This document shows, piece by piece, positions 1-64,000 of a DNA stretch of 64,000 nucleotides. The DNA is taken from contig JAJEKV010000059.1 of the NCBI GenBank assembly GCA_021234155.1, positions 1,876,182 to 1,940,181 of the forward strand. The letters run 5' to 3'. The DNA comes from Isoetes taiwanensis (taxonomy: Eukaryota > Streptophyta > Lycopodiopsida > Isoetales > Isoetaceae). The notes beneath the pieces were generated by a model that searched no databases, was not told the origin of the DNA, and was given only the letters and a program-made list of their open reading frames with translations. The position numbers and the translations under genes were made by a program. Every line of letters begins with the position of its first letter. Position 1 is the stretch's first letter.

Positions 1-246
1 TGCTCATCCCTTTTTTCGGGCCCAAAAATTCCATGAAGCAGAACAATGAGGCTTTTTCGAACCCCTCAAGAAATGTGTCGTGATACTCTGTATTCATCTC
101 CAGTTTCAAAATTAGACAAAAGTATACTGGGTTGCCTAAAATCTTCTTGTCATCCAATTCAATGGGGAAATTTTGGAACTCTTTATGTTGGATTGATGGA
201 ACTGAAGAGCATCTGTAGCTACAGCGGAGCTAAACATGGTCAATAG
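1..246. other. Left flank of the 8-kb element
   Basis: This stretch lies outside the left inverted repeat. A 66-codon open frame (46-246, plus) ends just before the repeat, but I recognise no family in it. It may be a fragment of an older sequence interrupted by the insertion. No convincing continuation of it is visible after position 8275. Confidence 0.3.
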
Positions 247-266
247 GATTGCAAATTAAACGAGAG
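247..266 (+). repeat. Left terminal inverted repeat
   Basis: GATTGCAAATTAAACGAGAG matches the reverse complement of 8256-8275 at 19 of 20 positions. Homology stops abruptly on both sides. Confidence 0.75.
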
Positions 267-619
267 TGTTATGCCGGCCTCGCTTCAAAGATTCCCTTTA
301 AAAACACTACTCTTTTAAAAGTGGGACATTTTTAAAAAAGTTCATCACTTTGGAAATCTGTACACTCTCGACATGCAATTTCTACCCCCCTGCAACTTTT
401 TAACTTCACATCTCTTGGCAAGGTTTGCCAAAAGTAGCTCTTTTTGATCATCGATGTTAATTTATAAAAGATTAAGTCTAAAGAACATCAAGCTAGAGGA
501 AGCTAAAAAACTTTCTGCACTTATTTTTGCAAAATATCTGAATTAGGCATATCAACATTCAACTATTTCAATCATTTGCACACTAAACCACATGGAAGTC
601 ATAATTTAACACAAGCAAA

Positions 620-3600
620 TTAAGTAAAGTCATATGTAATTTCATCATCATCATTTTTGCTTTGCTGACCACTCTCTTGCACTACTGATTTCTCCTTGTC
701 AGGTGACTTAGGCTTCTCTGTTGTTGCTTGTTCTTCTAGAACAACAACCTCAGCTACTTTTTTAAGCTCAACGAAAGTGGCTTCATCACTTAAGCAGCTC
801 GTAAGTGGAGGTTGCACCTCGGAAGACGTCAGCTTGGCAAAGTCTGAAGATGATTTGGCCCCAAGCTCTTGGTTCTCATCTGGAAGAGTTGGTAAGGCAG
901 CTAATCTTGTTTTTATAAAGTTGACGGCCTCTGCATCAATGTCCACTGCTACACAATTACGACCTTTTTTTAGTGCACAAGCAATTGTAGTACCAGAGCC
1001 AGAGAAAGCATCAAGCACCCAATCTCCTGGACGAGAAAACATATCCAGGAGATGGTTGATTAGCTTTTGTGGTTTTTGGTACTGGTTTACAACCCTGCCT
1101 TGTGCAGTAGGGTCCTGCAATTTCTGTAGAACGGCCGGAAATTCCAACACATTGGAAAAGTTTTGACAAGCAGCAGTGTTAAAATGATCCATGGTTCTTT
1201 TGCCATCAAAACTCCAATAAGCAACATGAAGATATTCGACCTTGCTCAACAGCCTTGGCCCTCCACCATGGTAGTTTATATTAGTTTTGTACCTGCACCA
1301 GAAACATTGGCAATTTAACAAAAGAAATCTTATTCTGGAATAAAAATGCATGACGTATCGTCTTAAGAAAACATTCAAACTAGACAAGTTTGGATGCGAG
1401 TAAGAAAATTACCAGACGAGGTTCTCAAATCCTGCTTGTGTAGGAGAGCTAAAGTGCTTAGCAAAATTTGACTCCACCAAATCAGCTTGCATGCTTGAAT
1501 GAAAGACTACCAACCGCCAATGCTTTGCTGTTGTCACTTCCTTGATGCCATTAATAAAATCATTGAACTCTAAATTTTTGAATGGTTCATCATCATAACG
1601 GCTGTCCTTTAGCTTAAACCCATAAGGAAGATCTGCAACTATAAGTGTAAAGTCTTGGGGCTTTACCAAGCCAGCAAGTCTTCTACAGTCACCCTGTTGG
1701 ATTGCATATAAATTATTTTGGTCAAACATTGTAAACTTTTCATAGTCAGAGGGAGCCACAGGGACCATAGCTCTTCTGGAAGCTAGTGTTCTTTCCTCCC
1801 TTTCTTCCCCGACTAAGTTCATGAAGCCCTCTGGCAAATCCTTGTTCTTCTTCTTATTCTGTGAAGAATTAATTTGTTGTGAGTCAACCAGCAGATTGCT
1901 TAAACAACAAGGCATATAAAAACATACCCAGCCTTCAAAGTTTGGAGCATATTGTGAAATCTTTTCATCAGTTGTCGAGCTAGGGTAAAGCTCTCTGCAT
2001 CTTTCCCAGGTCTCAATATTTAGTTGTTCCATTAAGCAAGTCTGGCAGGTAATAACATTTTTTTGGCTGCAGACATTCGGATGTTAGCTACTTTGTAAGC
2101 AAGCCAGAGAAATGCTAAACGGCACAAAATGAATACTTATTCCAGAATACAACAAAGTAAAACAGAGCATGGTAATCAGGTGCAATCAAGTCGATAAGTC
2201 ACAAATGTTTCTAAAGAACAAGTCACAAAACAAAGAACGTAAAGAACTGTATTCCAGAATAACTAAATTGTTTCCATAAAAACGTTTTTTCAAGAAATTT
2301 CACTTACTTGTGCATTTCCTTCGACATTTCCTCTAAAGTGAAGTCCTTATCCACAACTTTTTGCAGCAACCGTTCTAGCAACACATTGTCTGTAACACCT
2401 TGCAGTTCCCTCCAAACAGTAATGGTCATCTCCTTTTTGGGAACATCGGAACCTTTCTTCTTGTCCGAGACCTTCCCTTTAGTTTTGAGCTCCCCCCTTT
2501 CAAACATGTTAAATATTTCATTCTGCAACTCTCAAAGCTGTGAGGACAAGCAAGTTTTGTTAGCAACAAGGAACAAAGCACAAAACTAAGTCTATTCCGG
2601 AATAAAGAATGTGCTTACCCGACCATCCCTGAAGGCTAATTGAAACCAGTTGTCGTGGCAGATAAGTGACTGTCTTTTGTTTGCCTCATCATATTTGAGA
2701 CAGCACTCAATGGCACACGCTTCCTTTAGCTCCAAAGAACAAGCAGGCTTTTTTATGTCTTCTCCATACTTTTCCTTTAAAAATGAGGTACTCTCGCGGC
2801 ATGAAACGAATTTTATCGACGAAGCTCATCTTTAATTTATACTCATTGTCAGCATTGTGAGTGTTGGCAATGATCTTTGCTTCTTCATCAGTCAAACCAA
2901 CATAGACTGCACAAAGAACAGAGAGGTACCTAGGGTTGTAATTTTCATTGTACAATTGTCTCCTTGCTTTAAAACTATGATTTCCACCAAGCACGTAATG
3001 CAAGTAACTCTCTGCATTTTCTTTATCATAGTCATCAGGGCTTTCACATTGCTCTCTGTCCACTAAAACAACAAGAGGGGCCACATGTGCGTTCGGGTTG
3101 CTTCTAATTCGATCCTTAAGATTCCTCAGATGGTCCGCATAAATCTTTCTTACCTGAAGGGGTCTTTCACCAGCAGCATTTTTAGGAGGCAACTTCAAAC
3201 TTGTCACTGGAAGATAGATGACACCCTGCACATGCTTTTTTGCATTTATCTGTTCCACTCTCTCAGCAGTCTTGTCTACCTTCTTTTCTCTAATTGCAAT
3301 CCCAGGAGCCTTCCCTTTTCCTTTTGATCTTTTTCTTTGTTGCTCATCATCTGAATCATCTTCAACATCGACTCTTGCCAATACTCTCTTCTTCGGTTCC
3401 TTTGCAGCCACAGTATCCCTCGGCACGCTCATTCCAAGACGTAAGTCTGAAGTTGAAACATTTAAATCATCGTCATCAAGGCTATCGGGTTCAACCTCTT
3501 CTTCCTCTGAAGCACTGTAACTAAAGTCCTCACTTCGGGAACCACAAATAAATTGCAACAGCTGTAGTAAGGTCTGCTTCTTAAGATAGTGATTCAAGTA

Positions 3601-4032
3601 CTTGTAAAGATGATCAGGCATGACTCTGTCAAGTTTAAAGTAGTTGTCATCCAGAATCATAAACCCCTGAGTAGTTTTAATCGACAAGCGTCCACTCTCT
3701 CCAGACTCGGTGGCAGCAGAGCTAACCTCGTGAATTTGTCCGATGCAGACAAAATCAGCATCTGGTAGAAGGCTCCTTCCCCTTCGCTGTGCAACATGTA
3801 GGAAAGTAAGGGTGGAGTACTTGTTTCTGAAACCCCTGGTTATGTACCACTGGGTCTTTGGGTTCTCATAAATCTTAGGTGGAGCTGACGCTTCTACACG
3901 TGCTTGGGGATGAGGTGTACTAGACTGACCTTTGTGTTTTTTCTGCTGAGAGTCCTTTCTGTTAGACCTGCAACATTTAGAAAAAAATTGTAAGCAAGTA
4001 GCTTCAAAGAACAAAAATTTCAAGAGTCTCAT
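620..4032 (-). CDS. ParB-like domain fused to N4-cytosine/N6-adenine DNA methyltransferase
   Basis: Splice sites support four exons: 3967-2619, 2522-2308, 2066-1413 and 1292-620. The start is unresolved: an ATG lies at 4032, but an acceptor at 3970-3968 suggests an upstream exon. Exon 1 holds an acidic/basic linker (DSLDDDD, KRSKGKGKAP) and then a ParB/sulfiredoxin-type fold, in which LRNLKDRIRSNP and YVLGGNHSFKARRQL match ParB boxes I and II. Exon 3 carries methyltransferase motif IV as DLPYG, and exon 4 carries the QKP segment and motif I as DAFSGSGTT followed by VAVDID. The order IV then I is that of beta-class N4/N6 amino-methyltransferases. The protein should methylate DNA, using ParB for site binding or loading (inference). 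Exon 1 runs into an out-of-frame ending near 2800-2815: the frame that reaches the good donor at 2619 is shifted by one base, so this copy may be frameshifted. The C-terminus is Lys/Glu/Asp-rich. Confidence 0.75.
1330..1343. repeat. Palindromic site in intron 3 of the methyltransferase gene
   Basis: TTATTCTGGAATAA is a core copy of the element-wide palindrome and lies within the intron 1293-1412. Confidence 0.65.
2138..2149. repeat. Palindromic site in intron 2, copy a
   Basis: TATTCCAGAATA, followed by C, lies within intron 2067-2307 of the minus-strand gene. Confidence 0.65.
2250..2261. repeat. Palindromic site in intron 2, copy b
   Basis: A second TATTCCAGAATA lies in the same intron, preceded by G, so its left arm matches the longer consensus. 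Confidence 0.65.
2593..2604. repeat. Palindromic site in intron 1
   Basis: TATTCCGGAATA, a perfect 12-bp palindrome, lies within intron 2523-2618. Confidence 0.65.
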
Positions 4033-4692
4033 TTATTTTGTTTTTAAAATGCATAAAATTAGCCTAGATTGCTGAAAATATGCTAAAAATATTCCTTAAA
4101 ACAACGAAAAACTAATCTTAACAGCTTCAATTTATCACAAGTTTTTGGCTAAAATTTAGGAAACATTTAGCTAAAAAGTACAAATTTTTGGAGACAAGGA
4201 GCCTAAATAAGTCAGTGTGTATTCCAGAATACACAGTGGTCCTCAGCAGAGAGCCAAAGTGTATTCCGGAATACACTTTGGCTCTTTGTGAGAACCATTG
4301 TGTATTCTGGAATACACTTATTGTACTAGTCTCCGTACCAAGGTGTGCGTCATGCTTACCTTTCCATGGATTTGTCTATGTAAAGTGGAATACGGCTGCA
4401 CTAGGTTCCGTCGAAGGCGCTGGAGGCGGCGACTTGGGTTGTTAAAGCGGAATATACTACTGTGGCGCAAAAAATTTTCGTTTTAAAGGTGAGGTTACAC
4501 ACTTACAAGCTTTCTATGTGTAATAGAATACAATTCTGATAACGTACTTGCAATTGTGTATTCGAGAATACACTTTTGTATTCTGGAATACACTAAAGAA
4601 TTTTGGAATACACTATTGTATTCTGGAATACAGTGTCACCATGCAAAAAAAAGGTGGTTACTAATTTTAGCTTTCTTCTTTCAGTTCTGACA
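4033..4692. promoter_or_regulatory. Divergent promoter region with clustered palindromes
   Basis: This 0.66-kb region separates the two divergent genes. It contains six full copies of the 18-bp palindrome GTGTATTCYRGAATACAC or its 16-bp core: 4216-4235, 4250-4285 (extended), 4300-4317, 4556-4573, 4577-4592 and 4617-4632. Half sites lie near 4387, 4449 and 4605. A pyrimidine-rich tract ending in CAG just before the plus-gene ATG suggests a leader intron. The placement suggests operator-like binding that controls both genes (inference). Confidence 0.65.
4250..4285. repeat. Perfect 36-bp palindrome
   Basis: Each 18-base half is the exact reverse complement of the other, centred at 4267/4268. 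The centre is the element-wide motif GTGTATTCCGGAATACAC; the outer arms begin AGAGCCAAA and end with its complement. Confidence 0.9.
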
Positions 4693-7600
4693 ATGGCGGG
4701 TTCAATGTTCAACAAGCTTCCTCCACCATTCCAACCATCTGATTCATCAAATTCTGAAGGAACCACTGTTCAAACCAGGTTTTGCTGTGAGGGACGAACT
4801 TCTACAACCCCTACTTCTACAAGGTGCTTGCTCCACTTGGACGAAACGCCAAGTCCTTTAATAAGTAAACTGCCACAACCGTTTATCCCATCCCCAAGTC
4901 CACACGGGGAAACACCTCCTTTCTCAGCCACTCCTCCTGTTTCTACTAAACTTCCAGCACCTTTTGTTCCTTCCCCTGAAGTTGCAGAGGTACCACCTCA
5001 ACGATTTATTCAGAGTACACTACCCCCATCTTTTGTACATTCTTCTACTTCAATCACACACAAAAGGCCAGCAGATTTCTCTAAAGAATGTCAAATACTG
5101 CACAACTTCTCCTACCAAGATCTAGCTACAAACGAAGATAATGTTGCAGAGTTCCAGTCCACAACAAGGACGATGTTTGCAGCCACACCTCTTCAACATG
5201 ATGCTTCAACAAGTGCTGCCACAACAAGTTACAACCCTTCTCCTCCTTTCAATATTTGCCCTCCTCCATGTCCAGGCACAACATCACGTGGTCTTTTTTC
5301 TTCAAGCACACAACTGAACTCTCAAGAGGTCATCCCAAGAGTTGAACCTTCTTCAGATGATGACGACCTTGACCAAGTACAGCAACAAGGTTATGTGTTT
5401 TCTAACCAAGCTTCAAAGAAATTTAAGGTTGATTTAACCTTGCGTGCATGTTCCTCTGTAAGAAGAAAAAACCTCATGGACGAACAGAAGATGAGGAGAA
5501 TTTTGAGAATAAAATGCTGCTCAAAAAATTGCATCAGTAAATTTAACATGTCTGGACTTCGAGCAATTCGAGATACTTACAGTTCAATGTCTCTAGCAGA
5601 ACAAAATAGCTACTTAGCTTATCGTGTAAGACCAAACTACAACACCTTGCACTACATTAGTGGTGAAGAGGTCTGTCAAAAATGCTTCATGCTTGTTCAC
5701 TGTCTGGGCTCCACTAGAATGTCTCGAATACACAAAAGAATGGACAAGATCCCAGACATTAATTATCATTGTGGTCCGAGGAGAATTGTTACAATGCATG
5801 CACTGTCTGCTGTTTCTTGGATGGACAGATACTTTATAGAAACGTGTGAAAAGTTGCCAAACAGCGACATGTACCATTTATCAGACAACATCACAAAAAA
5901 AGATATTTTTCGAGAGTACAAAGAGACATGTGTCCAATCTCAACACATCTCTTATGCTCACTTTACTAGACTGTGGAAAAGTGAATTTGGCCTTGTGAAA
6001 ATACCCAGGAAGCACAGGATGCTTGTTTGCTCCAAATGTGCAGAATTAAAAAGTCAAAGAGAAATGGCTAAGACAGAATTAGAGAGAAGTAAGTTCATGT
6101 TTTGTTTTCAAAATTTCTTTTCCTTTTAAGTTGTTAACCAACTTCCTTCTTTAGACGTGGTGCAGCAGAATCTTGCTAGACGTCGTGAACAACAAGCAGC
6201 AGAAAGAAGAAAGCTTGCTAAGCACAGAAAAAAAGCTTTGGAACGTCCACTGCAATACATGTCAGTTGTGATTGACGGGATGGATCAGAAAAAGACTACC
6301 CTGCCTCATTTCCTGAACATTCCAAAAGATGTACCAGAAGAATGCTTTGTCAAAGTCCATCTTGTTGGAGCTATGGTCTTCAAAGGAAGTTTAAAGTGCA
6401 AAGTATTCTTGACATATCCTAACATACATGGTGATCCAAATCTCACTATCACCATACTAAATAGGGTACTGTGTGAACAAGACCAACTGCCTCCAGTTCT
6501 CTATCTGCAACTTGATAACACTACTAGGGAGAACAAGAACCAAACTCTCTTTGCATACCGTGCCATGCTAGTGGAACTTGGGATCTTCAAAAAAGTGAAG
6601 CTTGGATTCCTTCTTGTGGGGCACACTCATGATCAGATTGATCAAATGTTCAGCAGATTTTCTGTGCGTCTTCGTAGAAAAAGGGCATTCCGACTTCCTA
6701 CTCTTATTCGAGCTATTGAGGAGTCTTACACTCCAACACCTGTTGTTGAGCTGCTCCAAGAAACTGTAGATTTCAGAGAATTTGTCTTCTCCTCTCATTC
6801 CAACAGAGAACAAGCTGTACACAAGTTGAATGATCTAACTTTTCAACATCATGTCAAGTTTTTCATGAAGAGCGGTGAAAGCTTCTTACAAGGAAAGAGG
6901 TACGCCACAACTAAAGAATGGAGTCCATCAGAGGGATTGAGATTCCTCAAACTAGTTCCAGACAGTTCCTTAGTTGAACGTGCTGAACAGATGCCTCTTA
7001 AAAATCCTAAAGAGGCCAAGCAGAAGAAAAGTACTCCAGCTGCCTCCTTGAAAGCCATTGAGAGTGGAATCTCATTGGGCTTTAAGTATTTTACAGAAGA
7101 AGACCAGAACTGGTGGAAAAGTTTCTTTCTTGAACAAAAAATTGTCAATGAGAATTTATTCCTAAGACAGTTGAAGCAACCTTTTCAGTGGCCTAATTCC
7201 TTCTTCGAATCACAGAACCAGGCAGGTCCAAGCAGTGCCCCAGTAGTACTTCCAACAGTGGAAGATGAGGACCGAGTCATGTATCTTGGACCACGCCGAA
7301 GAAATGAGCCTGTGGGTAATATCACAGAAATTACTAAAGGTATGCTTATTGCTGTTCCAACTGTAGAGGATGACAAGGGTCGACCTTTTTGGATAGAAAA
7401 AGTAATAGACACGGTCAAAGAAGAGGGTTTAGTTACTAAACTTAAGATTCATTGGCTAGCAACACGTTCAGAAAATGCCTTTGAAGGAAGGTATGAGCTA
7501 GAAATGAGATCTCAAGGAAAAGGTAAGAAGTCAAAGAAGGTAGATTGCAGGGATGAGGTAAGCCTAAGTGAAGTGAGTATTTTGTGTTATAATTTTAAGT

Positions 7601-7848
7601 TAAGATCTGACAATCGTCTTCGATAGAGGACCATTAACTTACTAAAAAAAGCATGTAACTATGAGGAAGAAGAGGAAGAGGATGGCAATGCTTCACCATC
7701 TGTCGATAGTGATGAAGAAGACAACTCGAGTACTTCCTCAAGTGACAGTGAAAGAAGTGAAGGTGATGAAGATGGTATTAACGAAATAGATGATGACTTA
7801 GATCCCTCATTTATTGGTCCTCACACTTTACTGAACACTCCAAGGTAG
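4693..7848 (+). CDS. Transposase-like protein with candidate D/D/D core (DUF7869-like)
   Basis: Three exons join in frame: 4693-6088, 6155-7557 and 7627-7848 (stop TAG 7846-7848). The N-terminal third is Pro/Ser-rich with four copies of a KLPxPFxPS-type motif. Then come Cys clusters (KCCSKNC, VCQKC, LVCSKC) and a conserved core beginning MSVVIDGMDQ, continuing with YLQLDNTTRENKNQ and ending with VGHTHDQIDQMFSRFS. This pattern matches a large family of eukaryotic proteins that I know as DUF7869-type. The three acidic positions (IDG, LDN, IDQ) look like an RNase-H-fold metal site, so transposase activity is plausible but inferred. The C-terminal part has a GMLIAVP...FWIEKV segment resembling a chromatin-reader-like barrel, then Lys-rich and Glu/Asp/Ser-rich tails. 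The gene is divergent from the ParB-methyltransferase gene and shares its promoter region. The reading frame is intact. Confidence 0.75.
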
Positions 7849-8255
7849 AGAACAAGTCTATTCCAGAATACACTTTACTTGCTAAGTGTAAATTTTGCAA
7901 ATACACTTTCCTCAACAAGTGTAAATTTTGTATGTAGTTCTAAATATTTTATTGTGAAATTTGAAAATACATGAACTTTTCTTACGGACTTTTCTTCAAT
8001 TATTTCTACAAATCAAATTCCCCTTGATTCAAATTTCTCTCTAAATATTTCTTTTCACGTGAAAATTTAGCTGTAAAAAAGTGTCACTTTTTGCTGGTAA
8101 TTTGCTCTTCCTGCAAAAAAAAATTGACAATTTTGGGGGGTTAAAACACAAAAAATCACCTCTGTTTTTGTATTTGACCTCATTTGACCCCCTTTTAGGC
8201 CAAAATACAGGGAATCTTTGGAGAATATTCCTTTTGCTCCCGTTTTGATGATTTC
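7849..8255. other. Non-coding right part of the 8-kb element
   Basis: This AT-rich stretch holds one palindromic motif copy (7859-7870, TATTCCAGAATA), repeats of an AAGTGTAAATTTTG word near 7895-7930, a 14-bp palindrome TTTTCACGTGAAAA (8052-8065), and a pair AAAAAGTGTCACTTTTT near 8078. No gene is seen. Confidence 0.5.
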
Positions 8256-8275
8256 CTCTCGTTTAATATGCAATC
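8256..8275 (-). repeat. Right terminal inverted repeat
   Basis: Read on the minus strand this is GATTGCATATTAAACGAGAG, one mismatch from the left arm at 247-266. Confidence 0.75.
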
Positions 8276-11200
8276 ATGTTGGTCATGGCATTTACAAAAT
8301 CGACGACTATGCTTAAAAGAGTTCAAAGATGAGCCATAACTGAACTTTTTCATAAATGTTTATATGCAGATGATTGCACTTCGTTTGGACAGATGGGGAG
8401 GCGCAAGAACCAACATAATGTATGCACAAGAACCCCCATAACCATGGATCAGACCCAAAGAGCCACCAAAGAAATTTCTAGCCATATCCCCCTGCAGATT
8501 TCCGCAAAGAATCAGCCCCGATGCAGCCATGGCCGCAGGGAAAAAAGGAGGTAAAGTTTGCTCCCCTATTTCCATATTGTAGGGAAAAGAAAATTGGGCC
8601 TCCATTTCCGATCTAGCCAGTGACCCGCGACCGGCGGTACCGGCTAGACTGAAAATCGATCCTCAATTTCCTTCCACCATACATTGTTTCTCCTCAGGCT
8701 GAAACTATACCTGTTGAATGGGTTTTAAGCACTTACGTTGGCAAATTTTTGTTGTGCTATGATCGCCCATTAATTGGATCCAAATTCCTCAAGTTTAGGG
8801 ATATGTATTACCATCACAATACTAAACATGATGCTCAGAAAGAAGGTTTGATTCTGTCTATTACTCCACCCTCCTTGTCGGATGGTCCTTTGCCTTTTGT
8901 CCAGACTAAATTGATAATGTTGGATGGAACTGAAAAATTTCTATGCCAATTGTATTTGATAATAAGTATAGCAACATACTTGAGTTATAGGAAGTAACAT
9001 TGCCTAGTAAGACATCGTCTAAAAGGTTACAAATAGTTATGAATGACTAGGCTCATGCAACTGAAACCCTCTTTGGTTATCGCTCTTTAAAAGATGAACT
9101 AAATTGTGCGAAGATGTATGTGGTTTATCGCCCATAATGGATGATCGTGATACTGCCAAACCTGACACTTGTCCTGCATTCCTATGACTCATACCATCTC
9201 TAATTGCTGCCCTTCTTGAAAGATTGCAGAGATATCGTCAACATTTATCATCTCAGAATTGGTTCGTGCTGGACAAAATAACAGTCGTAAGTTGGTCACC
9301 TTAAGATAGCACGAACCAATTGTTTGAAATTTAATGAAGATCACGAATACGTTAACCTCTAGTTGGCAGGTGAATCCGATGGCTTCAGTTCTGGTAATCA
9401 TTGATGAAGAGGAAGAGAACTTTGATCCGGATTAATTCTTTGCCCAAGCGAAACTCAGAGTCTCAATGCATTTCTTCACCTGGATGTTGACCTGGATTTT
9501 TCTCTAGTTAGCCATATTGAAGAAATATATACAATTGAGCAGCTAGCCCTTCTGCGTAAATACAGTTTTGAGGATGGACTATTAGTTGAAGGTTTTTGTC
9601 ACAGGCCAAGAATTTGGAAAATAGAAGCAAGGTTTAAGAATCAAACAAAAACATTTATTTATATAAGAATTTAACGCAGCGGCACATCCTTTAGTTCCAA
9701 TCCAGTGAAGCTGGAATTTACCATGAGCTCCAGGCCTTACGTGTTACCGCTATGCAATAGATTCTTGGACATTCAAGATCACGGATTAGAAAAAGTTGAT
9801 TGGGAAGAGTTGATACGGATGGATAAAGCTTGAAATGTCATAAAAGAACCTTCGATTAAATTGTATTTGCTCTTTCTAGTTATATAAATATATGGTTATT
9901 AATGAAGCATATGAGTTGGAATGTTTTTTATTTGTTTCATTACTATTTCATGCTGTCATTATTCATTATTTATGCATCTGGCGATCTTGGATGAAACATT
10001 GACTTCGTTTTATTGTAGGGCTCATGTGTTTATTCCAGATCATCAAAAGCCAAAGACACTGTCAAAATTCAAATACCTATAAGTTGGGAATTTTTCTATC
10101 CCAACTTTGATTCAAAAAAGGAAGTTAGCTATGGTGAGCTATCTTGGAGAATTATAATAATAGTGGCTTCAATATAAAAGTATGAAATCAATAGTTTTGA
10201 TCTTGCAGATAGAAACTAGAATGCGAATGAAGATAAAATGTGGTACATGTCGTTTAAGGAGAGAAACATGGTTCTTCCTCACAGCTAATTTCAGATCAAC
10301 TAATTCTAGGATGCCTTAAAAAGGTTGCATAATAAATTGAGATTGTTGCGCACTCCCATTTGAAGATTCCCTTCTAAAAAACATATTACCTATTTGAGAT
10401 GGCCTTTTTAGGGTTAAGTCCAAAAATTCATGGTGATTGCAATTTAAAATGTGCTATTTTAACTCCAAAAGAAAAAGTAACATTAGGTTAAGTTCAAAGC
10501 GGCATGGTGATTAAAATTTATAATATACTATTTCAACTGCATTCATTCATTTTACTGTTGAATAATTGTGAACAAAGGACAAAAGAGGGATATTTGTAAT
10601 AGATCACAAGTTAAATTAGAACACTAAACATAAGTGCAAGGTGTGAAAAAAGAAGTAAACATAGAACTTTCCAGTTAGAAGAAGAAGTAAAGCACCAGAG
10701 CATGTCAAATTTGTCTAGAGAAGAACCTAATCAATGTTTCCAAAATTTCTGTGTATATTGGAATAGTATTGCCAGTTGCTCATGCACTCTTATGTTATTC
10801 TAGATTAGGACCTTGCAGTCTTACGCTATTCCAGAATACAAATCTAGAGCTATAGTTTGACTTGCATGCACCACCCTAGTGTTCAAAAACCCCTCCAACA
10901 TGTCAAATTTTGTTTAAATATTGACATAGCATATGTTATCTTGCTCGAACATGAAGGTAGCAATTAATGCACATCAAAAGCATGGTTGTGTGCGTTCTCA
11001 AATCAAAGCATGGGGATTTGAGCTCTAAGGTCTTTTTCTTGTTGTTGTGGGTGGACGAATGTCCGTGCCACAACATGTTCACAAGATTACTAAAAAAGGA
11101 AATGAGATTAGACATTTACAAAGAAACATGGAAATTACAATTTACAAGTTACAATTCTATTTGACTTAATAATGCTATAGTGCATCACGTAAGAATATTG

Positions 11201-11739
11201 TTAGTAGTTAAAGTTATTTGCTATTAATTCCAACTATTGACATGGAAAACCATCTAAAAATAGGGTTCGCTTTAACTCGATGATAAGCTGAATGAGCTCT
11301 TGTGTGAAGAGCGTTTTAGAACTTCCTTGCAAGTTAAATATCTGATCAATGGGAAGCTTCTTCTTCATTGATATGCCATGTCAATGGGTCAACAAGCTAG
11401 TCCATTAACCACCATGTATTGCGTTAATATAAATGATAATTTACAATAAAATACAATAGTCGATCTTCGTGCCTTGAAATATGAGGGGGCATTCTTATTA
11501 ATAATTTATAGCCGCCTAGAATTAACAGGGGTAGCAATTGAATGGCATGCATCTCTGTAGATTATTTTCACTAGCAGCCTTCTTTACATAATTTGTTTTC
11601 AAATTCTCTTGACTTCTCATCTTCTTGCTGCATTAATCTCCTCACTTTCTCTTCAATTTCTTTTCTGATCTATAATACCATCTTCTCTTTCCTTGAACCG
11701 AATGCAATCTTCCATTTCTTGAAGTCTAATACATGCAAT
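8276..11739. other. Intergenic DNA with decayed coding fragments
   Basis: No intact gene is seen. An open stretch at about 8690-8995 (plus) reads IPVEWVLSTYVGKFL and KFLKFRDMYYHHNTK before a stop. A weaker fragment near 9500-9620 contains SLVSHIEEIYTIEQLALL. These look like pieces of one old, unidentified gene. Short direct duplications occur at 10413-10466 and 10484-10535. A single stray copy of the 8-kb element's palindrome, TATTCCAGAATA, lies at 10828-10839. Confidence 0.4.
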
Positions 11740-12226
11740 TTAAATTTTGTTCTGCCATGCAAGGCCATCCAAGCATTGGCACTTCAATAAATATGCTTCT
11801 CCCCCTACAATAGAGTGCCCTAAAACCTCCATCTGAGGAGCCCAAGGTGTTAAATAACCATAATCCTTTGCTACGTCAAAGAAATTAGCATAAAAATGTC
11901 CAGGCAATCCAAACACTAATGAATCCCTCATCATTAACAAAAAGGGTTGCTTTGCTGCCTTTAATCCGAGCAAAAGTTTGTGCGCTTTTTAACTTTGACA
12001 GGCGGGCTATGGAGCCAAATGAAATATATAGAACGGAGTTTGCTGCCTTCTTATCTAGCGCTGGCTTCTCTATCTGGTGCAGTTCAAATCTAATAAAAGA
12101 AGATTTGGACTTTATATTTGAAAAACAGACAATAGGTATTGATGGGTCTTGACATCTTTGCAAAGTATCTGGCCCCAACAACTTTTCCATTACATGATCC
12201 TCCAGGAAAAATTGAGGATATTTCAC
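11740..12226 (-). pseudogene. UDP-glycosyltransferase (GT1) fragment
   Basis: The minus strand encodes NSVLYISFGSIARLSK and, in a second frame, GYLTPWAPQMEVLGH followed by SIVGG. The first is the conserved VLYVSFGS region of plant family-1 glycosyltransferases; the second is the start of the PSPG box that binds the UDP-sugar. The frame changes between 11885 and 11973. Similarity ends right after the VGG of the PSPG box, where the normal FLTHCGWNS is missing. Only about 160 of a usual 450-480 residues are present, so this is a truncated, frameshifted relic. Confidence 0.75.
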
Positions 12227-13854
12227 GATTTCCTTTCTACTGAGGCAAGTGTTTGAATGGTTTGCTTGTCACTGTACTAAAGCTTTACAGATTCGAATAG
12301 ATGCAAAGGATTAAAATTGGCAGCTTGATATTACATGTGTATACGTGGATGTTTAAAAAGCTTTCTGTCTACCCAATAGTTAATTAGTAATGAAAGAGAA
12401 AGTCTTGCTCAAGGAGACCCACTGTAGTAAATTCCTGATCATCAGATCCTTGCATAGTACAGACACAATACACATAAATACACACGATCGTCATATTGCA
12501 TTCACCATCAAAATAAGTTGACAACGGGATAAGATGGCTTGCTGCACTGTGTATAATTTTGAAGTTTCTATTCTTTTGCCATGTCTTGTTCTATCATCAG
12601 CACCTCTTGTTGTATTTTTAGATTTGCTTACTACAAAAAACTTCTGCTATTGTAATTAACATGTACTTGGTTGTTGAAAACTAGGCATATGTTATTCACA
12701 TCCTTCATGATTCTATGGATGCTTTTCTTGCATGACAATGTCTTGTACTCGATGAGTTTTTCTATTCCTAGATTGTCATTGGAGTTTTCATGTTGTCCAT
12801 TTGTGTTTTGGACTTTTCGTGCGTCATATAAGTAGTCAGTTGTACAACTAACCAAATTGAACTAATTCTACGGAGTTGGGGCCAATATTTGGAAGGCAAA
12901 AGTTGCTAGAAAGATACCTGTAATTTAATGAACAGGCTTTTGAAAGTAATTCTATAGTTTTGTTCTAGTACAATACAATTTCCTTTCGGCATGAAGAAAA
13001 CAAGGAACAGTAATTGAATAGAAACAAACTTGGTCCCTATCTAAACTTGCTGCATAATGTTTTATTTCTTAAGTGGATGATGCCTTGCTCATTAAACAAT
13101 CTCTTTCTTGTTGGTGCTTGGACAACTAGAATTAAGAGTTCTTGAATGCCTTACGAGCTGGTCCACTTAATTTCCTTGGAGAAAGAATCTCTACTAATAT
13201 CTACATCATTGGAAGGTTATATAAATTAAACAAATTTTTCAATTGGTATGGTGAACAAGTAATGCATATAGTTCCACCTGTCATCTATTCTGTAGAATAA
13301 AATCTCTTCCTTGTTAGAAAGATTAATAAAACTGGGATATTAATTGTGCTTTTGGTCTATCAACTCTACATTTGTAGGGAGATGTTGGACTTCTTTCTAA
13401 TTTTAAAATAACATAACAAGTTGTAGCTGTAGAATGCGAAACGACCATTAACTGATTCTATTATGTTACTAATTAACATAAGGAAGTCTTGTGCAAAAAG
13501 GTTTTTGACAAATTATGTCGTTTTAATAGATAACATAACAAATTGAATTTGAAATCAGTTTTAACAAGTTTTATAATGATATTACTTGACAGATGGTGTG
13601 AAAACTCCGTAAAGTTTACCTTGATATAGCATAACAATTGATTTGTTAACTCAAATTTTACCTTAATTTAGCCCTATAGTCTGAACGTACCCTTCAACTG
13701 CTAAATATAACCTTGAACATTCGAAATGTTCTTGCATGATCTATTGTCCTTGATATAATCTTTATTCATGGAATATTTGGAGCCCTTGATATGTATGTCC
13801 CTTTCTAGGCAACCAAATTCAACCTTGATATTAGAAGGTGATTAAATCCTTTGA

Positions 13855-14011
13855 ATAGTGTAATTGATATAAGAATATAGAATCCAACATTTAGTCAATA
13901 CAAAGCAGACACTAGGATATTTTATAATTTAAGATATTTTAGATAGTGTAATTGATGTAAGGAATATAGAATCCAATATTCAGTCAATACAAAGTAGACA
14001 CTAGAATATTT
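13855..14011. repeat. Tandem duplication of about 68 bp
   Basis: The blocks 13855-13922 and 13943-14011 are near-identical. Both contain GTGTAATTGAT, then TAGAATCCAA, then GTCAATACAAAG and AGACACTAG. Confidence 0.75.
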
Positions 14012-14345
14012 GTGAAGCGAAATACTTCAATTTGGTTATTGTGGCATGCTGGTGGGCTCCTCTAGAATCAAGACATCTTGTCAAGTCTGTCCCCTGAATG
14101 GACTGATATATTTGAAGCAGCATACAACAATTCAATTTCTTATGGCCAACTCTTGAACCTCTATCATGTCTCTGCTCGAATGAAAAGGATTAATGCTTTC
14201 ATGAGGACGTGAAATCTAGGTCAATCTAATTTGCCACCATTACAGACCCCAACTGACAATCTAATTAAACTTTTAGTTATTTGACGAGACAATTATGAAG
14301 CTTCATTCTTTGTCCAACCACCCCTTCTCAAGAAAATTGAAGATT

Positions 14346-14622
14346 TTAAATTGAAATTCAAGGACAAATGGTCCAACCTCGTATCCAAGTCATTACAAAC
14401 CTAAATTAAACATCACAAGATCTCCAAATCAAAGAGTGCATTGGGATATATGTTTCCCATACCATATATTGTAATTGTAATTATAATTCTATTGATCAAG
14501 CCATAGGCCCCTAGGCCATATATATCGTAATTGAAAACATTAAGTGAAATTCAAGGACAAACAGTCCAACCTTATGTCTGAGTCATTATATTGGAACATC
14601 AGAGAATTTCCAAATCGAGGAG
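14346..14622. repeat. Diverged direct duplication of about 90 bp
   Basis: The blocks 14346-14436 and about 14535-14622 share GAAATTCAAGGACAAA, GTCCAACC, AGTCATTA and TCCAAATC in order, 189 bp apart. Confidence 0.55.
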
Positions 14623-15000
14623 GTCAGCCTGATGAAAGAATGTGCCACAGGTTTACTATCCGATTTGCTACAGAATCTTCAATCCAATATAAGAAAGAAA
14701 AAACAGTAAGTGCTAAATCATAATGACTAAAAAGACGCATTTTTTAATGGTTAAAATGTTTAGTGACTATTTAAAAAGCTTGGCAATGGCTATGTGTAGT
14801 AAAAACTTCCGTTTAGCATTGTTGAACCAGAATAGATAAAATGAGCACAAATCATCATATTATAACAAGTAGCTACGTATTGAACATAGGCCAATTGGTC
14901 TTCACGGACGATAAAAGCACATCAATTCAATTCGATTTTATATGATACAAAACTTTTCTACTTCCTAAAAGAAACACAAAAAAAAAAAAGGGAAGCAATA

Positions 15001-15120
15001 TAAAACATGTGTGTGTGTGCGCGCTTATGAATATCATCCTTATGGCTTACTCCGTGTGTGTGCATGTGTGTGGATTTGAATCCTTATGAATATCATCCTT
15101 ATGGCTTACTTCGGGTATGT
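15001..15120. repeat. GT microsatellite with duplicated 27-bp word
   Basis: Alternating GT tracts flank two copies of a word containing ATGAATATCATCC and TTATGGCTTACT. Confidence 0.65.
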
Positions 15121-15276
15121 GCTACTATATTGGGTTACTCTAGAATGTATTACTTGTGTGTAATATAACTTTGCTTTTCGAAAGGTTCCAAATAATGTAC
15201 GGCTATAAACTTTTTGGAACCTCAAAATAAAAGCTTCCAAATAAGGTTTAAGAACAAGACCAAAAAAAAAAAAAAA

Positions 15277-15560
15277 GCACATATTGTATCAGGATGGGAA
15301 GTCCGTATATGTCATCCGAAGTGTGGTTTTTCAGGACATCCCTTCAATGGTTCCATCGATTTATCCCGGATGGGTCCATCCCAACCCATCCCATCGGGCA
15401 TCCGGATGCAACCACCATCCCATGGGTCATTCCCGCATGCCCCGTATGCATCCACCACCCACCCATGCCATACCTCTGAACCCACCGTACTTGCCTTTTC
15501 CTTTATTCCTGATGCTATGGTACGATCGCCTGCCGCAAATGTACCTTCACGTATGCCACA
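15277..15560 (+). repeat. Left TIR of MULE-1
   Basis: GGAAGTCCGTATATGTCATC (15297-15316) recurs inverted at the right end. The outer about 100 bp aligns well; the inner CATCC-rich part aligns more loosely. Confidence 0.7.
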
Positions 15561-15714
15561 CATCATTTCAAGCAACTCCTTAAATACAAAAACAGAATTG
15601 AAGTTAAACGAATTCGCGAAGGAGGGAATTAGTACAAACAAATCTCCCCTTTGCTCATTTCCATACCCTGTTGCCTGTTCATCGGAATTCATCTCAAACC
15701 GGCCCCGTCTGGAG

Positions 15715-18579
15715 ATGGAGGCGGACTGCATAGATCCTGATGTCTTGCAGGTGAGTAGTTTAATTCGGTTTTTAATGGTTCCGGAAGTGTTCAAGCTTCC
15801 TACAATCGAACGAACCGAAATTTGACTCGAAATGCATACATTAAACAATGACCTTTCTTAATTCAGAGACTGCAGCGTATCTGCATCCAAGAACCTCCCA
15901 GCGGCCCCTATTCAAGGAACGACTTGGACTGGGATACCGAAGATCACCAGAATGTTGCCAGGAATCCAGGAACTCCGAAATCTACTGCTGTTCAATGCTG
16001 CCATATCCCCACAAACAGAGTAGAAGATTTTATCAAAGGCGAGCAGAATCTTCCCAACTGCAACACTACTTTCTACAAAAGCGCCACTCAAGGCAGAGAT
16101 CATGCAAAAAAGAAGGTCGACGAGCACGCCCATCTCAAGATCGTCAAGTGAGTGATTTTTTCCTGGTGCAGGTGGTTAATCAGGACGTAGGTGGTTGCTG
16201 TGGACATAGTCAATGGCTGGTAGTCTGCCTTTAATTTTACTGTAGTGAGCCAGATACACGTGGTTAATCAGGACATAGTCAATGGTCTATAGTCTGCATT
16301 TTAATTATACTGTAGTGGTTAATCCTGACATAGGTGTTTAATGAGGACATAGCTGCTTAATCAGGACAGTCAATCCTTGATATTTTCGACCATTTGAACC
16401 ATAATTTTGTAGTCAATAGCTCTTAGTGTGGATGGTCAATTTGATGCAAACTAACAATGTCATTTTGTTGTAGATATTGGTGTAGTTATGGGCCAAAGGA
16501 TTTGCGCAATCAACCTCGGGAAGTAAAAACCAAGACCACCCAGGCCCTAGTTGCTGAGGCCAAGAGGAATGACCCCGAGTACAAGAAAAGGCAAAGGGGA
16601 ATGAGTATCAAGCGGGGCTGCAGGTGTCATTTCACTTTGAAGCAACTATACCTGAACCCGCTATGCACCAAGATCACGTATCATGTAATGGATCATGTTG
16701 ATGTAGATGGCAAAATCTGCCATGGGACACTTGATCCTCAATGCACGAGGACAAGGCATGAAGTTGCCCCATGGTTGTCTTTAGAGAAGAGGAACTGGGC
16801 TAGGAACCTCTTACTTCAGAATCACACCCCCCAGGAGGTCTACCGACAGCATGAAGAGGAATGGGCCTTGAAGAAGAGAATGGATCCCAATTGTGAGAAG
16901 AGCAGGGACCAATTTCTTGACATGGATGATCTCCACAACCTGTCGAGAAAGATTGCTAGGGATACTTGGATGCTCCATGAAGATGTTGCCCTAAGTATAA
17001 GGATGTGGGTGGACTTACACTTGGATAGTGTTTTTATGTACCAAGAAGGAGTTCCTTTTGTTTTAGGTATCATGACTCCTTTCCAAAAGAAAATCTTGTT
17101 GGAGCACGGGAGAGACAATGCTGTGGCTATGGACTCTACTTTTAAGACAAATGATCATTGCTATAGCTTGTACACGTTGCTTGTGTATGATGCCCATGGC
17201 AATGGTGTCCCCGTTTGTTGGGTTCTCTCTTCCAGTCACTCCGAGGAGGATATAAAACCATGGCTTCTTGCTATGAAAGTGCACATCCATCATGCTGATC
17301 CGACTTGGAAGCCCTCTTGTTTCATTGTTGATGATGCCAAGGCTGAAATCAAGGCATTGGAAGCGGTTTGGCCTGAAGCTAGAATACAATTGTGCATTTG
17401 GCATGTACGAAGAAACTGGATGAAATTCCTTCTTAAGCTTGTGAAGAACAACAAGATCAGAGGTGAGATGTTCAAAGATCTCGGCCACATCATGTATGGC
17501 ACTCATGGCTTTTGGATGAATTCAAGGTTAAGTACAAAGGTTGGAAGAGGTTAATCAAGTACATGAACAGGGTTTGGACCAATAACATCACCCACTGGAT
17601 CATTGCCACAAGGATGTATCCTCATGCCAACCAGGAGACAAATGCTGCCATAGAGGCATATCATAACCAGATGAAGAGAAGGCTAGGTTTGTCGAAGCAT
17701 GCTTTGAGAGGAAGAAGAATTGATTGGTTGATATACATGTTGACTTGTAGATTGGAGACACACTTGCTATATGATAGGTTCAAGAAGGATGAAGGCTTCA
17801 AAGTGAATAGGAAACAAGAGCACATTGTTGAAACAGCAATCATAGGTGCAAGAGTCATTCCAGATGAGGCTGTAAAATGGTTGGACTTCAAGGCGGGTAG
17901 GGCAGAAGTATGGAGTCAAAATATGGATGCATGGGCAGAGGACAGGGAAGCATTGCCTTACCTAGTGGAAGTTGCCCACGAGCATTGGTCTTCTTGTGAT
18001 TGTCCATGGGGCATGAAAGGCAACATGTGCAAGCACCAAGTGAAAGTGATTCAAATGATGGCCAATTACAAGGAGGAGGACATTCTAAGAGTGTGTGGAA
18101 CTCTATATGGCTCTCAAGCTGGAGGTTTGGAGAACTTGAGGTGTTTTGGCGAGGCATACGATGATGGTCCTATTGATCCTCCCACTGATGCCAATGTTCT
18201 TGCTAGTGAGGAGGACATTGGTGAGACACAGGTGGCTGATGACATTGCTGAGGAGGAAAGCTTTTCCAAGACAACAAATCCAAAGTTACAAGCTAGCATT
18301 CATGCCACTCTTTCCCGAATCGCCTCTACCATATCTAGTAGCCCTCATTTGGCATTGCAAGCTGACTTCCTCCTACGTGAAGTTAGTCTAAAGTTGGAGA
18401 GATTAGGCAGTAGTACCACGCTAGCCACGGATTGCACCCCAAGTCTACAAGTGGTAGAGGACTTCAATGGCAAGACATTGGCTAGACCAGTTCCTTTGGT
18501 GGAGGGTATCAAGAAGAGGAAGAAGACTGTTGGTGTCAGTGTGTTCTCAAAGGAATGCCAGGGGCACATTGAGGATTGA
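15715..18579 (+). CDS. MULE-1 MudrA-type transposase, one frameshift
   Basis: Exons 15715-15750, 15867-16147 and 16474-18579 join in frame at good splice sites and give MEADCIDPDVLQ, then RLQRICIQEPPSG, then a continuous transposase. The DDE core is visible: AVAMDSTFKTN (first Asp), CFIVDDAKAEIKAL (second Asp) followed by LCIWHVRRNW, and NAAIEAYHNQMKRRL (Glu). A SWIM zinc finger follows (CDCPWGMKGNMCKH). It would bind the TIRs and catalyse cut-and-paste transposition in the nucleus. Near 17490-17515 the frame shifts by one base between the MYGTHG segment and DEFKVKYKGW, so this copy cannot make the full protein unless the base is a sequencing error. Intron 2 (16148-16473) contains several GTGGTTAATCAGGACATAG-type motifs of the element's private repeat. 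Confidence 0.85.
16148..16473. repeat. Private repeat motifs in transposase intron 2
   Basis: Copies of GTGGTTAATCAGGACRTAG or close variants start near 16172, 16259, 16316, 16337 and 16353. They match the minisatellite unit elsewhere in this element. Confidence 0.7.
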
Positions 18580-18619
18580 CCTTTATGTAAAGATCATGTT
18601 TTTAAAATTTCAATACATA

Positions 18620-19215
18620 CACTGTTAAGCCAATTCATGGATTGTCCTGAATAACCATCTTGCAACAATGTCCTTATTAACCATGTCCAGATTAACCACC
18701 TCCCACTAATGTCCAGATTAACCATGTCCTGATTAACCACCTTCCACCGATCTGGATATATGTCCTAGGTTATCTGGACACAAGTCTAAAGTGGTTAATC
18801 TGGACATATGTCCTAGGTGGTTTATCTGGACACAAGTCCAAAGTGGTTTATCTGGACATATGTCCTGATAAACCACTCTTGGACTTAGTGGTTTATCTGG
18901 ACATGTCCAGATAAACCACCATGTCCTGGTAAACCATATGTCCACTTAGTGGTTTATCTGGACATTGTCCAGTTAAACCACCATGTCCTGAAAAACCACT
19001 GTTGGACTTAGTGGTTTATCTGGACATTGTCCAGTTAAACCACCATGTCCTGATAAACCACTCTTGGACTTAGTGGTTTATCTGGACATGTCCAGATAAA
19101 CCACCATGTCCTGATAAACCATATGTCCACTTAGTGGTTTATCAGGACATTGTCCAGGACCTTGTCCATATTAACCACCTAGGCACTTTGGTGGTTTATC
19201 TGGACAAGGTATGCA
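18620..19215. repeat. Minisatellite array A of MULE-1, both orientations
   Basis: Degenerate units with the core GTGGTTTATCTGGACAT and its complement alternate, many as head-to-head pairs. A perfect 32-bp palindrome lies at 18888-18919 and a second copy is centred near 19088. Some units read TTTATC and others TTAATC. Confidence 0.85.
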
Positions 19216-19568
19216 GGTACCCCTACGTACATAAATGCCACACAGACACTTTCACTCCAAAGTGTTAGCTAGATTTGATGCTGACGTGTCGTTGCCAAAA
19301 ATCGTACATATCGTTGCCAAAAAACATATGATTGGCCATAATTGTATGATTTGAATGCCTCGGCTTTGCAGCCCAAAAGCTGCGCGCCATATGCGGGCCA
19401 TTATGCCGCCCGGACTTTAAAAAGCTAGCGTCCTATTTCTTCCTCGTTCCTCTTCTGCCTTCTTCTTCGACCGGCCCTCTCGGATCTCCACTCTCGTTCT
19501 CCACTCTCGGATCTTCCTCTGCCCTTCTTCTCCACTCTTTTCCCGTCTCCTCCTTCTTACCTTAGCCT
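19216..19568. promoter_or_regulatory. Likely promoter/leader of the 19569 gene
   Basis: A gene-free stretch becomes CT-rich from about 19435 to 19560, as in a plant 5' leader, just before the ATG at 19569. A TTTAAAA-like word near 19414 could be a TATA element. This is a weak call. Confidence 0.3.
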
Positions 19569-19910
19569 ATGGCAAGGCGAAAAAGACCGCCCGGGGAAGC
19601 ATCTTTGGGGTGCTCGTCCGCCCCCCCCCCCCCATCTGAACCCGGTGAGGTAAACTCTGGTGTGCGGCCCCCTCCCGAGCCCCTCAATCCCGCCGAGCCT
19701 CCCAGCCAGTCTTTCGCTTGCTTCGTTGCTCGATTTACCGTTCTGGAAGTTGAGCGCCTGATTGGCCAGGGAGCTAGAGTTAGTCCCTGTGTCCAGCTTT
19801 GGGTTGAGCGTAGGCAGCAATGGGAGGAACGCCGTCTCGAAATGACGGTGGTAGCTGCTGGCAACGGTTTTGACATGGAGCTGAGGATGCCACCACCTGG
19901 CTATATCTAG
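19569..19910 (+). CDS. Small unidentified MULE-1 protein, 113 aa
   Basis: An uninterrupted frame starts at ATG 19569 after a CT-rich leader and ends at TAG 19908-19910. It begins with a basic MARRKRPPG stretch, then a Pro-rich segment, then a possible helical region (FACFVARFTVLEVERLIGQG) with two Cys, and an Arg/Glu-rich stretch. I recognise no family. It lies between array A and array B and is GC-rich like the neighbouring element genes. It may be only a first exon: a downstream AT-rich stretch (19911-20200) resembles a 3' region. Confidence 0.45.
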   Translation: MARRKRPPGEASLGCSSAPPPPSEPGEVNSGVRPPPEPLNPAEPPSQSFACFVARFTVLEVERLIGQGARVSPCVQLWVERRQQWEERRLEMTVVAAGNGFDMELRMPPPGYI

Positions 19911-20209
19911 TTTTCTGCTGCTGTCTATGTGTTTTCTGCTGCTGTCTAACTAATATCTGGTTCGAGTTCTGTTCAGTAACAAGCCACAACGGTTCCTGCT
20001 TCATATCTTTTTTGTAATCTCAATTTTTGATATAATATATGTCTATTTTAATCTCATAGCAGTGTTCCTTCTTCTTTGTCTCTTCTAATTTCTATGGGAT
20101 TTCTATTCTGTACCTTCTATTTGGTTGTCTGGTTTATGTAATAATGTAAAAGTGAAGTTCAATGTGATCTTACCCAGTCTCCAAAAACAGGCTCTGGAAT
20201 TCAAAAACA

Positions 20210-20695
20210 AAGACAGGTTTACATTCGAGATAAACCCCATGTCCCGATAAATCATATTTGTGGACATATAAGGTTTATCAGAACATGGGGTTTATCTGGA
20301 CATGTCCAGATAAACCACACCATATGGTTTATCTGGACCCCATGTCCTGATAAACCATATTTGTGGACATATGGTTTATCAGGACATGGGGTTTATCTGG
20401 ACATGTCCTGATTAACCACATCATATGGTTAATCTGGACATAAGTCTAAAGTGGTTAATCTGGACACAAGTCCTAGGTGCTTATTCTGGACATAAGTCCA
20501 AAGTGGTTAATCTGGACACAGCCCTAAAGTTGTTAATCTGGACATAAGTCTAAAGTGGTTATTCTGGACATAAGTCCAAAGTGGTTTATCTGGACACAAG
20601 CCTAAAGTGGTTATTCTGGACATAAGTCCAAAGTGGTTAATCTGAACATAAGTCTAAAGTGGTTAATCTGGACACAAGTCCTAGGGGAGAGTCTG
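20210..20695 (-). repeat. Minisatellite array B of MULE-1 (GGTTAATCTGGACAT orientation)
   Basis: Units read GTGGTTAATCTGGACATAAG with spacers such as TCTAAA or TCCAAA. This is the reverse complement of the orientation in array C. A palindromic pair GTTTATCTGGACATGTCCAG lies near 20290. The array runs up to the stop of the minus-strand C2H2-type gene. Confidence 0.85.
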
Positions 20696-21670
20696 CTCAG
20701 GCTGGGAGGTGGTGCCGTCCAGCAAGTCGGCCTCTAATACTTGCATACAATTTTTAATTTCTTTGTCATATTCATTCTCGTTCCAGTCCCTGTCGGATTG
20801 ATATTCAATGTCATAGGATTCTTTAATATTCTTTTTATAGAGGGCCATCTTCTTCTTCTTGTCCCTGTCCCACTCCAGAGCCCTTCTATCAACATACTCC
20901 TCGGCATACCTCTGTATGGCAGCCTCTTTTTCTGGCCCATCTGCCATCTCCTCCAGCAGTTGAGCTCCAATCATTCGTGCATCCACCTTTGACCTCTTGA
21001 GAAAACGATTTCGATTCACCCTCCACCTGTACTGAGCATCGATCTTATACTTACATATATACTTACTCAAGTCCCGGCCTGGTCTTCTCTTCTGTTTCGG
21101 CTGAGCTATCATTCTTCTTCCCTTGGCCGGGCCCTGCACCTCCACATGCCAGTCATGGACCTCTACAAGATGCTTTTGGAGCCGTGCTCTCTTAACAGAG
21201 GACCATGCACAGCCCACAAAGAGGCAGCAATGCACGCATCTTTTCTTTGAGTAATAATACCTCCGCTCCCAGGCCTCTTCATCTATGTCCGAGTCCGATT
21301 CGGAGTGCAATGCAACAACCTCTGGTGGGAGCGGCTGCCCTGTGCCACGACTGGCCCTTCTCGCCTTCTTCAATTCTCTCAGCGAATCAGGATGCAGAAT
21401 GGTTCTCTGTGGCCCCGTCTCTGGAGATGGGAACTCTTTGAGGTCCTTCAGGGCAGCGGCTTCCTCTTCAGCCGATGGTAAGTAGGGTTCCTCTTCCATT
21501 CCTGAGCTTTCAGCTCCAGATGCATGGTCTGAGCCGCTCCCTTCAGCCCCAACCGAACCTATAGAGGTGGGCGCATCGTCGGAATGGGAGGACATAGCGC
21601 CGGAAGTGGCGGAACTGCTCTGGGCGCTCGCCATAGCCAGGAACTCGGAGGTAGGAAAAAACCCGCGCAA
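20681..21670 (-). CDS. C2H2-type zinc-finger-like MULE-1 accessory protein
   Basis: The frame is 329 codons from 21670, or 317 from the more likely internal ATG at 21634 (MASAQSSSATSG). The N-terminal 110 residues are Ser/Glu/Asp-rich and disordered. A single zinc-finger-like unit follows: C-X4-C (CLFVGC), 12 residues, then H-X4-H (HLVEVH), preceded by CVHC. The C-terminal half is highly basic and helical (KQKRRPGRDLSKYICKYK, DRDKKKKMALYKKN). It is probably nuclear and DNA-binding. The gene is bracketed by arrays B and C in opposite orientations, which suggests that the protein recognises the repeat (inference). I do not recognise a named family. Confidence 0.6.
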   Translation of the reverse strand: MRGFFPTSEFLAMASAQSSSATSGAMSSHSDDAPTSIGSVGAEGSGSDHASGAESSGMEEEPYLPSAEEEAAALKDLKEFPSPETGPQRTILHPDSLRELKKARRASRGTGQPLPPEVVALHSESDSDIDEEAWERRYYYSKKRCVHCCLFVGCAWSSVKRARLQKHLVEVHDWHVEVQGPAKGRRMIAQPKQKRRPGRDLSKYICKYKIDAQYRWRVNRNRFLKRSKVDARMIGAQLLEEMADGPEKEAAIQRYAEEYVDRRALEWDRDKKKKMALYKKNIKESYDIEYQSDRDWNENEYDKEIKNCMQVLEADLLDGTTSQPEQTLP

Positions 21671-21837
21671 GAGAACAGCATTCCAATAGAGCTACACGTG
21701 GCGTATGCGGAGTGGTGCTAGTCACTTCAGACAAAAATTGGGATCTTTTTGCACTCCGACCCAGATGATGACCAGATTTTTTGAATTGGTGCCCAAATGA
21801 TGACCAAAATTTTTGAATTTATGCATTTTAGGTCTAA

Positions 21838-24312
21838 AGGACGATGTCCAGATTAACCACCATGTCCATATTAACCATGTCCAGATTAACCACCTAGGAC
21901 ACATGTCTAGATTAACCATGTCCAGATTAACCACTTTAGACTCATGTCCAGATTAACCACCCAAGTCCCATGTCCAGATTAACCACTTTAGACTTGTGTC
22001 CAGATTAACCACTTTAGACTTGTGTCCAGATTAACCACTTTAGACTTGTGTCCAGATTAACCACCTAGTACATATGTCCAGATTAACCACCCAAGACTTG
22101 TGTCCAGATTAACCACCTAGGACTTATGTCCAGATTAACCACCCAAGTCCCATGTCCAGATTAACCACTTTAGACTTGTGTCCAGATTAACCACCCAAGA
22201 CTTGTGTCCAGATTAACCACTTTAGACTTGTGTCCAGATTAACCACTTTAGACTTGTGTCCAGATTAACCACTTTAGACTTGTGTCCAGATTAACCACCT
22301 AGTACATATGTCCAGATTAACCACCCAAGACTTGTGTCCAGATTAACCACCTAGGACTTATGTCGGATTAACCACCCAAGATTAACCACTTTAGACATGT
22401 GTCCAGATTAACCACCCAAGACTTGTGTCCAGATTAACCACTATAGACTTATGTCCAGATTAACCACTTTAGACTTATGTCCAGATTAACCACTTTAGAC
22501 TTGTGTCCAGATTAACCACTTTAGACTTATGTCCAGATAAACCACCTAGGACATATGTCCAGATAAACCACCTAGGACTTGTGTCCAGATTAACCACTTT
22601 AGACTTATGTCCAGATTAACCACTTTAGACTTATGTCCAGATTAACCACTTTAGACTTATGTCCAGATTAACCACCTAGGACATATGTCCAGATTAACCA
22701 CCTAGGACATATGTCCAGATTAACCACTTTAGACTTATGTCCAGATTAACCACTTTAGACTTATGTCCAGATTAACCACTTTAGACTTATGTCCAGATTA
22801 ACCACCTAAGACTTATGTCCAGATTAACCACTATAGACTTATGTCCAGATTAACCACTTTAGACTTATGTCCAGATTAACCACTTTAGACTTATGTCCAG
22901 ATTAACCACCTATGACATATGTCCAGATTAACCACTTTAGACTTATGTCCAGATTAACCACTTTAGACTTATGTCCAGATTAACCACCTAGGACATATGT
23001 CCAGATTAACCACTTTAGACTTATGTCCAGATTAACCACCTAGGACATATGTCGGATTAACCACTTTAGACTTATGTCCGATTAACCACCTAGGACTTAT
23101 GTCGGATTAACCACCTAGGACATATGTCGGATTAACCACTTTAGACTTATGTCCGGATTAACCACTTTAGACTTATGTCGGATTAACCACCCAAGACTTA
23201 TGTCCGGATTAACCACTTTAGACTTATGTCCGGATTAACCACCCAAGACATATGTCCGTCGGATTAACCACTTTAGACTTATGTCCAGATTAACTTTAGG
23301 ACACCCAAGTCCCATGTCAGATTAACCACTTTAGACTTTTGTCCAGATTAACCACCCAAGACTTGTGTCCAGATTAACCACTATAGACTTATGTCAGATT
23401 AACCACTTTAGACTTATGTCCGGATTAACCACCTATGACTTATGTCAGATTAACCACCTAGGACATATGTCCACTTTAGGATTAACCACTTATAGACTTA
23501 TGTCGGATTAACCACCTATGACTTATGTCCAGATTAACCACCTAGGACATATGTCGGATTAACCACTTTAGACTTATGTCGGATTAACCACTTTAGACTT
23601 GTGTCCGGATTAACCACCCAAGACATATGTCGGATTAACCACTTTAGACTTGTGTCAGATTAACCACCCAAGACTTATGTCCGGATTAACCACTTTAGAC
23701 TTATGTCCGGATTAACCACCCAAGTCTTATGTCAGATTAACCACTTTAGAGACTTGTGTCAGATTAACCACCTAGGACATATGTCCGGATTAACCACTTT
23801 AGACTTATGTCCGGATTAACCACTTTAGACTTGTGTGTAACCACCTAGGACAGTTTAACCACTTTAGACTTGTGTCCAGATTAACCACTTTAGACTTGTG
23901 TCCAGATTAACCCCCGGACTTGTGTCAGATTAACCACCCAAGAGACTTGTGTCGGATTAACCACTTTAGACTTGTGTCGATTAACCACTTTAGACTTGTG
24001 TCCGGATTAACCACCCAAGACTTACGTCCGGATTAACCACTATAGACTTATGTCGGATTAACCACTTTAGACTTATGTCCAGATTAACCACCTATGACTT
24101 ATGTCCAGATTAACCACTTGTGTCCAGATTAACCACTTTAGACTTGTGTCCAGATTAACCACCTAGGACATATGTCCAGTTTAACCACTTTAGACTTGTG
24201 TCCAGATTAACCACTTTAGACTTGTGTCCAGACTAACCACTTTAGACTTGTGTCCAGACTAACCACTTTAGACTTGTGTCCAGATTAACCACCTAGACAG
24301 ATTAACCACCTA
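21838..24312 (+). repeat. Minisatellite array C of MULE-1, about 95 units of 26 bp
   Basis: Head-to-tail units share the core TGTCCAGATTAACCAC, followed by TTTAGACTTA, CTAGGACATA or CCAAGACTTG type spacers. The spacer types alternate in higher-order blocks. From about 23040 to 23850 many units lose CCA and read GTCGGATTAACC or CCGGATTAACC, a distinct sub-block. At 2.5 kb this is almost a quarter of the element. Confidence 0.95.
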
Positions 24313-24615
24313 GACAGAATAGAAATCCCATAGAAATTTGAAGAGAAAGAGAGGAAGGAACACTATTGTGAGATTAAGATAGACATCTATTATATTAAAA
24401 ATTGAGATTACAAAAAAAAAGATAGGAAGCAGCCTTGTGGCTTGTCACAGAGATGAACTTGAACTTCTTCACAAAAAAAGAGAGGCATAAGCCCAGCACA
24501 AAAGGCCAAATACCAGATATTTGTTAGACAGCTGCATCCGCTCTGTACCAAGATATTAGAGTGTCCAGGTAGAAAACTAGAGAAAACTATCAACTGGGAT
24601 TACATACGATGGTGC

Positions 24616-25265
24616 TTATTTGGAAATGCTCTCAACAGTTACATCTGGCACAGAAATGGGTTGTTGCCACAACATGTGATCTAGCACTTCACAAAGGCTA
24701 GGATCCCATCCCTGCAGGATGTCCTTGATCAACATCTTCTTCTGCATCTTGCACGAAACATACATTTCCTGAAAAGCCGGTTTCAAGTCATTACCATGCC
24801 AAACGAAATCCATGGCCAGCAATCTCCTCAAAGCCTTCGACTGGATGATGCACCTCTTTAGCTCTGCTAACATTGCTCCATCTGTGGGCTTACTAGCATC
24901 AGTCTGCAGTGGTCGGGGGGTCTCTCTTAGGCACTTGATCCTCTCTACTGCACCTGATGAAAACATGCAATCCAAGAACCCTAAACAAATTGAGGGATCA
25001 AGAAGTAAAATGGGAGGGACAAACTCTTACTTCTGAATGTGTGAATGCTGTCCACCTGGGCGAGTTCAATGCCTACGTCTTCCTGAAGCTCATTAAGGTG
25101 GACTAGAACGTCCTCAAGAGTGTGCACGTTCTGGACACTGCGCCTCCTCAGCTCCTGCCTGGTCCTCACCATCTTCGCTTCTAGGCGCTCCCTTCCTTCG
25201 CTTCTAGGTGCTCCCTTCCTTCGCTTCAAGGCGCCGCCTTCACTTGAGAATCCTACAATGCCCAT
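24616..25265 (-). CDS. MULE helper protein (homologous to a MULE-2 gene)
   Basis: Two exons, 25265-25031 and 24953-24616, join in frame at a GTAAGA donor and a TTTTCATCAG acceptor. The start could be the ATG at 25265 or a later one at 25172. Exon 1 includes VLVHLNELQEDVGIEL, a heptad-like helix. Exon 2 includes AMLAELKRCIIQSKALRRLL. The MULE-2 gene at 48167-48778 has the matching LDRLNEIQEEVREAD and LMLELKKYVIGVKALRALL at the same places relative to a similarly placed intron, so the two are homologous. No known domain is recognised. Possible roles are a transposase partner or a repeat-binding factor (inference). Confidence 0.65.
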
Positions 25266-25649
25266 TCAATTTAACCATGTCCGATTACTCACATCATATT
25301 CCACACATGGCTCGAGATGTTCCACACATGGCTCAACATGTTTAATCGTGGTCCCTATTACACACATCATGGTTCTACACATGGCTCAAGAAATGTAACC
25401 ATGTCCCGATTGCACACATCATATTCCACACATGGCTCGAGATATTCCACACATGTCCAGATAAACCATGGTTTATCAGGACTCTGGTTTTTTGGTGGTT
25501 ATTTCCGGCATTGGTCCTTTGGTTCTTAATTCAATAAATGTCGAGATTTAAAAAAAAATGGAGAGACAGAAAACGGAGAAATCCGCCATGAAGGATCTTC
25601 CGTGAAGAAAGATCCGGCGTGAAGGAGCGTGCCATCGCTTCTGGCAGCA
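25266..25649. other. Short repeats and spacer inside MULE-1
   Basis: Gene-free. It holds repeats of a CACACATCATATTCCACACATGGCTC word (core CACATGGCTC) at about 25288-25460, and one copy of the private repeat as a palindromic pair (TCCAGATAAACC/GGTTTATCAGGA) near 25457-25482. Confidence 0.6.
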
Positions 25650-25936
25650 GGTACATCGAGGTACCCTATGCGGCAGGCAGAGGTACGGTTGCCAGCCGAA
25701 AAAAGTGATGGCAGGTGGGAGGCAGGTCCGGTAAGCAATCCCATGGCATGGATGCGTGGTTATCCATCCGGATGCATCCGCGATGGGGCATGGATTGCGC
25801 GGCATGGGGATGCGGCGATGGGATAGATGCGGGATGGGGGGATGGGCGATTTTAGCGCGGAAACCATGGAAGGGACGTCCAGATTAACCGCATCCCGGAT
25901 GACATATACGGACTTCCATCAGGATGTAATTGGTGC
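25650..25936 (-). repeat. Right TIR of MULE-1
   Basis: This is the inverted match to 15277-15560. Its outer part also contains GACGTCCAGATTAACCGCAT (25874-25893), so a copy of the private repeat lies inside the TIR itself. The left TIR has a decayed counterpart, GTGGTTTTTCAGGACATCC. Confidence 0.7.
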
Positions 25937-26114
25937 TTTTGACAGTGTTAGATGGCTTAACGTGATGCCATTCAATAAACCAAATGAAGCCCAATCTCAT
26001 GAGTGCCATGGAAATGCAAAAATGGTCGATCAACATAATGGATGGTTTTGCCACTTATATACAAGGCGTAATTGAAGAATACAAGAAAAGTTTGAGAATA
26101 CAAGAAAAGGTTGA

Positions 26115-27567
26115 CTACGATATAGATCCATTTGCTTCTGCAGATGGTGGATCTACGTGCTTGACCCTCCGTCTAATAGGCTTCATGCTCTCGATAAGGT
26201 AAGATAGCCCCTTCAAGACATGCAGACGGCTATATGGAACCCCGGTTTTGCCAAGGCTTTTCCACATGAATCAAGCAAAGCACAAAACAAGGCACATACT
26301 TGATGTCATAATGCAATACCTACAAACAACAAACCCCAATTTATTAGAGCTGCTTGACGGCCTAGTCAAATACCAATGTTTAACAAAATGCTCATGCACG
26401 GTTAGCATGCAAACCAATACTCTTGTTCGGCATGATTTGCTAGAAACGTAATTTACAAAACATCGGGTTCAACTCCCTCATTATTCGGAAAAGCTAGCAT
26501 GCACAAGGGCGATGATAATCTTCTTTCATCCGGCATTATACTTCTCCAACCCAAAGACAAGAGTCCGAGTAATCACAAAATGGCAAGTCCCAATAAGCTG
26601 GCTTCTTGGAACTAATAATGTAGGCGGATATGATCCCCTTTGTCTACATTCAGGTCATGCATAACCTCGTCAAGGCTGCAGGTGTACACCTACTAGAAGG
26701 TTATGCAACTTTTGCTAGACAGTTGGAAAGTACTTCTGCTGTTTAGATGCAAGCTTCAAAAAGTAAAGACAATGTACCACATTTTACTGAGTTCCACGGC
26801 CGGGACCTTTTAAAGCACGGTTGTTTCCTTGGCTAATGCAAAGTATCCATGCATTACTCATAAAAATTTCAAATGTTAGAAAGCCAATCTCAGATTGACA
26901 TGTTTTACGGTTTGATACTTGAAAAGCTCCAACTAAGAACTTCATTCGATTTATGCAAAGTAAGGTAGATCTAACCTCTGCCCGACCATCTCCGATTGTC
27001 AACATCCGCCATGACTACATGCAGCCAATCTTGATTTTCTCTCCACCTCGAACCAGCTTTAACAACAACTTACGGGGGTACATTTTGGAGAATAGAACTC
27101 AAGCAAAATAGCCCTTTTATTGCTAGCCAATGCAAGTGCAAATGCTCTTTCTTCACCTCACCACCGCTCTTGAGGAAACAAAAGCAGGCTCAACCTTTGC
27201 GCCTTCTTTCCAAAAGCCCCAAACTCATGCCAAGACCCTGAACTCTAGACATCAACTGTTCTGCAAGGGGAACCCTAATCTCTGTTTCGGAAACCTTTCC
27301 TCCTAAAAAAGGAACTACATGACCCAAGGGAGCTCCCCGTCGCATTTGGATCTTTGAACTAGCATGTCCTTTGTTTTCTTCATCAGAAAATTTAGGGTTT
27401 ATAGAAGCTAAATCTGCTTGGAGGTGCCGGAAGCAGTTGTTTGCAATATTTAGGGCCCACGAAAAATCCAGGCTTGTGTTGATACGAGCAGAGGACTGAG
27501 ATGGCCATCTTAGATTGAGCCATTGAACTTGGATGGGATCTGAAGCTCTGCTTGGTACAGAATCCAT
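26115..27567 (-). CDS. Unidentified multi-exon gene model
   Basis: Exon 1 (27567-27195) begins MDSVPSRASDPIQVQW and continues in a clean 125-codon frame to a GT donor within CGCAAAGGTTG. An exon near 27068-26981 reads VVKAGSRWRENQDWLHVV followed by MADVDNRRWSGR. A terminal exon near 26190-26115 reads SMKPIRRRVKHVDPP and ends at TAG 26117-26115. A further middle exon may lie near 26565-26500 (AYWDLPFCDYSDSCLW). These pieces look coding by composition and splice signals, but I do not recognise the protein and the joins are not all phase-checked. It is probably a host gene lying just outside MULE-1. Confidence 0.35.
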
Positions 27568-27599
27568 TACTTATCAACTCCGCGCATTTCCTCACTATT

Positions 27600-28942
27600 T
27601 CTGCTACTGTGAGGAGAAGATTATGTGGATAACTAATGCCAGGTCAGCATCCATGGCAACGTTAGGGCTGCCCACGTAAGTTGTGGCCAAAACCATACCC
27701 TAAGGACACCAGCGGCCGGCCAAGAATCAATTTTGTGCGCACTAGGGGGACGAGGATGCCCAAGAAGTTCTTATCACACCTGCGCCCAAGATACTTGTGC
27801 TTCGATCGATATTCTTTGCTGCATAAGAACCCTAAATTTGCAGCCTTGATGATTTTCTGCGACGATCTTTTCTGCAACGTGAGCTGAGCTGGCAATGGCC
27901 ACGATCTTGGGCAGGGGGTAACCCCCGGCCAAGAATTTTAAGAGTGCCCAGGAATTTTTGTGTTTTGGGCACCCCTGGTGTGATAGGAGGTGCGTCCAAG
28001 TTTAAGAAATGCTACTTTGTGATTGGTTGAGGCTTTTTTTGAGTCTTGGCCGGCCACAAGTGTGTTTCCAGCCTAAGTTAACCGCTAGGCTTTGTAAACC
28101 AAGAAATCCCTGGTGTTTATTGCTGCCCTATGATAGTGCATAACAGGCAAGTGGAAGAGAGAAGGGGGCATTAAAGGCAATTTGAGATCTCATTTCATCC
28201 CCCTAAGAATCCTCCAATAAAATGGCTTCCCTCTTTAAATTGCAATTAATGCAGCACCAGCAACTTCATAGCCTTCATTTTTCAAGCATAACATTTGATC
28301 CACTCGTCAAAATGTTGCGGCGTTTGTTGCATTAGATGCGGAATGAAAAGATCTTTCCAATGATATATGGTTATCATGTATTTCAACATGGGCATATGCG
28401 TTAACCTTAAAAAAATATATTTTTTTGCTTATTTCTTGTACATTTATATCATAAAAGGTATATGAATGGGTTATCAATGGATAGATCTTTAGAAGACGAA
28501 TCCATTGCTATAAAAAGTGCTTGAATCGGATTTCTGGATCAAAAGTTATAGTGAAAAAATGATACTACAGAAGTTAGTTGGAACTGCATTAATTACATGC
28601 TGCCACATAATACTGGAATGAAATACACTGAAGCTCTTCTCTTATTGGACAGTTTAAAAAGCTTACGTGGCATTTTAAGCATCTCTTAATGGGACAAAAT
28701 ATGATCTCAAATTGCCTCTAATGGGGGGAGCGGCGGCATCGCAATTTTGCCCTCCATTCAACTTTGGAGGGCTTTCTTTGCCCTGGATTCAGCCTCGGAT
28801 GTTAATAATCCAGGCTCGGATGCTGATAATCGAGCTCTGGAGCTCTGATAACCGGTCTATGACCCTGCTAAACCTGTGATAACTGAGCTATGGAAGCTCT
28901 GATAACCCAGCTATGGATGAGGCAGCTTGACTGCCAGTTAAA
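27600..28942. other. Intergenic region
   Basis: No gene is supported. The first 300 bp is moderately GC-rich and could be the promoter/leader of the minus-strand gene model. The rest is AT-rich. The 28790-28930 stretch repeats words such as CTCTGATAAC and GAGCTATGGA. Confidence 0.35.
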
Positions 28943-29046
28943 GGGGATAAACACCCCTGCTGGCCCATGACCTCAGCTAAATGAGCTCACCCCTCCGGGC
29001 TCGCCCATTTATCTGAGGTAATGGGCTCTCAAGGGTGTTTATCCCC
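28943..29046. repeat. Foldback inverted repeat (about 46-bp arms)
   Basis: The left arm starts GGGGATAAACACCC; the right arm ends GGGTGTTTATCCCC. The arms also share ACCTCAG and a TAAATG/CATTTA pair around a 12-bp GC-rich loop. It could fold into a hairpin or be a very short MITE. Confidence 0.8.
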
Positions 29047-30051
29047 TCCTTCCACCGCCACTATTCCACTCCTGTTCCGTCAATTCTTCAAGGAAACACT
29101 GCTATATGTAGATGGTAGCTTCTTGTCAAAGACCACAAACTCCCCAGGGATCTTGCCAAGGAGTAAAATCCTTGATAATTGCCACCACATCAAGAAATGC
29201 CGGGCTATGATGGAATGTCAACACTCACAAAATCTTGATATTGTGGACTTTCGTAATTCATCCTTGCAAGAACTTCCGACTGAGTCGAATCTAGGCATTA
29301 TTGGTTCCCTTTTCTGGGTTGTCCCCCACAACCCTTGCTTAATTGGAAAGTTTAACAATCTAAACATAGGATCTTGTGCGTAGGAAAATAAGTTTCAAAG
29401 CTCAAAATTTTTCTTTCCCTCTCGTGTGACTTGGATGGCCACCTAGGTGTGCCATGTATAATTGTTATTGTTCGGTTCTACATGGCATCGGACTCTTATC
29501 GGCATCCTCTCCCATTTTTTTCTCGTATTTCCTCTCTTCTATACTTTTTGGTTTGCCCGTAGAGCAATCGTTGAGGAGTGTGGGGAGGAACAGATTGAGG
29601 GTCACGATTTAACAAATATTGTGGCATATTCTTTGTCTACGGCTGCGTACTTTCATGATTCTAGGGACACCTGAGGACAACTAGGCGATGTAAATTTTAT
29701 GGGAGTCTGGGTGGAAGGTGGGGCTGGAATCTCTGTTTTCTTGCATCGCCTAGATGTAGTGAAGGAAAGTGGAATCGGGGATGTGATCTTCGCTTCCTAG
29801 CGCTTCTTTATGGTAGTGAGGCAGAGGTAGGCAAAGGGGAAGTTCGTCAAGGCAACGTATGTTCAGAGTAATTATAATGGGTTATATGGATCATTTTGTT
29901 CAACGTTTTCTTGGTTTTCTTATATCTTTTTGGAAAAATACGGAGTCAGATGGAAACCTGGATACTCAAGGAAGGTGACTGTTGCATATTATTATGGTCA
30001 AAAAACAGCTAATGGAGCTACATATTTTAAACGAGGTGCAACTTGAACTAG
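29047..30051. other. Intergenic region
   Basis: There are two open stretches, 29047-29383 and 29462-29674, without recognisable domains or splice structure. I do not call a gene. Confidence 0.3.
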
Positions 30052-30880
30052 TAAGACTACTTTAATCAATCTAACCAGGGAGGAGCTAACGTGATTATTT
30101 TTTATCTTAAAGCTATGTTTTTTTTTATGACAATCCAGTGAATTATTTTAGGAATGTCCTCTATGGTTTTAGAAATTATATCGATATCAAAGACTATTTT
30201 AACCAATCTAACCATGGAGCTAACGTGATTATTTTTTATCTCATAAATCTACGTTTTGCTTGTAACAATCCATTGAATTATTTTAGTGATATGGTCTATG
30301 ATTTCAGGAATTATATCCATATCAAATCCCCTTAAATCCCCTGTTATTTTGCTACATATTCTAAACAAGATGCACCCTGAACTACCACAGTCGTCGGATC
30401 CATCGATTCTACGACTCAGACCGTATGTTAGAGCCTCTCGGCACCTCTTGTGTCGCTTATGCTCAGTTATGATTGGGGGTGCCTATGATCTTGAGATGTC
30501 AAATACGAGTTTGCCTAAGATTTTAATGGTATATCGAGCCTCTGTACGACTTCGCCTAAGGTACTAGAATATGAAATACGGGCTCAAACTCAATGTCCTA
30601 GTAATACTACTTTAACCAATTTAACCAGGAAACTAAATGGTTATCTTTATCTTTTATCTTAAATCTATGTTTTTTTTAATAACAATCCACTGAATTATTT
30701 TAGGGATATGGTCTATGGCTTTAGAAATTATATCCATATCAAAGACTACTCTACTTTAACCAACCTAACGAGGGAGCTAACGTGATTACTTTTAATCTTA
30801 AATCTATGTTTTTTTTATAACAGTCCATTAAATTATTTTAGATATGGTCTATGGAGGAATTATATCCATATCAATCCCCC
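30052..30880 (+). repeat. Four diverged copies of a 138-bp repeat
   Basis: Copies lie at about 30052-30189, 30190-30330, 30604-30741 and 30742-30878. Shared words are CTACTTTAA, GAGCTAACGTGATTA, AATCTATGTTTTTTTT, GAATTATTTTAG and AATTATATCCATATCAA. A 270-bp spacer after copy 2 and the DNA after copy 4 both begin with CCTGTTATTTTGCTACATATT, so a larger unit was also duplicated. Confidence 0.8.
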
Positions 30881-31619
30881 TGGAACCCCCTGTTATTTTG
30901 CTACATATTGGAGCTTAATGAGGCTCAGATTCTAGAGCATTTAAAAAATGCATCAGAGTTTTTAGGTCGTTGCGAATCTCTTTGGAAGGCACCAGTGTTG
31001 TTCTTTCTAATTATCAAAGTCTGCTAACCAACAAGCTTACTTCTCTAGGATACTTAAAAAGTTCAGGAAGGGAATTCAAACCAGTATAAGCTGAATGATT
31101 ATCTAAAAATCTTGGCGAGAGGCTAAAGCTGTAATCCATAATATTCTATGCTTCAAGAACCATTTCATATATAGCACTCAAAAAGTTTTTGCCTTTAGCA
31201 CAAAAGGATTGTTCACTTTTTTCTAAACTCTAAATATTGCCTAATTCTGCATTACCAGCCTTTATTCGCTCATCTTGGACTGGGGCAGACCTTTTGCAGG
31301 CCGTTCCGATCAGTTCCGACCAAGTTTTTGTCTTCGCCACTAAGTTCACGGCATCATTTGCGTTTTGCTATCGTTTGACGATTTTGTTAGCTTATAACTT
31401 AATTTTAAGGTTTAGTTTTATTTAATGATCAATTACTTCTAAGGTTTAATGCTACTTTTTGTTTATTTTAAAGCAACATTTCTAAGGCTATAGAAGTTAT
31501 ACTCATCTACAGATCTTAACTCCAATCTTAGTTCCTTTGCATCTGTGTTCATCCCCGCAAATCATCTGAGCCACACCCCTGAGCTTGTGCTTTAACAATC
31601 CTTCTTGTCTCAAAGCTGT

Positions 31620-32222
31620 GTTGAAATGTGTCATTGCATATGCTTAATGCAGATGTGAGTGATGTTCTGAGATTCTTGAAATTGATCTATGGCTTATAGG
31701 TTCAATCAATGGATTACCTATGTTGCATAGATGCAATCATGACATGGTTGAAAATCATTTAGGGTTGCCCAAGGTCATGTTGTTTAAGGGGTTAAAATAT
31801 ATATTCAACCGTCAGCAAAATAGACTGAAGGCATGTGGGATAAATCATAACCGATTCCAAACGGCAAGGCAAATCTTTTGGCTTGAATTCTTCCAAGATA
31901 AACACCTGTGAGAGATCACCGCCTGCTAATCTTGTATAGCTCATCTGTATATAATTGATTAATGATGGTGAGGTAAAAAAAAAAGGGCGTCTGAGCAGAC
32001 CGATCTTCATTCAACAATAAGACCAATTGTTTGAAGTTATTTGAGTGCTAAGTGCACTGAAGCTACAGTAACTTGCCTAAGATTATTTCAATGGTCAAAG
32101 TATTTTTGAAGTAGTTTCCATTTCTCAAATGTATGTAGTGAGACAAATTGAATTAAACTTCTTGTGCTAGATTATTGTGTATACAAGGTTTCTAGAAGAT
32201 ATATTGCTTGTTTACACTAACA
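31620..32222 (+). repeat. 5' LTR
   Basis: It starts TGTTGAAATGTG and ends TTTACACTAACA. It closely matches 34896-35534, but the 3' LTR has about 30 extra bp around 35086-35116, a short palindromic duplication of ATTCAA/TTGAAT words. Confidence 0.95.
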
Positions 32223-32223
32223 T

Positions 32224-32235
32224 TGGTATCAGAGC
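32224..32235 (+). other. Primer-binding site (tRNA-iMet)
   Basis: TGGTATCAGAGC directly follows the 5' LTR. It is the standard initiator-methionine tRNA complement of plant Copia elements. Confidence 0.95.
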
Positions 32236-32247
32236 CATCAAACACGA

Positions 32248-33050
32248 TGTCTAGCAGGTTTGGAGCTACATTGTCGAGCAGTGTGGAGGTCTACAAGGGT
32301 GGACCAGGTTTTCAGGTTTGGAAAGATCCCAAAGAGAGGATCTTTGGGATCTTGTTGATCCAATTCAAACAAATCCAGCACAAAGCATTACTGTACCAAG
32401 CACACCAGCAAGGTCAATAGTTGGGGGTTCAAATGCAAATGATACTAACACTGTTAATACAGGAAAAGTAGACTTTGCAGATGTAGGCAGATCAGCCAAA
32501 GGAGGAAGGTCAGAATATGCAAAGTTGAAAGAGGCACAAGGCATCATAACCTCAAAGGTAAGTGCCACTATTAGATTGAAGTTGAGAAATAAAAGCCCAA
32601 GAGAGATGTGGATGTATTTAATGAAGAACTTTGAAGAAAAATCCTCTTCTCAAATAGATCTCTTAGACAATGAGCTGAGAATTTTAAAATTGCACGAGGA
32701 GGATGATGTGTCAGATTTTTTTAATAAGTTTAACAATATTGTGGCTGATTTGGGAGCTGCTGGTAGAACTAACAGAGATGTATCGGGTTTTGGCCATTGC
32801 AAGGGCAGTCATTCATAATGAACAGCTTGGTTTGTTTATTAGAAATGTTGCTAGAAGTAGAGATGAGGTAGAAAACATTTTGAGAACTGAAATTGAATAG
32901 AAGTAGATAGTAAGGGGCAATGATGAAGAATCAACTGAAATTTTATACGCAGGAAAGAAAATAAAACTAGCAGTGAGAGAGGCACTTGTTATTACTGTCA
33001 TGAGGCTGGACATTTTAAAAGTAATTGTTCCAAACTAAAGAACGAATTCA
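32248..33050 (+). pseudogene. gag: Copia gag, frameshifted
   Basis: The ATG at 32248 begins MSSRFGATLSSSVEVYKG. The reading continues in another frame from 32318 through the UBN2-type capsid segment (REMWMYLMKNFEEKSSSQ, LDNELRILKLHEEDDVSDFF) until about 32818, then shifts again. A CCHC zinc knuckle CYYCHEAGHFKSNC is encoded at 32987-33028. A second knuckle near 33059 has lost its first Cys (YTCGGKGHVQAKC). Several frame changes and stops make this non-functional. Confidence 0.85.
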
Positions 33051-33079
33051 ACTACTACACGTGTGGTGGAAAAGGACAT

Positions 33080-34865
33080 GTGCAAGCAAAGTGTCCTCCC
33101 ATGTGGGGTCGAGGAGGAAGAAGGGGTTCTGGTGCATACATTGCTCGAGAACACAAAGAAAAGGAAGAGGAAGAAAGCAATGATGAAGATGAGGTAAATC
33201 AAGTTAATGCGTTTCTTGATAAAGAGAAAGGAAGGGGACTTCTGCAGTTGATGGATTTAGAAGGAATTGTAGTAGACATAGAAAATATACTTTGTGTGCC
33301 AAGCATTATCAAAAATTTGATTTCAGTTAGTCAACTAGTTGATCTAGGCTATAGAGTCATTTTTTACTCTAATGTATGTGATATTTTTCTTGAAAACATA
33401 AAAAAATTTCAGGCAAAACGTGTTGGGAATCTCTTTCAAATGCAAAATATGACGCTCAATGAGATAAATGCTTTGGAGTGCTCAGATTTTGGTCTATGGC
33501 ATAACAGACTTGGTCATACTCATTGCAATAACTTACAAAGCTTGGCTAAAAAAGGATTAATTGATTACAAATCTGCTGACAATAAAAAATACATATGTGA
33601 AGGATGTGTTCTAGGAAAAATCAATAGATTACCTTTTTCAAAGTAAAAACAAGAGCAAAGGAAGTGCTGGAGCTAATACACACTGATTTGTGTTGCCCTT
33701 TGAATATAAGGAGTAGGACAAACAAGAGGTACTTCATAACTTTCATAGATGATTACTCTAGAAAATGCATAACCTATTGCTTGGCACGAAAATCTTAGGC
33801 TTTAGCAGCATTCAAACACTTTGTGGCAGAAGCAGAAAGAGAGACAGGAAAAAAGGTGAAATGTGTAAGATCTGATAGGGGTGGAGAATTTTTGGCTAGT
33901 AAATTTAAGCTCTTTTGCATTGCAAATGGAATCAAAAGACAATTGACATGTAGATACAGCCTCAAGAAAATGGAGTAGTAGAAAGAAGAAATAGAACAAT
34001 TATGGATGTTGTCAGATCCATGATTAAAAACAGTGGCTTGCCTAATTACTTGTGGGAAGAAGCTCTTATGACTGTTGTGCTTATTCAAAATTACTTGCCA
34101 TCTTCAAGTATAAAAGGGAATATTCCATAGTTAATGTGGTCCAACAAGGACATAAAACATGTCTATGATAAATTCAAAGTGTATGGCTGTTTGGCTTATG
34201 TGCATATTCCTGTTGAGTTAAGAAAGAAACTTGATGATAAAGCTGAAATTGGCTTCCTTGTAGGGTATGACAGTGAATCCAAAGGTTATAGGGTATTTAA
34301 TCCCAAAAGCAAAACAGTTGTAGTAAGTAGAGATGTAGTGTTTCAAGAAGAAGTGCTTTATAAGGACAGACATAAAGTAAATAATTTGAAGGAAGTATCT
34401 AAAGTAAATGTTGAGGAAAATCAAGTTCAAACAAAGGCTGACATTGATTCAGATGAAGAGGCTGAGAGCACAAGCTTGAAAAATCAGCAAGTAGAGAAAG
34501 AAACAGTGGAAACACAAGTTGATGGAGAGCATGTTGAAGAAGAACCACACAGGAAAAGAAAAACTCAAATCCAGAAGTTATTAGAAGATATACATTTAGA
34601 TCAAGACATATATGGCAGAAATGAGCTTGGAAAAAGTAAGAGAATAGAGAGAATGGAATTGGATTATGACCAAATCATGGCAATAATGAAAGATCCAGTT
34701 GATCATGAAAGGACAAAACATATAGAATTGAGCATGCATTTTATCAGGGATTTAGCTGCCAAGAAATATATTCAAATGATATATGTAAACACTTCAAAGC
34801 AAATTGCTGACATTTTTACAAGGGGTTGCCTGAAGGCAAATTTACAAAACTCAGAAGATGGTTGA
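33080..34865 (+). pseudogene. pol: Copia pol remnant: integrase without protease and reverse transcriptase
   Basis: After the knuckle, an acidic linker passes straight to VVDIENILCVPSIIKN and ISVSQLVDLGY; the DSGAS protease motif is absent. GAG-pre-integrase (LWHNRLGHTHCNNL, CEGCVLGK) follows, then an integrase core broken by stops (HTDLCCPLN, RYFITFIDDYSRK, VRSDRGGEF, ENGVVERRNRTI). The last frame (34134-34865) runs from KVYGCLAYVHIP to ELDYDQIMAIM and then directly into KDPVDHERTKHIEL and STKQ-like TSKQIADIFTRG, the RNase H end. The whole reverse transcriptase is therefore missing, with the junction in frame. Confidence 0.9.
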
Positions 34866-34884
34866 AGGTTGATCAGTTATGCAA

Positions 34885-34895
34885 TGAAGGAGGAA
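34885..34895 (+). other. Polypurine tract
   Basis: TGAAGGAGGAA immediately precedes the 3' LTR. Confidence 0.8.
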
Positions 34896-35534
34896 TGTTG
34901 AAATGTGTCATTGCATATGCTTAATGCAGATGTGAGTGATGTTCTGAGATTCTTGAAATTGATCTATAGCTTATAGGTTTAATCATTGGATTACCTATGT
35001 TCCATAGATGCAATCATGACATGGTTGAAAATCATTTAAGGTTGCCCAAGGTCATGTTGGTTTAAGGGGTTAAAATATATATTCAACCATTGAATATATG
35101 ATTCAATGGTTCAAAGTCAGCAAAATAGACTGAAGGCATGTGGGATAAATCATAACCGATTCCAAACGCCAAGGCAAATTTTTTGGCTTGAATTCTTCCA
35201 AGATAAACACCTGTGAGAGATCACCGCCTTCTAATCTTGTAAAGCTCATCTGTATATAATTGATTAATGATGGTGAGGAAAAAAAAAAAAAGGGGTGTCT
35301 GAGCAGATCGATCTTCATTCAACAATAAGACCGATTGTTTGAAGTTATTTGAGTACTACAACAGTGCATTGAAGCTACAGTAACTTGCCTAAGATTATTT
35401 CAATGGTCAAAGTATTTTTGAAGTAGTTTCCATTTCTCAAGTGTATGTAGTGAGACAAATTGAATTAAACTTCTTGTGCTAGATCATTGTGTATACAAGG
35501 TTTCTAGAAGATATATTGCTTGTTTACACTAACA
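34896..35534 (+). repeat. 3' LTR
   Basis: It starts TGTTGAAATGTG, ends CTAACA, and is followed by the AGCTG target duplication. Confidence 0.95.
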
Positions 35535-35539
35535 AGCTG

Positions 35540-36307
35540 ATCGTTCTTGATCATTGCCTTACGTTAATAATTCCTTTTCGTCTCAAGACTGCTTATACTC
35601 AATCATTTGTCTTACAGAAATAATTTCTTCCCTTCTTGTCTCAAGACTGATCATACTCGATCATCTGCCTTGCAAGAAGAGCCTCCTTTTTCCAAAGCCA
35701 GTCACTTGACTATCTACTTCGAAAGAATTTTCTTAAGCTGTTAACCTTACAATCTGCCCATAAAACTCTTAAGAACCTAGTTTCTGTGCTGCAGTCACAA
35801 ATATTACGTTCTTACTTCTTATACTAAAGCAACACTTGATTGAAAATAAACTCTTTCATTAACCCAAATCAAATGAATGCAATGCTTAATCAAACAAGCA
35901 ATGACATGCTCACACAAACATCTATGTTTACTTAACTTTGTCCAAGTAACAAATCTGACGCCGACTTGTTTTGTAGGCTTTCGCCTTTTCCTTATCAAAC
36001 TTAGTATGGGAACTTCCAGGAACATCTTCAGCAAAATGAACATTGGCAATCTGTGCAATTGGTCATGCTTTGATTCGGGTATCCTCCTTTGGTTGCTTAG
36101 ACTCTACTTTTGTATAGCTATAAGCTTTGGACATTGGTACTTATAATGAGGTCCTCTAGATGAAAACATCCTTCCAGGGGTCCTTTAGCTTGTTCAATGG
36201 CTTTTTCTTGATCACCATTACTTCCTTTAGCACAAGAATTGTCGTTGGCATTCAAGGTATTCAATCTAAACCTTTTATTCTTCCTCTCACCTGATCTGGC
36301 AGTATCT
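35540..36307. other. Intergenic DNA right of the Copia element
   Basis: It has short internal repeats of a TCTCAAGACTG...TACTCAATCAT type (35580-35670). No gene is seen. Confidence 0.35.
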
Positions 36308-36600
36308 GTTAAGCACTAGCAACTCTAGTGATAACCAACACACCAAAAGGGTGGATCCTTCATTAGCTCCAACTTCTACGAGGCTTTATCTCATACCCCA
36401 GGCACTCGGACCATATCAATTCCTCGAGATGCTTGCATAAGATGTGGAACACATCAACGTTGCCACAAGGAATTGAATCTTAGCTCTGATACCAAATGTT
36501 AGGCACTTGCACCTCTAGTGATAATCAACAGACCAAAAGGGTGGATCCTTCATGAGCCCCAACCTCTACGAGGGTTTATCTCATACCCCTAACCTATGTC
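36308..36600 (-). mobile_element. Minus-strand LTR-retrotransposon remnant
   Basis: Two related blocks begin TGTTAAGCACTAGCAAC (36308) and TGTTAGGCACTTGCACC (36499) and share CTCTAGTGATAA, AAAAGGGTGGATCCTTCAT and TTTATCTCATACCCC. Just left of the second block, GCTCTGATACCA (36483-36494) is the complement of the iMet primer site. This is the pattern of a minus-strand LTR end followed by its primer site, so these are nested or deleted LTR pieces. Confidence 0.6.
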
Positions 36601-38955
36601 ATATTCAAAAGCTCACATAACGTACTTGGCCAATGATCTTATAAACCGTAGATGCAATTGGTCTCTCGAAATGATAGAGATCAATTCAATTCAATTCAAT
36701 TAAAAACTTAAAAACTTCTACAACCAACTGCGAAATGCAGGACAGATGCATCAAAAGATCATCTATAAAAAGCTTCTTAAGAGTATTCAACCAATTCGCA
36801 ACTACTTTCTCCCATAGACTCTCCTGCAATCGTACTCAAACAATGGTAATAATTTGGCAACACAATGCCAAAAAGTAGATCACAAATAGTAGTTCAAATG
36901 GTCACCTGATATGGTCAGGTCCTAGAGAATAAAAAAGATAAGATAAGATAAGATTTTGGCTTAGTTAACAACTTTATTCAAGGATTCAAATATCAAGAAT
37001 TACAGATTGTTATGGCTAAAGTGAACCTTGCAAGCTGTCTAACATAGTTCATAAACAAGCCTGTAATGCATAAAGATAGGAATTATATCCCTTTTGCTCT
37101 TATATCCCTTCTAGATATTGGTTGAGCATGCCATATGAATCTCTTGTTAGATTGTTTTAAGAACCTCATGTTAAATATTTATAAAAGATAGATTTAGATA
37201 TAATATGTTTATGCATGTCATTTTTTCTTTTATCAATCGACAGTGGTACAAGCCTCAATTGACAAGATACTAACGCAGGGCATGGACCTTCAAAAATTTC
37301 ACAAGGTATAAGCTTGAATTAACCCACGGATACCGACAAGAGGAGAACGCAGATGAGCTGATGAAGATGAAAGGGGAAAAAAACTGGTGTATATAAGCAA
37401 GAAACCCTAACTGCCAAGAGAGCGTAACTAACTAAATGTCACAATGATTTTGAGAATTACATAAGGTATAAGCTTGAATTAACCCACGGATACCTACTTC
37501 TAATTCAAAATTCACCAGTTATAAGTTAACCTAAGGAAGTTCATGCATTGGAAATTATTGATATTGGTGCCATCCAAATAAATCTTTTGCATGTGATTAT
37601 CTAGTACATATGGCAGGTTTAAGGTCTCTATCGCTAGACCGGTTGGTCGTACTTGAACTCGTGACCTCGAAGCAATGGATTCTTAAGGTCCCCATTACTG
37701 GACCAATGTTAGCCATGTTTGAACCCGTAACCTGGGGTGTGGCAATTTGAGGTCTTGCTATAGGGATATCTTGCCCATGTGTTAACGTTTCAGGAAAACA
37801 AATTTTACAACTGCCATTGATTGCTCTACACACATAATTGTGACGTGACAAATGCAAGTCTAGAACGGATAAGAAAATATTACGAAGCTCAAAGAAAGAA
37901 GTCAGATTGGGTATGTTCTTTAGTATAGTGTTACTTGCAAGATAAATACTATGAGTGTGCAATTCATTGTTGATATGGTTTAGACAATTTTAAATGCATG
38001 TGGTGACTTATCAGCCGACATGCTTCGATAGTGATTCTAGTTGTTGTAATGCTACAACTTTACTTTTACACTTCAATTATAACCAGATATATAATGCAAT
38101 TTTATTATTCCTTGTTTCAGATATCAAAATTAAGAACAATGCTCTAAAAAAGACCATGCTATTGTATTGAAAATTCATAAAATACCTGAGCATTAACTAA
38201 AGTTTGTGTCATTTGATTCATATATTTTTTATATAACACATGTACGTGTTCTACAACAATTGCATGATTCATGTATTGGAGTCCTATTTTGTTGACCTCT
38301 CATAATGCCCTATTGTGTTTCCATATTGTACCACCAAGCACGTGAAAATTATACCGTTCATGCTCTGTTGAATTTGAACTTATTTTTATATGCTAGTCAT
38401 GTTGAGGATGCTTTAGAAAATCATGTTCTTTTCAAGATTCTTGAAACTTCCACTCTAAGAAAAACCATGCTATTATGCTGAAAATTATTTACATGACCAT
38501 GTCAATTGGTGACACTGCCAATGAAGTTGCATTCATGGCAAATTCATATTCATTGCCAACACTAACTCAACTAAACAATACTAAATGAGTGTGTTTAGAA
38601 ATGCATCTATAATTACGAACGCAATAGCATTCTATCATCTTTTTAATCGGAACTACAACAAGGTAGATTTTTACACATGCAAGATGATTACAATGAATAA
38701 AAAGTCACTCAAATCATTGATTCTTGCCACTTGCATAATCATCACAATGATGCTAAGATGTGGAAGCATCAATAGGTTTTCTAACAATCAACCTATTGGT
38801 GCATTAGCATCTTGTTTTTGGATAGGAGATTGGACGTCAGCCAAAGATTTTGTTGCCACTTATTCCTTCCAATGAGATTTGAACCAAACAATGCCCCGGT
38901 GGATACCCTAGTGCTTACGATCAAATAACTAACTCGAAACTATAGGGAATGATTA
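36601..38955. other. AT-rich intergenic region
   Basis: No gene is supported. It holds small repeats ((ATTCA)n near 36682, (GATAA)n near 36937) and a direct duplication with the core AAGGTATAAGCTTGAATTAA at about 37303 and 37463. A stretch at 37615-37740 has words like TTGAACTCGTGACCTC and TTGAACCCGTAACC that resemble a tRNA B box. This is too weak to call a SINE. Confidence 0.35.
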
Positions 38956-38984
38956 CTAAACTACTAAAAAGTGCATACATGAGA

Positions 38985-39201
38985 AGACTAGAGCCAAAGG
39001 TTGCTCAATCAAATGATCCAAAAAATGCAACAAAGCAATGGAGACATTTGGTTCATCTATAACATTAAATGACATTCCAATGCCAAGTTTTGAACATAAA
39101 TAAAGTGTAGTTGTAAAGAACACTAGAGCCAATGTTTGCTCAATTAAATGCTCTAGGCATTGCAACAAAGCAATAAAGATCTCATGATTCATTTGTGACA
39201 A
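38985..39201 (-). repeat. Two copies of an in-frame ~126-bp repeat (third copy after the LINE)
   Basis: On the minus strand the copies encode SIALLHFLDHLIEQPLALVF and FIALLQCLEHLIEQTLALVF. A third relative, VSIGLLNCLENLIEKCLA, lies at about 41257-41330 beyond the LINE. Confidence 0.65.
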
Positions 39202-39202
39202 T

Positions 39203-41257
39203 AAATGATATAAAGAAAATTTTATTTAATTTAATTTATGTCTATTGCTCTCTTGGGCCTTGAGAGGCCATGGAGCACATGAACATCTTTTTTACATGCA
39301 TAGTAACAGGGATCGGTGTTCATCCACCGCCCTGATATAAGCCCCTAATACCATAGGTGGCATCAACAACAATGAGTAAAACTCTGTGTCCTGAATGTCA
39401 AATTTTTCTCTAATATGTACAAACCCCGAGCATTGCAGAAAAGTGTGTTTTTCGTCTTCTACTAGCCCCGAGTCACAGACTTTGCATAACCTGTCATTTG
39501 CTGGGATTCTTGACCACCTCCCTTTCTCTATTTCTAAATTGTGAGAACCCGTTCTGTATCTTGCTATTAATTGTCTGAATGATTTGGGGATGCTCGAGAC
39601 TAGATATCCTTGACATTTATACTCTTCCATATGGTTGACATGTGCCTAATAGTGCAACATTTTCGTTCCTGGTTCAGCCCACATCCGATCAACTGCCAAA
39701 CTCTTTAAAAGATCATGTGCATTCTCTTTATCTGTTGGCCAATTTGTTTCATTTACTCCGTATTTTGCTGCCCATAGTAACAAATCTTTCTTCCAGCCAT
39801 GATCTGAATCCAGTAGCGCTTGATGTGACAACCTGACTGTGTCTTGTTCATTTACCCGATTGAAGAAAGATATTGACTAAACCAATGCCTCTAGTTCCAG
39901 AGGGAACATGCCGACCTCCGCCAATGCTATCACATAAGGGATCTGAGGTCTAATTCCAAGTTCTGCTCTCAAAAACAGTTTTTGGACTAATTCTACATGT
40001 GCCCACGTTTTGGCTGAAATGTCTGGCCCCCAAATCGGCACCCCATAAAGCACCACAGTCTGCACCAGCGTTTTAAATAGGATCTTCTTTAGCCCCCAAT
40101 CTGTGAGAGATGCCTTGCTACATCTCCCCAACATGTTATATAATGCAGCCTTCCCACCTGTCACCCTTTTACTCACACATTCCTTCCAGTTATATTTGGA
40201 CGAAATGTCTATCCCCAAGTATTTATAGCATTCCACATTTTCTAGCATCTGCCCTTGATAAGTAAATCTTGGTCTGTCCGTGGTGCCAAATACCATAATT
40301 TTTGATTTGGCTATATTTACTCTCATCTTTTTAGCTTCACAAAAAAGCTCTAAATTGTTCAGGTGTTCTTGTAGTGTCTCTCTCTTACGGGCCAGAATCA
40401 CCACATCATCTGCATATAAAAGGAGTTGAATAACATAATTACCCAGCTTTGTGCCCACCAATGATCTCTCTTTCAGCCATGTATCTAACTCGTCAATGAA
40501 TATCCCAAATAACGTTGGCGACAACGGACATCCTTGTCTTACTCCAATCGTGCTCTTAATGAAGGTATCATAATTCTTTGCAATTTTTATCAGCACCTCT
40601 TCATATAATTGTGACACTGCTGCTCTGATGTCTTTTGGGACCCCTATCTTCATCATCCGTTCTCCCAATTCCTTATGAGGAATTGTATCAAATGCTTTTG
40701 CAAAGTCAATAAACGCGGCGTATAGTGATGCACTGGGTGCTTTTGCTTTTTCTATTAACACACGTAGGGTAAGAAGATGATCTAGTGTGCTATGCCTGTT
40801 TCTGAAACCTACTTGGCAATATGAGTGCTTCTCTGCCTGTTCCGCCCATGAACTGAGTTTACCTTCCAAAAGGCTACCCAAAATTTTAGCAAATGTGCTT
40901 CCAATCAAGATAGTTCTATAATTGGATGCCATTTTCTTGTCTCCTGCTTTGTATATTGGATGGACCCGGTTCAGTTTCCAACTAGCTGGCAGCCCCTCCA
41001 TAACACTTTTGTTTAATAAGCTGGTAAGAACACCTAGCGTCTGATTTCCCCCCCAGTTTAGCAATTCCACACATAAACCATCCATATCATGTGCTTTATT
41101 GTTTGCTAATTCTAATAGCACTTCCTCCACCTCGCCTTCAGTAAACAAGTTTGCACTTGATGTTATTTTTGACATGCATTCTGCACCATCCTGTTCATAT
41201 ATACTCCTAACTAAATGTGTCAAAGAATCAATCTCCAAATTAGCATGCTCAGTCATT
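39203..41257 (-). mobile_element. 5'-truncated LINE (non-LTR retrotransposon)
   Basis: The main open frame (41301-39877, minus) encodes a non-LTR reverse transcriptase: AKILGSLLEGKLSSW, GFRNRHSTLDHLLTL, YAAFIDFAKAFDTIPH, GVRQGCPLSPTLFG and the catalytic LLLYADDVVILA. Further frames (39831-39646 and 39630-39292) carry the zf-RVT zinc region, RLCKVCDSGLVEDEKHTF followed by LQC, separated by stops. The endonuclease domain and ORF1 are absent. The first about 20 codons of the main frame belong to the flanking repeat, so the element starts near 41257. An AT-rich tail near 39203-39240 may be the decayed poly(A). The element is inactive. Confidence 0.85.
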
Positions 41258-41330
41258 GGAGCTAAACATTTCTCAATCAAATTCTCCAGGCAATTCAACA
41301 AACCAATAGAGACCTGTAACTGAGGATTCT

Positions 41331-42613
41331 AATGAAAGTACATGCACATCCAATCCAATATAACAAGCATAATGCAATTAATGCAATTTTTCCTAGAAAA
41401 GATGTTATATATGTGCCACAAAATATTAAACTCGCCATTCAAGAGAGATACTAAGCTCGGACTAGATATGTAATTACATGAAACCTTTTTGGGTGGCCAG
41501 TGCAAAAAGTAACAAGTAGAATACATAGGCCAATCCCCGAATCTGCGTGGGTTATTACAAGAGAGACAAAGAATTACAAGTTTCATTCTTCCTCGAACTA
41601 TGTTAGAAGAGCATATTCTACACGTGAGCTAGTAATTACTATATGACGTAATTTTAATCTATATAAGTATTGCCTTAATGCTTCCATACATCTATTGCAA
41701 TCTCACAGGTCCCTTAGATTATAAACACTACCTTTGCTCACAACCACCATCCCTCGAGGATGCCGCCTAGTGGTACGACGTTAAAAAGTGCTTCTTGTTC
41801 TTCTTCTTCTCTTTTGTTTCTTTACATGAGCATCCGAGTACTAACGTTGCATCAACCTTTTATATTTCCACCATATCCTTATGGCTTCATGTCCACATAC
41901 CTTGTATTACATTCAACGTTACCATCTCTATCTCGACTCTTTCCTAAGATATATGCAACCATTTTTATCAAACCAACGTGCCGCTTAATGTTGTAGCACC
42001 ATCCCAACAAACTCTTGTGCCTTTTTACTTGGATAGTCGATGAGGAAACATTATTTTGATTTATGACAATTCTGTAAGGCAGCTTAATAGGGTATATAAC
42101 CATGCTCATGCTAAAAGATCCCCAAGCTTGCTCCCTTTTGTGCCACAAGATTGCTTCTTTTTAATGAAATCCCACCATTATAGCTACCAATATGTCCTTT
42201 TGGTCCAGTACTTTTATTTGGCACATCTTACCTTGTTCTTTCCCTCGGGCCTTTTAAACAACATGACCTCTCCACACAATTCCAAATTGCCCTTTTATTC
42301 TTACCAGACTACTTTGGAACCATCTTGATTGTTAGTCACTATCATCAAGTCAATAGGGCAACCAGAGAAGAGAGAGGTAACCAGCATGCATATGGGCACA
42401 TCTCATACTCCTGATCATTACTACTTCTATATCAAGAAGTAGAGTTCCAACCAAGGCACTCTCCATTGCTATAAGATTTCCTTCCACTTTAGCTCTAATA
42501 CATTCTCTCTTCTCATGTTCCAATCATATATTCTGTCTCACTTCCAATGGCTACACCAAGTACATTGCCATTCTAGTCAACTTTCACAATATAGACAAAT
42601 TTAGTTTTCCTTC
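41331..42613. other. Intergenic region
   Basis: I see no supportable gene or repeat family here. Confidence 0.3.
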
Positions 42614-43631
42614 TATACATCTACAATAGCTCAAATAATCTTTCAAGTTGTTATGATTTATATATCTCACACGTGGTGATGATTGATTTGTGACATTTAT
42701 CTCAATAGCAACACTATCCTTCTCATGCTCAAGAGGCAGGGGAGGATAGATTATGTCTGTGTTGCCAATAAGAACTAAAGATGATTGCCCAGTATTCAAC
42801 CACATTCGCGTCAATTATGCTAAGTTGATCTTGCCTAACCAGCAACTGCATGCACTGTTGGTTATAAACCTCTGGGCTATTGTTTTATGTGGTTATAAGG
42901 ACAATTATTTCATGATTTAATTGACATTCAATTTTTGGGCTCGCATTGGAAAGCCTGATACATCGTATTAACTTAGTCATTAATTTTGTGATTTCTAGAT
43001 TCAATTTAGGCGAAATAGTGTCTAACATTTTATTGATGTCCAAGGCCATTATTTTTATGTCTTCGTTCAAATAGCCTTTTCTCGTCATCAAGCTCATAAT
43101 TCATATAACCTTGATTTGTTTTTCTATACATCTACAATAGCTCAAATAATCTTTCAAGTTGTTATGACATATATATCTCACACGTGGTGATGATTGATTT
43201 GTAACATTTATCTCAATAGCAACACTATCCTTCTCGTGCTCAAGAGGCAGGGAAGGATAGATTATGTCTGTGTTGCCAACAAGAACTAAATATGAAAGCC
43301 ACACCTTGCAACATTGCCTAGTATTCAACCACATTCGCGTCAGTTATGCTAAGTTGATCTTGCCTAACTAGCAATTGCATACACTATTGGTTATAAACCT
43401 CTGGGCTATTGTTTTATGTGGTTATAGAGACAATTATTTCATAATTTAATTGACATTTAATTTTTGGGCTCACATTGGAAAGCCTGATACATTGCATTAA
43501 CTTAATCATTAATTTTGTGATTTCTAGATTCAATTTAGGCGAAATAGAGTCTAACATTATATTGATGTCCAAGGCCATTATTTTTATGCCTTCGTTCAAA
43601 TAGCCTTTTCTCGTCATCAAGCTCATAATTC
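42614..43631. repeat. Tandem duplication, 511-bp offset
   Basis: Blocks 42614-43100 and 43125-43631 are nearly identical over about 490 bp. Both start TATACATCTACAATAGCTC and end near AAGCTCATAATTCA. The second has a small insertion near 43290-43315. Confidence 0.9.
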
Positions 43632-43718
43632 AATAACTAATTTGTTCAACCAAGCAAATCAATCCCTTAACCTTGATTTGTTTTTAGAAATTGAAATTTC
43701 AAATTCATAATTTTCTTG

Positions 43719-44345
43719 AGGGGAGGGTTAACCCGGTGCTTTCTTTGGCAACCGGATTTGACTTGCGCGCAGCCGTGGAATCGCGGCTCGGATTCCATCG
43801 GAATCGCGGCCCGGATTCCACTGAACAGAGTGGAATCGCGGCCGGGATTCCATTTTTTTTTTTTTTTTTTTTTTTTTGCCACTGTGGTAGCGGCCGACGT
43901 GGCCCGGCATGCCGCGTCGGCGTGGCCAATTTACGTGGAATCGCGGTAGGGATTCCGGAAGCGCCACGCGATCAAGCGCCATGGCGGCAATAATTCTGGT
44001 GGAATCGCGGCCGCGATTCCACCGTGCCTTTTTTGGATTCCGGGACGCGATTCCATACATCCTTTTGTCTTCCAACAGTCGGCCGGCCGGGCGTCGTTTG
44101 GGAGGAGAGCGAGCGCCTTCACGCCCTTCAGGCAGGAACAGCAAGTGAAGCATTTCCAAGTTAGTCATGCTTTCTTTATTTGGATTCATGTAGTCTTTAT
44201 CTCGATGAAAAAAAAACGCGGTGGAATCCGGACTCGGATTCCACATGTTATTTTATCAGTTATTGGACAGTTTGGTGTGGTTGCTTCATTCTGTCCATGC
44301 TTAAAAAAAAAGTGGTGGAATCATGGTCCAGATTCCATGAGTTGA
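43719..44345. repeat. Left end of MULE-2 with palindromic GGAATCG motifs
   Basis: At least seven near-palindromic motifs of the type GGAATCGCGGCCGCGATTCC occur here, including a perfect 26-bp palindrome at 43998-44023. A 25-base poly(T) run begins at about 43853. Confidence 0.85.
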
Positions 44346-44616
44346 TCTTTTTTTGTCTTCTTGCACATCATGTTGTGGTTGAACGGTATTTGTTTTGATG
44401 TGGTTGAATGCCAAAAATTTTGGACATCTATGTTCGTAGTGTGTACTCAGTGTACTCATTGCCATTCACGCAGGGTGTCCTTGTTGATATTAACATATTA
44501 GTATTTCTATGTGAGTTAGCATTAACATAGTAATATTAGTAACAGTAATATTTTTTGCACTGGCAATACATGTTAGTGCATTAGCATCGTCGCATCATTA
44601 GTGTCGTTATTATGAC

Positions 44617-44813
44617 TATTATTATGATATATTACTATTATTAATATTATTATTATTAATATTATTATTATTAACATTAGTATTATTATTAGTATTATTA
44701 ACATTATTATTACTATTATTATTACTATTATTATTAATAATATTATTATTATTAACATTATTAATAATACTATTATTATATTACTATTATAATATTATTA
44801 TTATTATTGTCGT
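44617..44813. repeat. (ATT)n microsatellite
   Basis: About 200 bp of ATT/TAA trinucleotides with occasional AC interruptions, upstream of the 44860 gene. Confidence 0.95.
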
Positions 44814-44859
44814 CACATAGTAATACGTATGTTTTGCTGTAACCAGCTTGGATACGAGC

Positions 44860-46499
44860 ATGGAGGCAGGCGATATTTTTGGCAGGGACCTGACACAACC
44901 CTCAGATCCAATAGGGGGAGATGTGGCCCCCTTGCCTCACTGGGTTGATCGCGGCAATCCCAGATCATTGGGGTTCATTGTGTCCTGGTGAGTTCATGCC
45001 TAGAGCCCATTTCTTCAGTCATTTCTCTTTCTTGGTTAGCCACGGTCCCGAACGTCTGATAGTTTAAGATCATGTGCGGTTGGTTATGCAACAGGGAGTA
45101 CCATGGGTGTTGGCTGCTGGTGAAGCGACGAGGCCCCCCGTCGGACACTCTACAGTTCACCACGTCGCAGAGCTGGATATGCATTGCCCCAGGTTGTCGG
45201 CAGTACTTGGATAGGAGGCAGCGACATCCTGGATGGGGCGGATATACTTTGAAGGGTGCACAGAGTCACCACCGTAGGGACCATGCTCAGCTATGGTTCC
45301 CTCGGAGACCCGTCGGTGCGCCGGTCAGATGGCCAGATCAGGCCCACCAGCGCACTGACCGCCGGCGCCAGGTCGAGCGCGAGTCCCATGCACGGAGGAG
45401 TGTCGAGCAGCGGGCTAGAGATCATGAGCATGCCGCGGCCATGCAGGACAGGAATAGAGTGACTAGGCAGCAGATGACGATGCTTGCAGCCCAGGGGCCC
45501 GAGGAGCTCCTGCAGACATACCCAGGCGGACATGTAGAGGCAGTCGAGCAGCTGTCGCAGGGTTACTCCCAGGTTCGCTCCGTGTTGTCCCACACTTATC
45601 ATGCAGTCCTTAGTGCTAGATATGGCGCCAGAGCCCCGCCAGGGCCAGCGGACGTAGACCTGAACGAGCAGGTGGATGCGTGGGTTCGGAGTCAGGTTCC
45701 ACCTCCTTCAGCAGAACAGGTTGCAGCCTTTGTTGCCGGGATGAGACAGTTATTGCACTTCGGTATGCAGTTCCGAGCCAGCGAGCAGGAGCATCATAGC
45801 CAGGACCCTGCCCAGCAGGAGCATCATAGGCAGGACCCTGTCCAGGAGGAGCATTGTAGCCAGGCCACTGGCCAGGAGGAGCATCATAGCCAGGCCCCTG
45901 GACAGGAGGAGCATCATAGCCATGGCCTTGAGCAGGATGATGATGAGTGGCAGTATCATGGCGAGAATGATGACGAGGAAGACGACGAGGATGATGACGA
46001 GTGGCAGGATCACGGCCAGGATGATGACGAGGATGATGACGAGGATGATGACGAGAATGATGACGGGGATGATGATGGGCGGGAGGATCATGGCCAGGAT
46101 GAGGAGTGGCAGCATGTTCATGGAGTCGAGGAGGTGCCCCACAGACAGGAGCACCAGTATAGTCATGTACAGGATGAGGGTGACGACATGGCGAGCTGGG
46201 ACAGGACCTCCACTCCAGTACGGCAGCATGGGCATGGGATGGACAGTGGAGGGCCATCAGACATCTTTGAGCCTCCCATGTCCCTTCATTTGCAGTCACC
46301 GCCTCCTTTGCACATGCTTCATGGGGGGCCCCGCCCGTCGAGAGGCATCGATTTGACAGATATGGCCAGCCGAGGGGGTCGTGTGTATAGCAGGATTATA
46401 TCGGAGGGCATGCCAGAGGCATTACGCAGGTCTGGCCTTGTGACACCATTCCCCCCCCCAGAGAGACGCTGCAAACCACGACGCTTGGCACCGAGATAG
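44860..46499 (+). CDS. MULE-2 acidic repeat protein (possibly the N-terminal part of the Ulp1 gene)
   Basis: Exon 1 (44860-44987) reads MEAGDIFGRDLTQPSD and splices in phase to 45095, giving VSWEYHGCWLLVKRRG and onwards. The middle is Arg/Glu-rich. From about 45781 there are five 10-residue repeats of the EEHHSQAPGQ type, followed by long Asp/Glu runs (DDDEDDDEDDDEN). The frame ends at TAG 46497-46499, only 70 bp before the Ulp1 frame. In known Ulp1-bearing MULEs the protease is often part of a larger protein, so an intron may link the two; I could not place one with confidence. The N-terminal domain is not recognised. Confidence 0.6.
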
Positions 46500-46566
46500 A
46501 GCACGTGGTTTCTTCCTCTATTATGATGGCTGTTTTGGCGGGAGCTATTCTCATTCACGGTGCCCG

Positions 46567-47818
46567 GTGGTTCGCGTGGGCTGGCGAGGGGTGGGCGTGT
46601 CTAGGCGGGCCAGTAGCGATCTGATCTACCCTCGGGAGCTCCGCCTCCCCAGGGGCCTGGTGCTGCAGCCCGCTTTCTGGGAGGAGGTTATCATTCTCAG
46701 CGGGGCGTATTACCTCGACATTCGAGCCGCTGTATGGAGTGTGGTGCCTCGTGGGCATGCAGAGGCTACGTTGAGGGATACAGTATGGGTTCGGGATGAG
46801 CTGGTCTGGGACGCCCTCCACTTCGTCTTGGATGCTGAGCTCTTGGCCACTGTTGACCGCGATCCTGCCCTTAGACGTGAGCTGCGTGTCCCTTCAGAGG
46901 AGTGGGATGACGGGCATGTGCGGGTGGTTGTCAGGTTTGTAACATCTGTGTTGTAGTCATTGACGGCCTGCTTCTTACACTATTTATTGCGCTCCAGCGC
47001 CTGCAGGCACATGTTGGGGCTGCACGATAGGCCGAGAGTCATCTTCATTGATCCTCGTTTCTACAACGACATGATGCAGCCAGGTGCCGGTGACGACGGA
47101 CGTTTGCTGAGGTCACATTTGCCTCGAGGTCCGATTGATTGGGCCAACCTCAAGGTAGTCATATGGCCAATCGTGTGGGGGTAAGTTCTATTGTCTGAGC
47201 GCTTGAATGACAATTTCTTAGCTGACGTGCGCGTGTGGATGCAGTGGCCACTGGGTCCTCGTGGTGTACATTCCACGGGACGAGGATTTACTGACGATTC
47301 TAGGGCTCCCGCTCGGTCGAGGACGGTTGTTCTTCATGGATTCCTTGCCGTACCCAGGACATTTACAGGGACGGTCCATGCGGGACAGGGAGAGAGTATC
47401 TCTTGACTCCGTGCATAAGTACGTTTCCCGACATGTGTCTGATGTTTCCGCTTGCTGACAAGTGTTTTCCCATCGCAGCCTAGGGGGGGTGCTTCTTCGT
47501 GCAGCCGGGGCACCCAGGGGCCTGACAGACACGTTCCAGGTCATGGATTGGATGCAGGCGAGAGTCCCTGTGCAGCCTCGGGACGCGACGTGTGGCGTCC
47601 GGCTCGCCATGAACATGCGACACTTGATACGCGCTGTGAACCACCCCCAAATCCCTGGGATACATCGGGTGAGTGTAGTTTGGATTGAGATATTATTATG
47701 GGTTGTACATGTTTGCTCACCTGGAACCGCATTTATGCAGATCCACGGGGGGATGTACACTGACGCGGACGTGGTGATGTTCAAGGACTCTTTCTTTTCA
47801 TTGTTGGCCTGTCTTTAG
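46567..47818 (+). CDS. Ulp1-like C48 cysteine protease of MULE-2
   Basis: Exons 46567-46934, 46998 (or 47007)-47180, 47245-47418, 47479-47668 and 47741-47818 join in frame at GT-AG sites. The SUMO-protease catalytic set is visible in order: His in GGHWVLVVYI, Asp in LFFMDSLP, Gln in VQPRDA and Cys in ATCGVRLAM. The C-terminal exon reads IHGGMYTDADVVMFKDSFFS and ends at TAG 47816-47818. Ulp1 proteases are known passengers of plant MULEs (Kaonashi-type). The true start may be further upstream. The frame looks intact, unlike the transposase of the same element. Confidence 0.8.
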
Positions 47819-48166
47819 GCCAGGGCCTGGTGGTACGTGCAGAGGCGTGCAGGGGCTGCATGACTGCCAGACCGCTGTATATTATGTACGAATAAATGTA
47901 ATTGTGCTTTTTTTACGTTGTGGAGTATAAAAAATGCATGTGGGAATGGGTTCAAGCGGATAGTCTATGCCCCCTAAAACATGCCCCTTGGGATGCCCCT
48001 GGTCAGGGATTTGAATAGTTGAGAACTGTTACATAGTGCGATAAGATGCATTTTATCATCATTCCATAGACTGAAGATTACATGGCAAATATGGACAGCA
48101 AAACATGATGATATTCATCCTGAGAATTGAACAAAAGAAAGCAAAATGGTCAACACGCCGCGAAAA
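47819..48166. other. Convergent 3' region between Ulp1 and helper genes
   Basis: A gene-free AT-rich stretch between two converging genes, probably holding both polyadenylation regions (AATAAA at 47891-47896). Confidence 0.45.
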
Positions 48167-48778
48167 CTAATAGTCCTCGTCCTCGTCCTCGACCCCTTCA
48201 GAGTCGCAGTCATCCCCCCACAGGCCGTCAAAAGCATAGTCTGCGGAGTGAACAGCAGCCTCCGTGAAAGGCTTCACTTCATCATAGCCCGCAGAATAAA
48301 GCTCGGAGTCGAGTATCTGAGGACGCGTTGTGCAGGACTCGAGTATGTACTCGATATTGTTATCCCGATCCATCTGCCAGACCTTATACACCCGGCGCAC
48401 TAGGTAAGCCATCTGGTGGTCCAGCTCCTCAGTATCCAGCAAGGCTCTCAGGGCCTTCACGCCAATGACATACTTCTTGAGCTCCAGCATCAGCGGGCGC
48501 CTACTGGCCTGACTCTCGAAATTGGAGTTCGGAGGAGGCGGCCGAGTGTCTCCTTCTTCCGTCCATCTCTCGACCATTCCTACACCATGAGGGTTGTGGG
48601 ATGCGGGTTAGTAAAGCGAGAGAAGTGCATTGAAGGTTGTGGGATACCTGAACACGGGCGCCTTACCTGTGAAGATCGGTTTGATGTCTTCAAGTCCCAT
48701 TTCATCCGCTTCCCGCACCTCCTCCTGAATCTCGTTCAGGCGGTCCAGCATAGCCTCCATGTTGCGTATCGTAGACAT
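48167..48778 (-). CDS. MULE-2 helper protein (homologous to the MULE-1 gene at 24616-25265)
   Basis: Exon 1 (48778-48667) reads MSTIRNMEAMLDRLNEIQEE and splices in phase to exon 2 (48579-48167), MVERWTEEGDTRPPPP onwards. Exon 2 contains LMLELKKYVIGVKALRALL and ends in an acidic DCDSEGVEDEDEDY tail. The helix motif LxxLNEIQEEV, the intron position and the LELKKYVIGVKALRALL block all match the MULE-1 helper. The protein is about 175 residues with no recognised domain. Because it is kept in two MULEs with different ends, it probably serves transposition (inference). Confidence 0.7.
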
Positions 48779-48880
48779 CAAATAGATTACTAGACACACC
48801 ACGACGATGAAGAACAGCCGGCAGAGACTGCGAACTGGATGGTCTCGTCTGCCGGCCGAGCTGATTTAACTCACAGTTGG

Positions 48881-49025
48881 ATTCGCGCCCGCGATTCCTA
48901 GGTGGAGCAAGTGCCGCGAATCCATTGTCTTATCCCGCCCCGCGATTCCCACCGCCCGCCAGCGATTCCACTGTCATTATCCGCCCAGCGATTCCATCGT
49001 CATTATCCCGCCCGCGATTCCTTTG
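48881..49025. repeat. Internal GCGATTCC motif cluster of MULE-2
   Basis: Six or more GC-rich half sites (CGCGATTCC, CAGCGATTCCA) lie between the helper gene and the next minus-strand gene. They are the same motif family as at the element ends. Confidence 0.8.
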
Positions 49026-49387
49026 TCGTATCCGCCCCGTAGCCAGCCACCGCCGTATCCCCGTGGGGGGCGCGTGGTGGGGACGGGTTGGGGAACGTGG
49101 TAGGACGGGTTGGGGTGACAACATTAAAAAAATACATTCAAGCAGACCTGATTATGTTTGACCTCTTGATTTTCATGTAGCAATAGACATTCAACGTGAT
49201 TTTCCCGAGCATTCTTCCAGTCAAACTCTGTTACATTCTAACTCTGCAGGTAACAAGTATTATATATGTTCTGTAGGTATTAAGTACTACATCAACATTA
49301 ATATGTTAATCTTGGTCCACAACAAAGTTTCCCAACAGTCAAAACCTACTCACATTAGCGAAACAAGATTCTGAAAAAAAGGAGACA

Positions 49388-49771
49388 TTACATCAATTGC
49401 CTCGCACCACCGGGGGGGGTCACTGGTGCAAGAACGGGCGGGAGGAGATTGCAGACATGAAGTGTGCGGCGGTTCACAGTTTCTGCCAGCTCATGGTCTA
49501 GGGAATGCACTACCGCAGCTCTTTCATCCCAGTCGAGCGCTCGTGGATGTCTATTAAGCTCGCGCATTGCGGCGACCATGGCAGCCCAGTCCCGCTCGAT
49601 GGCATTTGCGACCACTACAAGCTCTCCCTGGCATGTGCATGACGATGGGTCACGCATATGAAGATCCTTGCATCTCGTGGCCCAGGACAGGTAGTCGTAG
49701 TGCTGCTTCCTTGTTGTCATCTTGTGGAAACAAGCGACAGCGTTGGTTGAAGCTGCACCGTTGCTTGACAT
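49388..49771 (-). CDS. Small unidentified MULE-2 protein, 127 aa
   Basis: An open frame from ATG 49771 to the stop at 49388-49390. It has several Cys/His residues (VACFHKM, CKDLHMRD, SCTCQG) and a helical middle (AIERDWAAMVAAMRELN). It lies 3' of the transposase on the same strand, as an accessory gene would. No family is recognised. It could be a separate gene or the final exon of a longer unit. Confidence 0.45.
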   Translation of the reverse strand: MSSNGAASTNAVACFHKMTTRKQHYDYLSWATRCKDLHMRDPSSCTCQGELVVVANAIERDWAAMVAAMRELNRHPRALDWDERAAVVHSLDHELAETVNRRTLHVCNLLPPVLAPVTPPGGARQLM

Positions 49772-50137
49772 CGCTGCAGCCTATATACCACACAAGAAAC
49801 CGAGGAACACACAAAAAAACTCAAAATCCATGAATTCATTGATCTACTTTAAAGATATGTATGCAATATATATGAACTATATATGAATGTTTACCGGTGT
49901 GATGTTGATGCATCATCTAGCAGGTTTTGTCACCAATGTGTTATCGATGCAGCACCTACCAGGTTTTGTTAGGCTTCATGTTCTTTGCAAAGCCTGTATA
50001 AAGCACCATGATCTGTATAAAGCAACAGATCTGTATAAAGCACCATGATCTGGAACACGCATATGTGCTCTGCACGTAATATATAACTTTAAAACATTTA
50101 CATGTTAATCTTAGTCTACAGTAGATTTTTCTAGTAG
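49772..50137. other. Spacer in MULE-2
   Basis: Gene-free, with a short repeat of TCTGTATAAAGCA (three copies near 49992-50045). Confidence 0.5.
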
Positions 50138-53100
50138 TCAGAATGTCAAGGGTCGGCGAGCCCCTCTGCGAGGCGGGGGTCGAGGTGGGGTCTCCCGAGC
50201 AGCCGTTGGTCCGGCAGGACGGTGCGAGAAACTGTGAACGCGAGCCCCAGCCTGCTGTCTTGCATATCCTGACCTGACCACCACGTCGCGCGGGTTCAAT
50301 GCGTCCCGGATGTAGCTGATCTCGCGCCGGACCTCTGTGATGGAGGTGCCTAGCTGAACCTGATCCCAATCCGGCGCCTGGGCCATCTCGTTGCCAATAC
50401 GCGAATGTTCTTCTTCCAGAATGTCCTGCAGCTCTGCACCCAATCTCAGGTACAGGGCAAGATCCATGACTGGTGGGTCGGGTAGTGGTGGTGTCTCCAC
50501 GGGCTGTTCTCGACCTGGATACAGCTGTGCCCAGAGATCCGGCTCATGCTGTTCCAAGAAGAGATCACAAGCGATGAGGTGCTTGCATACCGGATTATCA
50601 GATGGGCACGTACAATACTGTTCCCGCATCGACACAGTGTACACATCATCCGATCCCCCGCTCTCCACCAGCAGCCGAATATCTGCACGATCCACGACCC
50701 TCATGGAGTCGGGCTGCTCGTCGAGGCGACGGAGCAGCTGCTGTGCACCAGCTCGCCGTCTGCGGTATGACCGCGGGCTGTATCTTCCAAACGTGGCTGC
50801 ACGCATAGATGTTACATTCCATTAGGTCACATAAAACCACGAGAGTAGATATAAACGCGCCTACCTAGCGTCCAGCGTTCCATGCACCGCGTCAGTATAG
50901 TTCCTCCCGGGGGTTCCTGCCCGTCCGGGAAACCGATGAGGAAGCTTACGAGAGAATACATCCGCACGTTTACCTTGCATCGTAGGACGTGCACTTTCAG
51001 CAGCCTCCAGTGGGACTCGACGTAATTCGTCGTCTCCATATGTGAGTGCTGCCAGCGACGGCAGTGACGTTGCCATTTCCCATCCCACGTGCCTCCCCAT
51101 AGCCAGTTGTTTTGCAGGTAGCTGTATGGCCCACCCTGGGTCAGATGTGTCAAACATGGTCAAAAGGAGTGCACAATGTGTGAGGACGCTCACCCCATGA
51201 TGAGCTCGTTTTCGGAAAATTGAATGTGGAACGCATTCAAGATATCCTGGTACTCAGCTTCATCGGCCTCGGTCATAAGCTTTCCGAGTGTTGTCCATAT
51301 TTGCGTCCTCTGCGGATGATAGCGCAGATGTCTCATCAGGTTGTCGCGCCATGCCCGCTTCACATGGAACCAACATGCAATGACATGTCCTGCAATCTAC
51401 GCGCAGATGATGTGTTTGTCGGCAACCTAATCCATGAACCACAAAACCTGGACTCCAATTACACGATGAGTACATTACCTGGTTGCGACGCGAATCCCAG
51501 CAGTAAGGATCGTTTGCAACCACCTCTTCGATTGCAAGTCGCTCCTCTCCGTCGCAGTCGATGGTAATTGAGCGCGGCCGCACTGCACCCATTCTATCAA
51601 ACACTAGCGACAGTGTCTTCTTCAGTGCGTATTTTCTCTCGCCAGAGTCCTTCTTGTGTGTAGACATCATATAGAAAACTGGGAAACCAACCCCACCCTC
51701 AACTGCAACAACCGCTGCATATAAGGGTATCCTCCACATGTTGGTGCCGAATGTCGAGTCCATGGCCCAGCCTCCATTCTAGCTGTATTTTATTGCCGCT
51801 CGAAGCATATTCTCGTCGTGAATGACCAATACCCATGGCCGGTCGTCGGGATTCTGTGCATTTGACCGTATCAGCTGATGGTAAATGACCCTCCCACTTG
51901 ATCTCCAGGCATCTATTCCACCCTCTAGGCTTTCCCAGTCTGCGCAGGCACCTGCTCCTGGGCGGCTTGAACACCGTGCATGTTTAGCTTGGCGAATGGA
52001 CAACTTATGAGTCGCTAACGTAATTAGGCTGGGGCAGGGACTTACCTTGCACACGATATCGGTGCGCAATGCGCCAAACGTCCTCTTGAGCAAGCTCGAA
52101 GCGATAAGTGACCTTGTCGACTGCTGTAACACTGTCCTTGATTCGCGGCCCCTCTGCTCTGGCTACGTCCCATATCGATTTGGTTGTCTGTAGCGCCCGC
52201 ACCGCTTGTATAGCCCGTGACATTAGCTCGGGGTGGATGGGCAAAGACCATGACTCCGGCGCCGCTTCAGGATCATGGCCCGTGTGCTCAGGCCTCACAA
52301 GTATCCAAGCCTCGGCTTCATCATCTGATTCGCCAGAGGGACGTACAGTGCGTAGCCTGTACGTACAACCACGTCTATGACTCCTGCGAACCTGTCTGTC
52401 AGTAGATGTATATCTGCGGCGTGGCTTAAGGTGGCGGTGGCAGGCGAAGTCATCAACCTTCAGACAACCGCCCTCTCCCCTCGCCCGAGAGTGGGTGTGC
52501 ACCAGCCGCACACGGTCTCGCACCTGTATCTCTTGCACCCTGGCATCAATCTCCCCCGCAGTGCACCTTTCGCGCTCCCTAAAATCCCTGTCAGACATGG
52601 CCTGCCGTCCGCTACAACTGCATGCTCTCAGGCAATCATAGACGTATTCCCGCGGGATGCCATGAAACCTGGAGCCTACTTCCCAAGCCGATGAGAGCCT
52701 CTCAAGGGTCCTCGACCTCGACAGGTGCAATCCCTCATCCAAGTGGCAGGCACCTACTATCACATTCCACCTCTCGACCCAGGGGATAACCTTATTGCCC
52801 TGTGAGTTTGCCCTGCGTAGCATCGCCTGCTCCCCGGCACCTACCAGATACAACTCTCTCCTGTATGTCTCCCATCGATCCTGGACTCTCAAGTGCTCTG
52901 CTCGTTGACGATTACCGGCAGATCGATTGTCTGCCGCTGGAAATGCCCCATCAGCTCTCCGGATATCAGCACATATTGCTCCATAGTTGTTCTGAATGCA
53001 CCACTTCATGAGGTCGTAGCTGTTCCTGTTGAAAACATAACCCGGGATTGTCCTCCCGGGCTGCTGAATCCACGCTAAAGGGTTCGGACATGTTTCGGCC

Positions 53101-53309
53101 CACCCATCCCATGCCTGTTGTGCCTGGGTTTGTCGCGGACCGCGTGAAGGACGGGGTGGATCAGTTCTTACCGAGCTGTCTGAAGACCCCTCATCCATCG
53201 ATGCTTCAGATGAATCCCGCCAGTAGTCACTGCCGGCATCGAGTGATAGATCACTCGGGCGGCTATATCGCCGGGCCGCTTTCCTCGCACCGCCGTGGTG
53301 GTGCGCCAT
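50138..53309 (-). CDS. MULE-2 MudrA-type transposase, one in-frame stop
   Basis: At least five exons can be followed: 53309-52046, about 51942-51479, about 51375-51190, about 51140-50866 and about 50785-50138. The N-terminal part has the zinc-ribbon-like CTYRLRTVRPSGE region of MudrA/FAR1 proteins. The DDE residues are in WAMDSTFGTN, SITIDCDGEERLAIE and TTNYVESHWRLLK, with CWFHVKRAWR between the second Asp and the Glu. A SWIM finger (CTCPSDNPVCKH) follows. A TAG at 51781-51779 interrupts the frame just before the first catalytic Asp (reading KYS, stop, NGGWAMDS). Otherwise the gene looks whole, so it may have died recently or the stop may be an error. Confidence 0.8.
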
Positions 53310-53332
53310 CACCACAGGTAATCGCAAGCGAA

Positions 53333-53411
53333 AGAACCTAACTTAGAAACCCTCATGCATTTCTTAGAACGAAGGAACCTAACTTAGAAACCCTCATGCA
53401 TTTCTTAGAAC
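53333..53411. repeat. 39-bp tandem duplication
   Basis: Two copies of a block beginning GAACCTAACTTAGAAACCC, with the junction near 53372. Confidence 0.85.
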
Positions 53412-53540
53412 AAAACTACTTGAGAACAAAACTACTTGCTTACCCAATGTGATAAAACTCTGCTTCAGGTGAGGGGCGTTCGGCGTGGGGTTGCAAACAG
53501 CACGACTGCAATCTGCCGGCCAAATGCCATTAAAAAGTAC

Positions 53541-53912
53541 AGGTGGAATCAAGGCCCATATTGCTGTGGAGTAAAGGCCCACATTCCACCTAACATAGAG
53601 TGGAATCGCGGCCGGGATTCCCCTATTTTTTTTTTTTTTTTAAAAAAACTTCGGCCAGGCGGGGTACCGCCAGATGGCGTGGTGGCGGCCGCCCGCTGGT
53701 GGAATCGCGACGCGATTCCACCAAAATCGACCCACTTGTTGTCGAACAGCATACGGTGGAGGATCCGCGCCTTTGGTGGAATCGCGGCCGCGATTCCACC
53801 TGATGCAAAAGGGAATCCAGGCCGCGATTCCACTATGGAATTTGAGCCCGGATTCCACTCGCGCGTAAGTCCAAACTGGGTGCCAATAAAGTCCGCGGGG
53901 TTAACCTCCTCT
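53541..53912. repeat. Right end of MULE-2 with palindromic GGAATCG motifs
   Basis: Six motif copies, including a perfect 26-bp palindrome at 53775-53800 identical to the one at 43998-44023. A poly(T) run at about 53625 mirrors the one in the left end. Confidence 0.85.
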
Positions 53913-54253
53913 GAGTATGTTAGAGAGTACACTAGTTTGGAATTAACTACTAAATCAATTCACTATGCAACTCTTGAGGTTACCCTATGAAACTTCTAGA
54001 AATTGTGAAAGTACTAGCTATTAATTTAATAGTGCCGTACGTTTGTATTTGATACTACCAATTTTTTACTTTTCAAATCTAGTTAAAACCGAGGGGCCAA
54101 TCCATGCCTAAAAGTCAAGATATAGACCCACCATGTACAATGATAGTGGTGAAGGTTATGCCTACATGTAACCAACCTTAAGGAGACGACACTTTTAGTT
54201 CAAATGCATCTTTCTATAATTTACAGCCAAATTCCCTACCTGATTACCATTCT
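53913..54253. other. Gap between MULE-2 and the starch-synthase gene
   Basis: AT-rich and gene-free; probably contains the 3' UTR of the minus-strand starch-synthase gene. Confidence 0.4.
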
Positions 54254-57200
54254 TCAAATGCCACAAGTTGATCTATATGTTGCTAGATAATTATCTGCAC
54301 ATGGACCATCCCAAGAGCATCGCTTGCTCATGGCATTTTTCACCAGCAACTGCCAGCCTTCTGGATCTTTGTTCTGTGGTTCAGTATGACATAAACTGAA
54401 TCAGACCTCCATATATATCCTTTGAACTGCCCATGCAAATTAAGAATCTCACCAATCGGTCCAGTGCGCGTCCAAGTGTTGCTGTTATTTCTGAAGGGTG
54501 ATAAGAGCTGAACAAGAAACCAGTACCCTCTGCTCCAGCCATTTGGCTACCAGCATCAACAACACTGGCAACAAGTGCAACATTAGCCTTACGTTAGAAA
54601 AGCAAGACAAATAAATAAAATGCTTTCACATACTGTTAACAAAAAACCCATAGTTTTTTATGTTGCTACTCCCTTTGCACCCATTATTAGCAGGTATGAG
54701 AATTATTTGTTTCTATTACCATTCAGCAGCACCCTCCACTTGCCTTGTCACTGGAATGGCTCCATATTTCATTCCTATGAGCTGCATGATCATTGGGTGT
54801 TAGTCAAATCGTGCTCTGAAGATAACAATATTTTTAGAGGGATAAATGCATCAAAGTTCTACATCTTACAGGCATTTGATAGCACTCAGAACTGCTAGTA
54901 CAAACCAAGATGTCAGAAGCAGCCACAGTCAAGTGGACCAGTGCCTCATCATACTTGCTTACAATTTGAATGTTCTCATTCTAGGAAACAAAATGAGTAA
55001 AGTTAGTTTCCACCAAAACAGAAACTAAGGCATGATATTCGACAATTTTAAGTTAGAGATATGAACTATTATAATGTGCTCCAAGTCCAGATACCTCAGA
55101 AGTTCGTTCTACATGCTGAAGGGCATTCTGAACATGTGGTGTTGCACTTGCCCCAACAAAGACAAACTGATAGGAGAAACAAACGGCAGTCATTAAGTTC
55201 CATGTTACGTTGTTTCACATGATCAGACCTCCTTTACCATTAGTGCTTCACCTGAGCATCAGAGTGCAAGGCGAAGATTATGGCCGCTTCTATTACATCC
55301 AATTCAGATTCAGATACCTGAGGTGCCACACATCCAATCTGCCAAGGAAGATTATTCATAAGATTTTTGTGAGAATACGCAATGCTTTATCAAAAGATCA
55401 CAATACACACCAGAACCGTGGACCGATCAGAAGTTTTAAAGCCTAGCCGTTGCCTTATTTCTTCTTTACAACAAGCCTTTCCAGACAGGTCATCCGTTGA
55501 GTATTTAAAAGGCAGGAAAGAATCTTCCTTTGGATTCCAATATGATTCATCTAGTCCGTTATAGATGCCAACTAGCTTATTTCTGTTCAAACAATACACA
55601 ATTTGATTTTGAGAACACAGACAGAACACAAAAAAAAAATATCCCCACTTTTGGTTCCTCAAAGTAGATTCAAGTCCATGGGCCATTCCCACAGAAAGAT
55701 TATCAGCATAAACTGGGGATAAAGTTGTGACTCTGTTGGAGTAAACGACTCCTCCCTATAATGTGGAAAATCTAGTTAAGTTTATGACATGCATGCAAAT
55801 TATCTTGGTAAATATTTCCTCACCTTCAAGAGATTCACAAATTTAGGATCATTGTCATCCTGAAAGCGATCAGAACGAAACAATTCATGGGGGTTTAGAC
55901 CACATAATCCTAGTTTACCTGGTTCTTGGACACACTGAAATATAAGCCAAACAAGTGTTGTCAAACGTACTTTGTATGCATTTTCAACAAAATATTATAG
56001 AACAATACCTGATCACCAAAATCGTGGCATGTTAGGACAATCCTTGCCTTTTCTAAACCCTGTTATATATTCACCCTTCCTTAGTAAAGAATAGAACCAA
56101 GAATCTGTAACTAGCACTCATTTAAAATTCCCCTGGCAATCACACCATTTCCTATAAATGCTAGTTACCTGCTTAGCAAATATGTCCCAAAACAGGGGCG
56201 CAACCACTGCGGTGTGCCAATTGTGAAGATGTATAATATCTGGCTTCTTTCGTGCCTTGAGTATATATTCCAAGGCAGCACGAGAGAAGTATGTAAACCT
56301 GTAAGCAAATGGATGTCATGTAGAATATCAGATGATAAGTTTGACAACACATATGGTTTGTTTAAAGAAGGTTTCAAAATGAAGATCCCTCACAACTTTA
56401 ATAATTACTTGAATTTGAGGAAACATGTGCCCTCTTTTACTACCTTTCCAAGTCATCAGGATAACCATAAACATTATCTCGAGAAAAGAAGTCACCCGGA
56501 TGAAAGGGCTCAATCAACGTGACGGGAATACCACATACGATCCTATTTCGTGCAGTAAAAAGTTAGAAAAAAATTAGCTTAAATCAACTTATGTAACCTT
56601 GAAAGAAAAAATGTCTATCACTTCCTACTTTAGCATGGGCCAAAAGGAGGCACTAACTTAAACCCTTTAAAGCAATCAACGAGTACGCAACATTTTCAAA
56701 CAAGTAGGCAACTCCCAGACAAATTTCAATGAACTCACCCAGTCCATATCTTGTTTTTGTGCCACCCATTGTTGAAAAACGAATAGATGTCTGTTGTAAT
56801 TTCTGATAGCTTAAACATATTTGTCCAGTCAACAGAAGCATATCTGTTACATTCAAATATTCATATCCATAAGATAATGCATTTCTTCTAGTAAGAAAAT
56901 TCATTTAAAAGGAAGTCTATATGGCTTGCTTCCATTTAGTTTGGCATCAATAAGTTAAGACAAAACACTTACTTTGGAAGAATAACTTCCACAGTATTTC
57001 CTTTACGTCGCATAGCACGGCTCAATGATGTTATAAAGCTTCCAAGTGTACTTAGCTGAACGAAAGGTGCCATTTCTGTGCAAATATGGAAAATATGTAA
57101 TCCATGTCTGACAAAGACAAAAAAGTCAGAAACTTAAAATAACAAACAGGCATACATCAATGTCATTTAACTGTATACAAGATACGCCAAACCGAATGAG

Positions 57201-58513
57201 AACATAAAAGTCACATTGCACAGGATGCATAAAAATCAAAAGCTTAAGAATCAAAATGAATATCTATAATCAAAGCCTGGACTATTATGTTTTGCCAGCC
57301 AACAAACCTAAACACTGCTCAGAATTAACAGAGAACAAACTTGCAACTTAGGAGTCTAGCAAACAAACAGATGCATTTTCACACCATGTAATAGTAAATA
57401 GATTTCATAAGCTTCTGCTGGGTGTTGTGATATAAGATATTTGATCACCCATCAAATCACATTAAAAATAGACACCTATCAATATGCGATCAAAACCACC
57501 TCTTTATCAGGTAAAACTTTAAAACCACCTCTTTATCAGGTGGCGAAAGCAATTCTCGCATGATGCGAGCAATTTCAAGCTATTAAGAATCTCTTTCTAA
57601 AAGCAAGGTTACACATCCCAGCATAGTTACTATTATAATCACAAATTTAAAGCACAAAGATGGAAAATTCTTGATAGAAAAAAAACCCTATGATGAGAAT
57701 GTGTGTGTCTTTGGTACAACCAAACAAACCTTCTTTGTGGATCTAGGAGCTGAAGAAGGCATCTTGCTAGTTCATGATCATCCTTGTCTTCCAGGGAAGC
57801 AAATATCTCAGCTGCATGGACATCTCTATTGAGAACAAGACCCCGCAGCATTGCTGCTTCTCCCATCTTAATAATACCAGTGAGAGCCATCGAATCAATT
57901 CGCAGAAGAAGCTCACTCCAAACTGATGTCTCGCCCTGATCGTAGTTCAGAAACCCTGATGATAATGTGACAATTCATGCAAGAATGATGGCATGTATAA
58001 GATGCAAAGACAATATCTAAGTACACTATAAAATACTGGTACGGGTTAGGAAATAGGTGGAAATGGAAATATTTTTGCATGCTTCAAAAGTTCATCATTC
58101 TGTATAGGAAACAATAGAATATGAATCTGCATCCAACTATAGTGAAAGTTGTGCAATATCCTGACACCTTTTGTACATGTACCTGAAGACTTCTTATCTA
58201 TAGTACTTAATTTCTTTTGTAATAAATCACATTCAGCTGAAACAGCTTGATTTTCAGCCTCCAGCTGTGATATTCGTGCTAGCAATAATTCTCTCTCCCT
58301 TTGCACCTTTTGAAGTTCCTCCACCGCTACTATACGCTGCTTATTCAAATATAGAAGGTCTGGCACTCAGGAAAAAAAATCTCATTTAGCATTACGGGAC
58401 AAATACATTACTGATAGGTATCACTGGAGCTTACTTTCTTGTGCATCATTAAAAAGCTTCACTAAGGCATCAGTGGAAGCCCTTTTCTCTTTTTCTTTCT
58501 GTAAAAAGGACAT
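54254..58513 (-). CDS. Starch synthase IV/V-like glycosyltransferase (GT5), 5' end incomplete
   Basis: About sixteen short exons with plant-type splice sites give, in order: a coiled coil (FLQKEKEKRASTDALVKLF; VEELQKVQRERELLLARI), a helical linker (MLRGLVLNRDVHAAEIF), the GT5 domain (HGLHIFHICTEMAPF, RRKGNTVEVILPK, IPVTLIEPFHPGDFF, FTYFSRAALEYILKARKK, IIHLHNWHTAVVAPLFW) and the GT1 domain (VGIYNGLDESYWNPKEDSF, FVFVGASATPHVQ, IQIVSKYDEALVHL, LIGMKYGAIPVTRQ, TGFLFSSYHPSEI). It ends in WQLLVKNAMSKRCSW and a TGA at 54256-54254. The layout is that of plastid SS4, which initiates starch granules. The KXGGL loop that binds ADP-glucose is QLSTL and the second GGL motif is also lost, so activity is doubtful. 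The N-terminus and transit peptide were not found; a possible extra exon lies near 59210-59180. Confidence 0.85.
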
Positions 58514-60594
58514 CTGCAATGACAAAATGATTCACAGTTGTAAGAATGAACAGCACTTCCATCAATTATAGAAATGAACAGCACTTCTGACAATATGCAA
58601 ATAAAATCTTACAATGTCAATCCTCAAATGTAATTTCAAAACTTTAGCAGAGAACAGGATTTTATCTTATCTTGTCACTGTGAACTTGATTATCCTAAAG
58701 GAATGGCACTTCATGCTTTCTGTAGAAATTCAAACAATCTGACTTCTGTTGTTGTTATAATTGGTTTTCTGTATGATGTTCAACTGCATGGGATCAGCCA
58801 TCTATCCAGGACAATCTGACTTCTGTTGCTGTTATAATTGCCTGAGATCAGCCATCTATTCAGGGTGCTGATTACCAGCCAGAGTGTAGAGATTTGTAAC
58901 GTGCACATAAGATTCTATGCAGAACAAATCTAAGGACTGAAACGAGCATGGAGCAATATCTAAAATGGCAGAAGCGCAAATGAAAAAATCGCAGATGATA
59001 TCAGCAATCTGACCAGTCTGTAGATCTATGAACTATTGCCCCCATCCCAAAAAAAAAGTTTGCTTATGGTCCAAACTTGGAAGTATTCTCAATTCTAATT
59101 CTAATCCTGAACAACATTGGTCATAGATATTCAAAATGTTGGGTGTAAATATGCAAATGATACATTTGAAGAAGTTACCTGCATAGAATCAAGGCCAGTG
59201 CCAGCATTTCTGCATAGAATCAAGGCCAGTGTCAAAAACAATTATGGTACTTAATAATTTCACAACAAGGCATAGCAGGAGCCTCAATTATTGATCTCTT
59301 AAGTTACTCATCTGTACTGGTAAGTTATTTAGGAAACATACTAAAACTTAAATGCAAGTTTAAACCTAGAAAGAAGCATGCTTCGATATTGTATTATTAT
59401 TCATAACAACTATAATACAATGGGTTAACATAGACTCTGCTCTTTGGGGGGTTCAGACAAATTGAGAGAATTTCCCTCCACTATTTGAGCACTGATGTTT
59501 TTTATTTGATTCTTACACCTTAAATCTCTATGTATGTCTTGTCTCAACTAAGACTACGCCTCCATATATGATCACGGTAATCAGGTTAACGAAAGTAGTC
59601 CAATACTCTGCTGACAAAATGCTAGAATTCAATAATATCAAATCTAATACTTTCATATATGATACATTTAAATTCAACGAATTTACATCACGGAAGCTTC
59701 GTCATTTACAACTTAAAATTATGAATCAAGAAATGAAATTGTTGGAAAGGGTATATGCAAAGAATTGGTTTTTATTCGCCTCTACAACAGCAGAATGACA
59801 CAAGTAAGGGATACGGTGAGAGATTTACTCCTTGGACGCATGAAACGAGATACGGCGCCCTCGATCACAGGTCGAGAATGGGAACACTGCATTGCGTCCG
59901 TAAATATAGTGAGGTAAGCATGTTGCTGCCATGGCATCAGGCCTACTCCGGCAGCTCGACAAGACTGAGCTAGAATGCTGGAGATGGTTAACAAATAAAT
60001 AAAATAGTAACTTTTAAATTCCTTGCCGGGCACCTTTTTAGTGGTGTGTCTTTTTTTGTATTTTCGGACCATTACGAGCTACTTCTAAATTCTATCAAAT
60101 TGTTATTTGCTTTCGGGTGTGTTATTTTGGACCATTGCTTTGCTGAATATTACAGAATGTGCCATATGAAGGGGTCCTGGTTATTGTTATTATCAGTCCT
60201 TGTAGAGCATGGTTTGTCATGTCTAAGTGTAACACAGCCATTATCTTTTGCGATTTAAGAGAGGAACAGATGTTACATAAGTATGCCAAAAGCGTACAAT
60301 GATGTCATCAGCATATTGGATTTGGGTTTTCAACGGTTAGCCGGGTTTTCTTTTTTGTAATGTTGAAGGTTTTTTAGGAGCTTTTATCTTAGGTTAGAGG
60401 CTATTTTAGGCTAGCAGATGGTGTTGGTGGTTGTAGAGCATGTCGATCAAAGGGAGCGACGGAATCAGAACATGACGTTGTTGTCGTCGCCCATTAAAGC
60501 ATATCCAGAAATCATCACACTAGAGTAGTGAAGTAGGTTTTATAGCAGGCCTAAGGTTTTGGGGCCATTCCTGTCATGTCTCTGCTTCTATTAT
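58514..60594. other. Probable upstream introns of the starch-synthase gene and intergenic DNA
   Basis: A tandem 19-bp duplication (CATAGAATCAAGGCCAGTG) lies at about 59183-59230 near a possible small exon. A 29-bp word containing CAATCTGACTTCTGTTG is duplicated at about 58735 and 58813. No other gene is supported. Confidence 0.35.
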
Positions 60595-60605
60595 AGCAGG
60601 GTGAT
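60595..60605 (+). repeat. Target-site duplication, left copy
   Basis: AGCAGGGTGAT is identical to 62165-62175 and lies directly before the poly(T) run. Confidence 0.8.
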
Positions 60606-62164
60606 TTTTTTTTTTTTTTTTGAAGGACGACAATCTATTATCAAGAAAAATCAAGATACATACAAGGTTTCTGTAACATGGGACTCAAAACTCAGAGGAC
60701 GAAGTAGTCCACTAAGCAAAACCACCCATACACAGTATATACTCAACCTCCTTGTGCCACCTTGAGGCGTTTAATAGCCTCATCACAATCAGCATCTTCT
60801 ACCACATCGAGATGATCATCAACAGACATCAAGTTATCATGCCATTGAATAGTACGAGGCAAAAATGCCTCATGAGATGACATAGCAGACTTCTTTCTCG
60901 CTGCCTTCTTCCAATTAACCTGCTGCCATGGCTCTTTTGTGCACAGAAGATTAGAACCTTCAGCCATAACAACCTCAGAAACATGAGAGGAAGACACATC
61001 AACATGGAGCGAAGAAGGAACTACAGGTACACTTGATGGTGCTAAGGACGGCACCATTGGTAAAGCATCTTCCCTGGACGAGGACTGCAACACAGTTGGC
61101 AAAGATTGATCACGAACAGATGAAGAGGTGACAATAGGAACTGGATCCTGAGAAGAAGGTTGAACAGATGCCTGAGATGCACGATTACCTCGGCGAAAGC
61201 TAGCAAAAGCCTCCTTGTCAGGAAACAAACGGGCCAACTCTGGACCATTCAGAAGCTTAAGATCCAACTTCTTATACCAAGGCCCACTTTTCACCACTAC
61301 ATAGTCTGGTAAAGCAGAATCCACTGGCACTGAAACACAAATCCTCGGGCCATTCATGATAGAATGTGAGATATGAACCCCAAGAGCAGTTGCAATTGCA
61401 ACTAGAAACTGATGCGCCATTAGATCAGGAGGAAGATTAGGTATCGAAAACCAGCAAGGCATCTTTAATGCGCGAACCATATCTGGTGAGAAACCAGAAG
61501 AGTAATACTGATACATCAAATATTCCCCGCCAAGCGGATCAATCCCTCTGGATACCAAAGAGTCCACTGCATCACTATTATCAAACATAATAAGAACAAA
61601 GTTTTTCGCCAACAACTTGATGGATTGAAAAGGAGGAAGTTGAAGGCGTCTCAAAAGCCGAGATAACCAAATACGAAACCGTGAGAAGTTCAAGTAGCCA
61701 CCAGTAAAATATCCAAGGACTGCACATGAGGACAGGTTCTCAGCACACTTAATATGAGCTTGATGGTCCACCTCAACCACAGGAATTCCAGAAGCTTGAA
61801 CTACATTCTGACAATCAGACTGGTTATGTCATCTGGTGGCAATTGTTGTTGAAGCTGAGTCTGACGAGCTTTCAACATATCCAAGATGGAAGACAACTCA
61901 TCCTTACTCCCTTCAGACAACACCTGTAAAGCAGTTGCTACCCTTGTCTTCCTAGATGCACTAGATTTATCCTTACAAAGCCAATCACTAAATCTCTGAT
62001 ATGACACTTTTGTAACAGAATCAGATGACTTCCAAGCACTATGACTTGCCTGAGGCTGAGGAACTACACCAGGATTGGAAGCTACACTTGCTTGATGCAA
62101 GTTCCCATTAACTTCCACACCCTTACTCGCATCGCCTTGCAAGGGGGGGAAATCCTTTTCTTCA
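60606..62164 (-). mobile_element. ORF1-only non-LTR retroposon
   Basis: A 1.56-kb minus-strand insertion has a poly(A) tail (poly(T) at 60606-60621 on the plus strand) and an 11-bp target-site duplication AGCAGGGTGAT on both sides. It contains only a gag-like ORF1 and about 120 bp of 3' sequence; no reverse transcriptase. Its 5' end is at 62164. It was presumably mobilised in trans by a LINE (inference). Confidence 0.8.
60743..62142 (-). pseudogene. DUF4283-like LINE ORF1 (gag-like) protein, frameshifted
   Basis: The N-terminal frame (62142-61801) reads HQASVASNPGVVPQPQ and WKSSDSVTKVSYQRFSDW, ending VRM stop. The C-terminal frame (from 61780) carries the DUF4283 pattern: SSCAVLGYFTGGYLNFSRF, IKLLAKNFVLIMFDNSDAV, GGEYLMYQYYSSGFSPDM and MPCWFSIPNLPPDLM, followed by a Ser/Pro-rich tail and a basic KKAARKKSAM segment. 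The two frames are offset near 61790-61805. No CCHC knuckle is visible. DUF4283 proteins are the RNA-binding ORF1 products of plant L1-type LINEs. Confidence 0.7.
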
Positions 62165-62175
62165 AGCAGGGTGAT
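62165..62175 (+). repeat. Target-site duplication, right copy
   Basis: AGCAGGGTGAT, matching 60595-60605. Confidence 0.8.
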
Positions 62176-64000
62176 GAATTGTTAGGGATGATGGTTTCAT
62201 CCCAGTATTTGATGCTTTGGCAGTATCTGTTATTGCAATTTTGAGTTGCTTCTGATTGAGAAGGATGCTTCCTTCAGTTTGAAGGTGCTTGCCAGTGCTG
62301 CCAATTTGGCAGGGGTTCAAATCCACAAGCAGCATTTTTTAGTTGTTGAGAGTAGCTAATTGGAGCTATAGAACAAGATATTGTCCCTGCGTCAGAATAT
62401 TGACGGCATGCATACAGAGAACGACCCATCAAATTAATTTGAGAGAAGGATCGGCACGGCTACCGGACCAACATGCTCTATTTCATCTATTCTTGAATTG
62501 TTGCTTTTGTTATATTTTTTGCAGGCGGTGAATGTTAATATACTTGCGTGCTCTTGGAATCTAATCATGCAAGGCAAGTTCATGGGCATTTCTGCAAATT
62601 GGCATTGCACACACATGAGGCTCGGTGTTTTCCTTTGTTATTTTAATTTTTTGATGTTCACATCGACATAAATCATGCAGCAAAGTTTTTTCAAAGGTTT
62701 TTCCTTCTTGTGTGTTGAGTATGCAGGCGTTTGTTGCATGCAATGCAATTTGTTGTGTTCATGTTCACCATGTGGCAGTTGTATTGTTTTGGATGATATT
62801 GTTGACTTAACATGACTTTATCACTATGGTTGCATAACCTTAGTGTGATGTGGAAATTGGAGTTTGACCTCATCTTGACTTCCAAGGGACGGCCATATAT
62901 TGTGCATTGGGAATATGACATGGAATGTTTTCATAATCAATGGCTGAGATTGAGCGATTATACTATTGCTATTTATTGCATATGGCCTCCTATTTCACCT
63001 AGAATACACGATCTTGCAAATACTTATCTTTCTGCACATGCATATGCTCATCTTAGAACAAATATTTCTCAAGCTCGAGATCGCTCAGAGTCGCATTCAA
63101 TGTAAGATGGTTGGGGGGTATGATCCAACAAGGCAATGCTAGTGTGTGCCATATACGAACCCAATTGGATTGGAGAATGTACTTCAAATGCCACATATTT
63201 GGTATTGTGAGAGGTTATGGAGCTCAGAGGAAGTGATATATTGAGCTGATAAAAATAATTGCCTTTGTGAATATCCTAGTGGCAACTCCAAGTCAGTCTT
63301 TCTGTCACATCAACCTCCACCATAAGAGGTAGACCTTCTCCTTTACAGACACAACCCAATAATAGAGTAAAAATTTTGCTGGAAGCTCAAGCCAAGACAT
63401 CGACCACCTATATACCATGCTTGAATAGATAGGTGGAGCTATTCTAGAACCCTCAGTTCGGCTCATGAACCCCAATCATTGAACCCTAACTGTAAGTTAG
63501 ATGCATATGATTAGGATTAGATGTGTTCTCATTAATTATCATGTCATGTAAATATATGATGATGTTTGATCTCATGTGTGCACCTCTTGTATTGGAAAGC
63601 GGGGTAGAGACCTAGTAGTTATTTAGATGATGCTCCTAGTTTAGACCCCTTAGTTCCTATTATATGCGACATGTGCATAGAGCCCACCAGGCTATAGAGG
63701 CTATAAAGTGATTGAGCACCACATAATGGGGTCAGTGGCAAAATAGAGGGAGTTCCCTGCTGAGCACAGCTATCGGGGACCCATAGCAGGCTAGGCTTAT
63801 AGTCGGCCACTTCGAGAGGGCCAAGTATGAGTCTGACACTTCCTGGGTGAATGGCATCTCCCTAACTCTTAAGAGTTGCAAGTATCAACCCGGCTCTTGC
63901 TTTGGGGTGGTTAGTCGGGGAGGGACATCTATCACCATGATCCTCTAGCTACCTATCCACTACACTCCTGGAAGGAAAGATGCAACAGTTCTTATACCTT
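62176..64000. other. Right-hand intergenic region
   Basis: No gene is supported. A 97-codon open frame at 62812-63105 (plus) is AT-rich with no recognisable domain. Confidence 0.3.

Follow-up and report, generated by a model that had tools for sequence, protein, structure and literature searches.

The window that we analyzed, 64,000 nucleotides of the Isoetes taiwanensis genome, contains a DNA transposon at 242-8280 (Table 1). It is a copy from a large and old lineage whose members have 4-bp target duplications. As the first-pass annotation had proposed, two divergent multi-exon genes lie inside an inverted repeat; their splice sites were assigned by reading. Of the two, the plus-strand gene encodes a transposase, and the minus-strand gene encodes a putative ParB-like domain and a DNA methyltransferase. 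The intergenic region and the introns also hold arrays of long palindromes, which that annotation had missed.

Table 1. Features of the transposon copy, in window coordinates
Feature	Position	Strand	Details
Target-site duplication GGTC, left copy	238-241	.	Identical to 8281-8284
Left terminal inverted repeat, 25 bp, methyltransferase end	242-266	+	Genome end-pattern search and copy comparison
ParB-methyltransferase gene	620-4367	-	Six exons: 4367-4360, 3967-2619, 2522-2308, 2066-1928, 1858-1413, 1292-620; splice sites by reading
Methyltransferase motif I, FSGSGTT	986-1006	-	Exon 6; invariant in 7/7 aligned copies
Palindrome core	1331-1342	.	Intron between both methyltransferase exons
Methyltransferase motif IV, DLPYG	1619-1633	-	Exon 5; same in 6/7 aligned copies, DLSYG in the seventh
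Two palindrome cores, at 2138 and 2250	2138-2261	.	Intron of ParB-methyltransferase gene
Palindrome core	2593-2604	.	Intron of ParB-methyltransferase gene
Putative ParB-like domain (GGNHSFKA ... LTDEEA ... N)	2791-3261	-	phrog_723, 0.002; sister families phrog_1033; alignment
Three palindromes GTGTATTCYRGAATACAC, cores at 4220, 4262, 4303	4209-4319	.	Intron 1 of ParB-methyltransferase gene
Three palindromes, cores at 4559, 4579, 4619	4556-4632	.	Between the divergent genes, just upstream of transposase start
Transposase gene	4693-7848	+	Exons 4693-6088, 6155-7557, 7627-7848; 1007 aa, uninterrupted; splice sites by reading
DUF7869 region	6271-6906	+	Pfam stretch 6337-6906, IDGxDQKK ahead at 6271; segments conserved in 5/5 aligned sequences
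Palindrome core	7859-7870	.	Just behind transposase stop codon
Right terminal inverted repeat, 25 bp, transposase end	8256-8280	-	Genome end-pattern search and copy comparison
Target-site duplication GGTC, right copy	8281-8284	.	Copy comparison

Terminal inverted repeats, a target-site duplication, and empty sites identify this element, which has AACA-type ends and a body of about 8 kb, as a real DNA transposon. The 20-bp inverted repeat that was first noticed (247-266 and 8256-8275, 19 of 20 positions matching) is present, but the true ends lie 5 bp farther out on each side, and the resulting 25-bp ends are alike at 22 of 25 positions. The end pattern has at least 1701 matches in the I. taiwanensis genome, compared to 40 for the reversed control, so there are other copies with the same ends. 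We found 4-bp target duplications at all 16 copies that we compared: for 12 of these we placed the ends by eye, already seeing the duplication, 3 were compared afterwards, and 1 (L061) was found by requiring the duplication, which is therefore no test. In a set of six loci, three (L054, L055, and L056) had ends on both sides, and only those three entered the duplication comparison. The search that found L061, which required a 4-bp duplication, gave no end pair at L060 or L063; an end pair at L062 lies inside the methyltransferase gene and was taken as chance. Some of the 4-bp duplications are self-complementary. From their flanks, the copies in the window and at C976 at first seemed to have inserted into palindromes; with 12 copies, the pattern resolved into 4-bp duplications. 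Uninterrupted empty sites were identified for the two insertions that we tested, both other than the window's (best 94% and 99% identity across the junction). We did not count L001 (C1066:2094800-2104700) as an independent insertion: its flanks were duplicated along with it (98.7% identity over window 1-9000).

The only Pfam family matched by the transposase is DUF7869 (E = 1e-50), and we found no mention of DUF7869 in the literature that we searched. Within this region, QLDNTTRENKN and GHTHDQIDQMFSRFS may hold the DDE-type catalytic acids. By eye, the window protein also contains cysteine-rich segments at about 5511-5704.

The minus-strand gene encodes a beta-class DNA amino-methyltransferase, predicted to be of the N4-cytosine or N6-adenine type. 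This agrees with the bacterial-type enzyme that was first proposed: DLPYG precedes FSGSGTT, which is the beta-class order (motif IV before motif I), and the last exon matches the N6_N4_Mtase profile from Pfam (E = 2.8e-17). In phages, the methyltransferase exon has matches in 1164 records, with identities under 60%; the two records that we fetched had a match to N6_N4_Mtase and none to ParB in the one protein scanned per record. The methyltransferase alignment identified no outside relative among viral contigs, in a scan that reaches only relatives sharing the short peptide patterns used.

The ParB-like domain that was also proposed for this protein is matched by PHROGs and not by Pfam. In a PHROGs scan of eight proteins, the ParB-like match was weak in the window copy (0.002) and clearer in L060 from a sister family (2.4e-6, phrog_1033), with further matches in L061 (9.4e-4, phrog_1033), L054 (0.0045), L002 (0.014), and L055 (0.033); L059 and L062 had no ParB-like match, which counts against the ParB assignment. 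In Pfam, the window protein and four family members had no ParBc-type match (the best was DUF6551 at 0.016, below the cut-off). The sister-family proteins had no ParBc match either, and had sub-threshold matches of similar strength to unrelated families (0.0028 and 0.008). The ParB exon identified no outside relative in phages, nor did the ParB alignments among viral contigs and bacterial genomes, where the scan can reach only relatives with the short peptide patterns in question. Structure models from single sequences were too poor for further use (mean pLDDT of 44 for the ParB region and 38 for DUF7869), and searches against PDB sequences gave nothing meaningful: four matches in one search (best E = 0.58) and none up to E = 1 in the other. 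The frame of the ParB exon is broken once near 2790 in the window copy, where the C976 copy is in frame; either a genuine mutation or an error left in the nanopore assembly could account for this.

All 10 copies that were picked by their paired ends carry both genes. Of 40 scored transposase matches, the window's own among them, 16 lie no more than 13 kb from a scored methyltransferase exon, and all 16 pairs are divergent. At 10 other-family loci chosen on DUF7869, the DNA that we fetched contains the ParB part in 8 and the methyltransferase part in 6; this linkage spans families with about 50% protein identity in the comparisons that we made. Given the copies with the same ends, the empty sites at two other insertions, and the joint occurrence of both genes at other loci, the original claim of a transposon unit holds up. 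Judging from these sequences, the autonomous form of the element contains a stable module: a DUF7869 transposase and a divergent fusion of a ParB-like domain to a beta-class methyltransferase.

The methyltransferase is under purifying selection. Across 16 stop-free copies, the median omega was 0.10 (range 0.06-0.60) for pairs with dS of 0.05-0.6, and omega was 0.26-0.77 in the five closest pairs. (We excluded 4 of 20 copies listed as stop-free, which showed stops when both exons were read.) Between the window and C976 copies, omega was 0.13 for the ParB part, 0.28 for the methyltransferase, and 0.26 for the transposase. Both the selection and the linkage point to the methyltransferase as a working part of the element and not a passenger.

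The window element contains 11 palindromes, where 200 simulations gave 0.1 on average. Across 19 loci, we identified 226 palindromes, and none of them lie in coding matches, which cover 60% of the length. The modal spacing is 41-42 bp (74 of 118 spacings under 130 bp). Each of three families has a different palindrome (motifs A, B, and C), in comparable intergenic and intronic places. In the genome, there are 6021 exact copies of motif A (versus 2 for the reversed control), 7218 of motif B (versus 0), and 287 of motif C (versus 0). Motifs B and C are absent from 18 window-family loci, and motif A is absent from 4 other-family loci; these per-locus counts use stricter patterns than our palindrome list and are lower. 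In the other-family loci, we left out of the counts eight palindromes that fit neither motif B nor motif C; two of these lie in coding matches of L067. Judged by eye, the three motifs have a TAT-N6-ATA frame in common.

We propose that the palindromes are candidate cis sites for a protein of the element, most likely the ParB-methyltransferase, which would methylate copies of its own family. Much as ParB loads on parS, the protein would load on its family's palindrome arrays, and it would then methylate those copies at N4-cytosine or N6-adenine. The mark might act where the arrays lie, in the divergent promoters and the introns, and it might keep the element expressed or regulated against silencing by host 5mC; these two steps are the least certain. 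We consider the explanation as a whole to be evenly poised between right and wrong. The combination of a ParB-methyltransferase gene with its own palindromes suggests that the element recognizes and chemically tags its own DNA, and the arrays are compatible with, and strengthen, the self-marking idea of the first-pass annotation. Several observations count against self-marking. The textbook catalytic motif of amino-methyltransferases is [DNS]PP[YFW], from which DLPYG in the window copy differs. L066 and L068 have their family's palindromes and no ParB-methyltransferase in the approximately 5 kb fetched upstream, and L063 has the ParB part without the methyltransferase part. The broken ParB frame of the window copy also counts against it.

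Self-marking might also be a form of self-recognition, although we lean against this more specific proposal. Each family's ParB-methyltransferase would read its own parS-like array, whose sites would be in helical phase at intervals of about 30-32 or 40-42 bp, and write N4-methylcytosine or N6-methyladenine on its own copies only; palindrome and protein would diverge together, which would keep the families apart. If so, the marks would amount to a private epigenetic code, with which expression or transposition is set separately from silencing by host 5mC.

The palindromes might just as well be sites for the transposase, because the transposase diverged in step with them. They would then be transposase binding sites or autorepression operators, and the ParB-methyltransferase would mark DNA without them. 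The cysteine-rich segments of the transposase and the three palindromes just upstream of its start are consistent with this, as are L066 and L068, which keep palindromes and transposase. However, known arrays of transposase sites (En/Spm type) sit near element ends, while the window element is palindrome-free in its first kilobase and its last 400 bp, and five of its palindromes sit either behind the transposase or in one of the later ParB-methyltransferase introns. Overall, we think that transposase sites are rather unlikely.

It is improbable that the ParB-methyltransferase is a regulator or a host-directed effector, methylating host or foreign DNA, with the palindromes as promoter or heat-shock-type elements for host factors. 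The core of motif A, TTCNNGAA, does resemble a plant heat-shock element, but motifs B and C do not fit one, and three families have unrelated palindromes in comparable places. In Ectocarpus, additional genes are found in many of the giant transposon families (PMC12477816), so the methyltransferase might be a captured gene without a role in transposition. This is already disfavored, and we consider it very improbable, given its presence in every end-picked copy, the ParB part at most other-family loci, and the low median omega.

The family-specific palindromes provide a concrete candidate cis target. With it, the proposal that transposons bind their own DNA and mark it can be tested directly, using one protein and one oligonucleotide. 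Also, calls of 4mC or 6mA in such plant genomes may stem from transposon enzymes and not from a host system. The pairing of a ParB-methyltransferase with a transposon is not new, as it has been published for algae (PMC12477816). The initial statement that no plant transposon was known with both is uncontradicted for land plants, within the literature that we searched. What is new within that literature is the land-plant lineage, which extends these transposons from algae to a vascular plant, and the family-specific palindrome arrays.

In the ParB-parS partition systems of bacteria and plasmids, which work with an HTH reader, a CTP switch, spreading, and segregation, ParB occurs near arrays of palindromic sites. 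The Isoetes element is similar in having a ParB-like domain and arrays of putative sites near the gene, but its ParB-like domain is fused to a methyltransferase within a nuclear transposon. Among transposons, Sola1 elements have 4-bp target duplications, and CACTA/EnSpm elements have CACTA ends and 3-bp duplications. The 4-bp duplications at 16 of 16 copies are a feature shared with the Sola superfamily; AACA ends and 4-bp duplications do not fit CACTA/EnSpm. Sola2 elements with 4-bp duplications are described in PMC3627910.

According to PMC12477816, Sola1-1_Ec32 is a 21.5-kb transposon of the brown alga Ectocarpus, with ParB-like and predicted N4C/N6A DNA methyltransferase domains in one protein on the strand opposite the transposase. 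A citing sentence there reports similar proteins in green and red algal transposons, and giant red algal elements are named EnSpm. Like Sola1-1_Ec32, the Isoetes element is a DNA transposon that contains an opposite-strand gene with both domains. It differs in its land-plant host, its size (8 kb), its at least 1701 end matches, and its family-specific palindrome arrays; the main text of PMC12477816 nowhere contains "palindrom". Bacterial-type amino-methyltransferases are also found in other eukaryotes: in PMC8885841, N4CMT of bdelloid rotifers is a host gene with a chromodomain fusion, and the 4mC methyltransferase of Marchantia is a host gene without added domains. Unlike either of these, the Isoetes enzyme belongs to a transposon and has a putative ParB-like domain.

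The first-pass annotation had placed the element at 247-8275, between inverted repeats. The repeat is real, but the 25-bp ends, the 4-bp direct repeats, and empty sites set wider limits (see the table). We searched 1,658,258,908 bases on 1110 contigs (~1.66 Gb); the published Isoetes taiwanensis assembly, from nanopore reads with Illumina polishing, has 1658.30 Mb in 204 scaffolds and 909 contigs, or 1113 in all (PMC8566536). With up to two mismatches, the end pattern GATTGCNNATTAAACGAGAG had 854 and 847 matches, versus 24 and 16 for the reversed pattern, so there are other copies with the same ends, as the first-pass annotation required. The 25-bp end AACAVGATTGCRWATTAAACGRGAG is common to the window copy (whose left end is an AATA variant), the C976 copy, and ten further end pairs, namely those among the matches listed that face each other across less than 15 kb, leaving out C976 and two C1066 copies. 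Beyond these ends, the flanks of the 12 copies differ from copy to copy except for a 4-bp direct repeat.

In a scripted comparison, the 4 bp on the left equalled those on the right in all 16 copies compared: the ends of the first 12 had been placed by inspection in which the duplication was visible, those of L054, L055, and L056 were fixed before a later comparison, and for L061 the duplication itself was the search criterion. The 4-bp duplication is the sole basis for classifying the element as Sola. The predicted empty sites were found for two insertions, C130 and C232: the joined flanks with one 4-bp copy match unbroken sequence elsewhere in the genome, at best at 94% and 99% (among the best 40 of 80 and the best 40 of 49 candidates, respectively). 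Both insertions (flanks L013-L016) sit in repeated sequence, by eye LINE reverse transcriptase.

Features of the window copy and of related loci (window positions unless a locus is named)
Feature	Position or locus	Observation
Element	242-8280	Divergent genes: transposase (+), ParB-methyltransferase (-)
Element and flanks	1-9000	Recurs inverted, ~0.2 Mb off, at 98.7% identity in L001 (C1066 copy; G000:C1066:2094800-2104700); segmental duplication or assembly duplicate
ParB exon	2619-3966	Frame broken near 2790; dS against L002 0.43 and 0.29 in its two pieces, 0.03-0.12 in other pieces of both genes; as if exchanged with another subfamily
ParB-methyltransferase, N-terminal part	3544-3924	Partly conserved within family, only ~22% identical to L060; candidate specificity or reader domain, no above-cut-off Pfam match
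Transposase, C-terminal part	7336-7550	KGMLIAVP...FW...KV...LKxHW largely kept across 5 aligned sequences; outside Pfam match
Rest of window	8281-64000	No coding remnant of the element found
Palindrome cores outside element	10796-10838	Two (one mismatched), 31 bp apart
Tandem duplication	L002 (C976 copy), 730-953	112 bp, within the copy
Motif B, CGGTAT[AG]AATT[TC]ATACCG	L060, L061, L063	None within coding matches
Motif C, GTCTATGCGCGCATAGAC	L062	None within coding matches

Splice sites of both genes were assigned by reading. The window copy's transposase gene encodes 1007 amino acids without a stop, and the ParB-methyltransferase gene has six exons. In the C976 copy, all pieces of the latter are open and transposase exon 1 has one stop. 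Pfam identified DUF7869 (1e-50) and N6_N4_Mtase (2.8e-17) in the window proteins. Pfam scans of window-family and sister-family proteins gave no support for the ParB-like domain; PHROG ParB-like profiles matched six of the eight different proteins scanned (2.4e-6 to 0.033), with no such match in the L059 and L062 proteins. The best-kept ParB segments across families are RxLQVRK, GG[NT]H[ST]xKA, DxEAK, and HNxDN (eight aligned sequences). IDGxDQKK, QLDNTTRENKN, and GHTHDQIDQMFSRF, conserved in or just before DUF7869 in five aligned sequences, are a candidate DDE-type active site.

The two genes also occur together elsewhere, as the first-pass annotation would predict. Separate searches scored the best 40 of 1057 candidates for the transposase exon, 40 of 1058 for the ParB exon, and 146 of 3504 for the methyltransferase exon. 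At least 16 of the 40 transposase matches, counting the window's own, have a methyltransferase match within 13 kb, divergent in all 16 cases; the count is a minimum, as scoring was confined to the top candidates. Copies picked by their paired ends are a better test, and 10 of 10 contain both genes, mostly decayed (L023-L033; the C54 copy makes up two loci). For other families, we drew ten loci from the best 150 of 9908 DUF7869 candidates, choosing those absent from the window-family lists that had either a long open frame or different profile coordinates. Within the DNA fetched per locus, eight have the ParB part (L060-L063, L067, and L069-L071) and six the methyltransferase part (L060-L062, L067, L069, and L071). 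L063 has the former without the latter in its fetched DNA, that of L070 ends inside the ParB part, and L066 and L068 have neither part in the ~5 kb searched. At the protein level, L060-L063 are 49-54% identical to the window copy in the DUF7869 exon and 46-53% in the ParB exon.

In a scripted Nei-Gojobori comparison of the window and C976 copies, omega came to 0.26 (transposase), 0.13 (ParB part), and 0.28 (methyltransferase). Against 20 methyltransferase copies, the window's dN was 0.14-0.26, and dS was 1.9-2.9 in five and too high to estimate in 15. Among all 120 pairs of 16 methyltransferase copies without stops, 48 had dS below 0.6. Omega was 0.26-0.77 in the five closest pairs and had a median of 0.10 (range 0.06-0.60) at dS of 0.05-0.6, values biased downwards because the copies were picked as stop-free and best-scoring. 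An omega that is high at the tips but low at greater depth would result if copies decay once inserted and selection acts from one insertion to the next.

With at most one mismatch allowed, TATTCYRGAATA matches the window element 11 times, whereas 200 first-order simulations averaged 0.1 matches and never exceeded 2. Across 19 loci we counted 226 palindromes, none inside the coding matches, which make up 60% of the length; L032, one half of the C54 copy, is the only locus without any. A distance of 41 or 42 bp, close to four turns of the helix, accounts for 74 of the 118 spacings below 130 bp. The consensus of 206 TATTCNNGAATA cores is AAAGTGTATTCCGGAATACACTTT, and their central dinucleotide is CG in 80, TG in 54, CA in 51, TA in 6, and other in 15, a spectrum that would be expected from CpG loss through 5mC deamination. 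The exact 16-mer of this window-family palindrome (motif A) has 6021 matches, versus 2 for the control, counted genome-wide irrespective of position.

Motif A is absent from L060-L063, the first four other-family loci, which carry motifs B and C instead; neither of these occurs in 18 window-family loci. By eye, six more loci divide along these lines, with L066, L067, L070, and L071 in one group and L068 and L069 in the other. As read by eye, L067 has a series of ten spacings between 27 and 34 bp, with eight in the range 30-32 bp, and L068 has three of 40 bp. Genome counts were 7218 for motif B and 287 for motif C, versus 0 for either control. Three related elements would hardly be expected to carry three unrelated sites for a host factor at corresponding positions, and we therefore infer that the palindromes have an element-encoded binder. 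ParB reads a palindromic site, parS, in partition systems, and by this analogy the ParB-methyltransferase would be the first candidate; the rival is that the element's other protein, the transposase, binds them instead.

The literature searched showed neither a land-plant element of this kind nor palindrome arrays, and passage searches of the main text of the two Isoetes genome papers did not find the phrase "DNA transposon." Both the lineage in land plants and its arrays thus seem to be new. The pairing of ParB and methyltransferase in a transposon is already known, from algal elements such as Sola1-1_Ec32 of Ectocarpus (PMC12477816).
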